A stretch of 64,000 nt of DNA from Streptomyces diastatochromogenes (lineage in GTDB: Bacteria > Actinomycetota > Actinomycetes > Streptomycetales > Streptomycetaceae), in assembly GCF_002242805.1 (NCBI RefSeq), contig NZ_MCGQ01000012.1, positions 248,001-312,000 on the forward strand, given 5' to 3'. Positions 1 through 64,000 of the stretch are shown one piece after another. The stretch's first letter is position 1. Each line of letters starts with the position of its first letter. The notes below the pieces were generated by a model, which saw only the letters and a program-made list of their open reading frames with translations, did no database searches and had not been told where the DNA came from. The translations under genes were made by a program, and so were the position numbers.

Positions 1-403
1 CCAGCTCGCTCCGCAGCCGGGCCAGCACGGTCTGGGCGACATGGGTGCCGCGCGGGGTCGTCGCGAGGAAGTGCGGCTTGTCGGCCACGACGATGTGCGC
101 GTCCCGGTGGACCACCTCCACCGGGAACGGCACCGGCACCTCGGGGGCCAGCTCCCGCTGGAACCACACGAACATCCCGGGCTCGTACGGCGCGTCCGGC
201 GCCACCGCCCGCCCGTCGGCGCCCACGATCAGCCCGGCACCGAACATCGCCTCGACCACCCCGGGCCCGGCCCCCGTCAGCCGCGCCACGAGATACTCCC
301 GCACGGTCGCCCACACCCCGCCGAACGGCAGCCGCACCCGCACCGGGTCGACACCGTCGCGCTGGGGGAGCGGGGCGGGCGGGGGCGGGGTACGTCGTCT
401 CAC
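1..403 (-). CDS. RluA-family pseudouridine synthase, N-terminal part (cut by window edge)
   Basis: The visible 134 residues start at a GTG (403-401) and run off the left edge. After a proline-rich start comes an S4-like segment, then the stretch HRDAHIVVADKPHFLATT. This matches the first conserved block of RluA-type pseudouridine synthases, which place 'D-KP' ahead of the catalytic domain. The catalytic Asp of the H-R-L-D motif would lie outside the window. RluA enzymes isomerise uridines in 23S rRNA or tRNA. The divergent neighbour starts at 457, so the 53 bases between them must hold both promoters. The family call is fairly sure; the RNA target cannot be read from this fragment. Confidence 0.75.
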   Translation of the reverse strand, partial: MRRRTPPPPAPLPQRDGVDPVRVRLPFGGVWATVREYLVARLTGAGPGVVEAMFGAGLIVGADGRAVAPDAPYEPGMFVWFQRELAPEVPVPFPVEVVHRDAHIVVADKPHFLATTPRGTHVAQTVLARLRSEL

Positions 404-456
404 CGGTCAAGGGTACGAGGGCGGTGTCTGTGGGCGGTGCCTGGCATGATCGACGT

Positions 457-1128
457 GTGACCAGGGAATCTGCGCAGTCGGGCCGTTCGAGGTATGTCCT
501 GTTCGATGTCGACGGCACGCTGATGGACGCGGTGAGCAACCAGCGCCAGGTATGGCGAGCGTGGGCCGAGCGATACGGGCTGGACGCCGACGAGGTGTAC
601 CAAGTGGCCCTGCGGACACGGCCGATGGAGACGTTCGCCCAGGTCGCCGCGGACCGCGATCCGCACGCGTGCCTGGCCGCGCTGCACGAGCTGGAGGACG
701 AGGACGTACGGTCCGGGGTCTACGCGGCCTTCGACGGCGCGTCGGAGTTGCTGCACGGTCTGCCGCCGGGGTCCTGGGCGCTGGTGACCTCGAACTACGA
801 GCACCGGGTGCGCGGCCGTTTCCTGCGGACGGGCCTGCCGGTGCCGGGCCTGATCGTGGACGCGGCCGCCGTCGAGGAGGGCAAGCCCTCGCCCGTGCCG
901 TATCTGCGGGCCGCCGCACTGCTGGGTGCCGAGCCGGAAGACTGCCTGGTCGTCGAGGACGCCCCGTCCGGAGTCGAGTCCGGGCTGCGGGCCGGGATGA
1001 CGGTGTGGGGCGTGAACGCCGCTGCCGCGGTGGAGGGCGTGCACCGCCACTTCGGGAGCCTGAGTGCGGCGGTCCCGCACATCCTGGCCTTCGCATCCGG
1101 ATCGCACGGGCATGCCGTGGCCCGGTGA
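457..1128 (+). CDS. HAD-superfamily hydrolase (phosphatase-like)
   Basis: A 223-residue protein from GTG 457; the frame stays open upstream, but the protein fold begins here. Motif I is FDVDGTLMDA (nucleophile and acid/base Asp), motif II is the 'LVTSNYE' Thr/Ser, the Lys of motif III is in 'EEGKPSP', and motif IV is 'CLVVEDAPSGVESG'. This order and length fit the beta-phosphoglucomutase/sugar-phosphatase branch of HAD hydrolases, usually dephosphorylating a small sugar phosphate in the cytosol. The substrate is not evident. It is convergent with the permease gene at 1135, separated by only 6 bases. Confidence 0.8.
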   Translation: MTRESAQSGRSRYVLFDVDGTLMDAVSNQRQVWRAWAERYGLDADEVYQVALRTRPMETFAQVAADRDPHACLAALHELEDEDVRSGVYAAFDGASELLHGLPPGSWALVTSNYEHRVRGRFLRTGLPVPGLIVDAAAVEEGKPSPVPYLRAAALLGAEPEDCLVVEDAPSGVESGLRAGMTVWGVNAAAAVEGVHRHFGSLSAAVPHILAFASGSHGHAVAR

Positions 1129-1134
1129 GTGCGG

Positions 1135-2658
1135 TCAGGAGGATTCCGCGGGTACGGCCACTGCTGATGCTTCCGGCGCGGTGTGCGGCTGATGTGCCTT
1201 CCGTGCCCGGTACAGGAAGCCGGACAGCAGCGTGAACAGCAGGAACAGCACCGTGAACCACTGGAAGTACCAGTGCCCGCCCGCCGGGTCGTACACCGCC
1301 GCGCGGGGCCAGGCCAGGTTGAGAGTCATCGCGAGGCCGTAGAGGAGGGCCAGGGCGTTGACCGGGATCCCCCAGCGGCCGAGGGAGAAGAGCGGGGCGC
1401 CCGTCTCGTCCGTGCCCGTCGTGGTGAACCGGCCGCGCAGGCGGCTGAGCAGCAGCGGGCCCGTCACCATCGCGTAGGCCAGGTACAGCATCACGATGCA
1501 GGTCGTGCCGATGGCCAGGAACGCCTCCGGTGAGGCGAAGTTGAGCAGCAGCAGGGCGGCGGCCAGGACACCGACCACCAGGGCGGGGGTGCCGGGCATG
1601 CCCGTGCGGGGGTTGACCCTGGCCAGATGGCGGGCGAAGGGCAGCCGGCCGTCGCGGGCCATGGAGAACAGCATGCGGCAGGCCGCCGTCTGGATCGCGA
1701 GCGTGGCCACGGCGATCGCCACCGCCACGTCGGCCAGCAGCACCCGGCCCACCCCGTCGCCCAGGCTGCTGGTGAGGACGTAACTCAGCCCGTCCACCGC
1801 CAGTTTCCCGTCGGTGAGGCTGGGCGCGGCGAGGATGCCGCCGAGGACGACGAGGCCGCCGAGCAGCCCGGCCGCACCGAGGGCGGTGAGGATGGTGCGC
1901 GGTGCCGTACGGCGTGGCTGGTGGGTCTCCTCGCTCATCTCGCCCGCGCTGTCGAAGCCGATCATCACGTACGCCGCCGTGAACGAGCCGATCAGCAGCG
2001 CCCCGAACAGGCCGCTCCCGGCGCCGCCGGTGGTGTGGAAGGTGATGCCGGGGGAGCGCCGGGAATGGGTCAGCAGAAGGACCACGATCAGCACCGCGCC
2101 GATGATCTCGGCAGTCACGCCGACCCGGTTGACCAGGGACATCACACGGTTGTCCACGAGGTTGACCAGCGTGGTCAGCGCCAGCAGGGCCACGCCGAGC
2201 ACCGCCGCGTTGGCGGCGCCGTCGGCGGAGGCGGGCGAGGTGTCGGTGCCGATCAGCTGGAAGCCGGACCAGAGCGCGGGCAGCACCATCTGCAGGGCCA
2301 GCGCGGCCGCCGAGACCACCACGATCTGCCCGATCACCATGATCCAGCCGGCGAACCAGCCGAAGGCGGGGGTGGCCAGGCGCGAGGACCACTGGTAGAT
2401 CGCTCCGGAGATGGGGTAGCGCGCGGCCAGTTCCGCGAAGCACGCGGCGACCGCCAGCTGGCCGATCAGCACGGCCGGCCAGGCCCAGAAGAAGACCGGC
2501 CCGCCGAAGGAGTAGCCGAAGGCGAAGAACTGGAAGACGGTGGTCAGGACGGAGATGAAGGAGAAGCCGGCGGCGAAGGAGGCGTACCGGCCCAGGCTGC
2601 GGTGCAGCTCCTGGCGGTAGCCGAACTCCTCCAGGGAGCGGTCGTCGGTCGTCGTCAC
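1135..2658 (-). CDS. APC-family amino acid permease
   Basis: A 507-residue polytopic membrane protein with about twelve hydrophobic segments. The first follows a soluble N-terminus of about 30 residues (FAAGFSFISVLTT). The small-residue-rich TM1 and the TM6-like segment 'MIGFDSAGEMSEET' are typical of the amino acid/polyamine/organocation superfamily, in particular GABA/amino-acid permeases. It would import an amino acid or amine by proton coupling. The start chosen is GTG 2658, with GCAGG upstream; the frame is open further upstream but encodes no typical sequence. It sits alone on its strand, so the substrate is unknown. Confidence 0.82.
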   Translation of the reverse strand: MTTTDDRSLEEFGYRQELHRSLGRYASFAAGFSFISVLTTVFQFFAFGYSFGGPVFFWAWPAVLIGQLAVAACFAELAARYPISGAIYQWSSRLATPAFGWFAGWIMVIGQIVVVSAAALALQMVLPALWSGFQLIGTDTSPASADGAANAAVLGVALLALTTLVNLVDNRVMSLVNRVGVTAEIIGAVLIVVLLLTHSRRSPGITFHTTGGAGSGLFGALLIGSFTAAYVMIGFDSAGEMSEETHQPRRTAPRTILTALGAAGLLGGLVVLGGILAAPSLTDGKLAVDGLSYVLTSSLGDGVGRVLLADVAVAIAVATLAIQTAACRMLFSMARDGRLPFARHLARVNPRTGMPGTPALVVGVLAAALLLLNFASPEAFLAIGTTCIVMLYLAYAMVTGPLLLSRLRGRFTTTGTDETGAPLFSLGRWGIPVNALALLYGLAMTLNLAWPRAAVYDPAGGHWYFQWFTVLFLLFTLLSGFLYRARKAHQPHTAPEASAVAVPAESS

Positions 2659-2805
2659 GGCGGCACCTGCCCGGGGTCGCGGGGAGTGAATTCCTGTCGA
2701 GCGACAGAAATTAGGGACGCGCTGTTTCCCCCGCGTCACACGGGCGTGTCCGTAACGGGCCCAAGTCCTCACGCCCTCAAGGGAGGGTGTCGGTGCGAGC
2801 ACGCG

Positions 2806-2840
2806 AAAGCGGCGGCACCCCGTCAGGGTGCCGCCGCTTT
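2806..2840 (-). terminator. strong hairpin terminator after the siderophore-interacting protein gene
   Basis: A perfect 15-bp inverted repeat (arms 2806-2820 and 2826-2840, 5-base loop) lies 8 bases beyond the stop codon of the gene that ends at 2849. It has no long T tract, as is usual in Streptomyces, and could work in both directions. Confidence 0.8.
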
Positions 2841-2848
2841 CCAGGTGT

Positions 2849-3697
2849 TCAGGCTGCCGCCGCGCCGCCGCTCTCCTGCTCGGCCTCGATGCGGGCGTTC
2901 CACTCGCGCTTGGAGGCCTGCCAGCCGTCCTCGTTGTGGCCGAGGCGCCAGTAGCCGGAGATCGACAGGTCCTCGCGCGGGAACTGCAGCTCGACCCGGA
3001 GCAGTCGGCGCAGCTCCTTCACGAAGCCCGCCTCGCCGTGCACGAACGCGTGCGGCCGGCCCTCCGGGAAGCGAAGCCCGTGTACGGCCTCCAGCAGGGC
3101 CGTGCCCACCGGCCGGTCCCCGCGGTGCACCCAGACGACCTCCACCTCGGAGTCGATCTTCTGCTCCTCCTCGGGGCCGGACACCTCCACGAAGGCGTGC
3201 GCCCGGGCGTCGGACGGCAGCGTCTCCAGGGCGCGGGCGATCGCGGGCAGCGCGCTCTCGTCCCCCACGAGCAGATGCCAGTCGGCGCTCGGGTCGGGCG
3301 CGTACGCACCCCCGGGGCCCATGAAGTGCACGCTCTCACCGGGCTGCACGCGGGTGGCCCACGGCCCGGCCAGACCCTCGTCGCCGTGGATCACGAAGTC
3401 CAGGGTCAGCTCGCGGTGCTCGGGGTCCCAGGCGCGCACGGTGTACGTCCGGGTCACCGGCCAGTGCTCACGGGGGAACTCCGCACGGATCCGCTCCAGG
3501 TCGAAGGGCTCCGGGTAGGTCACGCCAGGAGGGCCGAACAGCAGCTTCACATAGTGGTCCGTGCAGGTGTCCGCGGCGAAACCGGCGAGGCCCTCGCCGC
3601 CGAGCACGACACGCTGCATGTGCGGGGTCAGCCGCTCGGTGCGCACCACCTGGGCGGTATGGGGCTTGCGCGGCTTTCGTCCCGGACGCTCTGCCAT
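2849..3697 (-). CDS. siderophore-interacting protein, FAD-dependent ferric-siderophore reductase (ViuB/SIP family)
   Basis: A 282-residue cytosolic flavoprotein. The N-terminal FAD-binding barrel (about residues 20-130) carries 'RTYTVRAWD', equivalent to the R-x-Y-T/S flavin motif. The C-terminal SIP domain (about 140-270) has 'LLVGDESALPAIARALE' and 'AFVHGEAGFVKELRR', both characteristic of the family. SIP enzymes reduce Fe(III)-siderophores with NAD(P)H or ferredoxin to free iron. Start ATG 3697 is preferred over the adjacent GTG 3700 because the GGAGGCC at 3707-3701 is then properly spaced. An iron-box-like palindrome just upstream supports repression by a DmdR/IdeR regulator under iron-replete conditions. 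Confidence 0.9.
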   Translation of the reverse strand: MAERPGRKPRKPHTAQVVRTERLTPHMQRVVLGGEGLAGFAADTCTDHYVKLLFGPPGVTYPEPFDLERIRAEFPREHWPVTRTYTVRAWDPEHRELTLDFVIHGDEGLAGPWATRVQPGESVHFMGPGGAYAPDPSADWHLLVGDESALPAIARALETLPSDARAHAFVEVSGPEEEQKIDSEVEVVWVHRGDRPVGTALLEAVHGLRFPEGRPHAFVHGEAGFVKELRRLLRVELQFPREDLSISGYWRLGHNEDGWQASKREWNARIEAEQESGGAAAA

Positions 3698-3716
3698 CAC
3701 GGCCTCCTGCTGCGTT

Positions 3717-3737
3717 GGTTAGGTTTACCTAAGTTAG
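3717..3737 (-). promoter_or_regulatory. iron-box-like palindrome (DmdR/IdeR type)
   Basis: TTAGGTTTACCTAA (3719-3732) is a 14-base palindrome followed by GTTAG. Over 19 bases it agrees at about 13 positions with the actinobacterial iron-box consensus built from TTAGG repeats. It lies about 20 bases before the start of a siderophore-reductase gene, where it would overlap the promoter. Binding by DmdR/IdeR is inferred. Confidence 0.7.
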
Positions 3738-3809
3738 CATCTCTCTCCAGTTAACACGGGTTCCATGAGGGCTTGATGAACGCGTTTTGCCGGAATATTC
3801 CGGTCGGGA

Positions 3810-4730
3810 TCACTCCCCCAGCGTCGTCAGCAGCCGCTGCAGGGAGCCGCCCAGCCCCCAGCGTGCCGCCAGCGCCTCCAGTCCCGCCGGATCGCGCGGG
3901 GTCCGCGGCAGCGTGGTGTCGACCTCCGGCAGCGGGACGTCGTCGGCCACCCGCACCACCTTCGGCGCGACCGCGACATACGGCCGGGCCTCGGTCAGCC
4001 GCTTGCGCTGCGACGGCGTGAGCTTCGCCTTCGGGTCGTCGACCGCGGCCATGATCCCGGCCAGGTCACCGAACTCGGCGAGCAGCTTGGCGGCAGTCTT
4101 CTCGCCGATGCCGGACACGCCCGGCAGGCCGTCGCTCGGATCGCCCCGCAGCAGGGCCAGATCCGCGTACCCTGGCCCGTCGACCCCGTACTTCTCGCGC
4201 AGTACCGCCTCGTCGGTCAGCTGCAGCGTGCCGACGCCCTTCAGCGGGTACAGCACGCGGATGTCGCGCTTGTCGTCGACGAGCTGATACAGGTCGCGGT
4301 CGCCGGTGACGATGTCCACCGGTCCGTCGGCGCGCGCGGTGAACGTGCCGATCACGTCGTCGGCCTCGTACTGCGCGACCCCGACCCGGGCGATGCCGAC
4401 CGCGTCCAGCACGGCCTCGATGACCGGCACCTGCGGGGTGAGCGTGTCCGGCACCTCCTCCTCGTCCGGGGCGCCCTCGTGCTCCTCGGCGACCCGGTGC
4501 GCCTTGTACGTGGGGATCAGGTCCACCCGCCACTGCGGCCGCCAGTCCGCGTCCATGCAGGCCACCAGCTTCGCCGGCCGGTGGTCCTGCACCAGCCGGT
4601 CGATGAAGTCCAGCAGCCCCCGCACGGCGTTCACCGGCGTGCCGTCCGGCGCCCGCACGGAGTCCGGAACGCCGAAGTAGGCGCGGAAGTACAGCGAGGC
4701 GGTGTCGAGAAGCATGAGTCGTCCGGTCAC
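3810..4730 (-). CDS. 5'-3' exonuclease (DNA polymerase I N-terminal domain-like)
   Basis: A 306-residue protein beginning at GTG 4730; the frame is open further upstream, but homology starts with LMLLDTASLYFRAYFG. It has the acidic metal-binding set of the FEN/5'-3' exonuclease fold: 'ACMDADWRPQWR', 'YEADDVIGT', 'IVTGDRDLYQL' and 'LLRGDPSDGLPG'. A helix-3-turn-helix 'GIGEKTAAKLLAEFGD' follows. This is the nuclease module of Pol I as a free-standing protein, acting on flaps and RNA primers. The helical arch and C-terminal part look intact. It is monocistronic and probably redundant with polA. Confidence 0.85.
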   Translation of the reverse strand: MTGRLMLLDTASLYFRAYFGVPDSVRAPDGTPVNAVRGLLDFIDRLVQDHRPAKLVACMDADWRPQWRVDLIPTYKAHRVAEEHEGAPDEEEVPDTLTPQVPVIEAVLDAVGIARVGVAQYEADDVIGTFTARADGPVDIVTGDRDLYQLVDDKRDIRVLYPLKGVGTLQLTDEAVLREKYGVDGPGYADLALLRGDPSDGLPGVSGIGEKTAAKLLAEFGDLAGIMAAVDDPKAKLTPSQRKRLTEARPYVAVAPKVVRVADDVPLPEVDTTLPRTPRDPAGLEALAARWGLGGSLQRLLTTLGE

Positions 4731-4869
4731 GCTCGCATCATGCCGTACGGCACTGACAGTCATCTGCCGCCACGGATCCACCCCTGTGAGCTGGGCCACT
4801 TAAAAGTTTGACCAAGACCGTCCTGGGGAGGCGCGGCCTCTGATCTGTCCATCGCGACGAGAGGTACGC

Positions 4870-5946
4870 GTGTCATCCAGGCTTGAGGCGGAACACCTGT
4901 TCAAGGTGTTCGGCAGACGACCGGACCAGGCAGTCGAACGGCTGCGCCAGGGCGCCGACCGGGAGGAACTGCGCGCCGACGGCACCACGGCCGCCGTCAT
5001 CGACGCCTCCTTCGAGGTCGAGGCCGGCGAGATCTTCGTCGTCATGGGCCTGTCCGGCTCCGGCAAGTCCACCCTGCTGCGCATGCTCAACGGCCTGCTG
5101 GAGCCGACCGCCGGCCAGGTCCGCTTCGACGGCCAGGACCTGACCGCGCTCACCGACCGCGCCCTGCGCGAACTGCGCTCGAAGAAGATCAGCATGGTCT
5201 TCCAGCACTTCGCGCTCTTCCCGCACCGCAGCGTCCGCGACAACGCCGCCTACGGCCTCGCCGTGCAGGGCGTGCCCCGCGCCGAGCGCGAGCGCCGCGC
5301 CGACGAGGCGCTCGCCCTGTGCGGGCTGGCCGGCTGGGAGAACTCCTGGCCCGACGAGCTGTCCGGCGGCATGCAGCAGCGCGTGGGCCTCGCCCGCGCC
5401 CTCGCCACCGACGCCGACCTGCTCCTCATGGACGAGTCCTTCAGCGCCCTGGACCCGCTGATCCGCCGCGACATGCAGGACCAGCTCCTGGAGCTGCAGA
5501 AGACCCTGAAGAAGACCATCGTCTTCATCACCCACGACCTCAACGAGGCCATGCGGCTCGGCGACCGCGTCGCCGTCATGCGCGACGGCCGCATCGTGCA
5601 GACCGGCACCGCCGAGGACATCCTGCTGCGCCCCGCGAACGACTACGTCGCCTCCTTCATCCAGGACGTCGACCGCTCCCGTGTGCTGACCGCCGCCGCC
5701 GTCATGGACACCGATCTCCGCGGCGACGAGTCCGACTGCGGCTGCGAGACGGCCACCCCCGCCACGCCCTTCGCCGAGCTGTGCGCGATCAGCGCCCGCC
5801 TGACCCACCCGGTCGCCGTCCTCGACGCCGACCGCGCGCTCGTCGGCGTCGTACCCCGGCAGCGCCTCGTCGGCTTCCTCGGCGACGAACAGGCCGTGCC
5901 CACGGCCTGTGACAACGGCGGGAAGAAGGTGATCGCCCGTGCCTAG
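4870..5946 (+). CDS. glycine betaine/proline ABC transporter ATP-binding protein
   Basis: A 358-residue ATPase of the ProV/OpuAA type, from GTG 4870 with GAGAGG upstream. Walker A is GLSGSGKST (about residues 60-68), the ABC signature LSGGMQQR (about 164), Walker B LLLMDESFSALD, and the switch His is in FITHDLNEA. The N-terminal extension with AVERLRQG is typical of the quaternary-amine branch. The C-terminal segment (about 290-345) resembles a truncated CBS regulatory domain, which senses ionic strength in OpuA. It is translationally coupled (8-base overlap) to the permease/binding-protein gene, so the two form one osmoprotectant importer. Confidence 0.9.
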   Translation: MSSRLEAEHLFKVFGRRPDQAVERLRQGADREELRADGTTAAVIDASFEVEAGEIFVVMGLSGSGKSTLLRMLNGLLEPTAGQVRFDGQDLTALTDRALRELRSKKISMVFQHFALFPHRSVRDNAAYGLAVQGVPRAERERRADEALALCGLAGWENSWPDELSGGMQQRVGLARALATDADLLLMDESFSALDPLIRRDMQDQLLELQKTLKKTIVFITHDLNEAMRLGDRVAVMRDGRIVQTGTAEDILLRPANDYVASFIQDVDRSRVLTAAAVMDTDLRGDESDCGCETATPATPFAELCAISARLTHPVAVLDADRALVGVVPRQRLVGFLGDEQAVPTACDNGGKKVIARA

Positions 5947-7753
5947 GCTGCACCTCGGCGACTGGGTCGACTCAGGGGTCGACTGGCTGGTCGCCCACCT
6001 CTCCTGGCTGTTCGACGCGATCCGCGCGGTCGTGGAGGGCATGTACGACGGCATCGACGCGGTCCTCACCGCGCCCGAACCCCTGCTGCTGGCGGGCATC
6101 CTCGCGGTCGCCGCCTGGTGGCTGCGCGGCCTGGTCGCGGGCGTCCTCGCCTTCGCCGGGTTCGCCCTCGTCGACTCGCTCGACCTGTGGGACCGGGCCA
6201 TGTCCACCCTGGCGCTGGTCCTGGTCGCCACCGTCATCGCCCTGGTGATCTCGATCCCGCTGGGCATCTGGGCCGCCCGCTCCCGGGCGGTCAGCGCGGC
6301 CGTACGGCCCGTCCTGGACCTGCTCCAGACGATGCCCTCGATGGTCCTGCTGATCCCGGCCATCCTCTTCTTCGGCCTGGGCACCGCCGCCGGTGTCATC
6401 GCCACCCTGGTCTTCGCGCTCGCCCCCGGCGTCCGCATGACCGAGCTGGGCATCCGCCAGGTCGACGCCGAACTGGTCGAGGCCGCCGAGGCGTTCGGCA
6501 CCACCCCGCGCGACACCCTGCTCCGCGTCCAACTGCCGCTCGCCCTGCCGACCATCATGGCCGGCGTCAACCAGGTGATCATGCTGGGCCTGTCCATGGT
6601 CGTCATCGCCGGCATGGTCGGCACCGGCGGCCTGGGCGGCGCGGTCAACGAGGCCATCGGCCGGCTCGACATCGGCTTCGGCTTCGAGGCGGGCGTCGGC
6701 ATCGTCGTCCTCGCCATCTACCTGGACCGCATGACCAGCGCCCTCGGTACCCAGCTCTCCCCGCTGGGCCGCAGGGCCGCCGCGAAGGCCCGGACGACCG
6801 CGTGGTCGTACCGCCCGCGCCCGGCGGTCGCCGTCGTCGGCGTGGTCGTCCTCGCCCTCGTCGCGGGAGGCATGGGGATCTTCGGCTCCTCCTCCGGCAC
6901 CTCCCGGGCCTCCGCCACGAACATCGGCAAGGGCCGGGAGATCAAGATCGGCTACATCCCCTGGGACGAGGGCATCGCCTCCACCTACCTCTGGAAGGAG
7001 CTGCTGGAGGAGCGCGGCTTCAAGGTGACGACCACCCAGTACACCGCCGCCCCCCTCTACACCGGCCTTGCCACCGGCCAGGTCGACTTCCAGACCGACT
7101 CCTGGCTGCCGACCACCCACGCCGAGTACTGGAAGAAGTACGGCAAGCAACTGGACGACCTCGGCAAGTGGTACGGCCCCACCTCCCTGGAGCTGACCGT
7201 CCCCTCCTATGTCAAGGACGTGAACTCCCTGGCGGACCTGAAGGACCACGCCTCCGAGTTCGGCGGGAAGATCGTCGGCATCGAGCCCAGCGCGGGCATG
7301 ATGGGCCTGCTCAAGAGCAAGGTCCTCAAGGAGTACGGCCTCGACGGCACGTACGACGTCGTCGACGGCTCCACGCCCGCGATGCTCGCCGAGCTGCAGC
7401 GCGCCTACGCCAAGAAGCAGCCGGTCGTCGTCACCCTGTGGTCCCCGCACTGGGCGTACAGCGACTACGACCTGAAGAAGCTGAAGGACCCGAAGGGCGC
7501 CTGGGGCGCGGGCGACGGCGTGCACACCCTCGCCCGCAAGGGTTTCGCCGCCGACAACCCCGAGGTCGGCACCTGGCTGAAGAACTTCTCGATGACCGAG
7601 GAGCAGCTCACCGGCCTGGAGGCGCAGATCCAGAAGTCCGGCAAGGGCGGGGAACAGGACGCCGCGCGCACCTGGCTGAAGCAGCACCCGGGCCTGGTCG
7701 ACCGGTGGGCGCCGGTGGCCCGGCAGGGCGCCAAGAGCCGGGCGGCCGGGTGA
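5939..7753 (+). CDS. glycine betaine ABC transporter permease fused to substrate-binding protein
   Basis: A 604-residue fusion. The N-terminal half (about residues 1-280) is an ABC permease with about six membrane segments and the coupling motif region 'EAAEAFGTTPRDTLLRVQLPLALPTIMAG'. A further membrane helix (about 295-315, 'VAVVGVVVLALVAGG') anchors a C-terminal OpuAC-type binding domain (about 330-600). That domain has Trp-rich ligand-box segments 'YIPWDEG', 'DSWLPTTHAEYW' and 'LWSPHWAYSDYD'; aromatic boxes bind quaternary ammonium groups. The fusion order matches OpuABC-type importers. The gene begins inside the end of the ATPase gene and is followed by a strong hairpin. Confidence 0.9.
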   Translation: MPRLHLGDWVDSGVDWLVAHLSWLFDAIRAVVEGMYDGIDAVLTAPEPLLLAGILAVAAWWLRGLVAGVLAFAGFALVDSLDLWDRAMSTLALVLVATVIALVISIPLGIWAARSRAVSAAVRPVLDLLQTMPSMVLLIPAILFFGLGTAAGVIATLVFALAPGVRMTELGIRQVDAELVEAAEAFGTTPRDTLLRVQLPLALPTIMAGVNQVIMLGLSMVVIAGMVGTGGLGGAVNEAIGRLDIGFGFEAGVGIVVLAIYLDRMTSALGTQLSPLGRRAAAKARTTAWSYRPRPAVAVVGVVVLALVAGGMGIFGSSSGTSRASATNIGKGREIKIGYIPWDEGIASTYLWKELLEERGFKVTTTQYTAAPLYTGLATGQVDFQTDSWLPTTHAEYWKKYGKQLDDLGKWYGPTSLELTVPSYVKDVNSLADLKDHASEFGGKIVGIEPSAGMMGLLKSKVLKEYGLDGTYDVVDGSTPAMLAELQRAYAKKQPVVVTLWSPHWAYSDYDLKKLKDPKGAWGAGDGVHTLARKGFAADNPEVGTWLKNFSMTEEQLTGLEAQIQKSGKGGEQDAARTWLKQHPGLVDRWAPVARQGAKSRAAG

Positions 7754-7774
7754 CCTGACCTCCCGGACCGCCGC

Positions 7775-7830
7775 CCGAGGGGTGGGCAGCGCCGTACGCC
7801 CGTGGGCGTGGGGCGCCGCCCACCCCTCGG
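7775..7830 (+). terminator. hairpin terminator after the betaine transporter operon
   Basis: Arms CCGAGGGGTGGGC (7775-7787) and its exact complement (7818-7830) flank a 30-base G+C-rich loop that can itself fold. It starts 22 bases after the stop codon of the permease fusion. Confidence 0.75.
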
Positions 7831-7831
7831 T

Positions 7832-7874
7832 GCGTATCCGGGTGCCGGATCTCGTGGCGTATCCAGGTGCCGAA
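7832..7874. repeat. two imperfect 18-bp direct repeats
   Basis: GCGTATCCGGGTGCCGGA (7832-7849) recurs with two changes at 7857-7874, a spacing of 25 bases. The pair sits directly behind the terminator. Its role is unknown; helical phasing is not exact. Confidence 0.6.
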
Positions 7875-8166
7875 TCCCGGGAGTCCCCTACGGGTTGGAT
7901 CCGGCCAACCACGGAGCGCCATGGGCCTGCCCCGACGGGAACACCGAGGCCCGCTTCGGCCTTGAACCAGGGGAGACCCGTCCCGCACGGCGAGCAGCCG
8001 CACTGGCGCGAACCATGGGGGTGCGGGCCCACCGGCGTGTCAGGGATGTGACAGCCGCATGAAACGGTTTGCCGAACATGCGTAGGGTGCAGACAACTCA
8101 TCAGAGGTGTGTCCCGCGACGGACACCCGGTCGGCGGCACGACGAGTGAAGGAGGGAGCCGGAGCG
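7875..8166. other. upstream region of the XRE-cupin gene
   Basis: About 290 bases with no convincing gene; open frames here have atypical composition on both strands. Only the last 20 bases hold a clear signal, the ribosome-binding stretch GAAGGAGGGA (about 8147-8156) for the regulator. The promoter is probably near 8060-8100 (TTTGCCG, TAGGGT), but I cannot fix it. Confidence 0.4.
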
Positions 8167-8739
8167 ATGGGCGACCACAAAGAGCAACAGGCCGTGCGGG
8201 TGGGCGCGGCCGTCCGGCGGCGTCGCCGTGCGCTGGAACTCACCCTCGCCGTCGTGGCCGAGCGCACCGGCCTCTCGGTGCCCTTCCTCAGCCAGGTCGA
8301 GAACGACAAGGCCCGCCCGAGCCGCACCTCCCTGGAGAAGCTGGCCGACGCCCTGCGCACCACGGCCGTGGAGCTCCTCGCCGCCGCCGACCCGGCGGCC
8401 AGCGTGGACGTCGTACGCGCCGAGCCCGTCGCCGAGGGCGACTTCGACCCGCGCACCCGCTCCCTGGTGCGCGGCCACCATCAGCTGCACGCCTCCGAGT
8501 TCACCGGCGACCATGACGCCGGGCGGGAGTTCCAGCACCGTAACGACGAGCTGATGTACGTCGCCGACGGGGCGGTCGAGATCGAGGCGGAGGGGCGGGC
8601 GTATCGCCTCGGGCGCGGCGACACCCTGTATCTGACGGGCGGGGTTCGGCACCGCTGGCGGGCGACGGTTCCGGACACGCGGGTCATCGTGGTGGCGGTC
8701 GCCGAACATATCGAGGCTGTTCAGGACAGGGCTCGCTGA
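8167..8739 (+). CDS. XRE-family transcriptional regulator with C-terminal cupin domain
   Basis: A 190-residue protein. The N-terminal HTH (about residues 8-65) contains 'LTLAVVAERTGLSVPFLSQVEND', the classic Cro/CI recognition region. The C-terminal cupin barrel (about 105-185) has 'ELMYVADGAVEIEAEGR' and 'GDTLYLTGGVRHRWRA', the small-molecule sensing part. ATG 8167 is used because GAAGGAGGGA precedes it; the frame is open further upstream. Such regulators often control neighbouring amine or amino-acid transport and catabolism. A link to the betaine importer upstream or the BtuF-like gene 6 bases downstream is possible, but no operator was identified. Confidence 0.85.
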   Translation: MGDHKEQQAVRVGAAVRRRRRALELTLAVVAERTGLSVPFLSQVENDKARPSRTSLEKLADALRTTAVELLAAADPAASVDVVRAEPVAEGDFDPRTRSLVRGHHQLHASEFTGDHDAGREFQHRNDELMYVADGAVEIEAEGRAYRLGRGDTLYLTGGVRHRWRATVPDTRVIVVAVAEHIEAVQDRAR

Positions 8740-8745
8740 GAACGG

Positions 8746-9465
8746 GTGCGCGTCGTCTCCCTGGTTCCCTCCCTCACCGAGGCGGTGGCTGTCACGCTGC
8801 CCGGGGTCCTCGTCGGCGCCACGGACTGGTGCGGCCATCCGGTGGATCTGGACGTCGGCCGGATCGGGGGGACCAAGAACCCCGATGTGCAGCGGATCCT
8901 CGGCCTCGCCCCTGACCTGGTGATCGCCAACGAGGAGGAGAACCGCGCCCCCGATCTGGACGCACTCCGCGCGGGGGGACTGGAGGTGCTGGTCACCGAG
9001 GTGCGGAGCGTGCCGCAGGCCTTTCGGGAGCTGGAGCGGGTGCTGGCCGCGTGCGGCGCGCCGGACCGGCCGCCGTGGCTGGAGGAGGCGGAGGCCGTCT
9101 GGAGCGGGCTTCCCGAGCCGGAGAGGCGTACGACGGCGGTCGTGCCGATCTGGCGCCGGCCCTGGATGGTCCTGGGCCGGGACACCTTCGCGGGTGACGT
9201 GCTGACCCGGCTGGGCGTGCACCACCTGTACGCCACGCACCCCGACCGCTACCCGCGCGTGCCCTTGGACGAGCTGCGGGCGGCGGCCCCGGACGTCGTG
9301 GTCCTGCCGGACGAGCCCTACCGGTTCACCGCCGACGACGGCCCCGAGGCGTTTCCCGGACTGAGCTGCGCCCTGGTCAGCGGACGGCACCTGACCTGGT
9401 ACGGACCGTCGCTGGCCGAGGCGCCACGGGTGCTGGGCGAGGCCCTGCGAGCAGCTCACCGCTGA
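8746..9465 (+). CDS. BtuF-like helical-backbone metal-receptor protein without signal peptide
   Basis: A 239-residue protein from GTG 8746, 6 bases after the XRE-cupin gene. 'VVSLVPSLTEAV' at the start, 'GATDWCGHP', 'IGGTKNPDVQRILGLAPDLVIAN' and 'TFAGDVLTRLG' are hallmarks of the class III periplasmic-binding fold (cobalamin or siderophore receptors). There is no export signal or lipobox, so it should act in the cytosol; the ligand is unknown. Its last 89 bases overlap the convergent transporter gene that ends at 9377. Confidence 0.78.
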   Translation: MRVVSLVPSLTEAVAVTLPGVLVGATDWCGHPVDLDVGRIGGTKNPDVQRILGLAPDLVIANEEENRAPDLDALRAGGLEVLVTEVRSVPQAFRELERVLAACGAPDRPPWLEEAEAVWSGLPEPERRTTAVVPIWRRPWMVLGRDTFAGDVLTRLGVHHLYATHPDRYPRVPLDELRAAAPDVVVLPDEPYRFTADDGPEAFPGLSCALVSGRHLTWYGPSLAEAPRVLGEALRAAHR

Positions 9466-10534
9466 GCAGTCCCCGTACCGTCCCCGACGCGGCCGCGAGC
9501 CACGCGGTGACCAGGAGGCCGTACAGTCCGACGCTCAGGACCTCGTACCCGGCGAGCCCGGTGTGCCGGGCGAGGGTGGCGGCGCCGGTGACACAGGTGC
9601 CCAGCGGGAAGGTGAACGCCCACCAGGTCATGGTGAAGCCCATGCCGTGCCGCCGGGCCCGCACCACGTGCGCGGCCGCGAGCGCCAGCCACAGCAGCGC
9701 GAACCCCATGACCGGCACCCCGTAGAGCAGCGCGAACACCGCGAAACCGCGGTCGTACGGGGCCGGTACGACCCGGGGAGCCGTGTCCGCGATCAGGCCG
9801 ACGGCGGTGGTGGACTGCCCGAGCGGGCCGAGGACCAGGAACAGGGTCGGGGTGAGGGCGAGCGGCAGCGGCCCCGAGGTGATCAGCCGGGCGAAGACCA
9901 GCGGCAGCATCAGCAGCGTCGCCAGCAGGCTCAGCCCGAACAGCGCGAAGCACGCCAGCAGCAGGGTCTCCCGGGGCTGCCCCGGCGGCAGATAGGGCAC
10001 CAGCAGCGGACCGAGCGCGGCGGAGACCATCGGCGCGACGAGCGGCAGCAGCCAGACCGGGGTGGCCTGGGCGGCCTGGACGCGGTGGCGTACGCCCATC
10101 AGGTACGGCACGGCCACGGCGGCCGCGAGCCCGACCGCGGTACCGGCGGTGAACAGGACCGTGTCGAGCGCGACGGCCGGACCGGTGCCGATCCAGTCCC
10201 GGCCGAGGGTCAGGGCGCCGCCGCCGACCGCCAGCAGGGCCATGGACAGGCAGCCGTAGAAGGGGGCCATGGAGGGGTCGAGGAGGTCGGCGCGGGCCTG
10301 GTCGCGGTGGTGGGTCCAGTGCCGGGCGCGGGCGGTCAGCAGGGTCAGCAGCAGGAGCAGGGCCAGCGCCCAGACGGCCGTGCAGACCTCGCGGAGCCCG
10401 GGGAGGTGCAGGGGGAGCGCGGCACCGGCCGTGCCGACGATGGAGGTTCCCATCACGGAGGCGTACCAGTTGGGACCGAGGTGCCGGACGCGGATCGCGC
10501 GTGTGGCGGGCAGGGGATGGGCTGCGGTGACCAT
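9377..10534 (-). CDS. TDT-family transporter (TehA/SLAC1-like)
   Basis: A 385-residue membrane protein with ten predicted hydrophobic segments, starting at ATG 10534 with GAGGGTGAGG upstream. 'NWYASVMGTSIVGTAGAAL' at the N-terminus and 'GFTMTWWAFTFPLGTCVTGAATLA' near the C-terminus are characteristic of the tellurite-resistance/dicarboxylate transporter family, which forms anion channels. It could export sulfite, C4-dicarboxylates or another anion. It is divergent from a LysR regulator (10605), which very likely controls it. Its 3' end overlaps the convergent BtuF-like gene by 89 bases. Confidence 0.85.
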   Translation of the reverse strand: MVTAAHPLPATRAIRVRHLGPNWYASVMGTSIVGTAGAALPLHLPGLREVCTAVWALALLLLLTLLTARARHWTHHRDQARADLLDPSMAPFYGCLSMALLAVGGGALTLGRDWIGTGPAVALDTVLFTAGTAVGLAAAVAVPYLMGVRHRVQAAQATPVWLLPLVAPMVSAALGPLLVPYLPPGQPRETLLLACFALFGLSLLATLLMLPLVFARLITSGPLPLALTPTLFLVLGPLGQSTTAVGLIADTAPRVVPAPYDRGFAVFALLYGVPVMGFALLWLALAAAHVVRARRHGMGFTMTWWAFTFPLGTCVTGAATLARHTGLAGYEVLSVGLYGLLVTAWLAAASGTVRGLLSGELLAGPRPAPVAPRPATVRTRSGAVR

Positions 10535-10591
10535 GTCCTCACCCTCGCGCCGCCGATCGGCGCTGACCAGGGAGTTCACGTCTATGAGGGC

Positions 10592-10606
10592 ATAAGCTGG
10601 TCTTAT
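10592..10606 (+). promoter_or_regulatory. LysR-type operator overlapping the regulator start codon
   Basis: ATAAG-CTGGT-CTTAT is a 5-bp inverted repeat with a 5-base spacer and contains a T-N11-A core (10593-10605). It lies between divergent transporter and LysR genes and overlaps the A and T of the regulator's ATG. No ribosome-binding site precedes that ATG, so a leaderless, autoregulated transcript is likely (inference). Confidence 0.6.
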
Positions 10607-11534
10607 GAGCGAGGAGTACGCGACGGACGACGGCCGCCCCGGCGGCCCGCTGGCGCACCGGGTGCCGGACCTCGGCGCGCTGGAGCTGCTGCTGGCCGTG
10701 GCGCGGCTGGGCAGTCTCGGGGCGGCGGCGCGGGAGGTCGGCATCACCCAGCCGGCCGCCAGCAGCCGCATCCGGTCCATGGAACGGCAACTGGGCGTCG
10801 CCCTGGTCGACCGCTCCCCGCGCGGCTCCCGGCTCACCGACGCGGGTGCCCTGGTGACGGACTGGGCCCGCCGGGTGGTGGAGGCGGCGGCGGCCTTCGA
10901 CGCGGGCGCGCGGGCCCTGCGCGACCGGCGGGACTCCCGGCTGCGGGTCGCGGCGAGCATGACCATCGCGGAGTACCTGCTCCCGGGCTGGCTCCTCGCC
11001 CTGCACGCCGAGCGCCCCGACACCGCGGTGTCCCTGCTCGCGGGCAACTCGGCGAAGGTCGCGGAACTCCTGCTGGCCGACGAGGCGGACCTGGGCTTCG
11101 TGGAGGGCCTCACCGTCCCGGCGGGCCTGGACTCCGCGGTGATCGCCCACGACCGCCTGATCGTCGTCACGGCCCCCGGCCACCCCTGGGCCCGCCGCCG
11201 GCGCCCCGTGACGGCTCAGGAGCTGGCCGCCACACCCCTGATCCTGCGCGAGCGGGGCTCCGGCACCCGCCAGGTCCTGGACACGGCGTTGGGCGGCCTG
11301 GCCCGGCCCCTGATCGAACTGTCCTCCACCACGGCGGTGAAGGCCTCGGCGGTGAGCGGCGCGGGCCCCTCCGTCCTCAGCGAACTGGCGGTCGGGGAGG
11401 AGCTGGCGATGCGGCGGCTGGTGGGTATCCCGGTGGAAGGCGTGTCGTTGCGCCGGGACCTGCGTGCGGTGTGGCCCACGGGGCATCGGCCCACGGGGCC
11501 GGCACGGGAGTTGCTTTCCTTGACGAGGGGGTGA
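10605..11534 (+). CDS. LysR-family transcriptional regulator
   Basis: A 309-residue protein. The winged HTH (about residues 20-80) has 'LLLAVARLGSLGAAAREVGITQPAASSRIRSMERQL' in pieces typical of LysR, followed by a substrate-binding domain (about 105-305). It is divergent from the TDT transporter at 9377-10534, the usual arrangement for a LysR regulator and its target. The ATG at 10605 has no visible ribosome-binding site and is covered by an operator-like palindrome, suggesting leaderless translation and autorepression. The inducer is unknown, possibly the transported anion. Confidence 0.88.
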   Translation: MSEEYATDDGRPGGPLAHRVPDLGALELLLAVARLGSLGAAAREVGITQPAASSRIRSMERQLGVALVDRSPRGSRLTDAGALVTDWARRVVEAAAAFDAGARALRDRRDSRLRVAASMTIAEYLLPGWLLALHAERPDTAVSLLAGNSAKVAELLLADEADLGFVEGLTVPAGLDSAVIAHDRLIVVTAPGHPWARRRRPVTAQELAATPLILRERGSGTRQVLDTALGGLARPLIELSSTTAVKASAVSGAGPSVLSELAVGEELAMRRLVGIPVEGVSLRRDLRAVWPTGHRPTGPARELLSLTRG

Positions 11535-11536
11535 GG

Positions 11537-12223
11537 TCAGGATGCGGCCCGCACGAGCGCCTGCATGACGCGCAGATCCTTCCCCATCTCCGGATGCCAC
11601 TGCACCCCGAGCACCCATCCCTCGCTCGACGGCAGTTCGATCGCCTCCACGGTCCCGTCCTCCGCGTGAGCCGAGGGCACCAGGCCCGTACCGAGCCGCT
11701 CCACCGCCTGGTGGTGGTAGGTGGGCACGGAGGTCTCCTCGGGGACGATCCCCGCGTACAGCGTGCCCGGCACCGGCTTCACCGGATGGCTCCCGAACAC
11801 GCCGACCACCTCCGCGTGCCCGTCCATGTGCTGCACCAGCGTCCCGCCCAGAGCCACGTTCAGCAGCTGCATCCCCCGGCAGATCCCCAGCACCGGCACC
11901 CCAGCCGCCAACGCGGCCTCGATCAGCGCGAGTTCCCACGCGTCGCGCTCCGGCGCGGGCGGTCCCGTACGCGGTGAGCGCTCGGCGCCGTACCGGGACG
12001 GATCCACGTCCGGTCCGCCCGCGATCACCAGCCCGTCCAGCCGCTCCACCGCATCCGCGGCCCGCTCGGGCGCGTCCGGCGGCAGCATGGCGGTGAGCCC
12101 CCCGGCCCGCTGCACCAGCCGCGGATAACCGGCCGGCACCAGCGCCGCGTCCAGCTCCCACACGCCCCAGCGCGTACCGGCCTCCAGGTACGTGCTCACA
12201 CCGATCAGCGGTCGTACGGTCAT
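11537..12223 (-). CDS. gamma-glutamyl hydrolase, class I glutamine amidotransferase-like (peptidase C26)
   Basis: A 228-residue protein from ATG 12223, with GGGAGGG seven bases upstream. The nucleophile Cys is in VLGICRGMQLLNV and the catalytic His in GVQWHPEM, followed by a Glu. This PuuD-like family cleaves gamma-glutamyl amides. Its neighbours are a FadR-type regulator and, divergently, a GlnA4-like gamma-glutamyl synthetase with two dehydrogenases. The likely role is to release glutamate from gamma-glutamylglycine at the end of ethanolamine breakdown (inference from context). The gene is probably co-transcribed with the regulator 52 bases upstream. Confidence 0.85.
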   Translation of the reverse strand: MTVRPLIGVSTYLEAGTRWGVWELDAALVPAGYPRLVQRAGGLTAMLPPDAPERAADAVERLDGLVIAGGPDVDPSRYGAERSPRTGPPAPERDAWELALIEAALAAGVPVLGICRGMQLLNVALGGTLVQHMDGHAEVVGVFGSHPVKPVPGTLYAGIVPEETSVPTYHHQAVERLGTGLVPSAHAEDGTVEAIELPSSEGWVLGVQWHPEMGKDLRVMQALVRAAS

Positions 12224-12275
12224 GCCGCCCTCCCAGGAATCCAAAGGTCCATGCCCATACCTTTGCAGAGCCGGC

Positions 12276-13013
12276 TCACGCCAGGAAGCCCCGCAGCAGC
12301 GCCGCCGTACCCGCGCAGTGCTCCCGCATCATCTCCCGCGCCCCGTCCGCGTCCCCGTCCAGCACCGCCTCCACCAGCGCGATGTGCTGCCGCTGCGAGT
12401 GCTCCAGGTTGCGCACCAGCAGCGGGATGCAGTCCAGCAGGTCGTTGACGGTCGCCCGCACCGCCGCGTACTGCGCGGTCAGCGACGGCGAACCGCACAG
12501 CTCGGCCAGCGTCAGATGCAGCAGTGTGTCCAGCCGCCGGTACTCCGCGAGCGGCGCCTCATGGGTCCGGTCCAGCGCCTCCCGCAACCGGCCGGCCTGC
12601 TCGTCCGTCAGCCCGTGCGCCGCGCACAGCCCGGCCGCGCCCACCTCCAGCACCTCGCGGAAGCGCAGCACGTCCTCGATGTCGACCTCGGCGATCCGCC
12701 GCCGCAGCTCGTCCTCGCCGCCCGCGTCCGTGCGCGGCAGCACGAACGTTCCGCCGTACCGCCCGCGCCGGGCCTCCACCAGCCCCTGGTCCTGCAGCAC
12801 CTTCAGCACCTCGCGCAGCGTCACCCGGCTGATCCCGAGCCGCTCCGCCAGCTCCCGCTCGGCCGGCAGCCGCTCGCCGCCCGGCACCAGACCGAGCCGC
12901 ACGACCTGGAGGATCTGCTCCAGCGCCTCCTCGAAGCCGTTGCCGGCCCGTACCGGCCGCAACACCGGAGTGAGCCGGTCGTTCACGCTGTACGCGTCCG
13001 TCTCCTGCGACAT
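12276..13013 (-). CDS. epuRI: FadR-type GntR regulator of ethanolamine utilisation (EpuRI-like)
   Basis: A 245-residue regulator. A winged HTH (about residues 25-95, 'LPAERELAERLGISRVTLREVLKVL') is followed by an all-helical FCD ligand domain (about 110-240). ATG 13013 is chosen for GGAAGGGGG upstream; the frame is open a little further. It is divergent from glnA4 and in line with the gamma-glutamyl hydrolase. In S. coelicolor the equivalent gene (SCO1614, EpuRI) represses glnA4. The symbol rests on gene order and family only. Confidence 0.82.
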   Translation of the reverse strand: MSQETDAYSVNDRLTPVLRPVRAGNGFEEALEQILQVVRLGLVPGGERLPAERELAERLGISRVTLREVLKVLQDQGLVEARRGRYGGTFVLPRTDAGGEDELRRRIAEVDIEDVLRFREVLEVGAAGLCAAHGLTDEQAGRLREALDRTHEAPLAEYRRLDTLLHLTLAELCGSPSLTAQYAAVRATVNDLLDCIPLLVRNLEHSQRQHIALVEAVLDGDADGAREMMREHCAGTAALLRGFLA

Positions 13014-13108
13014 CCGGCCGTACCCCCTTCCCAAGCAATGGTTCTCGGCAATACCTTATGGCTCCCGGCCCGGCCGAAAAAGCGTGAAGAAGCCGAAGGA
13101 GTTCTCCC
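13014..13108. promoter_or_regulatory. divergent promoter region between epuRI and glnA4
   Basis: The 95 bases hold both start regions. A loose inverted repeat GGT-N10-ACC (13040-13055) and the near-palindromic CAATGG/CAATACC stretch (13036-13056) sit centrally, a plausible GntR operator. TACCTTAT at 13052-13059 could be a -10 for glnA4. GAAGGAG (13095-13101) is the glnA4 ribosome-binding site. Confidence 0.4.
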
Positions 13109-14467
13109 GTGGCAGACCGCACACCCCCGCTGAGTGTCGAGGAGCTGCACGCCCTCGTCGCCGGTGGTGAGATCGACACTGTCGTCCTGGCCTTCCCCGA
13201 CATGCAAGGGCGTCTCCAGGGCAAGCGGTTCGCCGCCCGCTTCTTCCTCGACGAGGTCCTGCAGCACGGCACCGAGGGCTGCAACTACCTCCTCGCCGTC
13301 GACACCGAGATGAACACCGTCGACGGTTACGCGATGTCCTCCTGGGACCGCGGTTACGGCGACTTCGCCATGCACCCCGACCTGTCCACCCTGCGCCGCA
13401 TCCCCTGGCACCCCGGCACCGCCCTGCTCGTCGCCGACCTCGCCTGGAACGACGGCACCCCGGTCGTCGCCGCCCCGCGCCAGATCCTGCGCCGCCAGCT
13501 CGACCGGCTCGCCGAACTCGGCTACACCGCCCAGGTCGGCACCGAGCTGGAGTTCATCGTCTTCAAGGACAGCTACGAGCAGGCCTGGGACGCGAACTAC
13601 CGCGGCCTGACCCCGGCCAACCAGTACAACATCGACTACTCCATCCTCGGCACCGGCCGCATCGAGCCCCTGCTGCGCCGGCTGCGCAACGACATGGCCG
13701 GCGCCGGCCTCACCGTCGAGTCCGCCAAGGGCGAGTGCAACCCCGGCCAGCACGAGATCGCCTTCCGCTACGACGAGGCCCTGCGCACCTGCGACCAGCA
13801 CGCCCTCTACAAGACCGGCGCCAAGGAGATCGCCGCCCAGGAAGGCGTCTCGATCACCTTCATGGCCAAGTACAACGAGCGCGAGGGCAACTCCTGCCAC
13901 ATCCACCTCTCGCTCGCGGACGCCGACGGCGACAACGCGATGGCCGGGTCCGAGGGGATGTCCGACGTGATGCGGCACTTCCTCGCCGGACAGCTCGCGG
14001 CCCTGCGTGACTTCTCCCTGCTCTACGCCCCCAACATCAACTCCTACAAGCGGTTCCAGCCCGGCTCCTTCGCGCCCACCGCCGTCGCCTGGGGCCACGA
14101 CAACCGCACCTGCTCCCTGCGCGTGGTCGGCCACGGCCGCTCCCTGCGCTTCGAGAACCGCCTCCCCGGCGGAGACGTCAACCCGTACCTCGCCGTCGCC
14201 GGACTGGTCGCGGCCGGCCTGTACGGCATCGAGCAGAAGCTGGAACTCCCCGAGCCCTGCCCCGGCAACGCCTACACCGCCGACTTCGAGCACGTCCCGA
14301 CCACCCTGCGCGAGGCCGCCGAACTCTGGGAGAACAGCCCGATCGCCAAGGCCGCCTTCGGCGACGAGGTCGTCGCGCACTACCGCAACATGGCACGCGT
14401 CGAGCTGGAGGCCTTCGACGCGGCGGTGACCGACTGGGAGCTGCGCCGCTCCTTCGAACGCTTGTGA
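13109..14467 (+). CDS. glnA4: glutamine synthetase-like gamma-glutamylethanolamide synthetase (GlnA4)
   Basis: A 452-residue GS type I fold from GTG 13109, preceded by GAAGGAG. It has the metal and ATP signatures: 'VGTELEFIVF' (Glu ligands), 'AKGECNPGQHEI', 'NSCHIHLSLADADG', 'NSYKRFQPGSFAP' and 'RFENRLPGGDVNPYLAVAG'. It lacks a GlnA-like adenylylation loop. In S. coelicolor GlnA4 (SCO1613) ligates glutamate to ethanolamine rather than ammonia. The hydrolase, aldehyde dehydrogenase and SDR next door fit oxidation of the glutamylated amine. Its stop overlaps the next gene by 4 bases. Confidence 0.88.
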   Translation: MADRTPPLSVEELHALVAGGEIDTVVLAFPDMQGRLQGKRFAARFFLDEVLQHGTEGCNYLLAVDTEMNTVDGYAMSSWDRGYGDFAMHPDLSTLRRIPWHPGTALLVADLAWNDGTPVVAAPRQILRRQLDRLAELGYTAQVGTELEFIVFKDSYEQAWDANYRGLTPANQYNIDYSILGTGRIEPLLRRLRNDMAGAGLTVESAKGECNPGQHEIAFRYDEALRTCDQHALYKTGAKEIAAQEGVSITFMAKYNEREGNSCHIHLSLADADGDNAMAGSEGMSDVMRHFLAGQLAALRDFSLLYAPNINSYKRFQPGSFAPTAVAWGHDNRTCSLRVVGHGRSLRFENRLPGGDVNPYLAVAGLVAAGLYGIEQKLELPEPCPGNAYTADFEHVPTTLREAAELWENSPIAKAAFGDEVVAHYRNMARVELEAFDAAVTDWELRRSFERL

Positions 14468-15849
14468 GGCATGACGTGTCGCAACTGTATGAACTCGACG
14501 TCCTCAACCCCGCGACGGAAGAGGTGATCGCGACCGTACCCGGCGCCGTCGAGCAGGACGTCGACGCGGCCGCGTACCGAGCCGAACGGGCCCAGCGGGC
14601 CTGGGCCGCACTCGCGCCCGTCGACCGGGCCCGGCTGCTGCGCCGCTTCGCCGCCGTCGTCGACGACCACATCGAGGAACTCGCCCGGCTGGAGGTGCGC
14701 GAGGCCGGCCACACCATCGGCAACGCCCGCTGGGAGGCCGGCAACGTCCGCGATCTGCTGGACTACGCGGCTGGGGGAGTGGAGCGGCTGACCGGTCGGC
14801 AGATCCCGGTCGCCGGCGGGCTGGACGTCACGTTTCTCGAACCGCTCGGTGTGGTGGGGGTCATCGCGCCCTGGAACTTCCCGATGCCGATCGCCGCGTG
14901 GGGCATGGCCCCGGCGCTCGCGGCGGGCAACGCGGTGCTGCTCAAGCCCGCCGAGACCACGCCGTTGACCGCCCTGCGCCTGGCCGAACTCGCGCTGGAG
15001 GCGGGCCTGCCCGAGCACCTGTTCCAGGTCCTGCCGGGCCGTGGCGACATCGCGGGCGAGTCCCTCGTGCTGAACCCGCGCGTCGGCAAGATCGTCTTCA
15101 CCGGCTCCACCCGGGTCGGCAGGCGGATCATGGCGCTCTGCGCCGACCAGACCAAGCGCCTGACCCTCGAACTCGGCGGCAAGAGCCCCAACGTCGTCTT
15201 CGCCGACGCCGACCTCAAGGCCGCCCTCGACCCCTTCTCCTTCCTGGACAACTCCGGCCAGGACTGCTGCGCCCGCACCCGCATCCTCGTCCAGGAGTCG
15301 GTGTACGACGAGGCCCGCGACTTCCTCGCCGACGCGCTGGCCGGCGTCGTGGTGGGCGACCCGGCCGACGAGAAGACCCAGATGGGCCCGCTGATCTCCC
15401 GTCAGCAGCTCGATCGCGTCCGGTCGTACGTCCCCGAGGACGCCTCGGCCCTGCGCGGCAGCGCACCCGACGGACCCGGCTTCTGGTTCCCGCCGACCGT
15501 CCTGACGGGGGAGCGGCACGACAGCCAGGCCGCCCGCGAGGAGATCTTCGGCCCCGTCGCCGTCCTCCTCCCCTTCACCGACGAGGAGGACGCGATCCGC
15601 CTCGCCAACGACACCCCCTACGGCCTCTCCGGCTCCATCTGGACCCGGGACGTGGGCCGTGCCCTGCGCGTCTCGCAGGCCGTGCGCGCGGGCAACCTGT
15701 CCGTCAACTCCCACTCCAGCGTCCGCTACTCGACCCCGTTCGGCGGCTTCAAGCAGTCCGGACTCGGCCGTGAACTCGGCCCGGACGCCCTGACCGCCTT
15801 CACCGAAACCAAGAACGTCTTCATCAGCACGGAGGGCCCCGCACAGTGA
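14464..15849 (+). CDS. aldehyde dehydrogenase
   Basis: A 461-residue NAD(P)-dependent aldehyde dehydrogenase. 'GVVGVIAPWNFPMP' and 'FTGSTRVGRRI' line the nucleotide site, the general-base Glu is in LTLELGGKSPNVV, the catalytic Cys in SGQDCCARTRI, and 'EEIFGPV' follows. GTG 14464 gives a 4-base overlap with glnA4; GTG 14476 is an alternative. In the predicted pathway it oxidises gamma-glutamyl-acetaldehyde amide to gamma-glutamylglycine. Ordinary aldehyde detoxification remains possible. It forms one unit with glnA4 and the SDR. Confidence 0.87.
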   Translation: MRHDVSQLYELDVLNPATEEVIATVPGAVEQDVDAAAYRAERAQRAWAALAPVDRARLLRRFAAVVDDHIEELARLEVREAGHTIGNARWEAGNVRDLLDYAAGGVERLTGRQIPVAGGLDVTFLEPLGVVGVIAPWNFPMPIAAWGMAPALAAGNAVLLKPAETTPLTALRLAELALEAGLPEHLFQVLPGRGDIAGESLVLNPRVGKIVFTGSTRVGRRIMALCADQTKRLTLELGGKSPNVVFADADLKAALDPFSFLDNSGQDCCARTRILVQESVYDEARDFLADALAGVVVGDPADEKTQMGPLISRQQLDRVRSYVPEDASALRGSAPDGPGFWFPPTVLTGERHDSQAAREEIFGPVAVLLPFTDEEDAIRLANDTPYGLSGSIWTRDVGRALRVSQAVRAGNLSVNSHSSVRYSTPFGGFKQSGLGRELGPDALTAFTETKNVFISTEGPAQ

Positions 15850-16628
15850 CCGCAGAAACTGTTTGTCGCCGCCTGGTCGGCCGTACCGCCGTCGTCACCG
15901 GAGCCGGCAGCGGCATCGGCCTCGCCGCCGCCCGCCGCCTCGCCTCCGAGGGCGCGCACGTGGTCTGCGGCGACGTCGACGAGGCCCGCGGCAAGGCCGC
16001 CGCCGACGAGGTCGGCGGGATCTTCGTCAAGGTCGACGTCACCGACCCCGAGCAGGTCGAGGCGTTGTTCAAGACGGCGTACGACACCTACGGCAGCGTC
16101 GACGTCGCCTTCAACAACGCCGGCATCTCCCCGCCCGACGACGACTCCATCCTGGAGACAGGGCTGGAGGCCTGGAAGCGGGTCCAGGAGGTCAACCTCA
16201 CCTCCGTCTACCTGTGCTGCAAGGCCGCCATCCCGTACATGCGCCGCCAGGGCAAGGGCTCCATCATCAACACGGCGTCCTTCGTGGCCCGGATGGGCGC
16301 GGCCACCTCGCAGATCTCGTACACGGCCTCCAAGGGCGGTGTGCTGGCCATGTCCCGCGAACTGGGCGTGCAGTTCGCCCGCGAGGGCATCCGGGTGAAC
16401 GCCCTGTGCCCCGGCCCGGTGAACACCCCGCTCCTCCAGGAGCTGTTCGCCAAGGACCCGGAGCGGGCCGCCCGCCGGCTCGTCCACATCCCCGTCGGCC
16501 GGTTCGCCGAGGCCGAGGAGATCGCCGCCGCCGTCGCCTTCCTGGCCAGCGACGACTCCTCCTTCGTCAACGCCACCGACTTCCTGGTGGACGGCGGAAT
16601 CTCGGGCGCGTACGTCACGCCCCTGTAG
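15846..16628 (+). CDS. short-chain dehydrogenase/reductase
   Basis: A 260-residue classical SDR with 'VTGAGSGIGLAAAR' (nucleotide-binding Gly motif), 'NNAGISPP', 'YTASKGG' (catalytic Tyr and Lys) and C-terminal 'DGGISGAYVTPL'. GTG 15846 overlaps the aldehyde dehydrogenase stop by 4 bases, so translation is coupled. As the third gene of the glnA4 unit it most likely oxidises the alcohol of gamma-glutamylethanolamide before the aldehyde dehydrogenase acts (inference). Confidence 0.87.
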   Translation: MTAETVCRRLVGRTAVVTGAGSGIGLAAARRLASEGAHVVCGDVDEARGKAAADEVGGIFVKVDVTDPEQVEALFKTAYDTYGSVDVAFNNAGISPPDDDSILETGLEAWKRVQEVNLTSVYLCCKAAIPYMRRQGKGSIINTASFVARMGAATSQISYTASKGGVLAMSRELGVQFAREGIRVNALCPGPVNTPLLQELFAKDPERAARRLVHIPVGRFAEAEEIAAAVAFLASDDSSFVNATDFLVDGGISGAYVTPL

Positions 16629-16653
16629 GGACAAAGGTGTACGGTCCGCGCGT

Positions 16654-17886
16654 ATGCGACAGCATCTCGCGTGGACCCTGGCAGCGGCCGCCGCCCTGGC
16701 GGCCGCGCCCACCGCATCGACGGCGGCCCCTCACAACTGCCCTCGGCTGACCGGTACCTGGTACGGCGACAACCGTGCCCGCCTCCAGCAGGTCATCGAC
16801 AGTCATGGCACCTGCTCCGGTCACCGGGGCGCGGTGGCCACGTTCGACTGGGACAACACGGTCACCAAGAACGACGTCACCGATGCCACCCTCTCCTGGG
16901 CCCTGCGCCACGACCGGCTCCTGCGCCCCGTCCGCTGGAAGGACACCAGCGCCTGGCTGACCGACGCCGCCGACCACGCCCTCACGGCAGCCTGCGGCAC
17001 CGGAGCGGGCGCACCCCTGCGCACCTCGACCCGCCCCCGCTGCACCGACGAGATCGTGCGGATCCGCGAGACCGGCACCACGACGAGCGGCGCCCCCGCC
17101 TTCGCCGGCCGCTGGAACCACCGCCGCACGGTCCCGCAGTACGCCTGGATCCCCCAGCTCTTCGCCGGCCGCACCCCCGCCGAACTGGCCTCCTACGCCG
17201 GCTCCGCCCGCCGCGAGGCCCTGGCCGCCCCCGTCGGCGCGACCCGCACCCTGGGCACCCGCACGGTCCCCGCCTACGTCCGCTACTACGACCAGCAGCG
17301 CGACCTGATCCGCACCCTGATGCGAGCCGGATTCGAGGTGTACGTCGTCTCGGCCGGCGCGGAACCCGTCACCGAGGTCTGGTCCCGGGCGGTCGGCGTC
17401 GACGCGGCCCACACCATCGCCATCCGCCCGGTCCTGGACCGCCGGGGCCGGATCACCGTGCGGAACGAGGGCTGCGGCGGCGTCCCGGCGACCCGGGGCG
17501 CGGTGATCCCGTACATCGACGGCAAGCGCTGCTGGATCAACCAGGAGATCTACGGCGTCCAGGGCGCCGCCGCCTGGCAGCGGCAGCCCTGGAAACGGCG
17601 GCCCGCGCTCGCGGCCGGTGACGCCGACACCGACGTCACCTTCGTCGGGGACGCCACCGGCGCCCACCTCGTGATCAACCGCAACAAGCCGGAGCTGATG
17701 TGCCGGGCCTACGACGACGCCGACGGCCACTGGCTGGTGAACCCCATGTTCATCGCCCCGCTGCCGCGCAGGCCGGAGCCGTACCCGTGCGCGACCACCG
17801 CCCGCACCCATCCCGACGGCATGCTCGGACCGCTCCGGCGCGCCGACGGCACGGTGGTGCCGGACCGAGCCGACACCGTCTACTGA
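16654..17886 (+). CDS. secreted HAD-family phosphatase
   Basis: A 410-residue protein. The first 24 residues are a Sec signal peptide ([18 protein letters not shown]) with an Ala-x-Ala-like cleavage region. The mature protein has 'TFDWDNTVTKNDV' (HAD motif I), a Ser/Gly motif II in 'VYVVSAGAEPVTE', and 'VTFVGDATGAHLVINR' (motif IV). This resembles phosphoserine-phosphatase-like HAD proteins, but an exported HAD enzyme is less common. Four Cys residues could form disulfides. It stands 25 bases after the SDR and may be read through from that operon. Substrate unknown. Confidence 0.78.
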   Translation: MRQHLAWTLAAAAALAAAPTASTAAPHNCPRLTGTWYGDNRARLQQVIDSHGTCSGHRGAVATFDWDNTVTKNDVTDATLSWALRHDRLLRPVRWKDTSAWLTDAADHALTAACGTGAGAPLRTSTRPRCTDEIVRIRETGTTTSGAPAFAGRWNHRRTVPQYAWIPQLFAGRTPAELASYAGSARREALAAPVGATRTLGTRTVPAYVRYYDQQRDLIRTLMRAGFEVYVVSAGAEPVTEVWSRAVGVDAAHTIAIRPVLDRRGRITVRNEGCGGVPATRGAVIPYIDGKRCWINQEIYGVQGAAAWQRQPWKRRPALAAGDADTDVTFVGDATGAHLVINRNKPELMCRAYDDADGHWLVNPMFIAPLPRRPEPYPCATTARTHPDGMLGPLRRADGTVVPDRADTVY

Positions 17887-17893
17887 ACGGCGC

Positions 17894-19096
17894 TCAGAGG
17901 AAGGTCTGCCCCTCGCCCCGGTAGGTGGGCACGGTCGCGGTCACCGCGTCCCCCTCGACCAGCTGCAGCACATCGAACCGCTCGCACAGCTCGCCCGCCT
18001 TGGCGTGCCGGAACCACACCTTGTCGCCGATGAGCAGATCGTCGGCGGGCGAGCCGAGCAGCGGGGTCTGCACCTCGCCGGGGCCCTCCTGCGGGTCGTA
18101 CCTGAGCCCCTCCGGCAGGTACGGCACCGGCAGCCGGTCGGGACCGGCCGCGCCGGAGGCCGGATAGCCACCGCCGAGCACGGTGACGACCCCCACGCCC
18201 GGCCGCCGTACGACGGGCTGCGCGAACAGGGCGGCCGGACGGCCGCTGAAGGACGTGTAGTTGTCGAAGAGCCGCGGCACATACAGCCCCGAACCCGCCG
18301 CGATCTCCGTGACCGCGTCCTCGGCGGCGGTGTGCTGCACGCTGCCCGTGCCACCGCCGTTGACGAACTCCAGGTCGGGCGCCACGGCCCGGACCGCCCG
18401 CACCACGGCACCGCGCCGCTCGGCCAGCTCCCGCCGCGCGGCGGCCTGCATCAGCCGGACGGCCCGCGAACGCAGCGGCCGCCCGGCCACGGAGTCCCCG
18501 ACCCCGGCGATGTGCCCCTCGTACGCCATGATCCCCACCAGCTTGAAGCCGGGTCGCCGGGCCACGGCCCGGGCCAGCTCGGCGAGTTGGGCGGGCGAGT
18601 ACAGCGGCGAACGCAGCGCCCCCACCCGGACCCGGCCGCCCAGCAGCTTCAGCGAGGTGTCCAACTCCAGGCAGACCCGCACCACTTCACGCCCGCCGTC
18701 GCGAGCCGCGTCGATGAGGTCGAGGTGGGCGACGTCGTCGATCATCACGGTGACGGCGCCCGCGAGCTTGGGATCGGCGGCCAGCTCCGCGAAACCGGAC
18801 CGGTCGGCGGACGGATAGGCCAACAGGATGTCGTCGAACCCGGAACGCGCGAGCCACAGCGACTCGGCGAGGGTGAACGACATGATCCCCTGGAAGCCGT
18901 CCCTGGCCAGGACGCGTTCCAGCAGGGCCCGGCAGCGAACCGACTTGCTGGCGACCCGGACCGGCTTTCCGGCGGCACGGCGGACGAGATCGTCCGCGTT
19001 GGCGTCGAAGGCGTCCAGATCCACGATCGCGAGAGGGGCGTCGAGATGGGCAGTGGCCCGGTCGTAACGGGCCCGATCAGCGGCACGCGCAGTCAT
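17894..19096 (-). CDS. PLP-dependent amino acid deaminase/aldolase (alanine racemase N-terminal fold)
   Basis: A 400-residue protein. An N-terminal TIM barrel (about residues 20-270) carries the PLP lysine in 'PVRVASKSVRC', plus 'VCLELDTSLKLLGGRVRVGA' and 'GIMAYEGHIAGVGD'. A C-terminal D-serine-dehydratase-like domain (about 280-395) ends the protein. The layout fits D-threonine aldolase/D-serine dehydratase-type enzymes. Start ATG 19096 is chosen because the barrel begins soon after; the ribosome-binding site is weak. The gene is isolated and convergent with the secreted HAD gene (7-base gap). The natural substrate is open. Confidence 0.8.
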   Translation of the reverse strand: MTARAADRARYDRATAHLDAPLAIVDLDAFDANADDLVRRAAGKPVRVASKSVRCRALLERVLARDGFQGIMSFTLAESLWLARSGFDDILLAYPSADRSGFAELAADPKLAGAVTVMIDDVAHLDLIDAARDGGREVVRVCLELDTSLKLLGGRVRVGALRSPLYSPAQLAELARAVARRPGFKLVGIMAYEGHIAGVGDSVAGRPLRSRAVRLMQAAARRELAERRGAVVRAVRAVAPDLEFVNGGGTGSVQHTAAEDAVTEIAAGSGLYVPRLFDNYTSFSGRPAALFAQPVVRRPGVGVVTVLGGGYPASGAAGPDRLPVPYLPEGLRYDPQEGPGEVQTPLLGSPADDLLIGDKVWFRHAKAGELCERFDVLQLVEGDAVTATVPTYRGEGQTFL

Positions 19097-19331
19097 GACG
19101 GAAGCCTGCCAGACAGGATTACCGCAGGGTAGGGGGACGTTCCGGGCAGATGCCCCGGGCTCGTGGACTGGTTCTCCCTCTCTCCCGGACAACCCGTAGA
19201 GTGACGCGCACGTACGGCGGAACACGCCCGGCCGCTTCACCTGAACCGGGATGCCTGTCCAGCCGTACGGGTATGCGTGCCCGGACGAGGTCTCCGCACC
19301 GGGCGCGGCCGAGGAGCACGACGGCCCGCGT

Positions 19332-19362
19332 ACGAGGAAACGGCCCGGGCACGAGGAAACGG
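19332..19362 (+). repeat. 12-bp direct repeat in the leader of the repeat-protein gene
   Basis: ACGAGGAAACGG occurs at 19332-19343 and 19351-19362 (19-base period). The second copy leads straight into the GGGGGG ribosome-binding stretch before ATG 19370, so the translation-initiation region has been partly duplicated. The rest of the 273 bases between 19097 and 19369 shows no gene. Confidence 0.6.
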
Positions 19363-19369
19363 GGGGTGC

Positions 19370-21472
19370 ATGAGCACGGAAGCGCGCCGCGCCCCCGTAC
19401 CGCCACGCCCGACGAATCCGCCTCCCGGCCCCACCACCGAACCGCCGTCACCGGCGACGCCCGGACCGTCGGCGGCCACGGGCGCCCGCGAGCCGGCCGG
19501 GTACCGGACGTTTTCCGCAGGGTCGGCGGCGATCCCGGCCACTCCCGGCTCCGAGGACCTCGACGACGAACCCTCCGTGTTCGCACCCCGCGCCACGCGG
19601 GCGCCGGGGCAGCCGTCCGCCGCGGGACGGCCCTTCCCCGTACCCCAGGCCCCGGACCCGGTGAGCCCGCCGCCGCCCCCTGCCTCGGCCCGCTTCCCCG
19701 ACACCCCGCCGAGCGCGGGCCGCCTCCCCGACACGGCACCGAGCACGGGCCGCAGGGCACGCGCCGAGCGGGCCGGCACGAAGGTGCCGCCGAGCCCGGG
19801 AGCACCTGCGGAGTCCCTGACCGAGACGACGACCCGGCTCCGCCCGATCCGACCGGCGACCGAGCCGCAGCGTCCTGGCCCGGCGGCTATGCCGACCGTG
19901 GGCCGTGCGGGGGAGTCTGCTCCGGGCCGTTCCGCGTCGGCGTCGGCTGCTGGTCGTCCGGGGGAGTCCGTTCCGGGCCGTTCGGATTCTGCAGCCATGC
20001 CGGTCGCTGGTCGTCCGGGTGAGTCGGTTCCGGGCCGTCCTGGTTCCGCGTCCATGCCGGTCGCTGGTCGTCCGGGTGAGTCGGTTCCGGGCCGTCCCGG
20101 TTCCGCGTCCACGTCGGCCGCTGGTCGTCCGGGTGAGTCCGTTCCGGGCCGTGCGGGTTCTGCAGCCATGCCGTCCGTCGGCCGCCCGGGGCCGTCCGCT
20201 CCCGGCCGTTCGGATTCCGCGCCGACGCCGTACGCGGGTACACCGCCCCGCCCCGCGGCGCCCGCGGAGTCCCTCTCGGAGACGACGGCCCCGCTGCGGC
20301 CGATTCGGTCGGCGGGCGAGCCGCAGCGCCCTGGCCCGGCAGCCACGCCGGCTGCCGGCCGTCCGGGGGAGTCGGTTCCGGGCCGTGCGGGTTCTGCGGC
20401 CACGCCGGCCGTCGGCCGTCCGGGGGAGTCCGCTCCCGGCCGTCAGGAGGCCGCGGCCACGCCTGCCCCCGGCCGCCCGGCCTCCGTGCAGGACCCTGCC
20501 GCCACCCGCCCGGCCTCCCCGCTGCCGCCCCCCAGGCCCCCCGCGCGAGACCTCCGGGGCGCCTGGAGTCCGAGCGACCCCGCGCACCCCGTGAGCCCTC
20601 CGCCGGCTTCGCCGGATCCCGCGTTCTCCTGGAGCGCGGGGGCGGCCGCTCGGCCCGTCGTGTCGTTCGGGGAGCCCGAGGGGTACGACGAGCGGACACG
20701 GGCGCGGCCGCTGGGGGTGCGGGTAGGTCCGCGGACCGCCGCTGCCGCCGCCTGCCTGGTCCTCGGGCTGGGCCTCATCGGCGGTGCCGTGACCGGGAGT
20801 TGGCTCACCGGGGACGGCGGGGACGGCACGGCCGGGAGCGGGTTCACCGCGGCCGCGACCCTGTGGCACAGCGTGCCCGTCGACCAGCTCTTCCCGCCCA
20901 CCCTCCAGGGCACCGGTGCCGGACCCGGCGGTGCCGACCGGACCTGGACGCGGATCGCCGTCGCCCCGGACACCAACTGCGCCGACGCCTTCGACCCACT
21001 GCTGCACAAGGTCCTCGCCCCCGTCGGCTGCCAGCGGCTCCTGCGCGCCACCTACACCGACGCCACCCAGACCTACGTCACCACCGTCGGCCTGCTGTTC
21101 ACCAAGGCCGACTCCGCCGCCATGTCCGCGCTCGCCGCACGCTTCCGCGACGAACACCTGGACCGCCGGGGCGACCTGATGCCCCGGCCGTACGCCGCCA
21201 AGGGCACCGCCGCGGCCGGCTTCGGCGCCAAGCAGCGCGCCACCTGGACCCTCTCCGTCCTCACCGACGCCCCCGTCGTCGCCTACTCGGTCTCCGGCTG
21301 GGCCGACGGCCGCACCGTCGACGCGCCCCTGCCCGCCGCGGACGCCCTCCGCTCCGGTGCCACCTCGGCACCCGCCCAGGCCGGCCTCGGCAACGAGGCC
21401 CAGGGCCTCGCCGACCGTGTCGAACGGCGACTGCGTCAGACCGTCAGCTCGGCCACGGAGAAGCCCTCGTGA
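19370..21472 (+). CDS. Pro/Gly-rich repeat protein with one membrane helix and an extracellular domain
   Basis: A 700-residue protein from ATG 19370. Residues 1-440 are low complexity (Pro, Ala, Gly, Ser, Arg). Inside are about eight copies of a 19-residue unit 'GRPGESVPGRPGSASMPVA', and a 35-residue segment starting 'APAESLTETT' occurs twice. One membrane helix lies at about 455-480 ('AAACLVLGLGLIGGAVTGSWL'). The remaining 220 residues are extracellular, with two Cys that could pair. It overlaps a mycosin-like protease gene by 4 bases, suggesting substrate, anchor or partner of that protease. No enzymatic motif was recognised. The repeats use GGT/CGT codons more than the flanks. Confidence 0.7.
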   Translation: MSTEARRAPVPPRPTNPPPGPTTEPPSPATPGPSAATGAREPAGYRTFSAGSAAIPATPGSEDLDDEPSVFAPRATRAPGQPSAAGRPFPVPQAPDPVSPPPPPASARFPDTPPSAGRLPDTAPSTGRRARAERAGTKVPPSPGAPAESLTETTTRLRPIRPATEPQRPGPAAMPTVGRAGESAPGRSASASAAGRPGESVPGRSDSAAMPVAGRPGESVPGRPGSASMPVAGRPGESVPGRPGSASTSAAGRPGESVPGRAGSAAMPSVGRPGPSAPGRSDSAPTPYAGTPPRPAAPAESLSETTAPLRPIRSAGEPQRPGPAATPAAGRPGESVPGRAGSAATPAVGRPGESAPGRQEAAATPAPGRPASVQDPAATRPASPLPPPRPPARDLRGAWSPSDPAHPVSPPPASPDPAFSWSAGAAARPVVSFGEPEGYDERTRARPLGVRVGPRTAAAAACLVLGLGLIGGAVTGSWLTGDGGDGTAGSGFTAAATLWHSVPVDQLFPPTLQGTGAGPGGADRTWTRIAVAPDTNCADAFDPLLHKVLAPVGCQRLLRATYTDATQTYVTTVGLLFTKADSAAMSALAARFRDEHLDRRGDLMPRPYAAKGTAAAGFGAKQRATWTLSVLTDAPVVAYSVSGWADGRTVDAPLPAADALRSGATSAPAQAGLGNEAQGLADRVERRLRQTVSSATEKPS
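19895..20440 (+). repeat. array of 57-bp coding repeats
   Basis: At least eight degenerate copies of a 57-base unit encode the 19-residue Pro/Gly/Ser repeat. The best pair (20008-20064 and 20065-20121) differs by a few bases. The array is split by a non-repeat insert at about 20190-20330 that duplicates a segment from 19800-19880. Copy number can probably change by slippage or recombination. Confidence 0.75.
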
Positions 21473-22629
21473 AGCGAATGACCGGCTCGGCGGTGAGCCT
21501 CCTGCTCGCCGGCTCCCTCGTCCTGCTGCCGTCCGCCACCGCCCACGCCGACAGCATCCGCGGCCAGCAGTGGGGCCTGTCCGCCCTCCACCTCGAGGAG
21601 GCCTGGCGCACCACCAAGGGCCAGGGCGTCACCGTCGCCGTCCTGGACACCGGAGTCGAGGCCGACCACCCGGACCTGGCCGGCAACGTCCTGCCCACCA
21701 AGGACATGATCGGCTTCGGCGCCAAGCCCGGCGACCGCGCCTGGGCCCGGCACGGCACCGCCATGGCCGGCATCATCGCCGGGCACGGCCACGGCCCCGG
21801 CGACACCGAGGGCGTCATGGGCGTCGCGCCCGAGGCGAAGATCCTGCCCGTGCGGGTCATCCTGGAGGACGGCGACTCCGCCCGCGCCAAGGCCCGCACC
21901 ACCCGAGGCAACGCCCTGGCCGACGGCATCCGCTGGGCCGCCGACCACGGCGCCGACGTCATCAACCTCTCCCTCGGCGACGACTCCAACTCCGCGCACC
22001 CGGAGCCGAGCGAGGACGAGGCCGTGCAGTACGCCCTGAAGAAGGGCGTGGTCGTCGTGGCCTCCGCGGGCAACGGCGGCGACAAGGGCGACCACGTCTC
22101 CTACCCGGCCGCCTACCCGGGCGTCATCGCCGCCACCGCCGTGGACAAGTACGGCACCCGCGCCTCCTTCTCCACCCGCCGCTGGTACGCCGCGGTCAGC
22201 GCACCCGGCGTGAACGTCGTGATCGCCGACCCCGACCACAAGTACTACGAAGGCTGGGGCACCTCGGCCGCCTCCGCCTTCGTCTCGGGCGCCGCGGCCC
22301 TGATCAAGGCGGCCCACCCCACCCTGACCCCGGCCCAGATCAAGAAGCTGTTGGAGGACACGGCCAGGGACGCCCCGGTGGGTGGCCGCGACGACTCCCG
22401 AGGCTTCGGCATGATCGACCCGGCAGCGGCCCTCAAGGCGGCGGCCAAACTGAAGCCACGGGGTCTGCGCCCGGCGTCGTACGACGAGAAGTACTTCGGC
22501 CCCGGCCCGGACGCCCCCAAGTCCACCGGTTCCACCTCCGACTGGGCGGGCCCCCTGGCAGGGAGCATGGGGGGAGTGCTCCTGGTGGCGGGGCTGGTCC
22601 TTTGGAGAAACCGAAGGACAACCACCTAA
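21469..22629 (+). CDS. mycosin-type S8 subtilisin-like serine protease
   Basis: A 386-residue exported protease: signal peptide at about residues 1-26, catalytic Asp in 'VAVLDTGVEADHPDLAG', His in 'ARHGTAMAGIIAG', Ser in 'GTSAASAFVSGAAAL', and a C-terminal membrane helix ('GSMGGVLLVAGLVLW') before a short basic tail. This architecture is that of mycosins, the membrane-anchored proteases of type VII secretion. No EccB/C/D/E or WXG100 gene is near, so this is an unlinked copy. GTG 21469 overlaps the upstream stop by 4 bases. It ends in shared bases with the convergent gene at 22626. Confidence 0.88.
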   Translation: MKRMTGSAVSLLLAGSLVLLPSATAHADSIRGQQWGLSALHLEEAWRTTKGQGVTVAVLDTGVEADHPDLAGNVLPTKDMIGFGAKPGDRAWARHGTAMAGIIAGHGHGPGDTEGVMGVAPEAKILPVRVILEDGDSARAKARTTRGNALADGIRWAADHGADVINLSLGDDSNSAHPEPSEDEAVQYALKKGVVVVASAGNGGDKGDHVSYPAAYPGVIAATAVDKYGTRASFSTRRWYAAVSAPGVNVVIADPDHKYYEGWGTSAASAFVSGAAALIKAAHPTLTPAQIKKLLEDTARDAPVGGRDDSRGFGMIDPAAALKAAAKLKPRGLRPASYDEKYFGPGPDAPKSTGSTSDWAGPLAGSMGGVLLVAGLVLWRNRRTTT

Positions 22630-23576
22630 AGGGGCGCGGCGAACGAGGACACCGCCGCCTTCGCGGCGTCCTCCACCAGCGAAATCCCCTTCGCCTCACT
22701 GGCGGTCCCCTTGGACAGCACAGCCACCAGGTAGTCGGTCCCGTCCACCGTCACCCGCCCGATGCTGTTCACGTCCCACAGCCCGGTCGTACTACGCGCC
22801 AGCCACCCGTTCTTCAGAGCCCACGAAGACCCCACGGCCGCCGCCGAGACCCCCCACTGCTGATCGGCCTCCACCCCCTTCATCAGCCCCTGGACGTACG
22901 TCCGAGAAGCCGCGCTCAGCAGCGACTCCTCCCCGAACACCTGCTGAAGCAAAGCGAGTTGATCCGCCGCCGTGGTCTGCGTGAGCCCCCACAGCTCACC
23001 CGAACCACCAGAGGTCCCCGCAAGCCCGAACCGCTCGTTCGCCGTGTCCAGCCCCTCCGCCCGCCCGATCGTGTGCCACAGGGCCGTCGCAGAGGCGTTG
23101 TCGCTGTTCTCGATCATCTTCGTGGCGTACGCCTTCTCCGCCACCGTCAACTGCCGCCCGGCGTCCTGCGCCTGCAGCAGCAGCGTGGCCAGGATGTCGA
23201 CCTTGACGATGCTCGCGGTGTCGAAGGCGGCCCCGCCGTACGCCGCGCTCTCGCCGGAGTCCACTTCGAGCACCGCAGCCGACACCTTCGCGCCGGACGG
23301 CACGCTCACCGAGGCCATCGCCTGGGACAGCAGCGCCTTGCGGTCCACCGCCGCCGGCTCCACCGACGCCTCCGTGGTCGAGGGGGAGACCGACGCCGGT
23401 GCCGGAGCCGACGCCGACGCCACGGCCCGCGCACCGGAGTGCGCCCGCGCCTTCACATAGACCGTCCCGCCCGCGGTGACCCCGCTGACGGCGATCGCGG
23501 CGAGCGCGGTGAAGAGAAGCGGGCGGCGGCGGGAGCGACGGGAACGGCGGCGACGGCTGGCTCTGGAGGACTCCAT
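22626..23576 (-). CDS. exported serine hydrolase of the class A beta-lactamase fold
   Basis: A 316-residue protein. A very basic N-terminus and one membrane segment (about residues 20-40, 'LLFTALAAIAVSGVTAGG') act as signal or anchor, then a Ser/Pro/Ala linker. The hydrolase domain (about 80-315) has the three beta-lactamase motifs: SIVK (Ser nucleophile and Lys), SDN in 'IENSDNASA', and a KNG variant of the KTG box. The Glu-containing omega loop is not clear, so penicillin hydrolysis is uncertain; a carboxypeptidase-like role is possible. It ends against the mycosin gene with a 4-base overlap. Confidence 0.78.
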   Translation of the reverse strand: MESSRASRRRRSRRSRRRPLLFTALAAIAVSGVTAGGTVYVKARAHSGARAVASASAPAPASVSPSTTEASVEPAAVDRKALLSQAMASVSVPSGAKVSAAVLEVDSGESAAYGGAAFDTASIVKVDILATLLLQAQDAGRQLTVAEKAYATKMIENSDNASATALWHTIGRAEGLDTANERFGLAGTSGGSGELWGLTQTTAADQLALLQQVFGEESLLSAASRTYVQGLMKGVEADQQWGVSAAAVGSSWALKNGWLARSTTGLWDVNSIGRVTVDGTDYLVAVLSKGTASEAKGISLVEDAAKAAVSSFAAPL

Positions 23577-23606
23577 GCCCGCGATGCTCGGGGCGGGGAC
23601 TGTGCG

Positions 23607-23627
23607 GTCCGTTAGACGGACGTTAGA
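23607..23627 (-). promoter_or_regulatory. 11-bp-phased direct repeats and palindrome before the beta-lactamase-fold gene
   Basis: CGTTAGA occurs at 23610-23616 and 23621-23627, exactly 11 bases apart. GTCCGT-TAG-ACGGAC (23607-23621) is a perfect inverted repeat over the same bases. An 11-base phase is typical for response-regulator dimers. It lies 31 bases upstream of the gene starting at 23576. Which regulator binds is unknown. Confidence 0.5.
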
Positions 23628-23726
23628 TCTGCGTCAGGGAATGCTGAGATTCCTGTGAGTCGGGTGACGGCCCGGTTTCCGGCCCCGCACAAGCCCAGCA
23701 GCTTCCCCCCTATAGGGTCGGTGACC

Positions 23727-24458
23727 GTGGCGAACAAGAACATTCCCGACCCCGGCTTCTCCGACGACGACGGCTCCGCCGACCCCCGGCTGAGCGCCGC
23801 GCTCGCCGCCTGGGCCGAGGACCGCGGCGCTCTGGCGCCTGTCCTGGAGGCGCTGAAGGGGGCCCGCCTGCTCGTCCCGGTCGTCGCCCTGCTCGGCGAG
23901 GTCGAGGAGGACGAGAACGGGCTGCGCCGCGAGAAGACCAGCGACATGGCCGTACCGACCCTGAAGGCCGGCGGCCGCACCGCCCTGCCCGCCTTCACCT
24001 CCACCGACTCCCTGGCCCGCTGGGACCCGGCGGCCCGCCCCGTCGCCGTACCCCTGCACCAGGCGCTGCAGGCCGCCGCGCACGAGAAGGCGGACACGGT
24101 CGTCCTGGACCTGGCAGGCCCGGTGCCCTTCGAGCTGACCGGCCCCGCGCTGCTCGCCCTCGCCGAGGGACGTACCAGCGGCGACCCGCTCGCCGACCCG
24201 GCCGTCGTCGAGGCCGTCCGTGCCGCCGTGGCCGCCGAGCCCGCCGTCCTGCGCGCGCACCTCGGGCCCGGACAGGCCGACGGCACCCTCGCCCTCGTCC
24301 TCGACCCGGCCGTCCCGCCCGCCGAGGCCGCCCGCGCGGTCGCCGAGCGGCTGGCCGCCGACGAGACACTGCGGGCCCGCCTGGTGCGCGGTCTCGACCT
24401 GGCACTGCTGCCGGCCGGGACCACGCCTCCGGGCGAGCCCTTGTTCGTACGGGAGTAG
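23727..24458 (+). CDS. SseB-family protein
   Basis: A 243-residue cytosolic protein from GTG 23727 ('VANKNIPDPGFSDDDG'). It has the SseB N-terminal domain (about residues 20-130), including 'LVPVVALLGEVEED' and 'LPAFTSTDSLARW', and a second SseB-like domain (about 140-240). The family is common in actinobacteria but has no settled function; the name comes from a Salmonella enhanced-serine-sensitivity protein. The frame is open to 23655, but homology starts here. It is followed after 15 bases by a convergent DUF1844 gene. Confidence 0.82.
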   Translation: MANKNIPDPGFSDDDGSADPRLSAALAAWAEDRGALAPVLEALKGARLLVPVVALLGEVEEDENGLRREKTSDMAVPTLKAGGRTALPAFTSTDSLARWDPAARPVAVPLHQALQAAAHEKADTVVLDLAGPVPFELTGPALLALAEGRTSGDPLADPAVVEAVRAAVAAEPAVLRAHLGPGQADGTLALVLDPAVPPAEAARAVAERLAADETLRARLVRGLDLALLPAGTTPPGEPLFVRE

Positions 24459-24473
24459 AAAAGCCCCTCGTGG

Positions 24474-24830
24474 CTAGCCGTAGACGGGGCCCGTGTACTT
24501 CTCGCCCGGGCCCTGACCCGGCTCGTCCGGGACGATCGACGCCTCGCGGAACGCCAGCTGCAGCGACTTCAGGCCGTCGCGCAGCGGGGCCGCGTGGAAG
24601 GAGCTGATCTCGGTCGCGCTCGCGTCCAGCAGACCGGCGAGCGCGGTCACCAGCTTGCGGGCCTCGTCCAGGTCCTTGTACTTGTCGCCCTCCTCGGTCA
24701 GCCCGAGCTTCACGGCGGCGGCGCTCATCAGGTTGACGGCGACCGTCACGATCACCTCGACGGCGGGGACCTCGGCGATGTCCCGGGTCATCGCGTCGAA
24801 GTCGGTGTTCTCAGGAGGGGTCTCACTCAT
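24474..24830 (-). CDS. DUF1844 family protein
   Basis: A 118-residue all-helical protein from ATG 24830. 'AVEVIVTVAVNLMSAAAVKLGL' and 'DLDEARKLVTALAGLLDAS' are the conserved blocks of DUF1844. It is found next to infC in many actinobacteria; its function is unknown. It is divergent from the infC operon, 384 bases away. The tail from about residue 95 is acidic and probably disordered. Confidence 0.85.
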   Translation of the reverse strand: MSETPPENTDFDAMTRDIAEVPAVEVIVTVAVNLMSAAAVKLGLTEEGDKYKDLDEARKLVTALAGLLDASATEISSFHAAPLRDGLKSLQLAFREASIVPDEPGQGPGEKYTGPVYG

Positions 24831-25214
24831 GCCCCACACGATAGGCGAGGCCGGGTGGGCACCTTAATCAGCCCCACCCGTCCTCAATTAGCCCTTGTCA
24901 AGCGATCCTGCTAATCTGGTGGGCGACCGGCTGGACATGACTGTGTCCGGCCCACAAGTGGAGGCTCCGATCTCCCACCTGACTGTCCTCCGGGACGGCG
25001 GGTCACCCGGTCAGGCGGCCACCATCGTTCCGTACGGACGATGGAGCCGCCCGAACAGCGCCCCGCGGTCATCGCGGCGGTGCTCCGGTTGCTATGGGAG
25101 CCCCGCCTGTGATCGTCCGGGGCATTTTTTGTGCTTCGGTGCGGTTAGGTCCTACGAAAAGAGACGTACGCGGCTGTCCGCCAGACCGCCGTATGGTGCT
25201 ACCGAGGAGGATCC
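24831..25214 (+). ncRNA. structured leader of the infC-rpmI-rplT operon (attenuator type)
   Basis: The 384-base gap before infC holds no gene but dense RNA structure on the plus strand. A 7-bp hairpin with a bulge and GUAC loop lies at 25022-25044, a short CCGCG/CGCGG hairpin at 25063-25077, and an intrinsic terminator with a T6 run at 25100-25130, 84 bases before the start codon. Further inverted segments lie at 24945-25015 (GUCC/GGAC-rich). TAATCT (24912-24917) may be a -10. In Bacillus this operon is controlled by L20 binding to a leader terminator; a similar job here is inferred. Confidence 0.65.
25100..25130 (+). terminator. leader terminator/attenuator before infC
   Basis: Stem GCCCCG (25100-25105) and CGGGGC (25118-25123), 12-base loop, then A and six T (25124-25130). 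A T-rich intrinsic terminator is rare in this genome, and it stands inside the leader rather than after a gene, which marks it as an attenuator. Confidence 0.75.
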
Positions 25215-25898
25215 ATCAGCACCGAGCCCCGCATCAACGACCGGATTCGCGTTCCCGAGGTGCGACTTGTCGGTCCCAGCGGCGAGCAGGTCGGGATTGT
25301 CCCGCTTGCCAAGGCCCTGGAGCTTGCGCAGGAGTACGACCTCGACCTGGTCGAGGTGGCGGCGAACGCCCGTCCGCCGGTCTGCAAGCTCATGGACTAC
25401 GGGAAGTTCAAGTACGAGTCGGCCATGAAGGCCCGTGAGGCGCGCAAGAACCAGGCGCACACGGTCATCAAGGAGATGAAGCTCCGGCCGAAGATCGACC
25501 CGCACGACTATGACACCAAGAAGGGTCACGTCGTTCGGTTCCTCAAGCAGGGCGACAAGGTCAAGATCACGATCATGTTCCGTGGTCGCGAGCAGTCCCG
25601 GCCCGAGCTGGGCTACCGGTTGCTGCAGCGCCTCGCGGAGGACGTCCAGGAGCTGGGGTTCGTGGAGTCGAACCCGAAGCAGGACGGCCGCAACATGATC
25701 ATGGTTCTCGGTCCGCACAAGAAGAAGACCGAGGCGATGGCCGAGGCTCGCCAGGCGCAGGAGGCCCGGAAGGCGGAAGCGAAGGCCAACCCCGGTCGTT
25801 CGCAGAACGCCGCTGACCTCGACCTCGAGGACGCCGAAGGCGCCGACAGCGTCGAGGCATCCGCCGAGGCCCCTGCCGAGGCATCCGCCGAGGCGTGA
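25215..25898 (+). CDS. infC: translation initiation factor IF-3
   Basis: A 227-residue IF-3. The coding sequence is taken from AUC 25215 because GAGGAGG (25204-25210) stands 4 bases before it and the frame then gives the conserved start [19 protein letters not shown]. No ATG/GTG/TTG lies between the ribosome-binding site and residue 16. The N-domain (to about residue 75) has '[15 protein letters not shown]', the C-domain (about 85-175) '[18 protein letters not shown]'. An Ala/Glu-rich tail (about 190-227) is typical for Streptomyces. IF-3 binds the 30S subunit and rejects non-AUG starts, so its own AUC start permits autoregulation. Confidence 0.93.
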
Positions 25899-25952
25899 TC
25901 CCGGGGGACGCGAGTCCCCAGGATGTAACCGATACAAGAGCGACGTTCCACC

Positions 25953-25976
25953 GTGCCCGGTTTCGCGACCGGGCAC
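25953..25976 (+). other. intercistronic hairpin infC-rpmI
   Basis: Perfect 9-bp stem GTGCCCGGT/ACCGGGCAC with loop TTCGCG lies 33 bases before the rpmI start. There is no T run, so it more likely affects RNA stability, processing or the access of ribosomes or L20 than termination. Confidence 0.6.
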
Positions 25977-26008
25977 CGGAACGCCACCGACGAGGAGAGA
26001 ACGGCGCT

Positions 26009-26203
26009 ATGCCGAAGAACAAGTCGCACAGCGGTGCCAGCAAGCGCTTCAAGGTCACCGGCTCCGGCAAGGTGCTCCGTGAGCGCGCCGGCAAGCGCCA
26101 CCTGCTCGAGCACAAGTCGTCCCGCGTGACGCGCCGCCTCACCGGCAACGCCGAGATGGCCCCGGGCGACGCCGCGAAGATCAAGAAGCTTCTCGGCAAG
26201 TGA
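26009..26203 (+). CDS. rpmI: 50S ribosomal protein L35
   Basis: A 64-residue basic protein, [20 protein letters not shown] at the start, with '[12 protein letters not shown]' and C-terminal 'KIKKLLGK', diagnostic of bL35. ATG 26009 is preceded by GAGGAGAG. It is the second gene of the infC operon; the gap to rplT (98 bases) contains a GACCC/GGGTC stem at 26242-26261. Confidence 0.96.
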
Positions 26204-26301
26204 CGTCGCGGCGCCAACTGAGCGCCGTACGTCTGGACCGGGACCCAATCGTTTCCGGGTCGTGTGAAGACCACCACGACCCCGCTACAAGGAGTTAACA
26301 A

Positions 26302-26685
26302 GTGGCACGCGTCAAGCGGGCAGTCAACGCCCACAAGAAGCGCCGGGCGATCCTCGAGGCGGCCTCCGGCTACCGCGGTCAGCGTTCGCGCCTGTACCGC
26401 AAGGCCAAGGAGCAGGTCACCCACTCGCTGGTCTACAACTACAACGACCGCAAGAAGCGCAAGGGCGACTTCCGTCAGCTGTGGATCCAGCGCATCAACG
26501 CCGCTGCCCGCGCCAACGGCATCACGTACAACCGCTTCATCCAGGGTCTGAAGGCCGCGAACGTCGAGGTCGACCGCAAGATCCTCGCCGAGCTGGCCGT
26601 CAACGACGCGGGTGCCTTCGCGGCGCTCGTCGAGGTCGCGCAGAAGGCGCTGCCGGCGGACGTCAACGCGCCGAAGGCCGCGTGA
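26302..26685 (+). CDS. rplT: 50S ribosomal protein L20
   Basis: A 127-residue protein from GTG 26302 with AAGGAG upstream. '[17 protein letters not shown]' and '[20 protein letters not shown]' are diagnostic of bL20, which is needed early in 50S assembly. In Bacillus L20 represses its own operon by binding the leader RNA; the leader upstream of infC is the candidate target here. A terminator hairpin follows at 26718. Confidence 0.97.
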
Positions 26686-26717
26686 CGCTGCGCTGGCCTT
26701 AGGCCGACGTGATTGTG

Positions 26718-26748
26718 CGGACCCGTGGGCTTTGTGCCTGCGGGTCCG
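26718..26748 (+). terminator. terminator of the infC-rpmI-rplT operon
   Basis: Stem CGGACCCG (26718-26725) and CGGGTCCG (26741-26748) with a 15-base loop that can pair further (GGGC with GCCT), 33 bases after rplT; a T-richer stretch (TTGCGTTGTG) follows. Confidence 0.7.
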
Positions 26749-26858
26749 TTGCGTTGTGCGGTGCGGCTCGGTTCGGCACCGCCGACGGCCGCCGTCGTGG
26801 CTGATCGCCGTTGCGGCGGAAAAGAGATGCGGAACTTGAACTGCTGAAGGTGAATGAC

Positions 26859-27719
26859 ATGCCCCCCGTCAGCCCCGAGCTGATCTCCCCCCGCTCCGCC
26901 CGTGTGAGCGCCGCGCGGCGGCTTGCCAAGCGGAACTTCCGGGGCAAGGACCGGCTGTTCCTCGCCGAGGGGCCGCAGGCCGTGCGGGAGGCCGCCGGGC
27001 ACCGGGTGGGCGGGGAGGCGACCCTCGTCGAGCTGTTCGCCACCGTGGAGGCCGCGGAGCGGTACGCCGACATCATCGGGGAGGCCCGCAGCGCCGGCGC
27101 CCGGGTGCATCTCGCCTCCGAGGACGTCATCGCCGACATCTCCACCACCGTCACCCCGCAGGGTCTGGTCGGTGTCTGCCGGTTCCTGGACACCCCCTTC
27201 GAGGACGTCCTCGCCGCCCGGCCGAAGCTCGTCGCCGTGCTCGCCCACGTCCGCGACCCGGGCAACGCCGGCACCGTGCTGCGCTGCGCGGACGCCGCCG
27301 GCGCCGAGGCGGTCGTCCTCACCGACGCCTCGGTCGACCTGTACAACCCCAAGGCCGTACGCGCCTCCGTGGGCTCCCTGTTCCATCTGCCGGTGGCCGT
27401 CGGCGTGCCCGTCGAGCGGGCCGTGCAGGGGCTGAAGGACGCCGGTGTGCGGATCCTCGCCGCCGACGGGGCCGGTGACCGCGACCTGGACGAGGAGCTG
27501 GACAAGGGAACGATGGGCGGGCCGACCGCCTGGGTGTTCGGCAACGAGGCCTGGGGGCTCCCGGAGGAGACCCGCGCCCTCGCCGACGCCGTCGTACGCG
27601 TCCCCATCCACGGGAAGGCCGAGAGCCTGAACCTCGCCACGGCCGCCGCCGTATGTCTCTATGCGTCGGCTCGTGCACAGCGCGCCTCCGGAGGGTGCCG
27701 AACCGTCACCGAGAGCTAG
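26859..27719 (+). CDS. RNA 2'-O-methyltransferase, SpoU/TrmH family
   Basis: A 286-residue protein from ATG 26859 with GAAGGTG upstream. The substrate-binding N-domain (about residues 10-105) includes 'FLAEGPQAVREA'. The SPOUT catalytic domain has motif 1 'LAHVRDPGNAGTVLRCADAA', motif 2 'FGNEAWGLPEE' and motif 3 'HGKAESLNLATAAAV'. Such enzymes methylate a ribose in 23S rRNA or tRNA using S-adenosylmethionine. Linkage to ribosomal genes favours rRNA. It resembles thiostrepton-resistance methylases at fold level only. Confidence 0.88.
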   Translation: MPPVSPELISPRSARVSAARRLAKRNFRGKDRLFLAEGPQAVREAAGHRVGGEATLVELFATVEAAERYADIIGEARSAGARVHLASEDVIADISTTVTPQGLVGVCRFLDTPFEDVLAARPKLVAVLAHVRDPGNAGTVLRCADAAGAEAVVLTDASVDLYNPKAVRASVGSLFHLPVAVGVPVERAVQGLKDAGVRILAADGAGDRDLDEELDKGTMGGPTAWVFGNEAWGLPEETRALADAVVRVPIHGKAESLNLATAAAVCLYASARAQRASGGCRTVTES

Positions 27720-27769
27720 TAGGGTGGCCAGCTCGGGGCCCTGCGCCGTCTGAGAGGTGGGGTACGGGG

Positions 27770-28915
27770 ATGAGTGTGGTCGGCACCAGCACTGCGCCGG
27801 ACGGGCGGGACGTGCGCCGCACACCCGCGCCCCGGCACGGCGACTGCGCCGAGACCGGCCTCGGCATCGACCCCGACCAGCTGCCCGACGGCCTCGTGGT
27901 CGCCGACGACCACGGCCGCGTGATCTGCTTCAACGCCGCCGCCGAACGCATCACCGCCCTCCGTGCCGCCGACGCCCTCGGGCAGCAGCTGGACAAGGCC
28001 CTGCCCCTGGAGGACCTGGAGGGCAGGCGCTGGTGGCAGCTCACCGACCCCTACGGCGGCCTCGCCATCCGGGTACGGCAGCCCGAGCGCAACCTGCTGC
28101 TGCCCGGGGGGAGGGAAGTGCTGGTCTCCGCCCGGTACGTGCGCGGAGAGCCCCTCGGGCCCGTGCGGCGGGTCGTCGTGTCGCTCCGCGACACCGAGGC
28201 CCGCCGCCGCACCGAGCGCAGCCACGCCGAGCTGATCGCCACCGTCGCCCACGAGCTGCGCTCCCCGCTGACGTCCGTGAAGGGCTTCACCGCCACGCTC
28301 CTCGCCAAGTGGGAACGCTTCACCGACGACCAGAAGCGGCTGATGCTGGAGACCGTCGACGCCGACGCCGACCGCGTCACCCGGCTCATCGCCGAGCTGC
28401 TGGACATCTCCCGGATCGACAGCGGGCGGCTGGAGGTCAGGCGCCAGCCCGTGGACATCGGCGCGGCCGTCGGACGCCACATCCAGGCCTACGTCGCCGC
28501 GGGACAGCCCGCCGACCGGTTCCTGCTGCGCATCGAGCAGCCGCTGCCCGCCCTGTGGGCCGACCCCGACAAGGTCGACCAGGTGCTCAGCAACCTGCTG
28601 GAAAATGCCGTGCGGCACGGCGAGGGAACCGTCACCATTGATGTCACGCCCTCGGCATCCCCGCGCGAAGGCGAGGAAACCGGCACGTCGGTCACGGTGA
28701 GCGACGAGGGGCCCGGCATCCCGGAGGAATCCATGAACCGCGTCTTCACCCGCTTCTGGCGGGGCAGCAAGCGCGGCGGCACGGGCCTGGGGCTCTACAT
28801 CGTCAAGGGCATCGTCGAGGCCCACGGCGGCACCATCACGGTCGGCCGCGCCACCGGCGGCGGCGCCGAGTTCCGATTTACGTTGCCCGTGGCCGCCCCG
28901 GCGTATCTCGCCTAG
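27770..28915 (+). CDS. orphan PAS-domain sensor histidine kinase (cytosolic)
   Basis: A 381-residue protein without membrane helices. A PAS domain (about residues 35-140, 'LPDGLVVADDHGRVICFNAAAERITA') precedes a HisKA helix pair with phospho-acceptor His161 in 'TVAHELRSPLTSVKGF'. The HATPase domain (about 255-378) has the N box 'NLLENAVRHGE', G1 'DEGPGIP' and G2 'GTGLGLYIVKG'. No response-regulator gene is adjacent, so its partner is elsewhere. The start is ATG 27770; the preceding gene ends 50 bases upstream. A soluble PAS suggests sensing of an internal cue such as redox state or a ligand. Confidence 0.88.
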   Translation: MSVVGTSTAPDGRDVRRTPAPRHGDCAETGLGIDPDQLPDGLVVADDHGRVICFNAAAERITALRAADALGQQLDKALPLEDLEGRRWWQLTDPYGGLAIRVRQPERNLLLPGGREVLVSARYVRGEPLGPVRRVVVSLRDTEARRRTERSHAELIATVAHELRSPLTSVKGFTATLLAKWERFTDDQKRLMLETVDADADRVTRLIAELLDISRIDSGRLEVRRQPVDIGAAVGRHIQAYVAAGQPADRFLLRIEQPLPALWADPDKVDQVLSNLLENAVRHGEGTVTIDVTPSASPREGEETGTSVTVSDEGPGIPEESMNRVFTRFWRGSKRGGTGLGLYIVKGIVEAHGGTITVGRATGGGAEFRFTLPVAAPAYLA

Positions 28916-29004
28916 CGGCCCGCGGGCCATTCGTCCACCCCCACCCCGTTAGACTCGGCCTTTGGCACCTTTGTGTCCTTCACGCGGCCCTCGCGAGTCG
29001 GTGA

Positions 29005-30164
<1,160 letters not shown>

Positions 30165-30165
<1 letters not shown>

Positions 30166-32678
30166 TGCGGGTCCCGCTTTCTTGGCTGCGGGAGTACGTC
30201 GACCTGCCGGCGACGGAGACCGGCCGCGACGTCCAGGCCAAGCTCATTTCCGCAGGTCTTGAGGTCGAGACCGTCGAGCACCTCGGCGCCGACCTCAAGG
30301 GCCCGCTGGTCGTGGGTCAGGTGCTGACCATCGAGGAGCTGGAGGGCTTCAAGAAGCCGATCCGCTTCTGCACGGTGAACGTCGGCCAGGCCAACGGCAC
30401 CGGCGAGCCCCAGGAGATCGTCTGCGGCGCCCGCAACTTCGCGGTCGGCGACAAGGTCGTCGTGGTCCTCCCGGGCGCCACCCTGCCGGGCGGCTTCTCC
30501 ATCGCCGCCCGCAAGACCTACGGCAAGACGTCCCACGGCATGATCTGCTCCACCGAGGAGCTGGGCATGGGCGACGACGGCAACCACGGCATCATCGTGC
30601 TGCCGCCGGAGACCGAGGTCGGCAAGGACGCCATCGAGCTGCTGGAGCTGGTCGACGAGGTCCTGGACATCGCCGTCACCGCCAACCGCGGCGACTGCCT
30701 GTCCATCCGTGGCGTCGCCCGCGAGACCGCCATCGCCTACGGCCTGCCGCTGCGCGACCCGGCGCTGCTCGACGTACCCGGCCCGAACGCGTTCGGCTAC
30801 CCGGTGCAGGTCTCCGACCCGGCCGGCTGCGACCGCTTCACCGCCCGCACCGTCACCGGTCTGAGCCCCGAGGCACGCTCCCCGATCTGGCTGCAGCGCC
30901 GGCTGCAGAAGGTCGGCATGCGCCCGATCTCGCTCGCCGTCGACGTCACGAACTACGTGATGATGGAGCTGGGCCAGCCCCTGCACGCCTACGACCGCGG
31001 CCTGGTCCAGGGCACCATCGGCGTGCGCCGGGCGGAGGAGGGCGAGAAGCTCGTCACCCTCGACGGCGTCGAGCGCAAGCTGCACGCCGAGGACCTGGTC
31101 ATCACCGACGAGCGCGGCCCGATCGGCCTCGCCGGCGTCATGGGCGGCGCCAACACGGAAATCGCCGACCACGACGACCTCGAGAACGCCACGTCCGACG
31201 TGGTCATCGAGGCCGCCCACTTCGACGAGGTCGCGATCGCCCGTACCGCCCGCCGCCACAAGCTGTCCTCGGAGGCCTCCCGCCGCTTCGAGCGGGGCGT
31301 CGACCCGGAGGCCGCCGCGGCCGCCGCGCAGCGGACCGTGGACCTGCTGGTGCTGCTCGCGGGCGGTACCGCCGAGGCCGGCGTCACCGAGGTCGTCGCA
31401 CCCTCCGCCCCGCACACGATCACCGTCCAGGCGAACCACCCGGACAAGGTCGCGGGCGTCGACTACGGCCGCGAGACCGTCGTCCGCCGCCTGCAGGAGA
31501 TCGGCTGCGACGTCTACGGGCAGGACGAGCTGATCGTCACCGTCCCGTCCTGGCGGCCCGACCTCTACGAGGCGAACGACCTGGCCGAAGAGGTCATCCG
31601 TCTGGAGGGCTACGAGAACCTGCCCTCCACACTGCCCAAGCTCCCCTCGGGCCGCGGCCTCACCCACCGGCAGCGGCTGCACCGCCGGGTCGGCCGCGCC
31701 CTGGCCGGCGCGGGCTTCGTCGAGGCGCCGAACTACCCGTTCGTCGGCGAGCAGGTCTTCGACCACCTCGGCCTGGCGGCCGACGACCCGGCCCGCCGCG
31801 TCGTGAAGCTGGTCAACCCGCTCAACGACGAGGAGCCCGCGCTCCGTACGACCCTGCTGCCCGGCCTGCTGGGTGCCCTGCGGCGCAACGCCGGCCGTGG
31901 CTCGCACGACCTGGCGCTCTTCGAGACCGGCCTGGTCTTCCTGCCGCACGAGGAGCAGCGCTCCGGTGGCCACCTGTCCGTCGACCGTCGTCCCACCGAC
32001 GAGGAGATCGCCGAGCTGAACGGCGCGCTGCCCGAGCAGCCGCGCCATGTGGCTGTCGTCCTCGCCGGGGCCCGTGAGCAGGCCGGCTGGTGGGGCGGTG
32101 GCCGTCCGTCCGGCTGGGCCGACGCGGTCGAGGCGGCGCGCGCCGTCGCCCGTGAGGCCGGTGCGGAGCTGGTCGTGCGCAAGGGGCAGTACGGTCCCTG
32201 GCACCCCGGCCGCTGCGCCGAGCTGGTGGTCGTCGCCGACGGCACGGAGCGGGTCGTGGGCCATGCGGGAGAACTCCACCCGCGGGTCCTCAAGGCCCTG
32301 GGGCTGCCCGAGCGCACCTGCGCGACGGAGCTGGACCTGGATGCGCTGGAGGCGGTGGGCGACGGTGTGCCGCAGGCGCCGTCCATCTCGTCCTTCCCGG
32401 TTGCCACGCAGGATGTCGCCCTCGTGGTCGACAAGCCCGTTCCCGCAGCTGAGGTCGAGGCGGCGCTGCGTTCCGGTGCGGGGGAGCTGCTTGAGTCCAT
32501 TCGGCTGTTCGACGTGTACGAGAACGCTGCACAGCTCGGCGAGGGCAAGAAGTCGCTGGCGTACGCGTTGCGCTTCCGCGCGGCGGACCGGACGCTGACC
32601 GTCGATGAGGCTTCGGCTGCTCGGGATGCGGCTGTTGCCCTGGCGGGCGAGCGTACGGGTGCGGTTCTGCGGGGCTGA
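30165..32678 (+). CDS. pheT: phenylalanine--tRNA ligase beta subunit
   Basis: An 837-residue subunit with the usual domain order: tRNA-binding OB fold (about residues 40-155), B3/B4 editing domain (about 215-390, '[28 protein letters not shown]'), B5 (about 410-485), a synthetase-like core and a C-terminal FDX-ACB anticodon domain (about 740-836). The B3/B4 site hydrolyses mischarged Tyr-tRNA-Phe. It is translationally coupled to pheS through TGATG. Full length. Confidence 0.97.
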
Positions 32679-32708
32679 TCGCCGTTGGGGTTCTGTTTGC
32701 GGCCGGCT

Positions 32709-32780
32709 GCGGGTTCGCCGTGGCCGGTCGCGCCCAAGCGGCGGAGCCGCATAGGGAACACAGCCCCGCGCCCCTGAGGG
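32709..32780. repeat. dispersed Streptomyces-type intergenic repeat
   Basis: The stretch contains CGCCGTGGCCGGTCGCGC, GCGGCGGAGCCGCAT and ACAGCCCCGCGCCCCTGA. From memory these phrases recur between genes in many Streptomyces genomes, often next to gene ends. It lies just after pheT. The inner GCGGC-GGA-GCCGC forms a hairpin that may terminate pheT transcripts. Only partial traces (GGGGCGCG) are seen elsewhere in the window. The remaining bases to 32952 hold no gene. Confidence 0.45.
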
Positions 32781-32952
32781 AGTCGACCCCGCCGGCAGCT
32801 GCATAAATGCGGGTTGGCCTGGGAGTTCTCACTCGTTCGGGTGGGAATCGGGAGGGATCTGGCCCTCCCGGGCCATGCCTCTCGACAGAATCGGACCGGC
32901 CTTTCGGGGTCGGTCCGTCTGCTCTGTCAGGCCCACATGGGGGACCAGAGGC

Positions 32953-33996
32953 ATGATCCGCATCAAGGCACGGGCACCCACCGCGCGGGGAGCCGTACTG
33001 CCCACGGTCTGGGGAGCCGTGGCGGTCACGTACAAGTTCGGCTGCCCGCTCGCCCAGCAGGAGGGGCTCGGTGCGCGCATCGTCACCAGCGCCGTGTTCT
33101 TCGCCGTCGGCACCGGACTGATATTCCATGTCCGCCATGCCCTGCTGCGCGAGCTGAGGCAGGTCCGCCGGGTCGCCGGCGCCGCCCAGAGCGTGCTGTT
33201 GCGGCCTCTGCCGCCCCGGCTCGACGGGCTGAACGTGGCGGCCGCCCAGCTGTCCGCCGACCGCGGCGCGGCCGTCGGCGGTGATCTCTACGAGGCCGTC
33301 GCCACCGAACACGGCGTCCGCGTGGTCATGGGCGACGTACGCGGTCATGGTCTCGCCGCCCTCGGCACCGTGGCCGCCGTCCTCGGCAGCTTCCGTGAGG
33401 CCGCCCACGACGAGGCCGAACTCACCCATGTGCTCCGGCGGTTGGAGCGGGCCCACGCCCGTCACCTGCGTGAGCGGGCCCGCACCGAACACCCGTGCAA
33501 CGGTGCCCAGGAGCCCGAGCACCCGGTTGCCGAGGAGTTCGTCACCGTCCTGCTCCTGGAGATCGCCCGGGACGGCGAGGTGCGCGCCCTCAACTGCGGT
33601 CACCCATGGCCGTACCTGCTCAGCGGCACCCGGGTGGAGCCCTTCACCGCGGCCGATCCGCTTCCGCCCCTGGGTCCGTTCCCACTCCCCGCGGAGCTGG
33701 AGGCGCACTCGTGCGGGCAGTTGCTCCCCGGGGATTCCCTGGTCCTCTTCACAGACGGGGCGGAGGACGCCAGGGATGCCCACGGCCGGTTCTTCTCACT
33801 GCCGACAGCGCTGAGGGAGGCGGTGCACGATCACCCGATGACGGCCCAGACGGTCCTCCGCACGGTCTTCACGTCCCTTCTGCACCACACAGCCGGCCGA
33901 CCCACGGACGACGTAGCGGTACTGGTCCTACGGAACGACCGAAGAAAATTCGAGTTCTCAGGGGCGCGCGCAAACGGCCAAGCCGCCGCTTTCTGA
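32953..33996 (+). CDS. membrane-associated PP2C/SpoIIE-type serine phosphatase
   Basis: A 347-residue protein. Two hydrophobic segments (about residues 15-60) precede the phosphatase domain (about 85-335) with 'GAAVGGDLYEAV', 'MGDVRGHGLAAL', 'LFTDGAEDAR' and 'DDVAVLVL', the metal-binding acidic motifs of the PP2C fold. In Streptomyces such proteins often dephosphorylate anti-anti-sigma factors; no anti-sigma partner is adjacent here. ATG 32953 has GGGGGA upstream. The gene is followed by a strong terminator overlapping its own end. Confidence 0.86.
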   Translation: MIRIKARAPTARGAVLPTVWGAVAVTYKFGCPLAQQEGLGARIVTSAVFFAVGTGLIFHVRHALLRELRQVRRVAGAAQSVLLRPLPPRLDGLNVAAAQLSADRGAAVGGDLYEAVATEHGVRVVMGDVRGHGLAALGTVAAVLGSFREAAHDEAELTHVLRRLERAHARHLRERARTEHPCNGAQEPEHPVAEEFVTVLLLEIARDGEVRALNCGHPWPYLLSGTRVEPFTAADPLPPLGPFPLPAELEAHSCGQLLPGDSLVLFTDGAEDARDAHGRFFSLPTALREAVHDHPMTAQTVLRTVFTSLLHHTAGRPTDDVAVLVLRNDRRKFEFSGARANGQAAAF

Positions 33997-34017
33997 GGGG
34001 GAGCCGGCGGCTTGGCC
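33976..34017. terminator. bidirectional-looking terminator after the PP2C gene
   Basis: Perfect 13-bp stem GGCCAAGCCGCCG (33976-33988) with its complement at 34005-34017, 16-base loop. The left arm lies within the last codons of the phosphatase gene. Confidence 0.75.
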
Positions 34018-34097
34018 GGCCTCTTGCGAGGACTCTCAGTCAACCGGCAGAACACGCTCCGCAATAGCGTGCACACGCTGCGGATGCGCGCACTCCG

Positions 34098-34114
34098 TTC
34101 ACACCCCGTGTGAA
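34098..34114 (+). promoter_or_regulatory. operator-like palindrome upstream of the TPR regulator
   Basis: TTCACAC-CCC-GTGTGAA is a perfect 7-bp inverted repeat. TACGCT at 34126-34131 could be the -10, so the palindrome would cover the -35 region of the gene starting at 34162. A 14/17 match lies at 36479-36495 upstream of a small membrane-protein gene. Confidence 0.6.
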
Positions 34115-34161
34115 AGCGGACGCACTACGCTGACGGCACCAGGCCACTCGGGGGGCAATCC

Positions 34162-35502
34162 ATGCAGCCCAACACTCTGCTCGACGCGATCCTGGACGAG
34201 GCGGGGATCTCGCACGCCGGTCTCGCCGCCCACGTCAACCAGGCGGGCCGGCGACGGGGCCTCGCGCTCCGGTACGAACACACCGCCGTGGCACGGTGGT
34301 TGAAGGGGCAGCGGCCACGCGGCCAGGTGCCCGACCTGATCTGCGAGGTGCTCGCCGGACGGCTGCACCGGCCGGTCACCCTGGACGACATCGGCCTCGG
34401 GGTGCCCGGCGAGCCCAGCACCCCGCACACCGGCTCGCTCTCCGGCTTCGTGGAGCGGGCCACCGCCCTGTGGCGCTCCGACGAACAGCAGCGCCCACAT
34501 GTGCTCGGCGCTCCCGCGGTCACCGGCACCCCGGCCGTGATGCCGGTGTGGGAGTGGGAGAACCCGCCCGAGGACGTGGACGTCTCCCGCGGCGGCCGGC
34601 ACCGGGTCACCGCGGCCGACATCGAGATGCTGCGCGCCGCCCGGACGCACTACGAGCAGATGTACCGGAAGGCGGGCGGTATCGCGACCCGCACCCGGAT
34701 CGTCGGGTTCCTCAACGCCGAGGCCGCTCCGCTGCTGCGCGGCAGCTACACCGACGCCACCGGCCGCCAACTGCACCGGGCCACCGGCGGGTTGGTGGCG
34801 ATCGCGGGCATCTGCGCGTACGACTCCGACGCGCACGGTCTCGCCCAGCGCTACTTCCACCAGGCGCTCCGGCTGGCAAAGGCCAGCGGGGACCGAGGGC
34901 TTGGCGCGTACGTGATCGCGCTGCTCGTCAACCAGGCGCTGTTCATGAAGGAGTACCGGCAGGCCGTCGCCTTCGCCGAGGCCGCGCTGCGCGCCGCGGG
35001 CCCGCACATCACCCCGGCCCTCGCCTCCGACCTGTACGCGATGCAGGCGAAGGCGTACGCCCACCTCGGCGACAGCAGCAGCGCCCTGTCCTGCATCCGC
35101 CGGGCCGAGACGGCCGCCGACCGCATCCGGCGCGGGTACGAACCCGACGAGACCGGCTATGTCCAGCCCGGCCTGGTCAACGTCCAGGTGGCCGAGGCGC
35201 TGCTCAGCCTCGGTGAACTCGCCGCCGCGCGGGAGCACGCGGCGGCCGCGGTCGACAACCCCGCCCACGACCGGGGCCGGGTGCACCGGCTCGCCATGCT
35301 CAGCACCATCGAACTGCGCCAGGGCAATGCGGACAAGGCGGTGGTCACCGCCGTGCAGATGGCCGAGCAGGCGCGCGGGATGGAGTCCCAGCGGCTGCGC
35401 GACAGACTCCGCGCGGTGCGCGAGCACTTGGTGAACTGCGGCTCGGCCGGGACCGCCGAAGCCGCCGAACTCATCGACGGAGCACTGCGCGTACCGCTGT
35501 AG
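34162..35502 (+). CDS. helix-turn-helix/TPR regulatory protein (NsdA-like family)
   Basis: A 446-residue protein. The N-terminal 70 residues ('TLLDAILDEAGISHAGLAAHVNQ', 'HTAVARWLKGQRP') look like an XRE-type HTH. From about residue 150 to 440 there are helical TPR-like repeats ('YFHQALRLAKASGDRGLGAY', 'YAMQAKAYAHLGDSSSALSC'). This layout is typical of a large Streptomyces family of developmental and antibiotic regulators such as NsdA. ATG 34162 follows GGGGGGCA. An operator-like palindrome upstream suggests autoregulation. Confidence 0.78.
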   Translation: MQPNTLLDAILDEAGISHAGLAAHVNQAGRRRGLALRYEHTAVARWLKGQRPRGQVPDLICEVLAGRLHRPVTLDDIGLGVPGEPSTPHTGSLSGFVERATALWRSDEQQRPHVLGAPAVTGTPAVMPVWEWENPPEDVDVSRGGRHRVTAADIEMLRAARTHYEQMYRKAGGIATRTRIVGFLNAEAAPLLRGSYTDATGRQLHRATGGLVAIAGICAYDSDAHGLAQRYFHQALRLAKASGDRGLGAYVIALLVNQALFMKEYRQAVAFAEAALRAAGPHITPALASDLYAMQAKAYAHLGDSSSALSCIRRAETAADRIRRGYEPDETGYVQPGLVNVQVAEALLSLGELAAAREHAAAAVDNPAHDRGRVHRLAMLSTIELRQGNADKAVVTAVQMAEQARGMESQRLRDRLRAVREHLVNCGSAGTAEAAELIDGALRVPL

Positions 35503-35515
35503 ACCCACTGTGGGT
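35503..35515. promoter_or_regulatory. 13-base palindrome between TPR regulator and NUDIX gene
   Basis: ACCCAC-T-GTGGGT is perfectly symmetric and starts right at the stop codon of the regulator gene. It may be an operator for the NUDIX gene 53 bases downstream or a short hairpin. Its sequence differs from the palindrome at 34098. Confidence 0.4.
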
Positions 35516-35567
35516 ACCCAGTCCCTGCTGCGATATTGCCACTTACTCGTCGGAAGGTGGCAGAACC

Positions 35568-36104
35568 GTGCAGTGGACGAAACAGAACGAACAAACTGTG
35601 TATGAAAACCGCTGGTTCAGCGTCAACCTCGCAGATGTCGAGCTGCCGGACGGCCGGCACCTCGACCACTTCCTGATCCGGCTGCGGCCGGTCGCCGTCG
35701 CCACGGTGGTCAACGAGGCCAACGAAGTCCTGCTCCTGTGGCGCCACCGGTTCATCACCGACAGTTGGGGCTGGGAACTGGCCGCGGGTGTGGTGGAGGA
35801 CGGCGAGGACATCGCGAGCGCGGCCGCCAGGGAACTGGAGGAGGAGACCGGCTGGCGGCCGGGGCCCCTGCACCACCTGATGAGCGTGGAGCCGTCCAAC
35901 GGCCTCACCGACGCCCGGCACCACATCTACTGGTCCGACCGGGGCGAGTACGTCGGACATCCCGTGGACGACTTCGAGTCGGACCGTCGCGCATGGGTCC
36001 CCCTCAAAGTCGTCCCCGACCTGATCGCCCGAGGGGAGGTCCCGGCCGCCAACATGGCGGCCGCGTTACTCCTGCTGCATCACATGAGGCTCGCGGATGG
36101 TTAG
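35568..36104 (+). CDS. NUDIX hydrolase with a TTA (bldA) codon
   Basis: A 178-residue protein from GTG 35568 with GGAAGGTGG upstream. The NUDIX box is GVVEDGEDIASAAARELEEE followed by TGW, with all catalytic Glu residues. 'VYENRWFSVNLADVELPDGR' and the general form resemble ADP-ribose pyrophosphatases, which clear nucleoside-diphosphate sugars in the cytosol. Leu167 is encoded by TTA (36066-36068), so full translation should need the bldA tRNA of differentiated cells. It ends 3 bases into the window of the convergent small gene (36101). Confidence 0.87.
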   Translation: MQWTKQNEQTVYENRWFSVNLADVELPDGRHLDHFLIRLRPVAVATVVNEANEVLLLWRHRFITDSWGWELAAGVVEDGEDIASAAARELEEETGWRPGPLHHLMSVEPSNGLTDARHHIYWSDRGEYVGHPVDDFESDRRAWVPLKVVPDLIARGEVPAANMAAALLLLHHMRLADG

Positions 36105-36358
36105 TGGGCCAGCGCCTGCCAGACCGTCACGACCAGCGCTCCCAGAGCCGTGAGCGCGGCGACCGAGGGCAGCGGCCAGCGTGCGTGTTCCAGCGACCTC
36201 ATGCGCGTGTGCAGTGCGTCCAGTTCCTTGGCGGCCTCCTCGGTGCGATGACTGAGCAGGGCGAGTCCTCCCTCGACTCTGGCGTACGCCACGTCGAGGC
36301 GGCGCCGTAACTCTGCGAGTTCTCCATGGACCACGGGATGCTCCGGATCGGCGGTCAC
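36101..36358 (-). CDS. small coiled-coil membrane protein with a TTA (bldA) codon
   Basis: An 85-residue protein from GTG 36358, preceded at ideal distance by AAAGGAG. Residues 12-55 are charged and probably coiled-coil ('ELAELRRRLDVAYARVEGG', 'EEAAKELDALHTRMRSLEH'). Residues 61-82 form one membrane helix ('LPSVAALTALGALVVTVWQAL'), ending three residues later. The layout resembles XhlA-type proteins, but the similarity is structural only. Leu17 is TTA (36310-36308), so expression should depend on bldA. An operator-like palindrome at 36479 matches the one before the TPR regulator. Confidence 0.7.
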   Translation of the reverse strand: MTADPEHPVVHGELAELRRRLDVAYARVEGGLALLSHRTEEAAKELDALHTRMRSLEHARWPLPSVAALTALGALVVTVWQALAH

Positions 36359-36478
36359 GGGTCCACTCCTTTCCGTAGTCGAATCTGGTTGTTCCGCATC
36401 CCTTGCATGCGCATGAGGAGTCAACTCGCCTGGTGGGCGCGTGGGGAGCGTGTGCGAAGGGCATATGCGTGCCCGGCG

Positions 36479-36495
36479 CGCACACGGTGTGTGAA
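36479..36495 (-). promoter_or_regulatory. second copy of the TTCACAC palindrome
   Basis: On the minus strand TTCACACACCGTGTGCG agrees at 14 of 17 positions with the perfect palindrome at 34098-34114. It lies 121 bases upstream of the small TTA-containing gene, next to the terminator of the 3-hydroxybutyryl-CoA dehydrogenase gene. Confidence 0.5.
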
Positions 36496-36501
36496 ACAGA
36501 T

Positions 36502-36531
36502 GGGCCCGGCACCGAAATCGGTGCCGGGCCC
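36502..36531 (-). terminator. terminator after the 3-hydroxybutyryl-CoA dehydrogenase gene
   Basis: Perfect 13-bp stem GGGCCCGGCACCG/CGGTGCCGGGCCC with a 4-base loop AAAT, 20 bases beyond the stop at 36552. Confidence 0.85.
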
Positions 36532-36551
36532 TGGAGCGTCGCTCCTTGTAA

Positions 36552-37412
36552 TCAGCCGTAGGTGTAGAAGCCCGAGCCGGACTTCCGGCCGAGCCGGCCC
36601 GCCTCGACCATGCGCTGGAGCAGCGGGGGAGCGGCGTACAGCGGCTCCTTGTACTCGGCGTACATCGAGTTGGCGATGGAGACGATGGTGTCCAGACCGA
36701 TGAGGTCGGACAGCCGCAGCGGGCCCATCGGGTGGGCGCAGCCCATCTCCATGCCGTTGTCGATGTCCTCGCGGCTCGCGATGCCGGACTCGAACATCCG
36801 GATCGCGGACAGCAGATAGGGCACCAGCAGCGCGTTGACCACGAACCCGGAGCGGTCCTGGGCGCGGATGGCGTGCTTGCCGAGCACCTTCTCGGCGAAC
36901 AGCTGGGCGCGGCCGAGCGTGCCCTCAGAGGTGGTGAGCGCCGGGATCAGCTCGACCAGCTGCTGCACCGGGGCCGGGTTGAAGAAGTGGATGCCCACCA
37001 CGTGGTCGGGGCGGGAGGTGGCGACCGCCAGCTTCACCAGCGGAATGGAGGAGGTGTTGGAGGCCAGGATCGCGTCCGGGCGGGTCAGCACCTGGTCGAG
37101 CACCTGGAAGATCTCCGTCTTCACCTGCTCGTTCTCGACGACCGCCTCGATCACCAGGTCACGGTCGGCGAACTCGCCGAGGTCGGTGGTGAAGCTGAGG
37201 CGCGCCAGCGTGGCGTCCCGCTCCTCCTCGCTGATCTTGCCGCGCTCGGCGGCCTTGGCCAGGGAGTTGTACAGCCGGGTACGGCCGATCTCCAGGGCCT
37301 CGCCGGTGGTCTCGGCGACCTTGACGTCCAGTCCCGCGCGGGCGCACACCTCGGCGATGCCCGCGCCCATCTGGCCGCAGCCCACGACTCCGACGCGCTC
37401 GATGTCGGTCAC
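36552..37412 (-). CDS. 3-hydroxybutyryl-CoA dehydrogenase
   Basis: A 286-residue protein from GTG 37412 with GAAGGG upstream. 'VGVVGCGQMGAGIAEVCARAG' is the NAD-binding loop. The catalytic His is in 'VVGIHFFNPAPVQQLVELI', and the C-terminal domain has 'DIDNGMEMGCAHPMGPLRLSDLIGLD'. It oxidises or reduces (S)-3-hydroxybutyryl-CoA in fatty-acid or polyhydroxybutyrate-related metabolism. The length matches HbdA/FadB2. It is single in its transcription unit, closed by a hairpin. Confidence 0.92.
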   Translation of the reverse strand: MTDIERVGVVGCGQMGAGIAEVCARAGLDVKVAETTGEALEIGRTRLYNSLAKAAERGKISEEERDATLARLSFTTDLGEFADRDLVIEAVVENEQVKTEIFQVLDQVLTRPDAILASNTSSIPLVKLAVATSRPDHVVGIHFFNPAPVQQLVELIPALTTSEGTLGRAQLFAEKVLGKHAIRAQDRSGFVVNALLVPYLLSAIRMFESGIASREDIDNGMEMGCAHPMGPLRLSDLIGLDTIVSIANSMYAEYKEPLYAAPPLLQRMVEAGRLGRKSGSGFYTYG

Positions 37413-37582
37413 ATCGTTCCCTTCGCTGGTGTTCTCCGGCTCCGGCAGGACCTCCGGGTTCGGCGCCTGCTCCGATCGTGCACGTTACCGCCAAGTATCG
37501 ATGATCGATCGCCCGGGTGGGGCATCCTGGGGCGCGGAACGATCCGTGACGGCGCGGATCCGGAGCGTATGGGGGTGTGCAG

Positions 37583-38827
37583 ATGGGGCGACTGTCACGG
37601 CGTGCGTTCGCGAGGGCGGCGCTGTCGACGCTGGCGACGGCCCAGGGCGCGGCTGCGGTGCCGGGGCCGCGGCACCGGCACTGGCCGTGGCCGCGCGCGG
37701 CCGCCGAGATGCGGGGTGTGTGGCTGGCGACCGTGTCCAACCGCGACTGGCCCTCCAAGGCCGGCCTCACGGCCGAGGCACAGCGCACGGAGCTGATCGC
37801 CCACCTGGACCGGGCGGTCCGCGACCGGCTCAACACCGTGATCCTCCAGGTGCGGCCCACGGCCGACGCCCTGTGGCCCTCGCCGTACGAGCCCTGGTCC
37901 GAGTACCTCACCGGCACCCAGGGCAGGGACCCGGGCTGGGACCCGCTGGGCACCGCCGTGCGGGAGGCGCACGCCCGCGGCCTGGAACTGCACGCCTGGT
38001 TCAACCCGTACCGCGTCGCCAACCACACCGACCCGACCCGGCTGGCCGCCTCGCACCCGGCCCGCCGGCACCCGGACTGGGTGGTGCCCTACGGCGGGAA
38101 GCTCTACTACAACCCGGGCCTGCCCGAGGTCCGTGCCTTCGTGGAGCAGGCCATGCTCGACGCGGTCGTCAGGTACCCGGTGGACGCCGTCCACTTCGAC
38201 GACTACTTCTACCCGTACCCGGTCGCCGGGCAGACCTTCGACGACGACGCCGCGTACGACCGGTACGGCGGCGACTTCTCCACCCGGGCCGCCTGGCGCC
38301 GCGACAACATCGACAGGCTGGTGCGGGAGACGGCCGCGGCGATCAAGCAGGTCCGGCCCGGCACCCGGTTCGGGATCAGCCCCTTCGGGGTGTGGCGCAA
38401 CGCCGCGACCGACTCCCGCGGCTCGGACACCCGGGCGGGCGTGCAGACGTACGACGACCTGCACGCGGACACCCGTATGTGGGTGCGCAACCACTGGATC
38501 GACTACATCGTCCCGCAGCTCTACTGGCACATCGGCTTCGCCGCCGCCGACTACGCGACCCTGGTCGACTGGTGGGCGAAGGTCGCCGAGGGCACCAAGA
38601 CGCAGCTGTACATCGGGGAGGCGCTGTACAAGGCGGGGGCCGCGGGGCAGCCCTCGGAGTGGCAGGACCCGGTCGAACTGTCCCGGCACCTCACGCTCGC
38701 CGGGGGGTATCCGCAGGTGCGCGGCCATGTGTTCTTCGCCGCCAAGGACGTGGCGGCGGATCCGGTCGGGGCGATGGCGCGGGTGGTCGCCGACCACTAC
38801 GGGCAGCCGGCGAAGCCACCGCGCTGA
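37583..38827 (+). CDS. Tat-exported GH10-like (GHL10/DUF187) glycosyl hydrolase
   Basis: A 414-residue protein. SRRAFARAAL at residues 6-15 followed by an Ala-rich stretch is a twin-arginine signal. The mature TIM barrel has 'MRGVWLATVSNRDWPSKAG', 'VILQVRPTADALWPSPYEPWS', 'HAWFNPYRVAN' and 'VHFDDYFYPYP' (acidic catalytic candidates), and 'FGISPFGVWRN'. This is the YngK/DUF187 family of putative cell-wall or polysaccharide hydrolases. ATG 37583 fits GGGGGT upstream better than GTG 37577. Substrate unknown. Confidence 0.84.
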   Translation: MGRLSRRAFARAALSTLATAQGAAAVPGPRHRHWPWPRAAAEMRGVWLATVSNRDWPSKAGLTAEAQRTELIAHLDRAVRDRLNTVILQVRPTADALWPSPYEPWSEYLTGTQGRDPGWDPLGTAVREAHARGLELHAWFNPYRVANHTDPTRLAASHPARRHPDWVVPYGGKLYYNPGLPEVRAFVEQAMLDAVVRYPVDAVHFDDYFYPYPVAGQTFDDDAAYDRYGGDFSTRAAWRRDNIDRLVRETAAAIKQVRPGTRFGISPFGVWRNAATDSRGSDTRAGVQTYDDLHADTRMWVRNHWIDYIVPQLYWHIGFAAADYATLVDWWAKVAEGTKTQLYIGEALYKAGAAGQPSEWQDPVELSRHLTLAGGYPQVRGHVFFAAKDVAADPVGAMARVVADHYGQPAKPPR

Positions 38828-38828
38828 G

Positions 38829-39026
38829 CTATGACGGCCGGGTTTCCTTGTGCCGGATCTCGGTGTCGGGGCCGGGGGAGCAGATGCCCGTGTGCCCGTC
38901 CTGGAAGCGGACGCGGTACGGCGGCTCGCCCTTCTGGCCCATCACTTCGACAATCTCGCCGATCTTGTCGTGTTCGCCGACCACCCTGCCGTGCTGGACA
39001 AGCTGGTCGCCGACGGTTGCGCGCAT
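38829..39026 (-). CDS. DUF1918 family small protein
   Basis: A 65-residue protein with 'VGDQLVQHGRVVGEHDKIGEIVEVMG' in pieces and 'PPYRVRFQDGHTGICSPGPD', the conserved DUF1918 block with an SH3-like beta fold. Such proteins are widespread in actinobacteria and of unknown function. It stops 2 bases from the convergent hydrolase gene and is 16 bases downstream of the EamA gene, likely co-transcribed. Confidence 0.88.
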   Translation of the reverse strand: MRATVGDQLVQHGRVVGEHDKIGEIVEVMGQKGEPPYRVRFQDGHTGICSPGPDTEIRHKETRPS

Positions 39027-39042
39027 CAGGCCCTCCTCACGG

Positions 39043-39954
39043 TCACGACCGTTGCGTGACGGCGATGCAGACGAGCACGGCGACAGCGGTCAGCGGAGCG
39101 GCCGCCGTAAGGTGCTCGCCCAGGAGCAGCGCCGACCACACCAGTGTGAGCAGCGGCTGGGCCAACTGCAACTGGCTCGCCTTCGGGATGCCGATGGCCG
39201 CCATCCCGCGGTACCAGACGACAAGACCGAGGAACTGCGAGACCACCGAGACCCACACCAGACCCGTCACCCCGTGCACGGTGAAGTGCACCGGCTCGTA
39301 CGACAGCGCCAGCGCGGCGGCCGGCAGGCTCAGCGGCAGGCACAGCACCAGCGCCCAGCCGATGACCTGCCAGCCGGGCATGACCCGGGCCAGCCGCCCG
39401 CCCTCGGTGTAGCCGGCCGCGCACACCAGCAGCGCGGCGAACAGATAGCCGTCGGCGGCGGTGAGCGCGCCGCCGCTCTGGCCGAGGGTGAAGGCGAGCA
39501 CGGCCGCGGCGCCCGTCAGCGCCGCCAGCCAGAACCGCCGCGAGGGCCGGTGGCCCATGCGCAGGGCCGAGCAGACGGCGGTGGTCAGCGGCAGCAGGCC
39601 CACCACGACGGCCGCGTGCGAGGTGGTCGAGGTCTGCAGCGCGAGCGTGGTCAGCATCGGGAAGCCGAACACCACTCCGGCGGCGACGACCGCGAGGCCC
39701 GGCAGATGCCGGCGGTCGGGCAGCGGCACCCGCAGCACCAGCAGACACCCACCCGCGATGAGCGCGGCAAGGACGCTGCGCACCGCCACCAGGGACCAGG
39801 GGCCGAAGCTCTCCAGGCCCCAGGCGGTGGACGGGAAGGTGAGGGAGAAGGCGGTCACCCCCAGGGCCGCCATCCCGGTGCCGAAGGACCGGTGCTCCCG
39901 GGGAGCGGGGACCGCTATCGCCGTCGCGGTAGTAGCGCTACTCTGTGCTCTCAT
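39043..39954 (-). CDS. EamA/DMT-family transporter
   Basis: A 303-residue membrane protein with ten hydrophobic helices in two EamA repeats. 'LSLTFPSTAWGL'-like TM1, 'RSVLAALIAGG' and 'FLGLVVWYRGMAAIGIPKASQLQLAQPLLTLVWSALLLGE' in pieces are typical. It probably exports a metabolite or amino acid. It is divergent from a MocR regulator, and the two ATG codons physically overlap (39952-39955). A -10-like TACGCT at 39965-39960 sits 5 bases before its ATG, so its mRNA is probably leaderless. Confidence 0.87.
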   Translation of the reverse strand: MRAQSSATTATAIAVPAPREHRSFGTGMAALGVTAFSLTFPSTAWGLESFGPWSLVAVRSVLAALIAGGCLLVLRVPLPDRRHLPGLAVVAAGVVFGFPMLTTLALQTSTTSHAAVVVGLLPLTTAVCSALRMGHRPSRRFWLAALTGAAAVLAFTLGQSGGALTAADGYLFAALLVCAAGYTEGGRLARVMPGWQVIGWALVLCLPLSLPAAALALSYEPVHFTVHGVTGLVWVSVVSQFLGLVVWYRGMAAIGIPKASQLQLAQPLLTLVWSALLLGEHLTAAAPLTAVAVLVCIAVTQRS

Positions 39955-39967
39955 GCATGAGCGTAGC
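39931..39967. promoter_or_regulatory. shared divergent operator/promoter of the EamA and MocR genes
   Basis: Two perfect 12-base palindromes, AGTAGCGCTACT (39931-39942) and CTCATGCATGAG (39950-39961), plus the outer pair GCTAC (39937-39941)/GTAGC (39963-39967), are packed around the overlapping start codons. TACTCT (39939-39944) and, on the other strand, TACGCT (39965-39960) are placed as -10 boxes for leaderless transcripts. Confidence 0.55.
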
Positions 39968-41386
39968 AGTGTGGGCGAACTGGCAGAACAGCTGCGGCGG
40001 GAACTGGACCGCTACTCTCCAGGTGGAAAGCTCCCGTCGAGCAGGGCCCTGGTCGAGCGGTTCCGGGTGAGCCCGGTGACCGTCTCCCGGGCCCTGGCCC
40101 AGCTGGCCGCCGAGGGACTGGTGGTCACCCGGCCCGGCGCCGGCGCCTTCCGCGCCCGGCCGCATGCCGTGGCCGCGCCCGCCGGGGACACCTCCTGGCA
40201 GGAACTCGCGCTGAGCGCCGACGGCGCCTCCGACCTCGTACCGCGCACGGTGGACGCTTCCGGGGTCACGGTCTCGCTCACCACCCCGCCCCCGGGCGTG
40301 CTGGAGTTCAGCGGCGGCTATCCGCACCCCTCCCTGCAGCCCGAGCGGGCCATGGCCGCGGCCCTCGCCCGGGCCGGGCGGCGGCCCGGCGCCTGGGGGA
40401 GGCCGCCGCTGGAGGGGCTGCCCGAGCTGCGCGAGTGGTTCGCGCGCGGCATCGGCGGCGCGGTCACCGCGGCCGAGGTGCTGATCGCCGCGGGTGGCCA
40501 GGCCGCGCTGGCCACGGCCCTGCGGGCGCTGGCCCCGCCCGGTGCCCCGGTCCTCGTGGAGTCGCCCACCTACCCGGGCATGCTGGCCCTCGCCCGCGCG
40601 GCCGGACTGCGCCCGATCCCGGTGCCGGTCGACCCCGACGGCGTACGCCCCGACCTGCTCGCCGACGCCTTCCGGGCCACCGGCGCCCGGGTCTTCGTCT
40701 GCCAGCCCCTGTTCCAGAACCCGACCGGCGCGGTCCTGGCCCCCGACCGCCGCGCCGAGGTGCTGCGCATCGCCCGCGCCGCGGGCGCGTTCGTCGTCGA
40801 GGACGACTACGTACGGCGCCTCGTGCACGCGGACGCGGGCCCGCTGCCCCGCCCGCTGGCCGCCGACGACCCCGACGGCGTGGTCGTCCACGTCGGCTCG
40901 CTGACCAAGGCGACCTCGCCCAGCTTCCGGGTGGCCGCGCTGGCCGCGCGCGGTCCCGTGCTGGAGCGCCTGCGCGCGATCCAGGTCGTGGACAGCTTCT
41001 TCGTCCCCCGGCCGCTCCAGGAGGCGGCCCTGGAACTCGTCGGTTCCCCGGCCTGGCCCCGCCATCTGCGGGCCCTCTCCGCCGAGCTGAAGACCCGCCG
41101 CGACACCATGACGACCGAACTCGCCCTGCACCTGCCCGAACTGGCCCTGCCCCACATCCCCTCCGGCGGCTACCAGCTCTGGCTCCGCCTCCCCGACGGA
41201 GCCGACGAGGCCGCCCTGACCGCGGCCGCCCTCCGCGCGGGGGTCGCCCTCACCCCCGGCCGCCCCTACTTCAGCGCCGAACCCCCCGCGGGCCATCTCC
41301 GCCTGAGCTTCGCGGCGGTGGCGGGGACGGGGGAGATCGCGGAGGGGATACGGAGGCTGCGGGTGGCGTGCGACGAGGTGCTCTGA
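39953..41386 (+). CDS. MocR/PdxR-type PLP-dependent GntR regulator
   Basis: A 477-residue fusion. A GntR winged HTH (about residues 5-70, 'LPSSRALVERFRVSPVTVSRALAQLAAEGL') is followed by a linker and a fold-type I aminotransferase domain (about 110-475) with the PLP lysine in 'VHVGSLTKATSPSFRVA'. Such regulators sense PLP or amino compounds and usually control the divergent neighbour, here an EamA exporter. ATG 39953 overlaps the exporter's ATG. No ribosome-binding site fits, so leaderless translation is likely. Confidence 0.88.
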   Translation: MHERSSVGELAEQLRRELDRYSPGGKLPSSRALVERFRVSPVTVSRALAQLAAEGLVVTRPGAGAFRARPHAVAAPAGDTSWQELALSADGASDLVPRTVDASGVTVSLTTPPPGVLEFSGGYPHPSLQPERAMAAALARAGRRPGAWGRPPLEGLPELREWFARGIGGAVTAAEVLIAAGGQAALATALRALAPPGAPVLVESPTYPGMLALARAAGLRPIPVPVDPDGVRPDLLADAFRATGARVFVCQPLFQNPTGAVLAPDRRAEVLRIARAAGAFVVEDDYVRRLVHADAGPLPRPLAADDPDGVVVHVGSLTKATSPSFRVAALAARGPVLERLRAIQVVDSFFVPRPLQEAALELVGSPAWPRHLRALSAELKTRRDTMTTELALHLPELALPHIPSGGYQLWLRLPDGADEAALTAAALRAGVALTPGRPYFSAEPPAGHLRLSFAAVAGTGEIAEGIRRLRVACDEVL

Positions 41387-41471
41387 GGCAGGGTGTTCCC
41401 GGGCGGGAAGGCGGTCGTACCACCGGGTAAAACGAGTCGACGCCTGCCGTCCGCCCTGTGAGGATCCCCGC

Positions 41472-41909
41472 ATGAGCGACGCACCCGACCTCCCCGACGG
41501 CTACGAGTTCTCCGCCGACACCTCCCGCGTGGACGTCGACCGTGTCCACGGCTGGCTGTCGACCGACGCGTACTGGGCGATCGGCCGCCCCCGGGAGAAG
41601 CACGAGCACGCGATGGCGTCCTCGATCAACTTCGGGGTGTACGCGACGGCCTCGGGCGAGCAGGTGGCGTACGCGCGCGTGGTGACCGACCGGGCGCTGT
41701 TCGCCTGGCTGGCCGATGTGTACGTCGATCCCTCGGTGCGCGGCACGGGCGTCGGCACGGCCTTCGTCGGCCGTATCCGGGACCACCTGCGGCCCTTCGG
41801 TCTGCGGCGCATCCTGCTGGCCACGGAGGACGCGCACGGGGTGTACGAGAAGCTGGGCTTCCGGCCGCTGGATCGTCCCGACCAGTGGATGATCCACCTC
41901 CCCCAGTAA
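41472..41909 (+). CDS. GNAT-family N-acetyltransferase
   Basis: A 145-residue protein from ATG 41472 with GTGAGGA upstream. The acetyl-CoA motif is 'ADVYVDPSVRGTGVGTAFVGRI' (R-G-x-G-V-G), followed by 'ATEDAHGVYEKLGFRPL'. 'GWLSTDAYWAIGRPREKHE' matches the YitI-like/FR47 group. Substrate unknown. It is an isolated small gene between the MocR and histidine-phosphatase genes. Confidence 0.87.
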   Translation: MSDAPDLPDGYEFSADTSRVDVDRVHGWLSTDAYWAIGRPREKHEHAMASSINFGVYATASGEQVAYARVVTDRALFAWLADVYVDPSVRGTGVGTAFVGRIRDHLRPFGLRRILLATEDAHGVYEKLGFRPLDRPDQWMIHLPQ

Positions 41910-41982
41910 GCGGGCGCACACCCTGGGTAACTCACAGACAACGGCCCTTGACCTGCGCACACCCGAGGCTCACCATCACCGC

Positions 41983-42576
41983 ATGCCACTTCGGGTCACG
42001 TTCGTCGCCGCCGCGCGCAGTTCCCCGCTGCTCGCGGAGCGCTTCGAGGACGACCGGCCGCTGGACCAGGCCGGCTGGGACGAGGTGCAGCGCATGGCCT
42101 GGGACCTGCTGCCGCTGCGGGCCGCCGACCTGCGTTACTGCTCCCCGACCCCGCGCAGCCGTGCCACCGGCGACGCCCTGGGGTACGCCCCGCTGGTCCA
42201 GCTCGCGCTGCGCGACTGCGACATGGGCCGCTGGCGCGGGCTGACGCTGGGCGAGGCGATGGCCCGCGAACCGGACGCCGTGGACGCCTGGCTCGCCGAT
42301 CCGCGCTCCGTCCCGCACGGCGGCGAGTCGCTGCTGGCCTTCATCTCCCGGGTCGGCGGCTGGCTCGACACGCGCCCGGTGGGCGACGGCGGCCGGATCG
42401 TCGCCGTCGCCGAGCCCTCGGTGATCCGCGCCGCCCTGGTGTACGCCCTGAAGGCGCCGCCCGCGACCTACTGGAACATCGACGTGCGCCCGCTCTCCAC
42501 GACCACGGTGACGGGCCGCTCGGGCCGTTGGAACCTCCGTCTGGACGGTGTGTCGGCTCAGCCCTCGCGCACGTAG
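41983..42576 (+). CDS. histidine-phosphatase-fold protein with lost catalytic residues
   Basis: A 197-residue protein with the order of the phosphoglycerate-mutase-like fold: N-terminal strand, 'CSPTPRSRATGDALG', 'RDCDMGRWRGLTLGEAM' (the F-G-x-W-E-G-like block), and 'PHGGESLLAFISRV'. The usual R-H-G motif is replaced by AAA ('TFVAAARSSP'), and the second catalytic His by Glu-Pro ('VAVAEPSVIRAALVY'). It should therefore be inactive as a phosphatase and may bind a ligand or partner. Start ATG 41983. Confidence 0.75.
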   Translation: MPLRVTFVAAARSSPLLAERFEDDRPLDQAGWDEVQRMAWDLLPLRAADLRYCSPTPRSRATGDALGYAPLVQLALRDCDMGRWRGLTLGEAMAREPDAVDAWLADPRSVPHGGESLLAFISRVGGWLDTRPVGDGGRIVAVAEPSVIRAALVYALKAPPATYWNIDVRPLSTTTVTGRSGRWNLRLDGVSAQPSRT

Positions 42577-43007
42577 TCGGTGGTCAGCAGCAGCTCCTTC
42601 GCCGGTCCGCCGACCCGCCACACCGAGCGCCAGTGGTCGGCGTCCGTCACCGTGAACTCGCCCCGGTAGAGGTCGGCCGCGCAAGGGTGGTCGGCCACGT
42701 GCCGTCCCGAGGTCAGGTCCAGGTCGTGGAAGGGCCGGCCGTCCGCGAAACGGACGTCCGCCGTGCCCGGTGAGGCCCCGGGCAGGAAGCGCAGGGTGCG
42801 TGTCGCGGGCCGGGCCACGCCCTGCCAGGTGAAGGTGCCCGACTCCTCGTGCAGCAGTCCGCCGCCGGCGAGCGGGCTGAAGACGGTGACTCCCTCGAAC
42901 CGCCCCTCGTCCCCGCTCGCCAGATCGCGCACGGTCCGCTCCACCCGCCAGCGTCCGGCCAGGTGGGCCAGGACATCGGCCACGGGCCAGAACCCGCCCA
43001 TCATCAC
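42558..43007 (-). CDS. DUF6314 family protein
   Basis: A 149-residue protein with an up-and-down beta pattern resembling lipocalin-like folds: 'LAGRWRVERTVRDLASGDEG', 'GLLHEESGTFTWQG', 'GRPFHDLDLTSGRHVADH', 'CAADLYRGEF' and 'WRSVWRVGGPAKE' fit DUF6314. Function unknown. Three starts (GTG 43007, ATG 43004, ATG 43001) follow AGGGG closely; the exact one is open. It overlaps the convergent histidine-phosphatase-like gene by 19 bases. Confidence 0.78.
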   Translation of the reverse strand: MMMGGFWPVADVLAHLAGRWRVERTVRDLASGDEGRFEGVTVFSPLAGGGLLHEESGTFTWQGVARPATRTLRFLPGASPGTADVRFADGRPFHDLDLTSGRHVADHPCAADLYRGEFTVTDADHWRSVWRVGGPAKELLLTTDYVREG

Positions 43008-43025
43008 CCCTGTCTGTCCGCCCCA

Positions 43026-43054
43026 TTGACGTGCTCATACCCCTTCCCTATCTT
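43026..43054 (+). promoter_or_regulatory. sigma-70-type promoter of the arabinofuranosidase gene
   Basis: TTGACG (43026-43031), a 17-base spacer, TATCTT (43049-43054). The transcript would start near 43061, giving a leader of about 55 bases. Confidence 0.7.
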
Positions 43055-43057
43055 GCC

Positions 43058-43092
43058 GTTCGAAGTGCTGACCACTGTCTGATATTTCGAAC
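43058..43092 (+). promoter_or_regulatory. paired TTCGAA operator sites
   Basis: GTTCGAA (43058-43064) and TTCGAAC (43086-43092) are inverted copies 28 bases apart centre to centre; each contains the palindrome TTCGAA. The first covers the expected transcription start, so a repressor here would block the promoter. No regulator gene is adjacent. Confidence 0.5.
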
Positions 43093-43115
43093 AATCAAAG
43101 AGCCGCGGAGTATCC

Positions 43116-45602
43116 ATGTCACGCACCACCCGCACCAGGCTGAGACTCGGCCTCACGGCAAGCGCTTTCCTGCTCGCCGCCACCGCCGTCCCGGCCCCCG
43201 CCCACGCCGCCGACGTCACCGACTACTCGATCACCGTCGACCCCACTGCCCAGGGCGCCACGATCGACAAGACGATGTACGGCGTCTTCTTCGAGGACAT
43301 CAACCGCGCCGCCGACGGCGGTCTGTACGCCGAACTCGTGCAGAACCGGTCCTTCGAGTACTCCACCGACGACAACAGGTCGTACACGCCGCTGACCGCC
43401 TGGACGGTCTCCGGCACCGCGCAGGTCGTCGACGACGCCGGCCGGCTGAACGACCGCAACCGGAACTACCTCTCCCTGGGCGCCGGTTCGTCGGTCACCA
43501 ACGCCGGCTACAACACCGGCATCGCGCTGGAGGACGGCAAGAAGTACGACTTCTCGGTGTGGGCCCGCGCCGAGGCCGGCACCACGCTCACCGTGAACCT
43601 CCAGGACGCCGGCGGCACCCTGGCCACCGCGCACACGATCGCCGTCAGGAAGAGCGGCTGGGCCCAGTACCGGGCCACCTTCACCGCGACCCGCACCAGC
43701 AGCACCGGCCGCCTCACCGTCGCCTCCTCGGCCGCCGCCGCGCTCGACATGGTCTCCCTCTTCCCGCGCGACACCTACAAGCACGAGCCGAACGGCCTGC
43801 GCAAGGACCTCGCCGAGAAGGTCGCCGCCCTGAAGCCGGGCTTCGTCCGCTTCCCCGGCGGCTGCCTGGTCAACACCGGCTCCATGCAGGACTACAGCGA
43901 GGCCTCCGGCTGGCAGCGCAAGCGCTCCTACCAGTGGAAGGACACCGTCGGCCCGGTCGAGCAGCGGGCGACGAACTCGAACTTCTGGGGCTACAACCAG
44001 TCGTACGGCCTCGGCTACTACGAGTACTTCCGCTTCGCCGAGGACATCGGCGCGATGCCCCTGCCCGTCGTCCCGGCCCTGGTGACCGGCTGCGGCCAGA
44101 ACAAGGCCGTGGCCGACGACGCGCTGCTCAAGCGGCACATCCAGGACACCCTCGACCTCATCGAGTTCGCCAACGGCCCGGTGACGAGCGAATGGGGCGG
44201 GAAGCGCGCCGAGATGGGCCACCCGAAGCCCTTCCACCTCACCCACATCGAGGTCGGCAACGAGGAGAACCTGCCGAACGAGTTCTTCGCCCGCTTCACG
44301 CAGTTCCGCGAGGCCATCCAGGCGAAGTACCCGTACATGCGGGTGATCTCCAACTCCGGCCCGGACGACTCCGGCGCGACCTTCGACACGGCCTGGAAGC
44401 TCAACAAGGACGCCAAGGTCGACCTGGTCGACGAGCACTACTACAACAGCCCGCAGTGGTTCCTGCAGAACAACGACCGCTACGACTCCTACGACCGCAG
44501 CGGCCCGAAGGTCTTCCTCGGCGAGTACGCCTCCCAGGGCAACGCCTTCAAGAACGGCCTCGCCGAGGCGGCCTACATGACCGGCCTGGAGCGCAACGCG
44601 GACGTCGTCAAGCTCGCCTCCTACGCCCCGCTGTTCGCCAACGAGGACTACGTCCAGTGGCGGCCGGACCTGGTGTGGTTCAACAACCACGCCTCCTGGG
44701 GCTCGGCCAACTACGAGGTCCAGAAGCTGTTCATGACCAACGTGGGCAGCCGGGTGGTGCCGTCCACCGCCACCACCACCCCGGACGTCAGCGGCCCCAT
44801 CACCGGCGCCGTCGGCCTGTCCACCTGGAACACCAGCGCCGCCTATGACGACGTGAAGGTCACCGCCGCCGACGGGAGCACCCTGCTCAGCGACGACTTC
44901 TCCGGTGACGCCTCGAAGTGGACCCACACCGGCGCCGGCAGCTGGAGCGTCCAGGACGGGCAGTACGTCGAGACGTCCGACACCGCCGAGAACACCATGG
45001 TCCAGGCGGGCGACCCGTCCTGGCACGACTACGACCTGCACGTGAAGGCCACCAAGAAGTCCGGCAAGGAGGGCTTCCTCGTCGCCTTCGGCGTCAAGGA
45101 CACCGGCAACTACTACTGGTGGAACCTGGGCGGCTGGAACAACACCCAGAGCGCGGTCGAGCAGGCCGTGGACGGCGGCAAGTCCACCCTGATCTCCAAG
45201 GCGGGCTCGGTCGAGACCGGCCGGGCCTACGACATCGACGTCAAGGTGCGCGGCCGCCAGGTCACCCTGTACCTCGACGGGCAGCAGTGGGGCAGCTTCA
45301 CCGACGACAGGCCGGCCGAGCCGTTCCGCCAGGTCGTCACCCGGGACGCGAAGACCGGTGAGCTGATCGTCAAGGTCGTCAACGCCCAGGCCTCGGCGGC
45401 CCGTACGGCGATCGACCTGGGCGGCGCCAAGGTCGCCCGCACGGCGAAGGTGACCACGCTCGCCGCCGCCCCCGACGCGGTGAACAGCGAGACGTCCACG
45501 GCGGTCGCCCCCGAGACCTCCACGTTCACCGGAGCGGCGGGGAAGTTCACCTACACCTTCCCGGCGAACTCCATCACCTTCCTCAGGATCAAGCAGAAGT
45601 AG
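43116..45602 (+). CDS. secreted alpha-L-arabinofuranosidase (GH51) with internal carbohydrate-binding-like domain
   Basis: An 828-residue protein. Signal peptide about residues 1-31 (ends 'AHA'). The GH51 barrel has acid/base Glu383 in 'IEVGNEENLP' and nucleophile Glu470 in 'FLGEYASQ', plus 'MYGVFFEDINRAADGG' at the start. Between barrel and C-terminal beta domain an inserted jelly-roll-like segment (about 580-730, 'LLSDDFSGDASKW', 'YYWWNLGGWNN') looks like a DUF1080/LamG-type sugar-binding module. It removes arabinose from arabinan or arabinoxylan outside the cell. GGAG precedes ATG 43116. Promoter and operators lie upstream. Confidence 0.92.
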   Translation: MSRTTRTRLRLGLTASAFLLAATAVPAPAHAADVTDYSITVDPTAQGATIDKTMYGVFFEDINRAADGGLYAELVQNRSFEYSTDDNRSYTPLTAWTVSGTAQVVDDAGRLNDRNRNYLSLGAGSSVTNAGYNTGIALEDGKKYDFSVWARAEAGTTLTVNLQDAGGTLATAHTIAVRKSGWAQYRATFTATRTSSTGRLTVASSAAAALDMVSLFPRDTYKHEPNGLRKDLAEKVAALKPGFVRFPGGCLVNTGSMQDYSEASGWQRKRSYQWKDTVGPVEQRATNSNFWGYNQSYGLGYYEYFRFAEDIGAMPLPVVPALVTGCGQNKAVADDALLKRHIQDTLDLIEFANGPVTSEWGGKRAEMGHPKPFHLTHIEVGNEENLPNEFFARFTQFREAIQAKYPYMRVISNSGPDDSGATFDTAWKLNKDAKVDLVDEHYYNSPQWFLQNNDRYDSYDRSGPKVFLGEYASQGNAFKNGLAEAAYMTGLERNADVVKLASYAPLFANEDYVQWRPDLVWFNNHASWGSANYEVQKLFMTNVGSRVVPSTATTTPDVSGPITGAVGLSTWNTSAAYDDVKVTAADGSTLLSDDFSGDASKWTHTGAGSWSVQDGQYVETSDTAENTMVQAGDPSWHDYDLHVKATKKSGKEGFLVAFGVKDTGNYYWWNLGGWNNTQSAVEQAVDGGKSTLISKAGSVETGRAYDIDVKVRGRQVTLYLDGQQWGSFTDDRPAEPFRQVVTRDAKTGELIVKVVNAQASAARTAIDLGGAKVARTAKVTTLAAAPDAVNSETSTAVAPETSTFTGAAGKFTYTFPANSITFLRIKQK

Positions 45603-46041
45603 CCGCGGCCGGTGCGGGCTGCTGTCCGAGCGGCAGCAGCCCGCGCTCGGCGAACACCTTCTTCGCCACGAAGGTGGCGTTCAGCGCCTTCGGCATGCCG
45701 CAGTAGACCGCGGAGTGCAGCAGCGCCTCGGTGATCTGCTCGGGCGTGAGGCCCACGTTGAGCGCCGCGTTCACGTGCACGTCCAGCTGGGCCTCGCAGC
45801 CGCCGAGCGCGGTGAGCATGCCCAGGGTGACCAGCTGCCGGTCGCGCGGGGCGAGCCCGGGCCGGTCGTAGACCTCCCCGAAGGCCCACGCGACGATCTG
45901 GTGCCCCAGCTCCGGGTTGATGTCGGCGAGCGAGTCGACGACCCGCTGCCCGGCCTCGCCGTCGACCTTCTTCAGCACCTCCAGGCCGTGTGCGAAACGC
46001 TCGTCACGGGTGGTGCTCTCGTTCATGTGTCCGCTGGTCAT
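45589..46041 (-). CDS. carboxymuconolactone decarboxylase/AhpD-like family protein
   Basis: A 150-residue all-helical protein. 'RDRQLVTLGMLTALGGCEAQLDVHVNAALNVGLTPEQI' in pieces and 'HSAVYCGMPKALNATFVAKKVF' are the conserved CMD blocks. Related proteins are gamma-carboxymuconolactone decarboxylases or thiol peroxidases; only isolated Cys are present, not a CxxC pair. ATG 46041 is chosen because a MerR-type promoter upstream puts transcription at this base. It overlaps the convergent arabinofuranosidase stop by 14 bases. Confidence 0.82.
   Translation of the reverse strand: MTSGHMNESTTRDERFAHGLEVLKKVDGEAGQRVVDSLADINPELGHQIVAWAFGEVYDRPGLAPRDRQLVTLGMLTALGGCEAQLDVHVNAALNVGLTPEQITEALLHSAVYCGMPKALNATFVAKKVFAERGLLPLGQQPAPAAATSA
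45615..45643 (+). terminator. hairpin after the arabinofuranosidase gene, inside the convergent gene
   Basis: Perfect 10-bp stem CGGGCTGCTG (45615-45624)/CAGCAGCCCG (45634-45643) with a 9-base loop, 13 bases after the GH51 stop but within the last codons of the CMD-family gene on the other strand. Confidence 0.6.
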
Positions 46042-46048
46042 GACGAGG

Positions 46049-46079
46049 ACGGTAGAACCTGGAGTGCGCTCCAAGTCAA
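46049..46079 (-). promoter_or_regulatory. MerR-type promoter with 19-base spacer and central dyad
   Basis: On the minus strand TTGACT (46079-46074), 19 bases, TACCGT (46054-46049). The spacer holds the dyad GGAG-CGCA-CTCC. Long spacers with a central dyad of this kind are the signature of promoters twisted open by MerR-family activators. The expected start base is at about 46042, one base from ATG 46041. Confidence 0.75.
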
Positions 46080-46271
46080 GCGCTGCTCGATTCACTTGCA
46101 GAACACCCATCGGAAATCCTTTGTTTTCCTTGGCGTCATGAAATTCACGCGGTGTTTTCCGTATTCGGAAGAAGTCGCCTCACTTTTCGGTGAGCACACA
46201 ACCAACGGGAAACGTGCCCCGTCTAAGACGGCGAATCGACGAGGCATACATTCCGTGGGGGAGCGCCGAAA

Positions 46272-48824
46272 ATGCAATTCCGACCGAGGCGTGCCGCCGC
46301 CCTGCTCGCCGCGGCCGTCACGATCACGGCGTTCTGCGCCGCCGACGCCCTCGCCCGCAGCTACCCCTTCGGCCCCCGCACCCGCAGCGTCAACGACCTG
46401 GGCAACCAGTACGTGCCCTTCCACGCGCACCTGTGGGACCTGCTGCACGGCAGGGCGGACGGCGGTCTCCTCGTCAACTGGCAGTCGGGTTACGGCTCCA
46501 GCTTCCTGCCCGACCTCGGCACCTACCTCGGCAGCCCGTTCGCCCTGCTCGTGGCCGTCTTCCCGCGGGACGAGATCGACCTCGCGGTGTACGTCGTCAC
46601 CGTCCTGAAGACCGCCTCGGCCGCGGCCGCCATGGCCTGCCTGCTGCTCACCCTGCGGCCGGGGCGCTGGTGGGCGGCGGGCCTGCTCGGCACCTCGTAC
46701 GCACTGTGCGGCTGGAGCGTCGCCGACGCCTCCTACAACCCGATGTGGCTCGACGGGCTCATCGCCCTGCCCCTGCTCTGCCTGGTCGGCGAATGGGCGC
46801 TTGCGGGGCGCCGCCGCCGGCTCGGCGTCCTGGTCGTGGCCCTCGCCTGGACCGCCAACTTCTACACCGCCTACATGGCCACTCTGGGAGCGGGCCTGGT
46901 CCTGCTGCTGCGCCTGGTGCTGGCCGACCTGCCCCGCCGGCGGGCGCTCGCGGCGGCCGGCCGCGCCGCGCTCACCGTCGTCCTCGGCGTGGGCCTCGCC
47001 GCCCCGCTGGTGACCGTCATCTACTTCGGCACCCAGCACGCCTACCCCGGCCGCGTCCGCCAGTTCGCCCCGGTGGCGAGCGAGGACGTGCTGGCCCGGC
47101 TGCTGCCCGCCACGTACGGCTTCGGCTCCCCGGCCGTCTACGTGGGCGTCACGGCCCTGCTGCTCGCCCTCGCCCTGCCGTTCCACCGCGCGGTCCCCGC
47201 CCGGGTGCGCACCGGCTGGACGCTCCTCGTGCTGGCGGTGACCCTGTCGATGCAGTGGGCGCCGACCCACCTGGTCTGGCACGCCTTCGCCACCCCGCAG
47301 GGCAGCCCCTACCGCCAGGCGTTCGTGCTGTGCGGGCTGCTGGTGATCGCCGCCTGGCACGCGCTGTCGTACGGCCCGCCCGACCGGCGCGCGCTCGCTG
47401 CGGCGGCCGGGCTGCTCGCCCTGATCACCCTCGTCGCGAGCCGCAGCGACCTGGTACGGCCCTTCGCCTGGCCGGTGCTGCTGCTCGCCACCGCCGGCGC
47501 GCTCGGCGGACTGGCCCTGCTCGGCCGCGCCGACGCCGGGCAGCGCTCCCGGCTGGCCGGCCTCGCCGTCGTACTCCTGCTCGGTGCGCAGCTCGGCGAG
47601 ACGGCCGCCACCTCCGCCGTGGCCACCCGGCTGCGCCTCGGGCACCTGGACGACTACGCGCCCTGGGGGCAGCGGCAGCAGCGGCAGGCGGAGGCCATCG
47701 CGGGGGCCGACGGCTGGCCCCGGTACCGTACCGACCCCGGACGCGAGCAGACCGTCGGCAACGACCCGCTGCTGGTGGGCGGCCAGGGTGCCCAGTACTA
47801 CAGCAGCCTGACCTCCGACGTCCTCAGCCGTACGCTCACCGCGCTCGGTGACGGCTGGACCTCGCGCGGCCGCAGCGTGCAGAGCCTGGACAACGCCGTC
47901 ACCGACGTCATCTTCTCGGTCGGCGCCCGGGTCCACTCGCCGCCCGACCCGCACCAGAAGCACGTGGCGCAGGACGCCGGCCCGGTGACCGTGACCCGGC
48001 AGGACGTGCCGCCGCTGGTGACCGTGCGGACCGCTCCCGACCGGGCCCCCTTCGGGCCGTCGCCGTACCGCAACCAGGAACTGCTGCTCGGCAGCCGCGT
48101 CTACACCGTGCCCCGCATCGCCGTGCACGGCGACACCGGAAAGCCGGCCCGGGGAGGCCGGGTCGGGTCCGGGAACGCCGTGACGAGGCCGACGATCACG
48201 GCCCGCTGCCCGGCCGGGACCCAGGTGTACCTGTGGGCCCCGCACTACTCGGGCACGGCACGGCAGCACGGCGCCGGCACCGAGGCCCGCTTCCGCTTCG
48301 AGTACCCGCGCAACCGCGCCGCGATGGCGCCGCTCGGCCCGGCCCCGGCGTCCGGGCGGCTGCGCATCGAGCTGACCCCGGACCGCCCCGGCCGTATCCC
48401 GGGCGGTGCGATCGGCTGCCTGGACACCGCGCGCCTGCGCACCGCGGCCGCCCGCCTGAAGGCGACCGCCGCCACCGAGGTGACCGTCTCCGACGGCACT
48501 CTGCGGGCCCAACTGCCTCCGGGCAGCAGGGGGATCGCCGTCGTCGCCGCGCCCCGGATCGCGGGCTGGCGGTGCGCCACGGGCGGCGGCCGGGAACGGC
48601 CCGCGGGGGAGTACCACGGGCTGATCGCCGTCCCCCTCGACGGCGACTCCACCTCGCTGACCTGCACCTTCCACCCGCCCGGCCTGCGGCTGGGCACGGC
48701 CGTCGGGGGCGCCTCGCTGCTCACGCTCGCCCTGCTCGGCGCCCTCACCGCCGTGCGCCGCAGACGCGTCCCGGCACCGTCCACGACCACACCAGCGCGC
48801 GAGCGCGTGACCACCGCCCGCTGA
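46272..48824 (+). CDS. YfhO-family multi-pass membrane protein (GT-C-like)
   Basis: An 850-residue protein. About thirteen hydrophobic helices fill residues 8-460 ('ALLAAAVTITAFCAADALA', 'VYVVTVLKTASAAAAMACLLL'). A large extracellular domain follows (about 465-815), then a final helix ('GGASLLTLALLGALTAV'). 'FGPRTRSVNDLGNQYVPFHAHLWD' with its acidic loop residue is the YfhO signature. In Gram-positives YfhO/CsbB/GtrA-type proteins glycosylate teichoic acids from a polyprenyl-linked sugar. Here the GT2 and GtrA genes follow directly, so the three likely act together. Confidence 0.87.
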   Translation: MQFRPRRAAALLAAAVTITAFCAADALARSYPFGPRTRSVNDLGNQYVPFHAHLWDLLHGRADGGLLVNWQSGYGSSFLPDLGTYLGSPFALLVAVFPRDEIDLAVYVVTVLKTASAAAAMACLLLTLRPGRWWAAGLLGTSYALCGWSVADASYNPMWLDGLIALPLLCLVGEWALAGRRRRLGVLVVALAWTANFYTAYMATLGAGLVLLLRLVLADLPRRRALAAAGRAALTVVLGVGLAAPLVTVIYFGTQHAYPGRVRQFAPVASEDVLARLLPATYGFGSPAVYVGVTALLLALALPFHRAVPARVRTGWTLLVLAVTLSMQWAPTHLVWHAFATPQGSPYRQAFVLCGLLVIAAWHALSYGPPDRRALAAAAGLLALITLVASRSDLVRPFAWPVLLLATAGALGGLALLGRADAGQRSRLAGLAVVLLLGAQLGETAATSAVATRLRLGHLDDYAPWGQRQQRQAEAIAGADGWPRYRTDPGREQTVGNDPLLVGGQGAQYYSSLTSDVLSRTLTALGDGWTSRGRSVQSLDNAVTDVIFSVGARVHSPPDPHQKHVAQDAGPVTVTRQDVPPLVTVRTAPDRAPFGPSPYRNQELLLGSRVYTVPRIAVHGDTGKPARGGRVGSGNAVTRPTITARCPAGTQVYLWAPHYSGTARQHGAGTEARFRFEYPRNRAAMAPLGPAPASGRLRIELTPDRPGRIPGGAIGCLDTARLRTAAARLKATAATEVTVSDGTLRAQLPPGSRGIAVVAAPRIAGWRCATGGGRERPAGEYHGLIAVPLDGDSTSLTCTFHPPGLRLGTAVGGASLLTLALLGALTAVRRRRVPAPSTTTPARERVTTAR

Positions 48825-48846
48825 CCGCGCCCCAGGGGGGACCGCC

Positions 48847-49797
48847 ATGCTGATATCGATCGTCGCGCCCTGCTACAACGAGGAAGACGTCCTCGAACGC
48901 TTCCACCAGGAGGTCCAGAAGATCGCGGACGAGCTGCTGCCGCTCGGCCACGACATGGAGTTCGTGTACGTCGACGACGGCAGCCGTGACCGCACGCTCG
49001 CCGTGCTCAGGCACCTCGCCGACTGCGACTCGCGGGTGCGCTACGTCTCCTTCAGCCGCAACTTCGGCAAGGAGGCGGCCCTGCTCGCGGGCCTCAGGCA
49101 CGCCTCGGGCGACGCGGTCGTCGTCATGGACGCCGACCTCCAGCACCCTCCCGAGCTGATCAAACGGATGGTGGAGCTGCGAGGCCAGGGCTACGACCAG
49201 GTCATCGCCAAGCGCAGCCGCACCGGCGACCGCCTCACCCGCACCCTCACCGCCCGCCTGTACTACCGGCTCATCAACCGGCTGGTCGACGTCGAACTCG
49301 TCGACGGCGTGGGCGACTTCCGCCTGCTGTCCCGCCGCGTGGTGGACGCGGTCCTGAACCTCACCGAGTACAACCGCTTCTCCAAGGGCCTGTTCGCCTG
49401 GGTCGGTTTCCCGAGCACCACCTTCGAGTACGAGAACGCGACCCGCGAGGCCGGCACCAGCTCCTGGTCCTTCCGCAGCCTGCTCAACTACGGCCTCGAC
49501 GGCCTGCTGTCCTTCAACAACCGGCCGCTGCGCGCCGCCCTCTGGCTCGGCATGGGCCTGCTGCTGTGTGCCGGGGTGTACACCGCCTGGATCGTGGGCG
49601 CCGCGCTCGTCAACGGGGTCCAGACGCCCGGCTATGTGACCATCATCACCGCCGTCACCGCCCTCGCCGGCGTACAGATGGTCATGCTGGGAGTCATCGG
49701 GGAGTACACCGGCCGCATCTACTACGAGGTGAAGGGACGCCCGCACTTCCTGGTGAAGGCGACCAACGTGGAACGGACGAAAGACCTCATCCCTTGA
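48847..49797 (+). CDS. GT2 glycosyltransferase, polyprenyl-phosphate sugar transferase (GtrB/CsbB type)
   Basis: A 316-residue protein: GT-A domain (about residues 1-230) with 'SIVAPCYNEEDVLERF', 'FVYVDDGSRDRTLAVL', 'MDADLQHPPELI' (DxD-like) and 'RSRTGDRLTRTL', then two C-terminal helices (about 236-300). It should load a hexose from a nucleotide sugar onto polyprenyl phosphate on the inner membrane face. It is preceded by YfhO (22-base gap) and overlaps the GtrA gene by 4 bases, the classic flippase/transferase arrangement. Confidence 0.9.
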   Translation: MLISIVAPCYNEEDVLERFHQEVQKIADELLPLGHDMEFVYVDDGSRDRTLAVLRHLADCDSRVRYVSFSRNFGKEAALLAGLRHASGDAVVVMDADLQHPPELIKRMVELRGQGYDQVIAKRSRTGDRLTRTLTARLYYRLINRLVDVELVDGVGDFRLLSRRVVDAVLNLTEYNRFSKGLFAWVGFPSTTFEYENATREAGTSSWSFRSLLNYGLDGLLSFNNRPLRAALWLGMGLLLCAGVYTAWIVGAALVNGVQTPGYVTIITAVTALAGVQMVMLGVIGEYTGRIYYEVKGRPHFLVKATNVERTKDLIP

Positions 49798-50175
49798 TCT
49801 CGCGACAGATCCTCACCTTCGCCGCGGTCGGTGTCGTCAACACGGCCACCTACTACGTTCTTTACCTGTTGTTCCTCACCTGGCTGCCCTATCTGGCCGC
49901 GCATATTCTGGCATTCCTGATCAGCATGATCGGATCCTTTTTCCTGAACGCCCGCTTCACCTACCGGACGCGGCCGACCTGGCGGAAATTCCTGCTGTTC
50001 CCGCTGACGAACGCCACCAATTTCCTGATCACCACCGCGGGTGTGTACGTGATCGTCGACGTCCTGCACGCCGGCAGCCGCTTCGCCCCCCTCCTCGCCT
50101 CCGCGGCGGCGATCCCGGTGACCTTCCTCGTCTCCCGCCGGATCATGCTGTCCCGCCGCCCCGAGGCCGAGCCGA

Positions 50176-50183
<8 letters not shown>
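49794..50183 (+). CDS. GtrA-family flippase-like membrane protein, TTG start
   Basis: A 129-residue protein with four hydrophobic helices: 'ILTFAAVGVVNTATYYVLYLL', 'ILAFLISMIGSFFLNARFTY', 'FLLFPLTNATNFLITTAGVYV' and 'LLASAAAIPVTFLVSRRIM'. This is the GtrA pattern, thought to flip polyprenyl-linked sugars. The only start consistent with the first helix is TTG 49794, which overlaps the GT2 stop, implying coupled translation. It completes the three-gene set with YfhO and GT2. Confidence 0.87.
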
Positions 50184-52401
<2,218 letters not shown>

Positions 52402-52405
<4 letters not shown>

Positions 52406-53307
52406 GCACTCGTAAGCACACGGCCCTGCCGAAAGCCCAGATCCTCATCGAGGCGCTGCCCTGGCTGACCCGGCACCACGGCAAGATCGTCGTCATCAAG
52501 TTCGGCGGCAACGCCATGGTGAACGAGGAGCTGAAGTCGGCCTTCGCCCAGGACGTCGTCTTCCTGCGGCACGCCGGCCTCAAGCCGGTCGTGGTGCACG
52601 GCGGCGGCCCCCAGATCAGCGCCGCCCTCGACCGGCACGGCATCGTCAGCGAGTTCAGGGCGGGCCTCAGGGTCACCACCGAGGACGCCATGGACGTCGT
52701 ACGGATGGTGCTGGCCGGACAGGTGCAGCGCGAGCTGGTCGGGCTGCTCAACCAGCACGGCCCGCTCGCCGTGGGCCTGACCGGCGAGGACGCCCACACC
52801 ATCACCGCCACCAGGCACCAGCCCGAGATCGACGGCGAACTGGTCGACATCGGGCGGGTCGGCGAGATCACCGCGATCGACACGGGCGCGATCGAGGCCC
52901 TGCTGGCCGACGGCCGCATCCCGGTCGTGTCGTCGATCGCCCGATCCCAGGACGACGGACATGTCTACAACGTCAATGCTGATACGGCGGCTGCGGCACT
53001 CGCTGCGGCACTGGGGGCCGAGACCCTCATGGTCCTCACCGACGTCGAGGGCCTCTACGAGGACTGGCCGAACAGCGACGAGGTGATCAGCCGCCTCACC
53101 GCGACCCAGCTGGAGAAACTGCTGCCGGAGCTGTCCTCCGGCATGGTGCCGAAGATGGAGGGCTGCCTGCACGCCGTGCGCAACGGCGTCACCACCGCCC
53201 GCGTCATCGACGGCCGGGTCCAGCACTCGATCCTGCTGGAGATCTTCACCGACGAGGGCATCGGCACGATGGTCGTGCCCGACGAAGCCGAGGGGGAACA
53301 GTCATGA
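52402..53307 (+). CDS. argB: acetylglutamate kinase
   Basis: A 301-residue amino-acid kinase fold: '[13 protein letters not shown]' (phosphate loop), '[16 protein letters not shown]', '[18 protein letters not shown]' and '[11 protein letters not shown]'. It phosphorylates N-acetylglutamate. The N-terminal helix ('[18 protein letters not shown]') is the extension found in arginine-inhibited hexameric enzymes, so feedback control is likely. ATGA overlaps on both sides couple it to argJ and argD. Confidence 0.96.
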
Positions 53308-54521
53308 CGGGCACCGCGACCAACGCCGAGCTGACCGCGCGCTGGCAGGGCGCGCTGATGAACAACTACGGCACCCCGCGACTGCCCCTCGTGCGCGGTG
53401 CGGGCACCAAGCTGTGGGACGCCGACGGCAGGCAGTACCTGGACTTCGTCGGCGGTATCGCGGTCAACGCGCTCGGCCACGCCCACCCCGCGGTCGTCGA
53501 GGCCGTCAGCAAGCAGATCGCCTCCCTCGGCCATGTCTCCAACCTGTTCATCGCCGAGCCGCCGGTCGCCCTCGCCGAACGCCTCCTGCAGGTCTTCGGC
53601 CGGGACGGCAAGGTCTTCTTCTGCAACTCGGGTGCCGAGGCCAACGAGGGCGCGTTCAAGATCGGCCGGCTGACCGGGCGCACCCACATGGTGGCGACCA
53701 CCGGCGGCTTCCACGGCCGGACCATGGGCGCCCTCGCGCTCACCGGCCAGCCCGGCAAGCAGGCGCCGTTCCTGCCGCTGCCCGGCGAGGTCACCCACGT
53801 GCCGTACGGCGACGCCCAGGCGCTGGCCGCGGCGGTCACGGAGGAGACGGCGCTCGTCATCATCGAGCCGATCCAGGGCGAGAACGGGGTCGTGGTGCCC
53901 CCCTCCGGGTACCTGAAGGCGGCCCGGGCGATCACCGCGGCCACCGGGGCGCTGCTCGTCCTGGACGAGGTGCAGACCGGCATCGGCCGGACCGGGAACT
54001 GGTTCGAGTACCAGGCCCACGAGGGCGTCCTGCCCGACGTCGTCACGCTCGCCAAGGGGCTCGGCGGCGGGCTGCCGCTCGGCGCCACCGTGGCCTTCGG
54101 GCGGGCCGCCGAACTGCTCCAGCCCGGCCAGCACGGTACGACCTTCGGCGGCAACCCGGTCGCCTGCGCCGCGGGGCTCGCCGTCCTCGACACCATCGCG
54201 GACGAGGGGCTGCTGGAGAACGTGAAGCGGCAGAGCGGCGCCCTGCGCGAGGGAATCGAGGCGCTCGGCCACCCGTTGATCGATTATGTCCGGGGTGCGG
54301 GCCTCCTGCTGGGTATCGTGCTCACCGGGCCGTTCGCAGCGCAGGTGCAGCAGGCGGCCCAGGAGGCCGGGTTCCTGGTGAACGCGCCCGCTCCCGACGT
54401 CGTACGGCTGATGCCGCCGCTGAACCTGAGCGACGCCGAGACAGGCGCCTTCCTCGAGGCGCTGCCCGGCATCCTCGGCACAGCGGACCCAGCGGATGGG
54501 GACGGACGATCCGGAGAATGA
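53304..54521 (+). CDS. argD: acetylornithine aminotransferase
   Basis: A 405-residue class III aminotransferase. '[18 protein letters not shown]', '[17 protein letters not shown]', '[15 protein letters not shown]' and the PLP lysine in '[15 protein letters not shown]' are present. It converts N-acetylglutamate semialdehyde to N-acetylornithine using glutamate. It begins within the argB stop. The argR start lies 7 bases past its stop, so the repressor is co-transcribed. Confidence 0.96.
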
Positions 54522-54528
54522 GACGACG

Positions 54529-55074
54529 ATGAGCCAGGCGCAGGACCACGAGCAGGCGGCGGGTGCCGGGCCGGCCGTGCCGCAGACCCGCACCGCACGG
54601 CACCGCCGGATCGTGGACATCCTCAACCGGCAGCCGGTGCGGTCGCAGAGCCAGCTGGCGAAGCTGCTCGCCGACGACGGGCTGAGCGTGACCCAGGCGA
54701 CGCTGTCGCGGGACCTCGACGAGCTGAACGCCGTCAAGATCCGCAACAACGACGGCGACCTGATCTACGCGGTGCCGAGCGAGGGCGGCTTCCGCACGCC
54801 GCGCGCTCCGCTGGGGGAGTCGGCGAAGGAGGAGCGGATGCGGCGCCTGTCCCAGGAGCTGCTGATCTCTGCCGAGGCCTCCGCCAACCTCGTGGTTCTG
54901 CGCACCCCTCCGGGGGCCGCCCAGTTCCTCGCCTCGGCCATCGACCAGGCCGAACTGCACGACATCCTCGGCACCATCGCGGGCGACGACACGCTGCTGC
55001 TGATCAGCCGGGATCCCACCGGCGGGCAGGCGCTGGCGGACCATCTGCTGCGGCTGGCCCAGAACGGTCACTGA
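54529..55074 (+). CDS. argR: arginine repressor
   Basis: A 181-residue protein. The winged HTH (about residues 25-95) has '[29 protein letters not shown]', and the C-terminal oligomerisation and arginine-binding domain (about 105-178) has '[23 protein letters not shown]'. It represses its own operon through ARG boxes when arginine is plentiful. ATG 54529 is chosen from the family; ATG 54496 would add 11 residues and overlap argD. Confidence 0.95.
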
Positions 55075-55110
55075 CGGGCGCCGCCCGGGGGACGGGCGGA
55101 CAATGGGAAT

Positions 55111-55758
55111 GTGATCTTCCGCCGCGAAGGACGGGCAATCTCCTGGCGGGGGCGGACCGTATATGGAGGTATGCAGGGGATTCGGTTCCCGGTGGGCCGG
55201 CTCCCGGACGAGGCTCTGCTGTCCGGGCTGGCCACCGGTGATCCGGAACTCGCCGCCACCTTTGTACGGAGGTTCCAGCACACGGTCTTCGGTGTCGCCA
55301 TCGCCGTCACCGGGGACCCACAGCTCGCCGAGGACATCGCCCAGCAGACGTTCGAGCGCGCGTGGCGTCATGCCCAGATCTACGACCCGCGCCGTGGCTC
55401 GGTGGCGACCTGGCTGACGACGATCGCGCACAACCTCGCTGTGGACGCCCTTCGTTCCCGGCGGAGCGAGCCGATGGCGCCGGAGGATCTCGACGTGCTC
55501 CTCGACGTCGTCAGCGAGACGCCCGAGCAGTGGGCGCTGGCCGACGAGGCCTCGGCCCGGCTGCGGGCCGCCGTGGCGGAACTGCCACGGGAACAGGGAC
55601 GTGCCCTGGTGATGGCGGGCATCTACGGAATGACGGCCCAGCAGATCGCCGACTGGGAGAAGATCCCGCTGGGGACCGCCAAGACGCGGATCAGAACCGC
55701 GATGGCAAAGCTGCGGAACACGCTCACGTCTCCGAAGCGAGGCGACCATGGCCAGTGA
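55111..55758 (+). CDS. ECF-type RNA polymerase sigma factor
   Basis: A 215-residue protein. Region 2 (about residues 35-105, 'HTVFGVAIAVTGDPQLAEDIAQQTFERAWRH') and region 4 (about 150-205, 'YGMTAQQIADWEKIPLGTAKTRIRTAM') are both complete. The start may be GTG 55111 or ATG 55171; neither has an ideal ribosome-binding site. The last 11 bases overlap a zinc-type anti-sigma gene, the standard pair. The arrangement resembles SigK/RskA. The signal is unknown. Confidence 0.88.
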   Translation: MIFRREGRAISWRGRTVYGGMQGIRFPVGRLPDEALLSGLATGDPELAATFVRRFQHTVFGVAIAVTGDPQLAEDIAQQTFERAWRHAQIYDPRRGSVATWLTTIAHNLAVDALRSRRSEPMAPEDLDVLLDVVSETPEQWALADEASARLRAAVAELPREQGRALVMAGIYGMTAQQIADWEKIPLGTAKTRIRTAMAKLRNTLTSPKRGDHGQ

Positions 55759-56524
55759 CGTGACCTGCGAGAGGCTCCGGGAGAACGGCGCCGAGCTGGC
55801 ACTCGGCGTGCTGTCCGGGCGTCAGCGGGCCGAAGCGGTCGAGCATCTGGAGCAGTGCGCGGACTGCCGGGAGTACGTCGAGCACATGACCCTCGTCGGC
55901 GACCGGCTGATCGGCCTGCTGCCGCCGGCCGAGCCGCCGACCGGGTTCGAGACCCGGGTGTCGCGCGCACTGACCCGCGCCGCGACCGCGCCCGAGGGCC
56001 GCCCGCACGCGCACCCGTCGGCACCCGAGCACAAGGGTGTCCGTGGCCGCGCCCGCCGGGTCCGGCTGCGTATGGCGTCCGCCGTGGCCGCCCTCGCCAT
56101 CGCCTGCGGATTCGCCGGCTGGGGGATCAGCACCGCCGTCGAGGCGATCACGGCCACGCCGGTCCCCGCGGTCGAGAGCGAGCCCGTGCTGGTCGGCGAC
56201 CTGACCTCGCCCCTCGGGGCCGAGCAGCCGGCCGGCGAGGTCTACGCCCACCCCGGGCCCCCCGGCTGGGTCGCCATGTCCGTCGCTCTCACCGGTTCCC
56301 ACGCCTCGTACACCGGCAAGGTGGCCTGTCTCCTGGAGCATCCGGACGGCACCACCACCCACGTCGGCGACTTCGCCCTGCGCAACGGGCACGGCAACTG
56401 GGCCGCGTCGACCCCCGTCGACCCCTCGGCGATCTCGGGCGCCCGCCTGACCTCCTCCGACGGCACCGTCCTCGCCACGGCCGACCTGCAGGTCGGTCAG
56501 GTCCAGACCCCCGATGTGGATTGA
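55748..56524 (+). CDS. zinc-type anti-sigma factor with one membrane helix
   Basis: A 258-residue protein. The N-terminal ZAS domain has 'HLEQCADC' (H-x3-C-x2-C, zinc ligands), which holds the sigma factor. A membrane helix lies at about residues 103-125 ('MASAVAALAIACGFAGWGI'), and an RskA-like extracellular domain (about 130-258, 'EVYAHPGPPGWVAMSVAL') could sense the signal and be cut by regulated proteolysis. GAGG precedes ATG 55748. It is convergent with the kinase gene ending at 56542. Confidence 0.88.
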   Translation: MASDVTCERLRENGAELALGVLSGRQRAEAVEHLEQCADCREYVEHMTLVGDRLIGLLPPAEPPTGFETRVSRALTRAATAPEGRPHAHPSAPEHKGVRGRARRVRLRMASAVAALAIACGFAGWGISTAVEAITATPVPAVESEPVLVGDLTSPLGAEQPAGEVYAHPGPPGWVAMSVALTGSHASYTGKVACLLEHPDGTTTHVGDFALRNGHGNWAASTPVDPSAISGARLTSSDGTVLATADLQVGQVQTPDVD

Positions 56525-56541
56525 ACCCGGCCCAGGCGGCC

Positions 56542-57429
56542 TCAGGGGTGGGTGATGAGAGCCCGTGGGCCGGGTGACGTCGCGTCGAGGGCGGCGGCCA
56601 GCTCGGCGACGGTGGGCCGGGACGCCGGGTCGGCGCGCAGACAGCCGTCGACGGCGGCGGCGAGGGCGGTCGGCAGACGCCGCCGGGCCGTGATCGAAGG
56701 GGCGCTCCGCTCCAGCTGCGGATAGCGATCCGCCCGCTCCCCGTCGTAGGAGTCGCAGGACTCGTAGGGCTCGTCCACGGTCCCTCCGCAGTCGAACGGC
56801 ACGTCACCGCAGGCGACCTCGTACAGCGTGATGCCGATCCCCCACACGTCGGCCGCGGCCGTGAGCGGCCCGCCGCGGGCCTGCTCCGGAGCGAGATAGC
56901 AGAACGTGCCCAAGCCCGCGGGTGCGTCACCGGGCGGCCGGGCGACGCTCAGGTCCAGCACCTTCGCATGACCGCAGTCCACCACCACGTTGGACGGCTT
57001 GAGGTCCAGGTGCAGCAGGCCCTGTCCGTGCAGGTAGTGGACCGCGGAACACAACTGCACCCCGAGGAGCGCCACGTCGGCCGCGGTCGGCCGCCGCGGC
57101 AGCCGGCCGATCAGGTGGGACAGCGTCTCACCGGTCAGGGTCTCCAGGACGACGAGCGGCTCGGGCGACTCGAAGGTCTCGTAGGCGCGCACCAGGTGGG
57201 GATGGGTGAACTCGCGCAGCCACCGGCCCTCCCGCAGCAGCCGCTCGCGCAGCGGGTCCTCGTCCAGGCGGTCGGGACGCACCAGCTTGATCACACAACG
57301 GCAGGCCCGCTCCTCGCTCCAGGCGTCGTAGACGTCGAGCCAGCCGGTGCGCGTCAGATGCGCCAGGACCTCATAGCCCGGGGCCGGTCTCGCACCCGGT
57401 GCGAGGGAGGGCGGGGCGGAGTCGCTCAC
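56542..57429 (-). CDS. Ser/Thr protein-kinase-fold protein with atypical motifs
   Basis: A 295-residue soluble kinase fold from GTG 57429, overlapping the ABC transporter stop by 4 bases. The ATP lysine is in 'CRCVIKLVRP', and the alphaC Glu region precedes 'HPHLVRAYETFES'. The catalytic loop is HLDLKPSNVV instead of HRD, the DFG position reads DLS ('VLDLSVARP'), and 'FCYLAPEQARG' matches the APE region. The glycine loop is degenerate. Asp, Lys and Asn of the catalytic loop are kept, so activity is possible but unusual. There is no membrane helix or PASTA domain. Its operon mates are an ABC exporter and a His-rich peptide. Confidence 0.83.
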   Translation of the reverse strand: MSDSAPPSLAPGARPAPGYEVLAHLTRTGWLDVYDAWSEERACRCVIKLVRPDRLDEDPLRERLLREGRWLREFTHPHLVRAYETFESPEPLVVLETLTGETLSHLIGRLPRRPTAADVALLGVQLCSAVHYLHGQGLLHLDLKPSNVVVDCGHAKVLDLSVARPPGDAPAGLGTFCYLAPEQARGGPLTAAADVWGIGITLYEVACGDVPFDCGGTVDEPYESCDSYDGERADRYPQLERSAPSITARRRLPTALAAAVDGCLRADPASRPTVAELAAALDATSPGPRALITHP

Positions 57430-59261
57430 GACAGGACCCTCCCGTGCGGCGCGGCCCCGGTCATGGCGTGCAGCCGGTGCAGCCGGGCGTAGGTCCCGCC
57501 GCGCCGCAGCAGGTCGTCGTGGGTGCCGTGCTCGACCACCCGGCCGCCGTCCAGCACCGCGATGTGCGTGGCGTCGCGGACGGTCAGCAGGTTGTGGGAG
57601 ATGACGACGGTCGTCCGCCCGGCCATGAGCCGGCGCAGCGGGTCCATGATCCGCCGGCCGGACCGGACGTCGAGCCCGGTGGTCGGCTCGTCCAGCAGAA
57701 GCACGGGCGCGTTTCTGATCATCGCGCGGGCGATGGCCAGGCGCTGGCACTGTCCGCCGGAGAGCGTCCGGCCGCGCTGGCCGACCAGCGTGTCGTAACC
57801 CTCCGGCAGCGCCTCGATGAACTCGTGCGCGTCCGCGGCGCGGGCCGCCGCGACGATGTCCGCCTCGGTCGCCTCCGGCCGGCCGTAGGCGATGTTCTCC
57901 CGCACGGTGCCGTGGAAGACGAGCGTCTCCTGCAGCACCACCGCGACGTTCTCCCGTACGTCGGACAGGCGCAGGGTGCGCAGATCGGTCCCGTCGAGGC
58001 GGACCGCTCCCCGGTCCGGGTCGTAGAAGCGCAACTGCAGCTTCGCGACGGTCGACTTGCCGGCCCCGCTGGCCCCGACCAGCGCCAGCGTCTCGCCGGG
58101 TGCCACATGGAAGGACACGTCCGACAGCGCCCAGGACGCGGTATCGGGATAGCGGAACCAGACGCCGTCGAACTCCACGTCACCGCGTGCCCTGCCGATC
58201 CGCCGGGCACCGGGGGCCTCGGTCACCTGCGGCCGCTGGTCCAGCAGCTCGATGATCCGTTCCGCCGAGGCGGACGCAGCGTAGAAGGTGGTGCCGAGGC
58301 GGGACAGGCTGCGGACCGGGCTGTAGAGCTTGCCGATCAGCGCCAGGAAGACCAGCAGCCCGCCCAGCGTGAGCTGGCCCTGGGCCAGCTTCCAGGTGCC
58401 CAGACCCATGACCGCGAGGCCGCCGGACACCTCGATGACGTCGACGATCGGTCCGTAGACGCCACGGATCCGCGCCGAGGCCATCGCCGCCCGGAACTTG
58501 CCGATGTTCTCCCGCTCGAACCGCTGCTCCTCCCACCCCTGCCGGTTGTACGCCTGCACCAGCGCGACGTTGCCCAGCGACTCCTCGGCGATCGCGCTGA
58601 GCGAGCCGCTACGGCGCCTGCGCTCCCGCGAGGCCGCCTTGATCAGCTTGGAGAAGTGCCGGGCCGTGCCCCAGAACAGCGGCACGATGACGAGGGCGAG
58701 GAGGGTGAGATCCCACTGGAGGTAGAGCAGCAGGCCGAGGTACACGCCCAGGCTGATCACGTAGTAGACGGCGTCCGCCACCCCGGAGAGCAGGAACGTC
58801 TCGACCGCGTCGACATCGCCCGTGACACGCGACAGCACGTCCCCGAGCCGCCGCCGTTCGAAGAATCCGAGCGACAGCCCTTGGACGTGCCGGAACACAT
58901 CGGAGCGAAGCCTGAGCAGGAAGCCTTCGCCGACCCAGGTGGATGTCAGGTCGTCGGCGAAGCCCAGCACGCCGGAACCGACGATGAGCCCCAGGTAGGT
59001 GGGCGCGATCCACAGGAGCGGTCGCAGATCGCGGGGGACGAGCACATCGTCCACCACGATCTTGAACAGCCAGATCTCCCCGGCGTCGACGACGGGGCCG
59101 ATCAGGCTGAAGAGCAGGATGGGCACGAGCCAGCGCCGGCCACCGCGGGTGTACGGCCAGAACCGCCGGAACACCTCGCGCAGGGGCACCGGGGGCGCGG
59201 CCGGCACCACGGCGTCGGACGTCTCGCCCACCGAGAGCAACCGTCCCAGAACACGCGCCAT
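57426..59261 (-). CDS. ABC exporter, membrane and ATPase domains fused
   Basis: A 611-residue half-transporter. Six membrane helices lie at about residues 45-315, then an ATPase domain (about 365-595) with Walker A 'GASGAGKST', signature 'LSGGQCQRLAIARA', Walker B 'VLLLDEPTTGLD' and the switch His in 'VVISHNLL'. It has no peptidase C39 domain. ATG 59261 has GAGGAACGC upstream. It lies 74 bases after a 64-residue His-rich peptide gene and overlaps the kinase gene by 4 bases. The likely role is export of the peptide or a compound made with it (inference). Confidence 0.88.
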   Translation of the reverse strand: MARVLGRLLSVGETSDAVVPAAPPVPLREVFRRFWPYTRGGRRWLVPILLFSLIGPVVDAGEIWLFKIVVDDVLVPRDLRPLLWIAPTYLGLIVGSGVLGFADDLTSTWVGEGFLLRLRSDVFRHVQGLSLGFFERRRLGDVLSRVTGDVDAVETFLLSGVADAVYYVISLGVYLGLLLYLQWDLTLLALVIVPLFWGTARHFSKLIKAASRERRRRSGSLSAIAEESLGNVALVQAYNRQGWEEQRFERENIGKFRAAMASARIRGVYGPIVDVIEVSGGLAVMGLGTWKLAQGQLTLGGLLVFLALIGKLYSPVRSLSRLGTTFYAASASAERIIELLDQRPQVTEAPGARRIGRARGDVEFDGVWFRYPDTASWALSDVSFHVAPGETLALVGASGAGKSTVAKLQLRFYDPDRGAVRLDGTDLRTLRLSDVRENVAVVLQETLVFHGTVRENIAYGRPEATEADIVAAARAADAHEFIEALPEGYDTLVGQRGRTLSGGQCQRLAIARAMIRNAPVLLLDEPTTGLDVRSGRRIMDPLRRLMAGRTTVVISHNLLTVRDATHIAVLDGGRVVEHGTHDDLLRRGGTYARLHRLHAMTGAAPHGRVLS

Positions 59262-59272
59262 GGCATGCGTTC

Positions 59273-59330
59273 CTCGGAGATCGGCGAAACGGACCGGGTC
59301 CTTCCGAATCCGGTCCGCTCAGCCTCCGAG
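59273..59330 (-). other. stem-loop between peptide gene and ABC exporter gene
   Basis: An outer stem (59273-59279 with 59324-59330, 7 bp) encloses an inner 8-bp stem CGGACCGG/CCGGTCCG (59290-59297, 59310-59317). It fills the 74-base gap. Such a structure after a first small gene often lets it be expressed more strongly than the genes behind it. Confidence 0.6.
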
Positions 59331-59335
59331 TGTGA

Positions 59336-59530
59336 TCAGTAGCCGCCGTGACCGCCGTGACCGCCGTGGTCACCGTGGTCGCCGTGGTCACCGTGGTCGC
59401 CGTGACGGCCACCGTGGTCGCCATGGTCGCCGTGGTCGTGACGGTCGCCGTGCCCCGAAGAACCGTGGCCCGACGAGTCACCGCCGTGGTCGTGGCGCTT
59501 CGCAGGCATCAGACTGCTGAAGATGGCCAT
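59336..59530 (-). CDS. 64-residue His/Gly/Asp-rich peptide, possible precursor or metal-binding peptide
   Basis: From ATG 59530 with AGGAGG at ideal distance. The first 11 residues are ordinary (MAIFSSLMPAK). The rest is made of HDHGG, SSGHG and (GDH)n units ending HGGHGGHGGY, with 15 His among 64 residues. The dense His spacing suggests binding of Ni, Zn, Cu or Fe. It has no Cys and only four Ser, all before the repeat tract, which argues against a lanthipeptide. First gene of a unit with an ABC exporter and a protein kinase, and with its own promoter. Function unknown. Confidence 0.68.
   Translation of the reverse strand: MAIFSSLMPAKRHDHGGDSSGHGSSGHGDRHDHGDHGDHGGRHGDHGDHGDHGDHGGHGGHGGY
59339..59440 (-). 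repeat. 9-bp tandem repeat in the His-rich peptide gene
   Basis: Units of the form GAC-CAC-GG(C/T), encoding Asp-His-Gly, are repeated in tandem with alternating third bases, so the array is conserved at the protein level. It is prone to copy-number change. Confidence 0.75.
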
Positions 59531-59590
59531 ATGCGTTCCTCCTGAAACTTGCCCCACAGGGGATACGTCCCAACGCGGAAGTTGGATGGC

Positions 59591-59620
59591 GTAATAGGGG
59601 CAACTTGGTAGAAACGTCAA
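59591..59620 (-). promoter_or_regulatory. promoter of the His-rich peptide operon
   Basis: On the minus strand TTGACG (59620-59615), 18 bases, TATTAC (59596-59591). The expected start is near 59584, leaving a leader of about 54 bases with AGGAGG before ATG 59530. It separates this unit from the ApbE gene ending at 59647. Confidence 0.7.
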
Positions 59621-59646
59621 AAATTCCTTACTCTCGGGGCCGAAGT

Positions 59647-60450
59647 TCAGCCGAGCCGCGCCGCCAGCCCTCCGGTGCACCGCACCTCGTCACCCGCCGT
59701 GATCAGCAACGCCTCCACGTCCGGCAGCGACTCCAGCCACGCGAGCCCGGCCCTCGACCCCATCGCGAACGCCGCCGTGGCCCAGCAGTCCACCCACGTC
59801 AGCCGGGGCCCCACCACGGTCACCGCCACCAGGTCCGTCACCGCTGACCTGCCGGTACGCGGATCCACGATGTGGTCGCCCCGCTCCGCCGTACCGGAGG
59901 TCGCCACCGACAGCTCGTCCACTCCGGCCGCCGAGATCACCGCCGCCAGCCCACCGGGGCGCAGCGGATCCGACACCCCGACCCGCCATGGCCGCTGCGG
60001 CTCCGGCGCGCCCAGCAGCTGGACGTCACCGCCCCCGTTCACGCTGACCCCGCACACCCCGTCCACCGCCGCCAGCAGCCGCGCCGCCCGCTCCGCCGAC
60101 CAGCCCTTCACGATCCCGGTCGGATCCAGCGACCCGCGGTACCGGGTGCTGAACCACCCGTCGCTCACCCGCTCCGCCTCGGCCGCAAGCTCCAGCACCT
60201 CGGCCACCTCGGGAGCGCACTGCGCCACGGTCAGCTCGCCGCGGGCCAGCTGCGAGACCTCGCTGTCCTCGCGGTAGGTGGAGAAGAGCGCGTCGACGCG
60301 GTGCAGGCCCGCGACCGCCTCCGCCAAGGCCTGCAGTACCGCACGGGGTTCCCCGCCGCGGACGTCGAAGGAGAAGACGGTCCCCATGACCTCCTCCGCA
60401 TGACGCACCGCGGCGGGAGCTTCAGCCGACTCGGCCACCGTGTCAGCCAC
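59647..60450 (-). CDS. apbE: FAD:protein FMN transferase (ApbE family)
   Basis: A 267-residue enzyme. 'MGTVFSFDVRG' near the N-terminus, 'LDPTGIVKGWSAERAARLL' (the conserved V-K-G), 'VNGGGDVQLLG' and 'HIVDPRTGRSAV' are ApbE signatures, including metal and FAD ligands. It attaches FMN covalently to Thr in FMN-binding domains. No lipobox or signal peptide is visible, so it may act before export or rely on another route. It overlaps the double FMN-binding-domain gene by 8 bases, which supplies the obvious substrate. Confidence 0.9.
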   Translation of the reverse strand: MADTVAESAEAPAAVRHAEEVMGTVFSFDVRGGEPRAVLQALAEAVAGLHRVDALFSTYREDSEVSQLARGELTVAQCAPEVAEVLELAAEAERVSDGWFSTRYRGSLDPTGIVKGWSAERAARLLAAVDGVCGVSVNGGGDVQLLGAPEPQRPWRVGVSDPLRPGGLAAVISAAGVDELSVATSGTAERGDHIVDPRTGRSAVTDLVAVTVVGPRLTWVDCWATAAFAMGSRAGLAWLESLPDVEALLITAGDEVRCTGGLAARLG

Positions 60451-61258
60451 CGGCCTGGTCCAGCGCCGACTGCAGCGACTGCTTGTAGCCGGTGCTGGTG
60501 TAGGTGGCCCCGGAGACGGCGTCGATGTTCGCGGTCCCGGCCGCCACGGCCTCCTGGTTGAGCTTGGGCACGGCGAGCGCGGTCTTCTGGTCGCTGAGTC
60601 CGCCCTTGGGCGCCTGGACCGCGTCCGCCTTGGTGATCTTCCCGTCGCTGACCGTGATCCGGACCTGGACCGTGCCGTACTGGGTCTGGACCGCCTTGCC
60701 GGTGACGGTACGGGCCTGGGCCGCGCCCGATCCGGAGGAGGAGCCGGAGGACGAGCCGGGAGACGACCCTGAAGACGACCCGGACGACGCCTTCATCTTG
60801 TCCAGCGCCGACTGCAGTGACTTCTTGTACCCCGTGCTCGTGTACGTCGCCCCGGACACCGCGTCGATCTGCGCACTCTGCGCCGCCACGGCCTCCTGGT
60901 TGAGCTTGGGCACGGCGAGCGCGGTCTTCTGGTCGCTGAGTCCGCCCTTGGGCGCCTGGACCGCCTCCGCCTTGGTGATCTTGCCGTTCGCGACGGTCAG
61001 CCGTACCTGCACGGCCCCGTACTGGGTCTGCGCCGCGTCTCCGGTCACCGTGCCGGCGGACGCCCCGGCATCCTGCGCTCCGCCCTGCTGACCGCCCTGC
61101 GGCGCCTCCTGCGCCGCCGCCGTCTGCTGCGGTGCCGCGCCCGCGGCCGACGCGGCCGCCGGGTCCGAGGCGGGTTTCAGCGACAGCAGCAGCACGACAC
61201 CGGACACGGTGGCGGCGGTGGCCAGCACGACGCGCCGAATGGGGTGGCTCTTCCTCAT
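60443..61258 (-). CDS. exported protein with two tandem FMN-binding domains
   Basis: A 271-residue protein: one N-terminal membrane helix (about residues 10-30, 'VVLATAATVSGVVLLLSL'), an Ala/Gln/Gly-rich linker, then two nearly identical FMN-binding domains (about 70-160 and 190-270) joined by a Ser/Gly linker. Each ends with 'DAVSGATYTSTGY', the flavinylation motif where ApbE links FMN to the Thr of SGAT. The two domains are so alike that a recent internal duplication is likely. It should carry electrons outside the membrane between the adjacent reductase and an acceptor. Confidence 0.88.
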   Translation of the reverse strand: MRKSHPIRRVVLATAATVSGVVLLLSLKPASDPAAASAAGAAPQQTAAAQEAPQGGQQGGAQDAGASAGTVTGDAAQTQYGAVQVRLTVANGKITKAEAVQAPKGGLSDQKTALAVPKLNQEAVAAQSAQIDAVSGATYTSTGYKKSLQSALDKMKASSGSSSGSSPGSSSGSSSGSGAAQARTVTGKAVQTQYGTVQVRITVSDGKITKADAVQAPKGGLSDQKTALAVPKLNQEAVAAGTANIDAVSGATYTSTGYKQSLQSALDQAGG

Positions 61259-61274
61259 CGCTTGCAGCTCCCGC

Positions 61275-62657
61275 TCACATCTCGAACGACTCGTGGTGGA
61301 TACGCCGTGCGGGGACTCCCGCGCCGCGCAGTGCCTCGTACACCGACTGCGCGAACCCGGGCGGGCCGCACATGAAGACATCGTGGTGATCGATGTCCGG
61401 GATCTTCCGCTGGAGGTTCTCCGCCGAGATGTCCGGCCGCTCGCCCTCGGGGCTGTTGACCGCGTACATCAGCCGGGCGCCGCGCTCCTTGGCGATCGCG
61501 GCCAGCTCGCCCCACAGGGCCAGGTCCTGGGTGGTGTTGGCCCGGTAGAGCAGGGTGATGTCACCGGACGCGCCGGGCAGCGTCTCGAACAGCGCCCGCA
61601 TCGGCGTGATGCCGACCCCGCCCGCGACCAGCAGCACCTTGCCCTTGCTGCGCCGCTGGGCGGTGAGCGCGCCGTACGGGCCCTCCGCCCACACCCGGGT
61701 GCCGGGCGTGAGTTCGCGCAGCCGGGCGCTGTGGTCGCCGATCGCCTTCACCGTGATCCGCAGCATGTCGGGGCGGGGCGCAGCCGACAGCGAGTACGGG
61801 TGCGAGCTGAACCGCATCCCGGGGGCGAGGAACCGCCAGCGGAAGAACTGGCCCGCCTCCGCGCCCATCCGGTGCAGCTTGCGGCCGCCGATCAGCACGG
61901 ACACGATGCCCGGCGTCTCCTCGATCACGGCTGCCACGTGCATACGGTGACGGAGGTTCAGCCGGAGCGGGGTGAGGATCCGGTACCAGACCACGAGCGC
62001 GGTGACGGTGCCGTAGAGCCCGTACCAGAAGGTCTTGGCGGTCGGCTCGACCGCGAAGTCGTTGCCGGAGGTGATCTGGTGCCAGAACGTCAGGAACACG
62101 GCCGCGTACGTGAGCAGGTGGACGTGGTACCAGGTGTCGTACGGCAGCCGGCGGCGGACCGGGCCGATCGACGTCAGGCCGATGACCACGAACAGACCCG
62201 TGCCGATGGCGGCCTTGCCCATGTCCGGCAGCTGGTTGATGGAGTCGATGGTCTGCTGGACGATGTCGCCGAGCGACTTGCCCGCCTGGAGCGCGTACCC
62301 CCACATGGTGAGGAAGACGTGCGCGACGATCAGGGAGAGCGTGTAGCGGCCGCTCATCGCGTGCCAGCGGGCCACCCGGTCGGAGCCGACGCGCCTCTCC
62401 AGCGCCGGTACGCGCGCCATCTGGAGCACGACCAGCGCCATCAGGTAGCCGGCCAGCAGGCCGGTGATCCGGCCGGCATTGAGGATCTTGCCGTTGTCGT
62501 CGGCGATGGACGGGGTGTTGTGCCACCAGAGCCACAGCACGCCCACCGCGCCCGCCCCGACCGCGAGCAGCAGCGGTACGGCCGGGGAGCGGCGCGGGCG
62601 GATGCGGCGCATCGTCTGGCGGCGGGCGGCACGTCCGCCTGCGAGCGTGGTGGTCAC
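61275..62657 (-). CDS. ferric reductase-like transmembrane flavocytochrome with FNR domain
   Basis: A 460-residue protein from GTG 62657 with GGAGGAACC upstream. Six membrane helices (about residues 25-235) carry paired His residues for haem ('ARWHAMSGRY', 'IVAHVFLTMWGY', 'YHVHLLTYAAVFLTFWHQ'). The C-terminal half (about 245-460) is a ferredoxin-NADP reductase domain with 'RFSSHPYSLSAAP' (FAD) and 'LLVAGGVGITPMRALFE' (NADPH). It would pass electrons from cytosolic NADPH across the membrane to the FMN-binding protein 16 bases downstream. Confidence 0.9.
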   Translation of the reverse strand: MTTTLAGGRAARRQTMRRIRPRRSPAVPLLLAVGAGAVGVLWLWWHNTPSIADDNGKILNAGRITGLLAGYLMALVVLQMARVPALERRVGSDRVARWHAMSGRYTLSLIVAHVFLTMWGYALQAGKSLGDIVQQTIDSINQLPDMGKAAIGTGLFVVIGLTSIGPVRRRLPYDTWYHVHLLTYAAVFLTFWHQITSGNDFAVEPTAKTFWYGLYGTVTALVVWYRILTPLRLNLRHRMHVAAVIEETPGIVSVLIGGRKLHRMGAEAGQFFRWRFLAPGMRFSSHPYSLSAAPRPDMLRITVKAIGDHSARLRELTPGTRVWAEGPYGALTAQRRSKGKVLLVAGGVGITPMRALFETLPGASGDITLLYRANTTQDLALWGELAAIAKERGARLMYAVNSPEGERPDISAENLQRKIPDIDHHDVFMCGPPGFAQSVYEALRGAGVPARRIHHESFEM

Positions 62658-62716
62658 GGTTCCTCCGTGGGGACTTGACCCTTGGCCCACAGATACGTGC
62701 CGCATGCGCTGAGTGT

Positions 62717-63175
62717 TCAGAGGCCTGCCGAGTCGAGGGCGGACTGGAGTGACTGGCGGTAACCGTCACTGGTGTAGGTGGCCCCCGAGACCGTGTCGAT
62801 CTGCGCGCTCTGGGCGGCCAGGGCCTCACGCCGCAGCTGGGGCAGGGCGTAGCTGTTGATCTCCTGGTCGCGCGGGTTGTCCTGCGGGTAGCTGACGGCC
62901 GTGACGTCCGTGAGCGTGCCGCTCTTGATGGTCACCCGCACCTGGACCGGGCCCCACCGGGTCTGGACGGTGTCGCCGGTGATGGACTTGGTCCCCGAGC
63001 TGGAACCGGCCGTCGGGCTCGAACTGCTCGACGTCGTGGGTGACTTGGTGCTGGCCGTCGCCAGCGTGGGGCTCGTGTGCGGCTTCAGCGACAGCAGCAG
63101 CACCATCCCGGAGACGGTGGCCGCACTCGCCAGCACGATGCGGCGGAGCGGGCGGTTCTTCTTCAACGCGTGCAC
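62717..63175 (-). CDS. exported single-FMN-binding-domain protein
   Basis: A 152-residue protein, paralogue of the 271-residue one. It has the same N-terminal helix ('RIVLASAATVSGMVLLLSL'), a Ser/Thr linker and one FMN-binding domain ending 'DTVSGATYTSDGY'. GTG 63175 is preferred because GTGAGG lies upstream; GTG 63187, overlapping the reductase stop, is an alternative. It pairs with the second ferric-reductase-like gene. ApbE nearby should flavinylate it at the SGAT Thr. Confidence 0.86.
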   Translation of the reverse strand: MHALKKNRPLRRIVLASAATVSGMVLLLSLKPHTSPTLATASTKSPTTSSSSSPTAGSSSGTKSITGDTVQTRWGPVQVRVTIKSGTLTDVTAVSYPQDNPRDQEINSYALPQLRREALAAQSAQIDTVSGATYTSDGYRQSLQSALDSAGL

Positions 63176-63183
63176 AGAAGGCC

Positions 63184-64000
63184 TCACAGCTCGAACGACT
63201 CGTGGTGGATACGACGGTCCGGGACCCCGGCCGCCCGCAGCGCGCCGTACACGTCCTGGGCGAAGCCGTGCGGACCGCAGATGTAGACGTCGTGGTCGGT
63301 GAGCCCCGGGAAGGTCGCCCGCAGCGACTCGGCCGTGATGCTCGGCCGCTCCCCGCGCGGCCCGTTGAGCGCGTACAGCACCTGCGCGCCGCGCCAGCGG
63401 GCTATCGCCTCCAGCTCGCCGCCCAGCGCCAGGTCCTCGGCACTGCGCGCCCGGTAGAGCAGGGTGACCTCGCCGGGCAGCGTCTCGAACAGCGCCCGCA
63501 GCGGGGTGACGCCGACACCGGCCGCGATCAGCAGGGACCGCTGCCCGGTGGCCCGCTCCGCGGTCAGGGAGCCGTACGGGCCCTCCGCCCACACCCGGGT
63601 GCCCGGCCGCAGCAGCGCCACGGCCGCGCTGTGGTCGCCCAGCGCCTTGACCGTGATCCGCAGCAGGTCCGGGCGCGGCGGCGCCGACAGGGAGTACGGC
63701 GTCGACGTCCAGCCCATGCCCTCGCCGAGGAACCGCCAGCGGAAGAACTGTCCCGGCCGCGCGCCCAGCTCGTCCAGGTGCCGCCCGCGCACGACGACCG
63801 AGTACACGCCTGGTGCCTCCTTCTGCACCGACTCCACCCGCAGCCGGTGCCGCCGGTTGAGCCGGACCGGGGCGAGCACCCGGAACCACAGCACCAGGGC
63901 CGTCACCCCGAGGTACAGCGCGTACCAGACGGCGGTGGCCACCGGCTTGCCGTTGAACTCCTCGCCCAGCGCCAGCTGGTGCCCGAAGGCGAGGAAGACG
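63184..64000 (-). CDS. second ferric reductase-like flavocytochrome (C-terminal part; start beyond window)
   Basis: The visible 271 residues begin inside the haem-binding region ('VFLAFGHQLALGEEFNG') and contain the last membrane segment and a full FNR domain with 'GWTSTPYSLSAPP' (FAD) and 'LLIAAGVGVTPLRALFE' (NADPH). The sequence is collinear with the reductase at 61275-62657 (both end HHESFE-x), so the two reductase/FMN-binding pairs arose by tandem duplication. The gene continues past the right edge on the same strand. Confidence 0.88.
   Translation of the reverse strand, partial: VFLAFGHQLALGEEFNGKPVATAVWYALYLGVTALVLWFRVLAPVRLNRRHRLRVESVQKEAPGVYSVVVRGRHLDELGARPGQFFRWRFLGEGMGWTSTPYSLSAPPRPDLLRITVKALGDHSAAVALLRPGTRVWAEGPYGSLTAERATGQRSLLIAAGVGVTPLRALFETLPGEVTLLYRARSAEDLALGGELEAIARWRGAQVLYALNGPRGERPSITAESLRATFPGLTDHDVYICGPHGFAQDVYGALRAAGVPDRRIHHESFEL

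Follow-up and report, generated by a model that had tools for sequence, protein, structure and literature searches.

The 64,000 nucleotides of Streptomyces diastatochromogenes DNA analysed here (the window) end in a cluster in which two flavocytochromes, each followed by an FMN-binding protein, are encoded with a single FMN transferase, ApbE. This arrangement raises the questions of how the paired genes arose, how they might be controlled and where their electrons could be delivered.

Gene content and known relatives of the cluster

An earlier sequence-only reading described reductase and FMN protein pairs with one common ApbE, including a double-domain FMN protein of 271 residues, and both descriptions agree with the gene order and Pfam domains that we find. 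All five genes lie on the minus strand in the order RedA, FMN1, RedB, FMN2, ApbE, with starts assigned by reading the sequence:

RedA, 63184..64000, minus strand: first of the two NAD(P)H-dependent flavocytochromes; its 3′ part lies in the window
FMN1, 62717..63175, minus strand: predicted membrane-anchored protein of 152 aa with a single FMN_bind domain; start codon inferred
RedB, 61275..62657, minus strand: second flavocytochrome, with Ferric_reduct, FAD_binding_8 and NAD_binding_1 domains; nearest solved fold SpNOX
FMN2, 60443..61258, minus strand: predicted membrane-anchored protein of 271 aa with twin FMN_bind domains
FMN2 domain D1, 60800..61048, minus strand: residues 71-153; predicted FMN-Thr138, codon 60845-60847
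FMN2 domain D2, 60458..60706, minus strand: residues 185-267; predicted FMN-Thr252, codon 60503-60505
D1 stretch of 83 bases identical to D2, 60882..60964, minus strand: probable gene-conversion tract
D2 stretch of 83 bases identical to D1, 60540..60622, minus strand: probable gene-conversion tract
ApbE, 59647..60450, minus strand: FMN transferase of 267 aa without a recognisable signal peptide

RedA is cut by the window end and reaches window-equivalent position 64536 (whole gene L005:5185-6537, 450 aa). FMN1 begins with a GTG that is kept in most orthologues and is ATG in some, RedB has 460 aa counted from a GTG after GGAGG, and ApbE begins with a GTG, in an 8-base overlap with the FMN2 stop. 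Pfam assigns Ferric_reduct and NAD_binding_1 to both reductases, with FAD_binding_8 added in RedB, one FMN_bind domain to FMN1, two to FMN2 and an ApbE domain to ApbE. Both FMN2 domains carry the motif D..[ST]GA[ST].

In RedA and RedB alike, the six-helix membrane cytochrome domain PF01794 scores above its cut-off and the NAD-binding domain PF00175 occupies the C-terminus. Four histidines, positioned like those of a bis-heme cytochrome, do not vary wherever the residue is present (97/97, 97/97, 98/98 and 98/98) among 98 aligned reductase rows, which include a few genes read twice. A RedB model of moderate confidence (mean pLDDT 69.3, or 69 when rounded; 22 sequences) places six long helices before the FAD domain. 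Its fold appears NOX-like, with entries for the Streptococcus pneumoniae NADPH oxidase SpNOX (PDB 8qt6, 8qta, 8qq7) ranking 1-3 (TM 0.63-0.67 by query). Among solved structures SpNOX also gives the best match by sequence (E 7e-14); in the structural alignment the identity is 18%. The genes that accompany RedB, for predicted anchored FMN proteins and ApbE, set it apart from SpNOX.

The cluster belongs to a type already known from other bacteria, the ‘MsrQ-like’ flavinylation clusters, and encodes a predicted multi-flavinylated protein. Such clusters are broadly conserved in Actinobacteria (1797 clusters in 1468 genomes as printed), and the survey that described them reports PF00175 as a C-terminal domain in most of them and includes clusters that combine a multi-flavinylated protein with further FMN-binding proteins (Meheust et al. 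2021, PMC8238504). Shared features are the PF01794 cytochrome with heme histidines, PF00175, an adjacent FMN_bind gene and apbE. The present cluster differs in having two reductase-FMN pairs with one ApbE, and an adjoining two-component system with a candidate operator.

A structurally characterized relative is SaFMN3 of S. azureus (PDB 8p2a), which has been crystallised and carries covalent FMN on threonine as determined by ESI-MS; its gene reportedly lies next to one for a putative flavin transferase, and its natural electron donor is called unknown by the authors (Tong et al. 2023, PMC10339131). FMN2 is likewise predicted to be anchored and to carry several FMNs; its domains are highly similar to those of SaFMN3 and contain the same FMN-Thr motif. 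The second SaFMN3 domain matches D1 of FMN2 at 69/83 residues and D2 at 65/83. SaFMN3 has three domains rather than two, and the S. azureus locus was compared by description only. Because close relatives of SaFMN3 directly follow RedB here, RedB can be nominated as the donor for proteins of this type.

The sequences themselves show the gene content, the conserved heme and FMN residues, the co-inheritance, the operators and the domain history; we infer electron flow, covalent FMN attachment and regulation in the cluster. With good though not complete confidence, we favour a two-branch flavinylated electron-export system, composed of RedA with FMN1 and RedB with FMN2, that stems from an old duplication, is under two-component control and has FMN2 domains maintained by gene conversion. 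Cytosolic NAD(P)H would supply electrons to RedA and to RedB, each of which would move them over FAD and a pair of b-hemes to the far side of the membrane, where anchored FMN domains would receive them. FMN1 would bear one FMN and FMN2 two, all three attached by the single ApbE. The flavin relay suggested earlier is supported as the likely role. That the doubled domain makes this relay longer is an extrapolation. SaFMN3 exhibits just one potential and its linkers are flexible, features that its authors interpret as a lack of directionality (PMC10339131).

A divergent two-component system and the electron acceptor

A two-component system is encoded divergently from RedA, and its response regulator has receiver and Trans_reg_C domains, as in OmpR/PhoB-type proteins. 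Among the 70 full loci (11 of the 81 loci are shorter than 15 kb and were left out of these counts), RedA and the two-component regulator occur side by side in 42 and are jointly missing from 28; neither is ever found without the other. Between them lies a candidate operator, CTCAGAG-N4-CTCAGAG, whose direct repeats with an 11-base period form a putative regulator site. Allowing at most one mismatch, this element occurs in 45 of the 46 loci with RedA (the exception is L038) versus none of the 35 lacking it. The 80 named loci were chosen as the best RedB matches, and counts over them therefore favour near relatives. Both the co-inheritance of RedA with the two-component system and the operator between them are new here.

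The 10.5-Mb genome contains two operator sites, both between RedA and the regulator; no further sites were found elsewhere in its 242 contigs, a fragmentation that could hide sites in assembly gaps. Exact sites were present in 16 of 17 chosen genomes (absent in G156), and in two of these 16 the site is not beside RedA in the available sequence (G089, G138). A private two-component sensor pair appears to switch the cluster, as judged from these sequence patterns, and would act through mirrored PhoB-type operators on its own genes as well as on the RedA side. Since the genome holds just the two RedA-regulator sites, the regulon gave no lead to the acceptor. The cluster genes name no acceptor either; we would guess at an extracellular metal, either iron or copper, and after that at oxygen.

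Assimilatory metal reduction, in which Fe(III) or Cu(II) would receive electrons from the relay on the outer side of the membrane, ahead of uptake, and the kinase would read metal availability, is a serious possibility to which we give somewhat less than even weight. The reductases contain a Ferric_reduct domain, and the sensor kinase matches a heavy-metal kinase family over its length and conserves a DHDGDEHGD-like loop (D.D.D in 44/45), although this match falls below the curated cut-off (197.8 versus 292.55 bits). A VIT1-like iron transporter occurs in 153 of the 1797 published MsrQ-like clusters (PMC8238504). No metal transporter was recognised among the ORFs read beside the present cluster. 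Nor was an uptake gene seen to be co-controlled, because no operator site was found elsewhere in the genome.

Two neighbours were recorded separately. By our own threshold, 11 of the 80 named loci have a His-rich small protein next to the cluster, and an ABC transporter was found in 17 of the 81 loci; considered as acceptor clues, these downstream genes were not counted as part of the system.

It is unlikely that the cluster forms an extracellular oxidase, whose reductases and FMN domains would deliver electrons to oxygen and generate extracellular peroxide or superoxide, whether to compete or to scavenge oxygen. The modelled RedB fold most resembles SpNOX and other NADPH oxidases. A point against the favoured relay is that relatives of SpNOX reduce oxygen directly, so that FMN proteins may not be obligatory. 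However, NOX enzymes reduce oxygen at the outer heme, so that extra anchored FMN domains would be needless, and the acidic His/Asp loop of the dedicated sensor fits a metal or ion signal better. Reduced flavins commonly react with oxygen, which also counts against assigning this reaction as the function. Oxygen does reoxidise reduced SaFMN3, and its authors suggest such a role (PMC10339131).

Proposed flavin attachment and export

ApbE is present in all 70 full loci. For a cluster to enter the survey of MsrQ-like clusters, one or more of its target genes had to encode a signal peptide or a lipidation site (PMC8238504); the ApbE encoded here, by comparison, has no recognisable signal peptide, even when the open frame upstream of its start is read. 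The flavin may therefore be attached before export. The same genome carries two further ApbE genes outside the cluster, one forming part of a separate reductase-FMN-ApbE cluster (contig C57) and the other adjoining a Ferric_reduct match (contig C39).

In a class-wide sample of 92 ApbE rows, hand-picked among the matches listed, one (L207) exceeded the signal threshold; three stretches were read twice (L173/L145, L174/L254, L175/L255) and L205 is cut by a contig end. A signal-less ApbE is not supported as an actinobacterial peculiarity. The measure flagged four of 12 non-actinobacterial controls (E. coli, Hymenobacter, Eleftheria and Treponema) and neither of two actinobacterial ones. Among the eight unflagged, the Marinibacterium protein starts with a lipobox-like sequence and is probably annotated too short, and the rest have no signal. 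These controls (11 plasmid genes and E. coli, hand-chosen from a list, with a Nonomuraea record left out) were read from the annotated start, whereas cluster and class-sample proteins were read with the upstream open frame.

The FMN proteins, read from sequence, possess one N-terminal hydrophobic helix with basic residues ahead and a low-complexity linker behind. Two arginines precede the hydrophobic stretch in 77/77 FMN2 and 46/46 FMN1 matched N-termini of the Streptomyces loci (a separate RR count of 139/144 contains broken or mis-picked rows such as L060 and L114), which is weak evidence because the entire helix is conserved. A class-wide sample of 48 rows gave RR in 23, KR in 11, RxR in six, RK in one and none of these in seven, where the second hits L219 and L232 are weak and some RR pairs possibly lie upstream of the true start. 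With RR in just 23 of 48 rows, Tat export is not supported as a class-wide rule.

The lack of a signal peptide and the translational coupling of ApbE to the FMN gene may mean that ApbE works in the cytosol. We tentatively raise, while leaning against it, the idea that in actinobacterial MsrQ-like systems a cytosolic ApbE flavinylates with cytosolic FAD and the folded FMN protein is exported afterwards, via Tat in this Streptomyces branch. If true, such loading would do away with the export of flavin on which a secreted ApbE depends, and the usual picture of ApbE acting outside the membrane would have to admit a large group of soil bacteria as an exception.

Age of the paired reductases and of the twin FMN domains

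RedA and RedB share 58% identity and form two separate clades, which unite with support 95 in a quick tree with long outgroup branches, where one Streptomyces reductase (L168) is placed among other families. By these comparisons the two are old sister copies. Recent tandem duplication of the pairs is rejected on this phylogeny, and also because RedA-FMN1 and its regulators stand without the second pair in three Streptomyces genomes (L154-L156). Single units of regulators, reductase, FMN protein and ApbE occur in other families (L160-L162, L166). To give the cluster, a unit comprising a two-component system divergent from a reductase, an FMN protein and ApbE, which occurs singly in two other sampled actinobacterial families, would have been duplicated long ago in the Streptomyces line; the upstream copy would have retained the regulators and the downstream copy ApbE.

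D1 and D2 of FMN2 do share the long identical stretches noticed earlier (72/83 residues and an uninterrupted run of 83 bases). A recent internal duplication of the window gene is nevertheless very improbable and is rejected on domain distances, tree and conversion test, even though D1 and D2 labels across all orthologues require 15 and 13 changes on the tree and form no two clean clades. Each domain is closest to its S. cellostaticus counterpart (94.4% of bases, versus 85.5% between D1 and D2). In the domain tree, seven D1 domains, that of the window among them, form a starred set, and window D2 pairs with S. cellostaticus D2 (support 89, not starred). The D1/D2 split in the window is thus placed, on sequence grounds, before the divergence of this species from its near relatives. 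Two domains are found in 60 of 73 complete orthologues, three in 11 and one in two (eight of the 81 loci lack a complete FMN2 and were omitted: L059, L060, L073, L074, L081, L088, L094, L095). Because of the label changes, separate later duplications are possible in some lineages, and a single ancient duplication for all 60 two-domain orthologues is unproven.

Identity between D1 and D2 is confined to the core (97.7%, versus 76.5% and 81.5% in the flanks), and a gene-conversion test was positive in 17 of 60 genes at p<0.001, versus 0/60 in the control. Local gene conversion is probably the better explanation of the identical stretch, and the FMN2 domains would be old paralogues kept alike in this way. 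Repeat domains can seem freshly duplicated when gene conversion maintains their likeness.

The favoured two-branch system places the SaFMN3 family, a structurally known orphan, behind a specific candidate donor and a private regulatory switch. Such a switch would make the inducing signal findable with one reporter and, from there, perhaps the acceptor.

Cluster content and proposed electron path

The window ends within a five-gene, minus-strand cluster (59647-64000), and the remainder was taken from the same contig as source locus L005 (window coordinate = L005 coordinate + 57999). Transcription proceeds in the order listed, followed here by the divergent regulator pair.

RedA, minus strand: flavocytochrome reductase, 450 aa, complete in L005
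FMN1, minus strand: FMN protein with one FMN_bind domain
RedB, minus strand: flavocytochrome reductase
FMN2, minus strand: FMN protein, 271 aa, with two FMN_bind domains (D1 and D2)
ApbE, minus strand: FMN transferase, whose start overlaps the FMN2 stop by 8 bases
L005:6676-7431, divergent from RedA: response regulator (Response_reg, Trans_reg_C)
L005:7428-8909, divergent from RedA: sensor kinase (HAMP, HisKA, HATPase)

This domain content agrees with the sequence-only reading, which had described a reductase with a one-domain FMN protein, then a reductase with a two-domain FMN protein and a single ApbE. Sequence comparison reveals that D1, D2 and FMN1 all keep the motif D..[ST]GA[ST], whose Thr bears FMN in SaFMN3, a multi-FMN protein of S. 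azureus (PMC10339131).

Four histidines of RedB (104, 118, 185 and 198 of a 465-residue translation) are invariant among rows with a residue at those positions (97/97, 97/97, 98/98 and 98/98, of 98 aligned rows that include a few genes read twice), as two b-hemes would lead one to expect. The best solved-structure match of an AlphaFold model of RedB (mean pLDDT 69.3, pTM 0.61, 22 sequences) is SpNOX, the NADPH oxidase of Streptococcus pneumoniae, with TM scores by query length of 0.66-0.67 (two entries) and 0.63 (a mutant entry); SpNOX also ranks first by sequence search. From these observations and the class as described in two published accounts (PMC8238504; PMC11334425), we infer that electrons would pass from NAD(P)H to FAD, through two hemes in succession, and on to FMN. 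SaFMN3 is reported to have a single potential of -184 mV and a reduced form that reacts with oxygen (PMC10339131).

A small His/Gly/Asp-rich protein (MAIFSSLMPAKRHDHGG...) is encoded between ApbE and an ABC transporter (window 59336-59530, minus strand), and similar His-rich proteins adjoin the cluster in 11 of 80 named loci at a threshold of our own.

Origin of the FMN2 domain pair

FMN2 had been proposed to result from a recent internal duplication. Against this, window D1 and D2, which are 85.5% identical in bases and 86.7% in residues, are each nearer to their S. cellostaticus counterparts (94.4% of bases in both comparisons) than to each other. In a quick domain tree they likewise group with relatives' counterparts rather than together: D1 belongs to a starred set made up of seven D1 domains, and D2 pairs with S. 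cellostaticus D2 (support 89, in no starred set). The FMN1 domains stand apart in a starred group of their own (46 rows, one of which, L060, the labelling had missed). The domain duplication therefore took place before the window species and these relatives diverged. Across all species, D1 and D2 do not separate cleanly into one clade each (15 and 13 label changes), a pattern that conversion or separate duplications would give, and in five relatives (L039, L043, L063, L089 and L111) the two domains are nearest neighbours.

The likeness of the window domains is concentrated in their core, where identity is 97.7% (flanks, 76.5% and 81.5%) and an identical run of 83 bases ranks eighth longest among 60 genes. 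When 128 polymorphic columns were permuted, this run exceeded expectation (p = 0.0002, the lowest value that 5000 shuffles can give). Excess runs were found in 17/60 genes at p<0.001 and 35/60 at p<0.05, versus 0/60 and 9/60 for control D1/D2 pairs drawn from different species, so the latter threshold is not clean. We therefore read the D1/D2 likeness as probable concerted evolution by gene conversion, not as a recent copy.

The FMN2 gene is complete at 73 loci; it encodes two domains at 60 of them, three at 11 and one at two (L085, L064). The second and third domains of the L086 protein are identical in DNA sequence. Another internally repeated protein is encoded a few kilobases from FMN2, beside argG (L005:10326-11198, equivalent to 68325-69197, beyond the window): its 290 residues, probably exported, comprise two near-identical repeats of ~75 residues each and yielded no Pfam match.

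Inheritance and history of the unit

Scanning named genomes with RedB yielded 578 related stretches. The best 80 were retained (79 bear Streptomyces in their titles, the other 'Actinobacteria bacterium') and, together with L005, make up a set of 81 loci, which is biased towards near relatives because the best matches were kept. Among the 70 loci longer than 15 kb, ApbE is always present (70/70); RedA and the regulator occur together in 42, are jointly missing from 28 and are never found singly. Mapped onto a quick gene tree of RedB, the presence of RedA must have changed 11 times or more, and the number of FMN2 domains six times or more. An even draw across the genus gave an FMN_bind match in 108/200 genomes.

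RedA and RedB share 58% identity. A quick tree built from 51 protein sequences unites their clades (support 96 and 98) at 95 apart from other reductases, and places one further Streptomyces reductase (L168) among other families. Four genomes of families f15 and f30 (L160-L162, L166) carry one copy of the unit, in which a two-component system diverges from a reductase, an FMN protein and ApbE, and two f16 genomes (L167, L170) carry two reductase-FMN-ApbE sets around one regulator pair. These arrangements are most simply explained if the whole unit duplicated long ago in the Streptomyces lineage, with ApbE then lost from the upstream copy and no regulators in the downstream one. In three Streptomyces genomes (L154-L156), RedA-FMN1 and the regulators reside at a separate place, with no ApbE within the surrounding 13 kb.

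Contig C57 (L153) of the source genome holds a further complete unit: a reductase, a one-domain FMN protein and an ApbE that likewise lacks a recognisable signal peptide, together with a two-component system in divergent orientation. Contig C39 (L173) carries another ApbE, aligned to the Pfam model as one piece; its neighbours are a Ferric_reduct match and an ORF that we take to be NuoF-like. None of the genome's FMN_bind matches falls there, so this ApbE has no obvious flavin substrate.

Candidate regulation and possible route of flavin attachment and export

Between RedA and the regulator lie CTCTGAG-N4-CTCTGAG (L005:6587) and, 37 bases on, CTCAGAG-N4-CTCAGAG (L005:6624), mirror-image direct repeats of 11-base period. 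The exact pair is found in 36/45 loci with RedA and regulator, in one of the remaining 36 (L056, its RedA locus truncated by a contig end), and also in L154, L155, L156 and L166. Allowing one mismatch, the site occurs in 45/46 RedA loci (both orientations in 32/46) and in 0/35 RedA-less loci (548,762 bases). Throughout the 242 contigs of the source genome, it occurs twice at this tolerance, both between RedA and the regulator; a backward control pattern occurs once. Sixteen of 17 selected genomes, the source included, carry the exact site, which coordinates place beside RedA in 14 of the 16 and on another contig in G089 and G138. The candidate operator and regulator thus look like a dedicated, self-regulating PhoB-type switch.

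The sensor kinase matches the heavy-metal sensor family along its length, with a score under the family cut-off. Its presumed extracytoplasmic part contains a conserved acidic loop, DHDGDEHGDTR, which we take to resemble a calcium-binding D.D.D loop (D.D.D in 44/45 Streptomyces kinases); sensing of a metal ion would be our guess. Titles and abstract starts of open-licence literature did not treat this operator or regulator pair, which is weak evidence of absence; the letters CTCAGAG appear once each in two Streptomyces regulation papers among the matches listed (PMC8346170, PMC4595836).

In 89 ApbE rows from the RedB-scan loci and a second set (L060 being unmeasurable), the catalytic part starts 20-61 bases past the FMN gene stop, with no upstream stretch at the hydrophobicity threshold. 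By this measure 91/92 rows of a class-wide ApbE sample show no signal. Of 12 non-actinobacterial controls, four, with E. coli ApbE among them, exceed the threshold and the other 8/12 show no signal either, so the lack of a recognisable signal is not peculiar to the class. Most ApbEs are apparently secreted, with exceptions named in Klebsiella and two eukaryotes, according to a 2025 review (PMC12052999), and the SaFMN3 paper describes flavin transferases as extracellular and membrane-bound (PMC10339131). FMN1 and FMN2 have a single N-terminal hydrophobic helix, preceded by twin arginine in 46/46 and 77/77 matched Streptomyces sequences and followed by an invariant lysine; RR occurs in 23/48 rows of a class-wide sample. 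Together with an ApbE that lacks a recognisable signal, these N-termini make it possible that FMN is attached in the cytosol and the finished protein then exported, with Tat a candidate route in this Streptomyces branch only. Cytosolic loading in Streptomyces was absent from titles and abstract starts of open-licence literature, again weak evidence of absence.

The cluster is quite probably best explained as a two-branch flavinylated electron-export system. It is real, and an ordinary example of a system already described; its regulatory signature is unusually clear, and its domain pair is new in appearance only.
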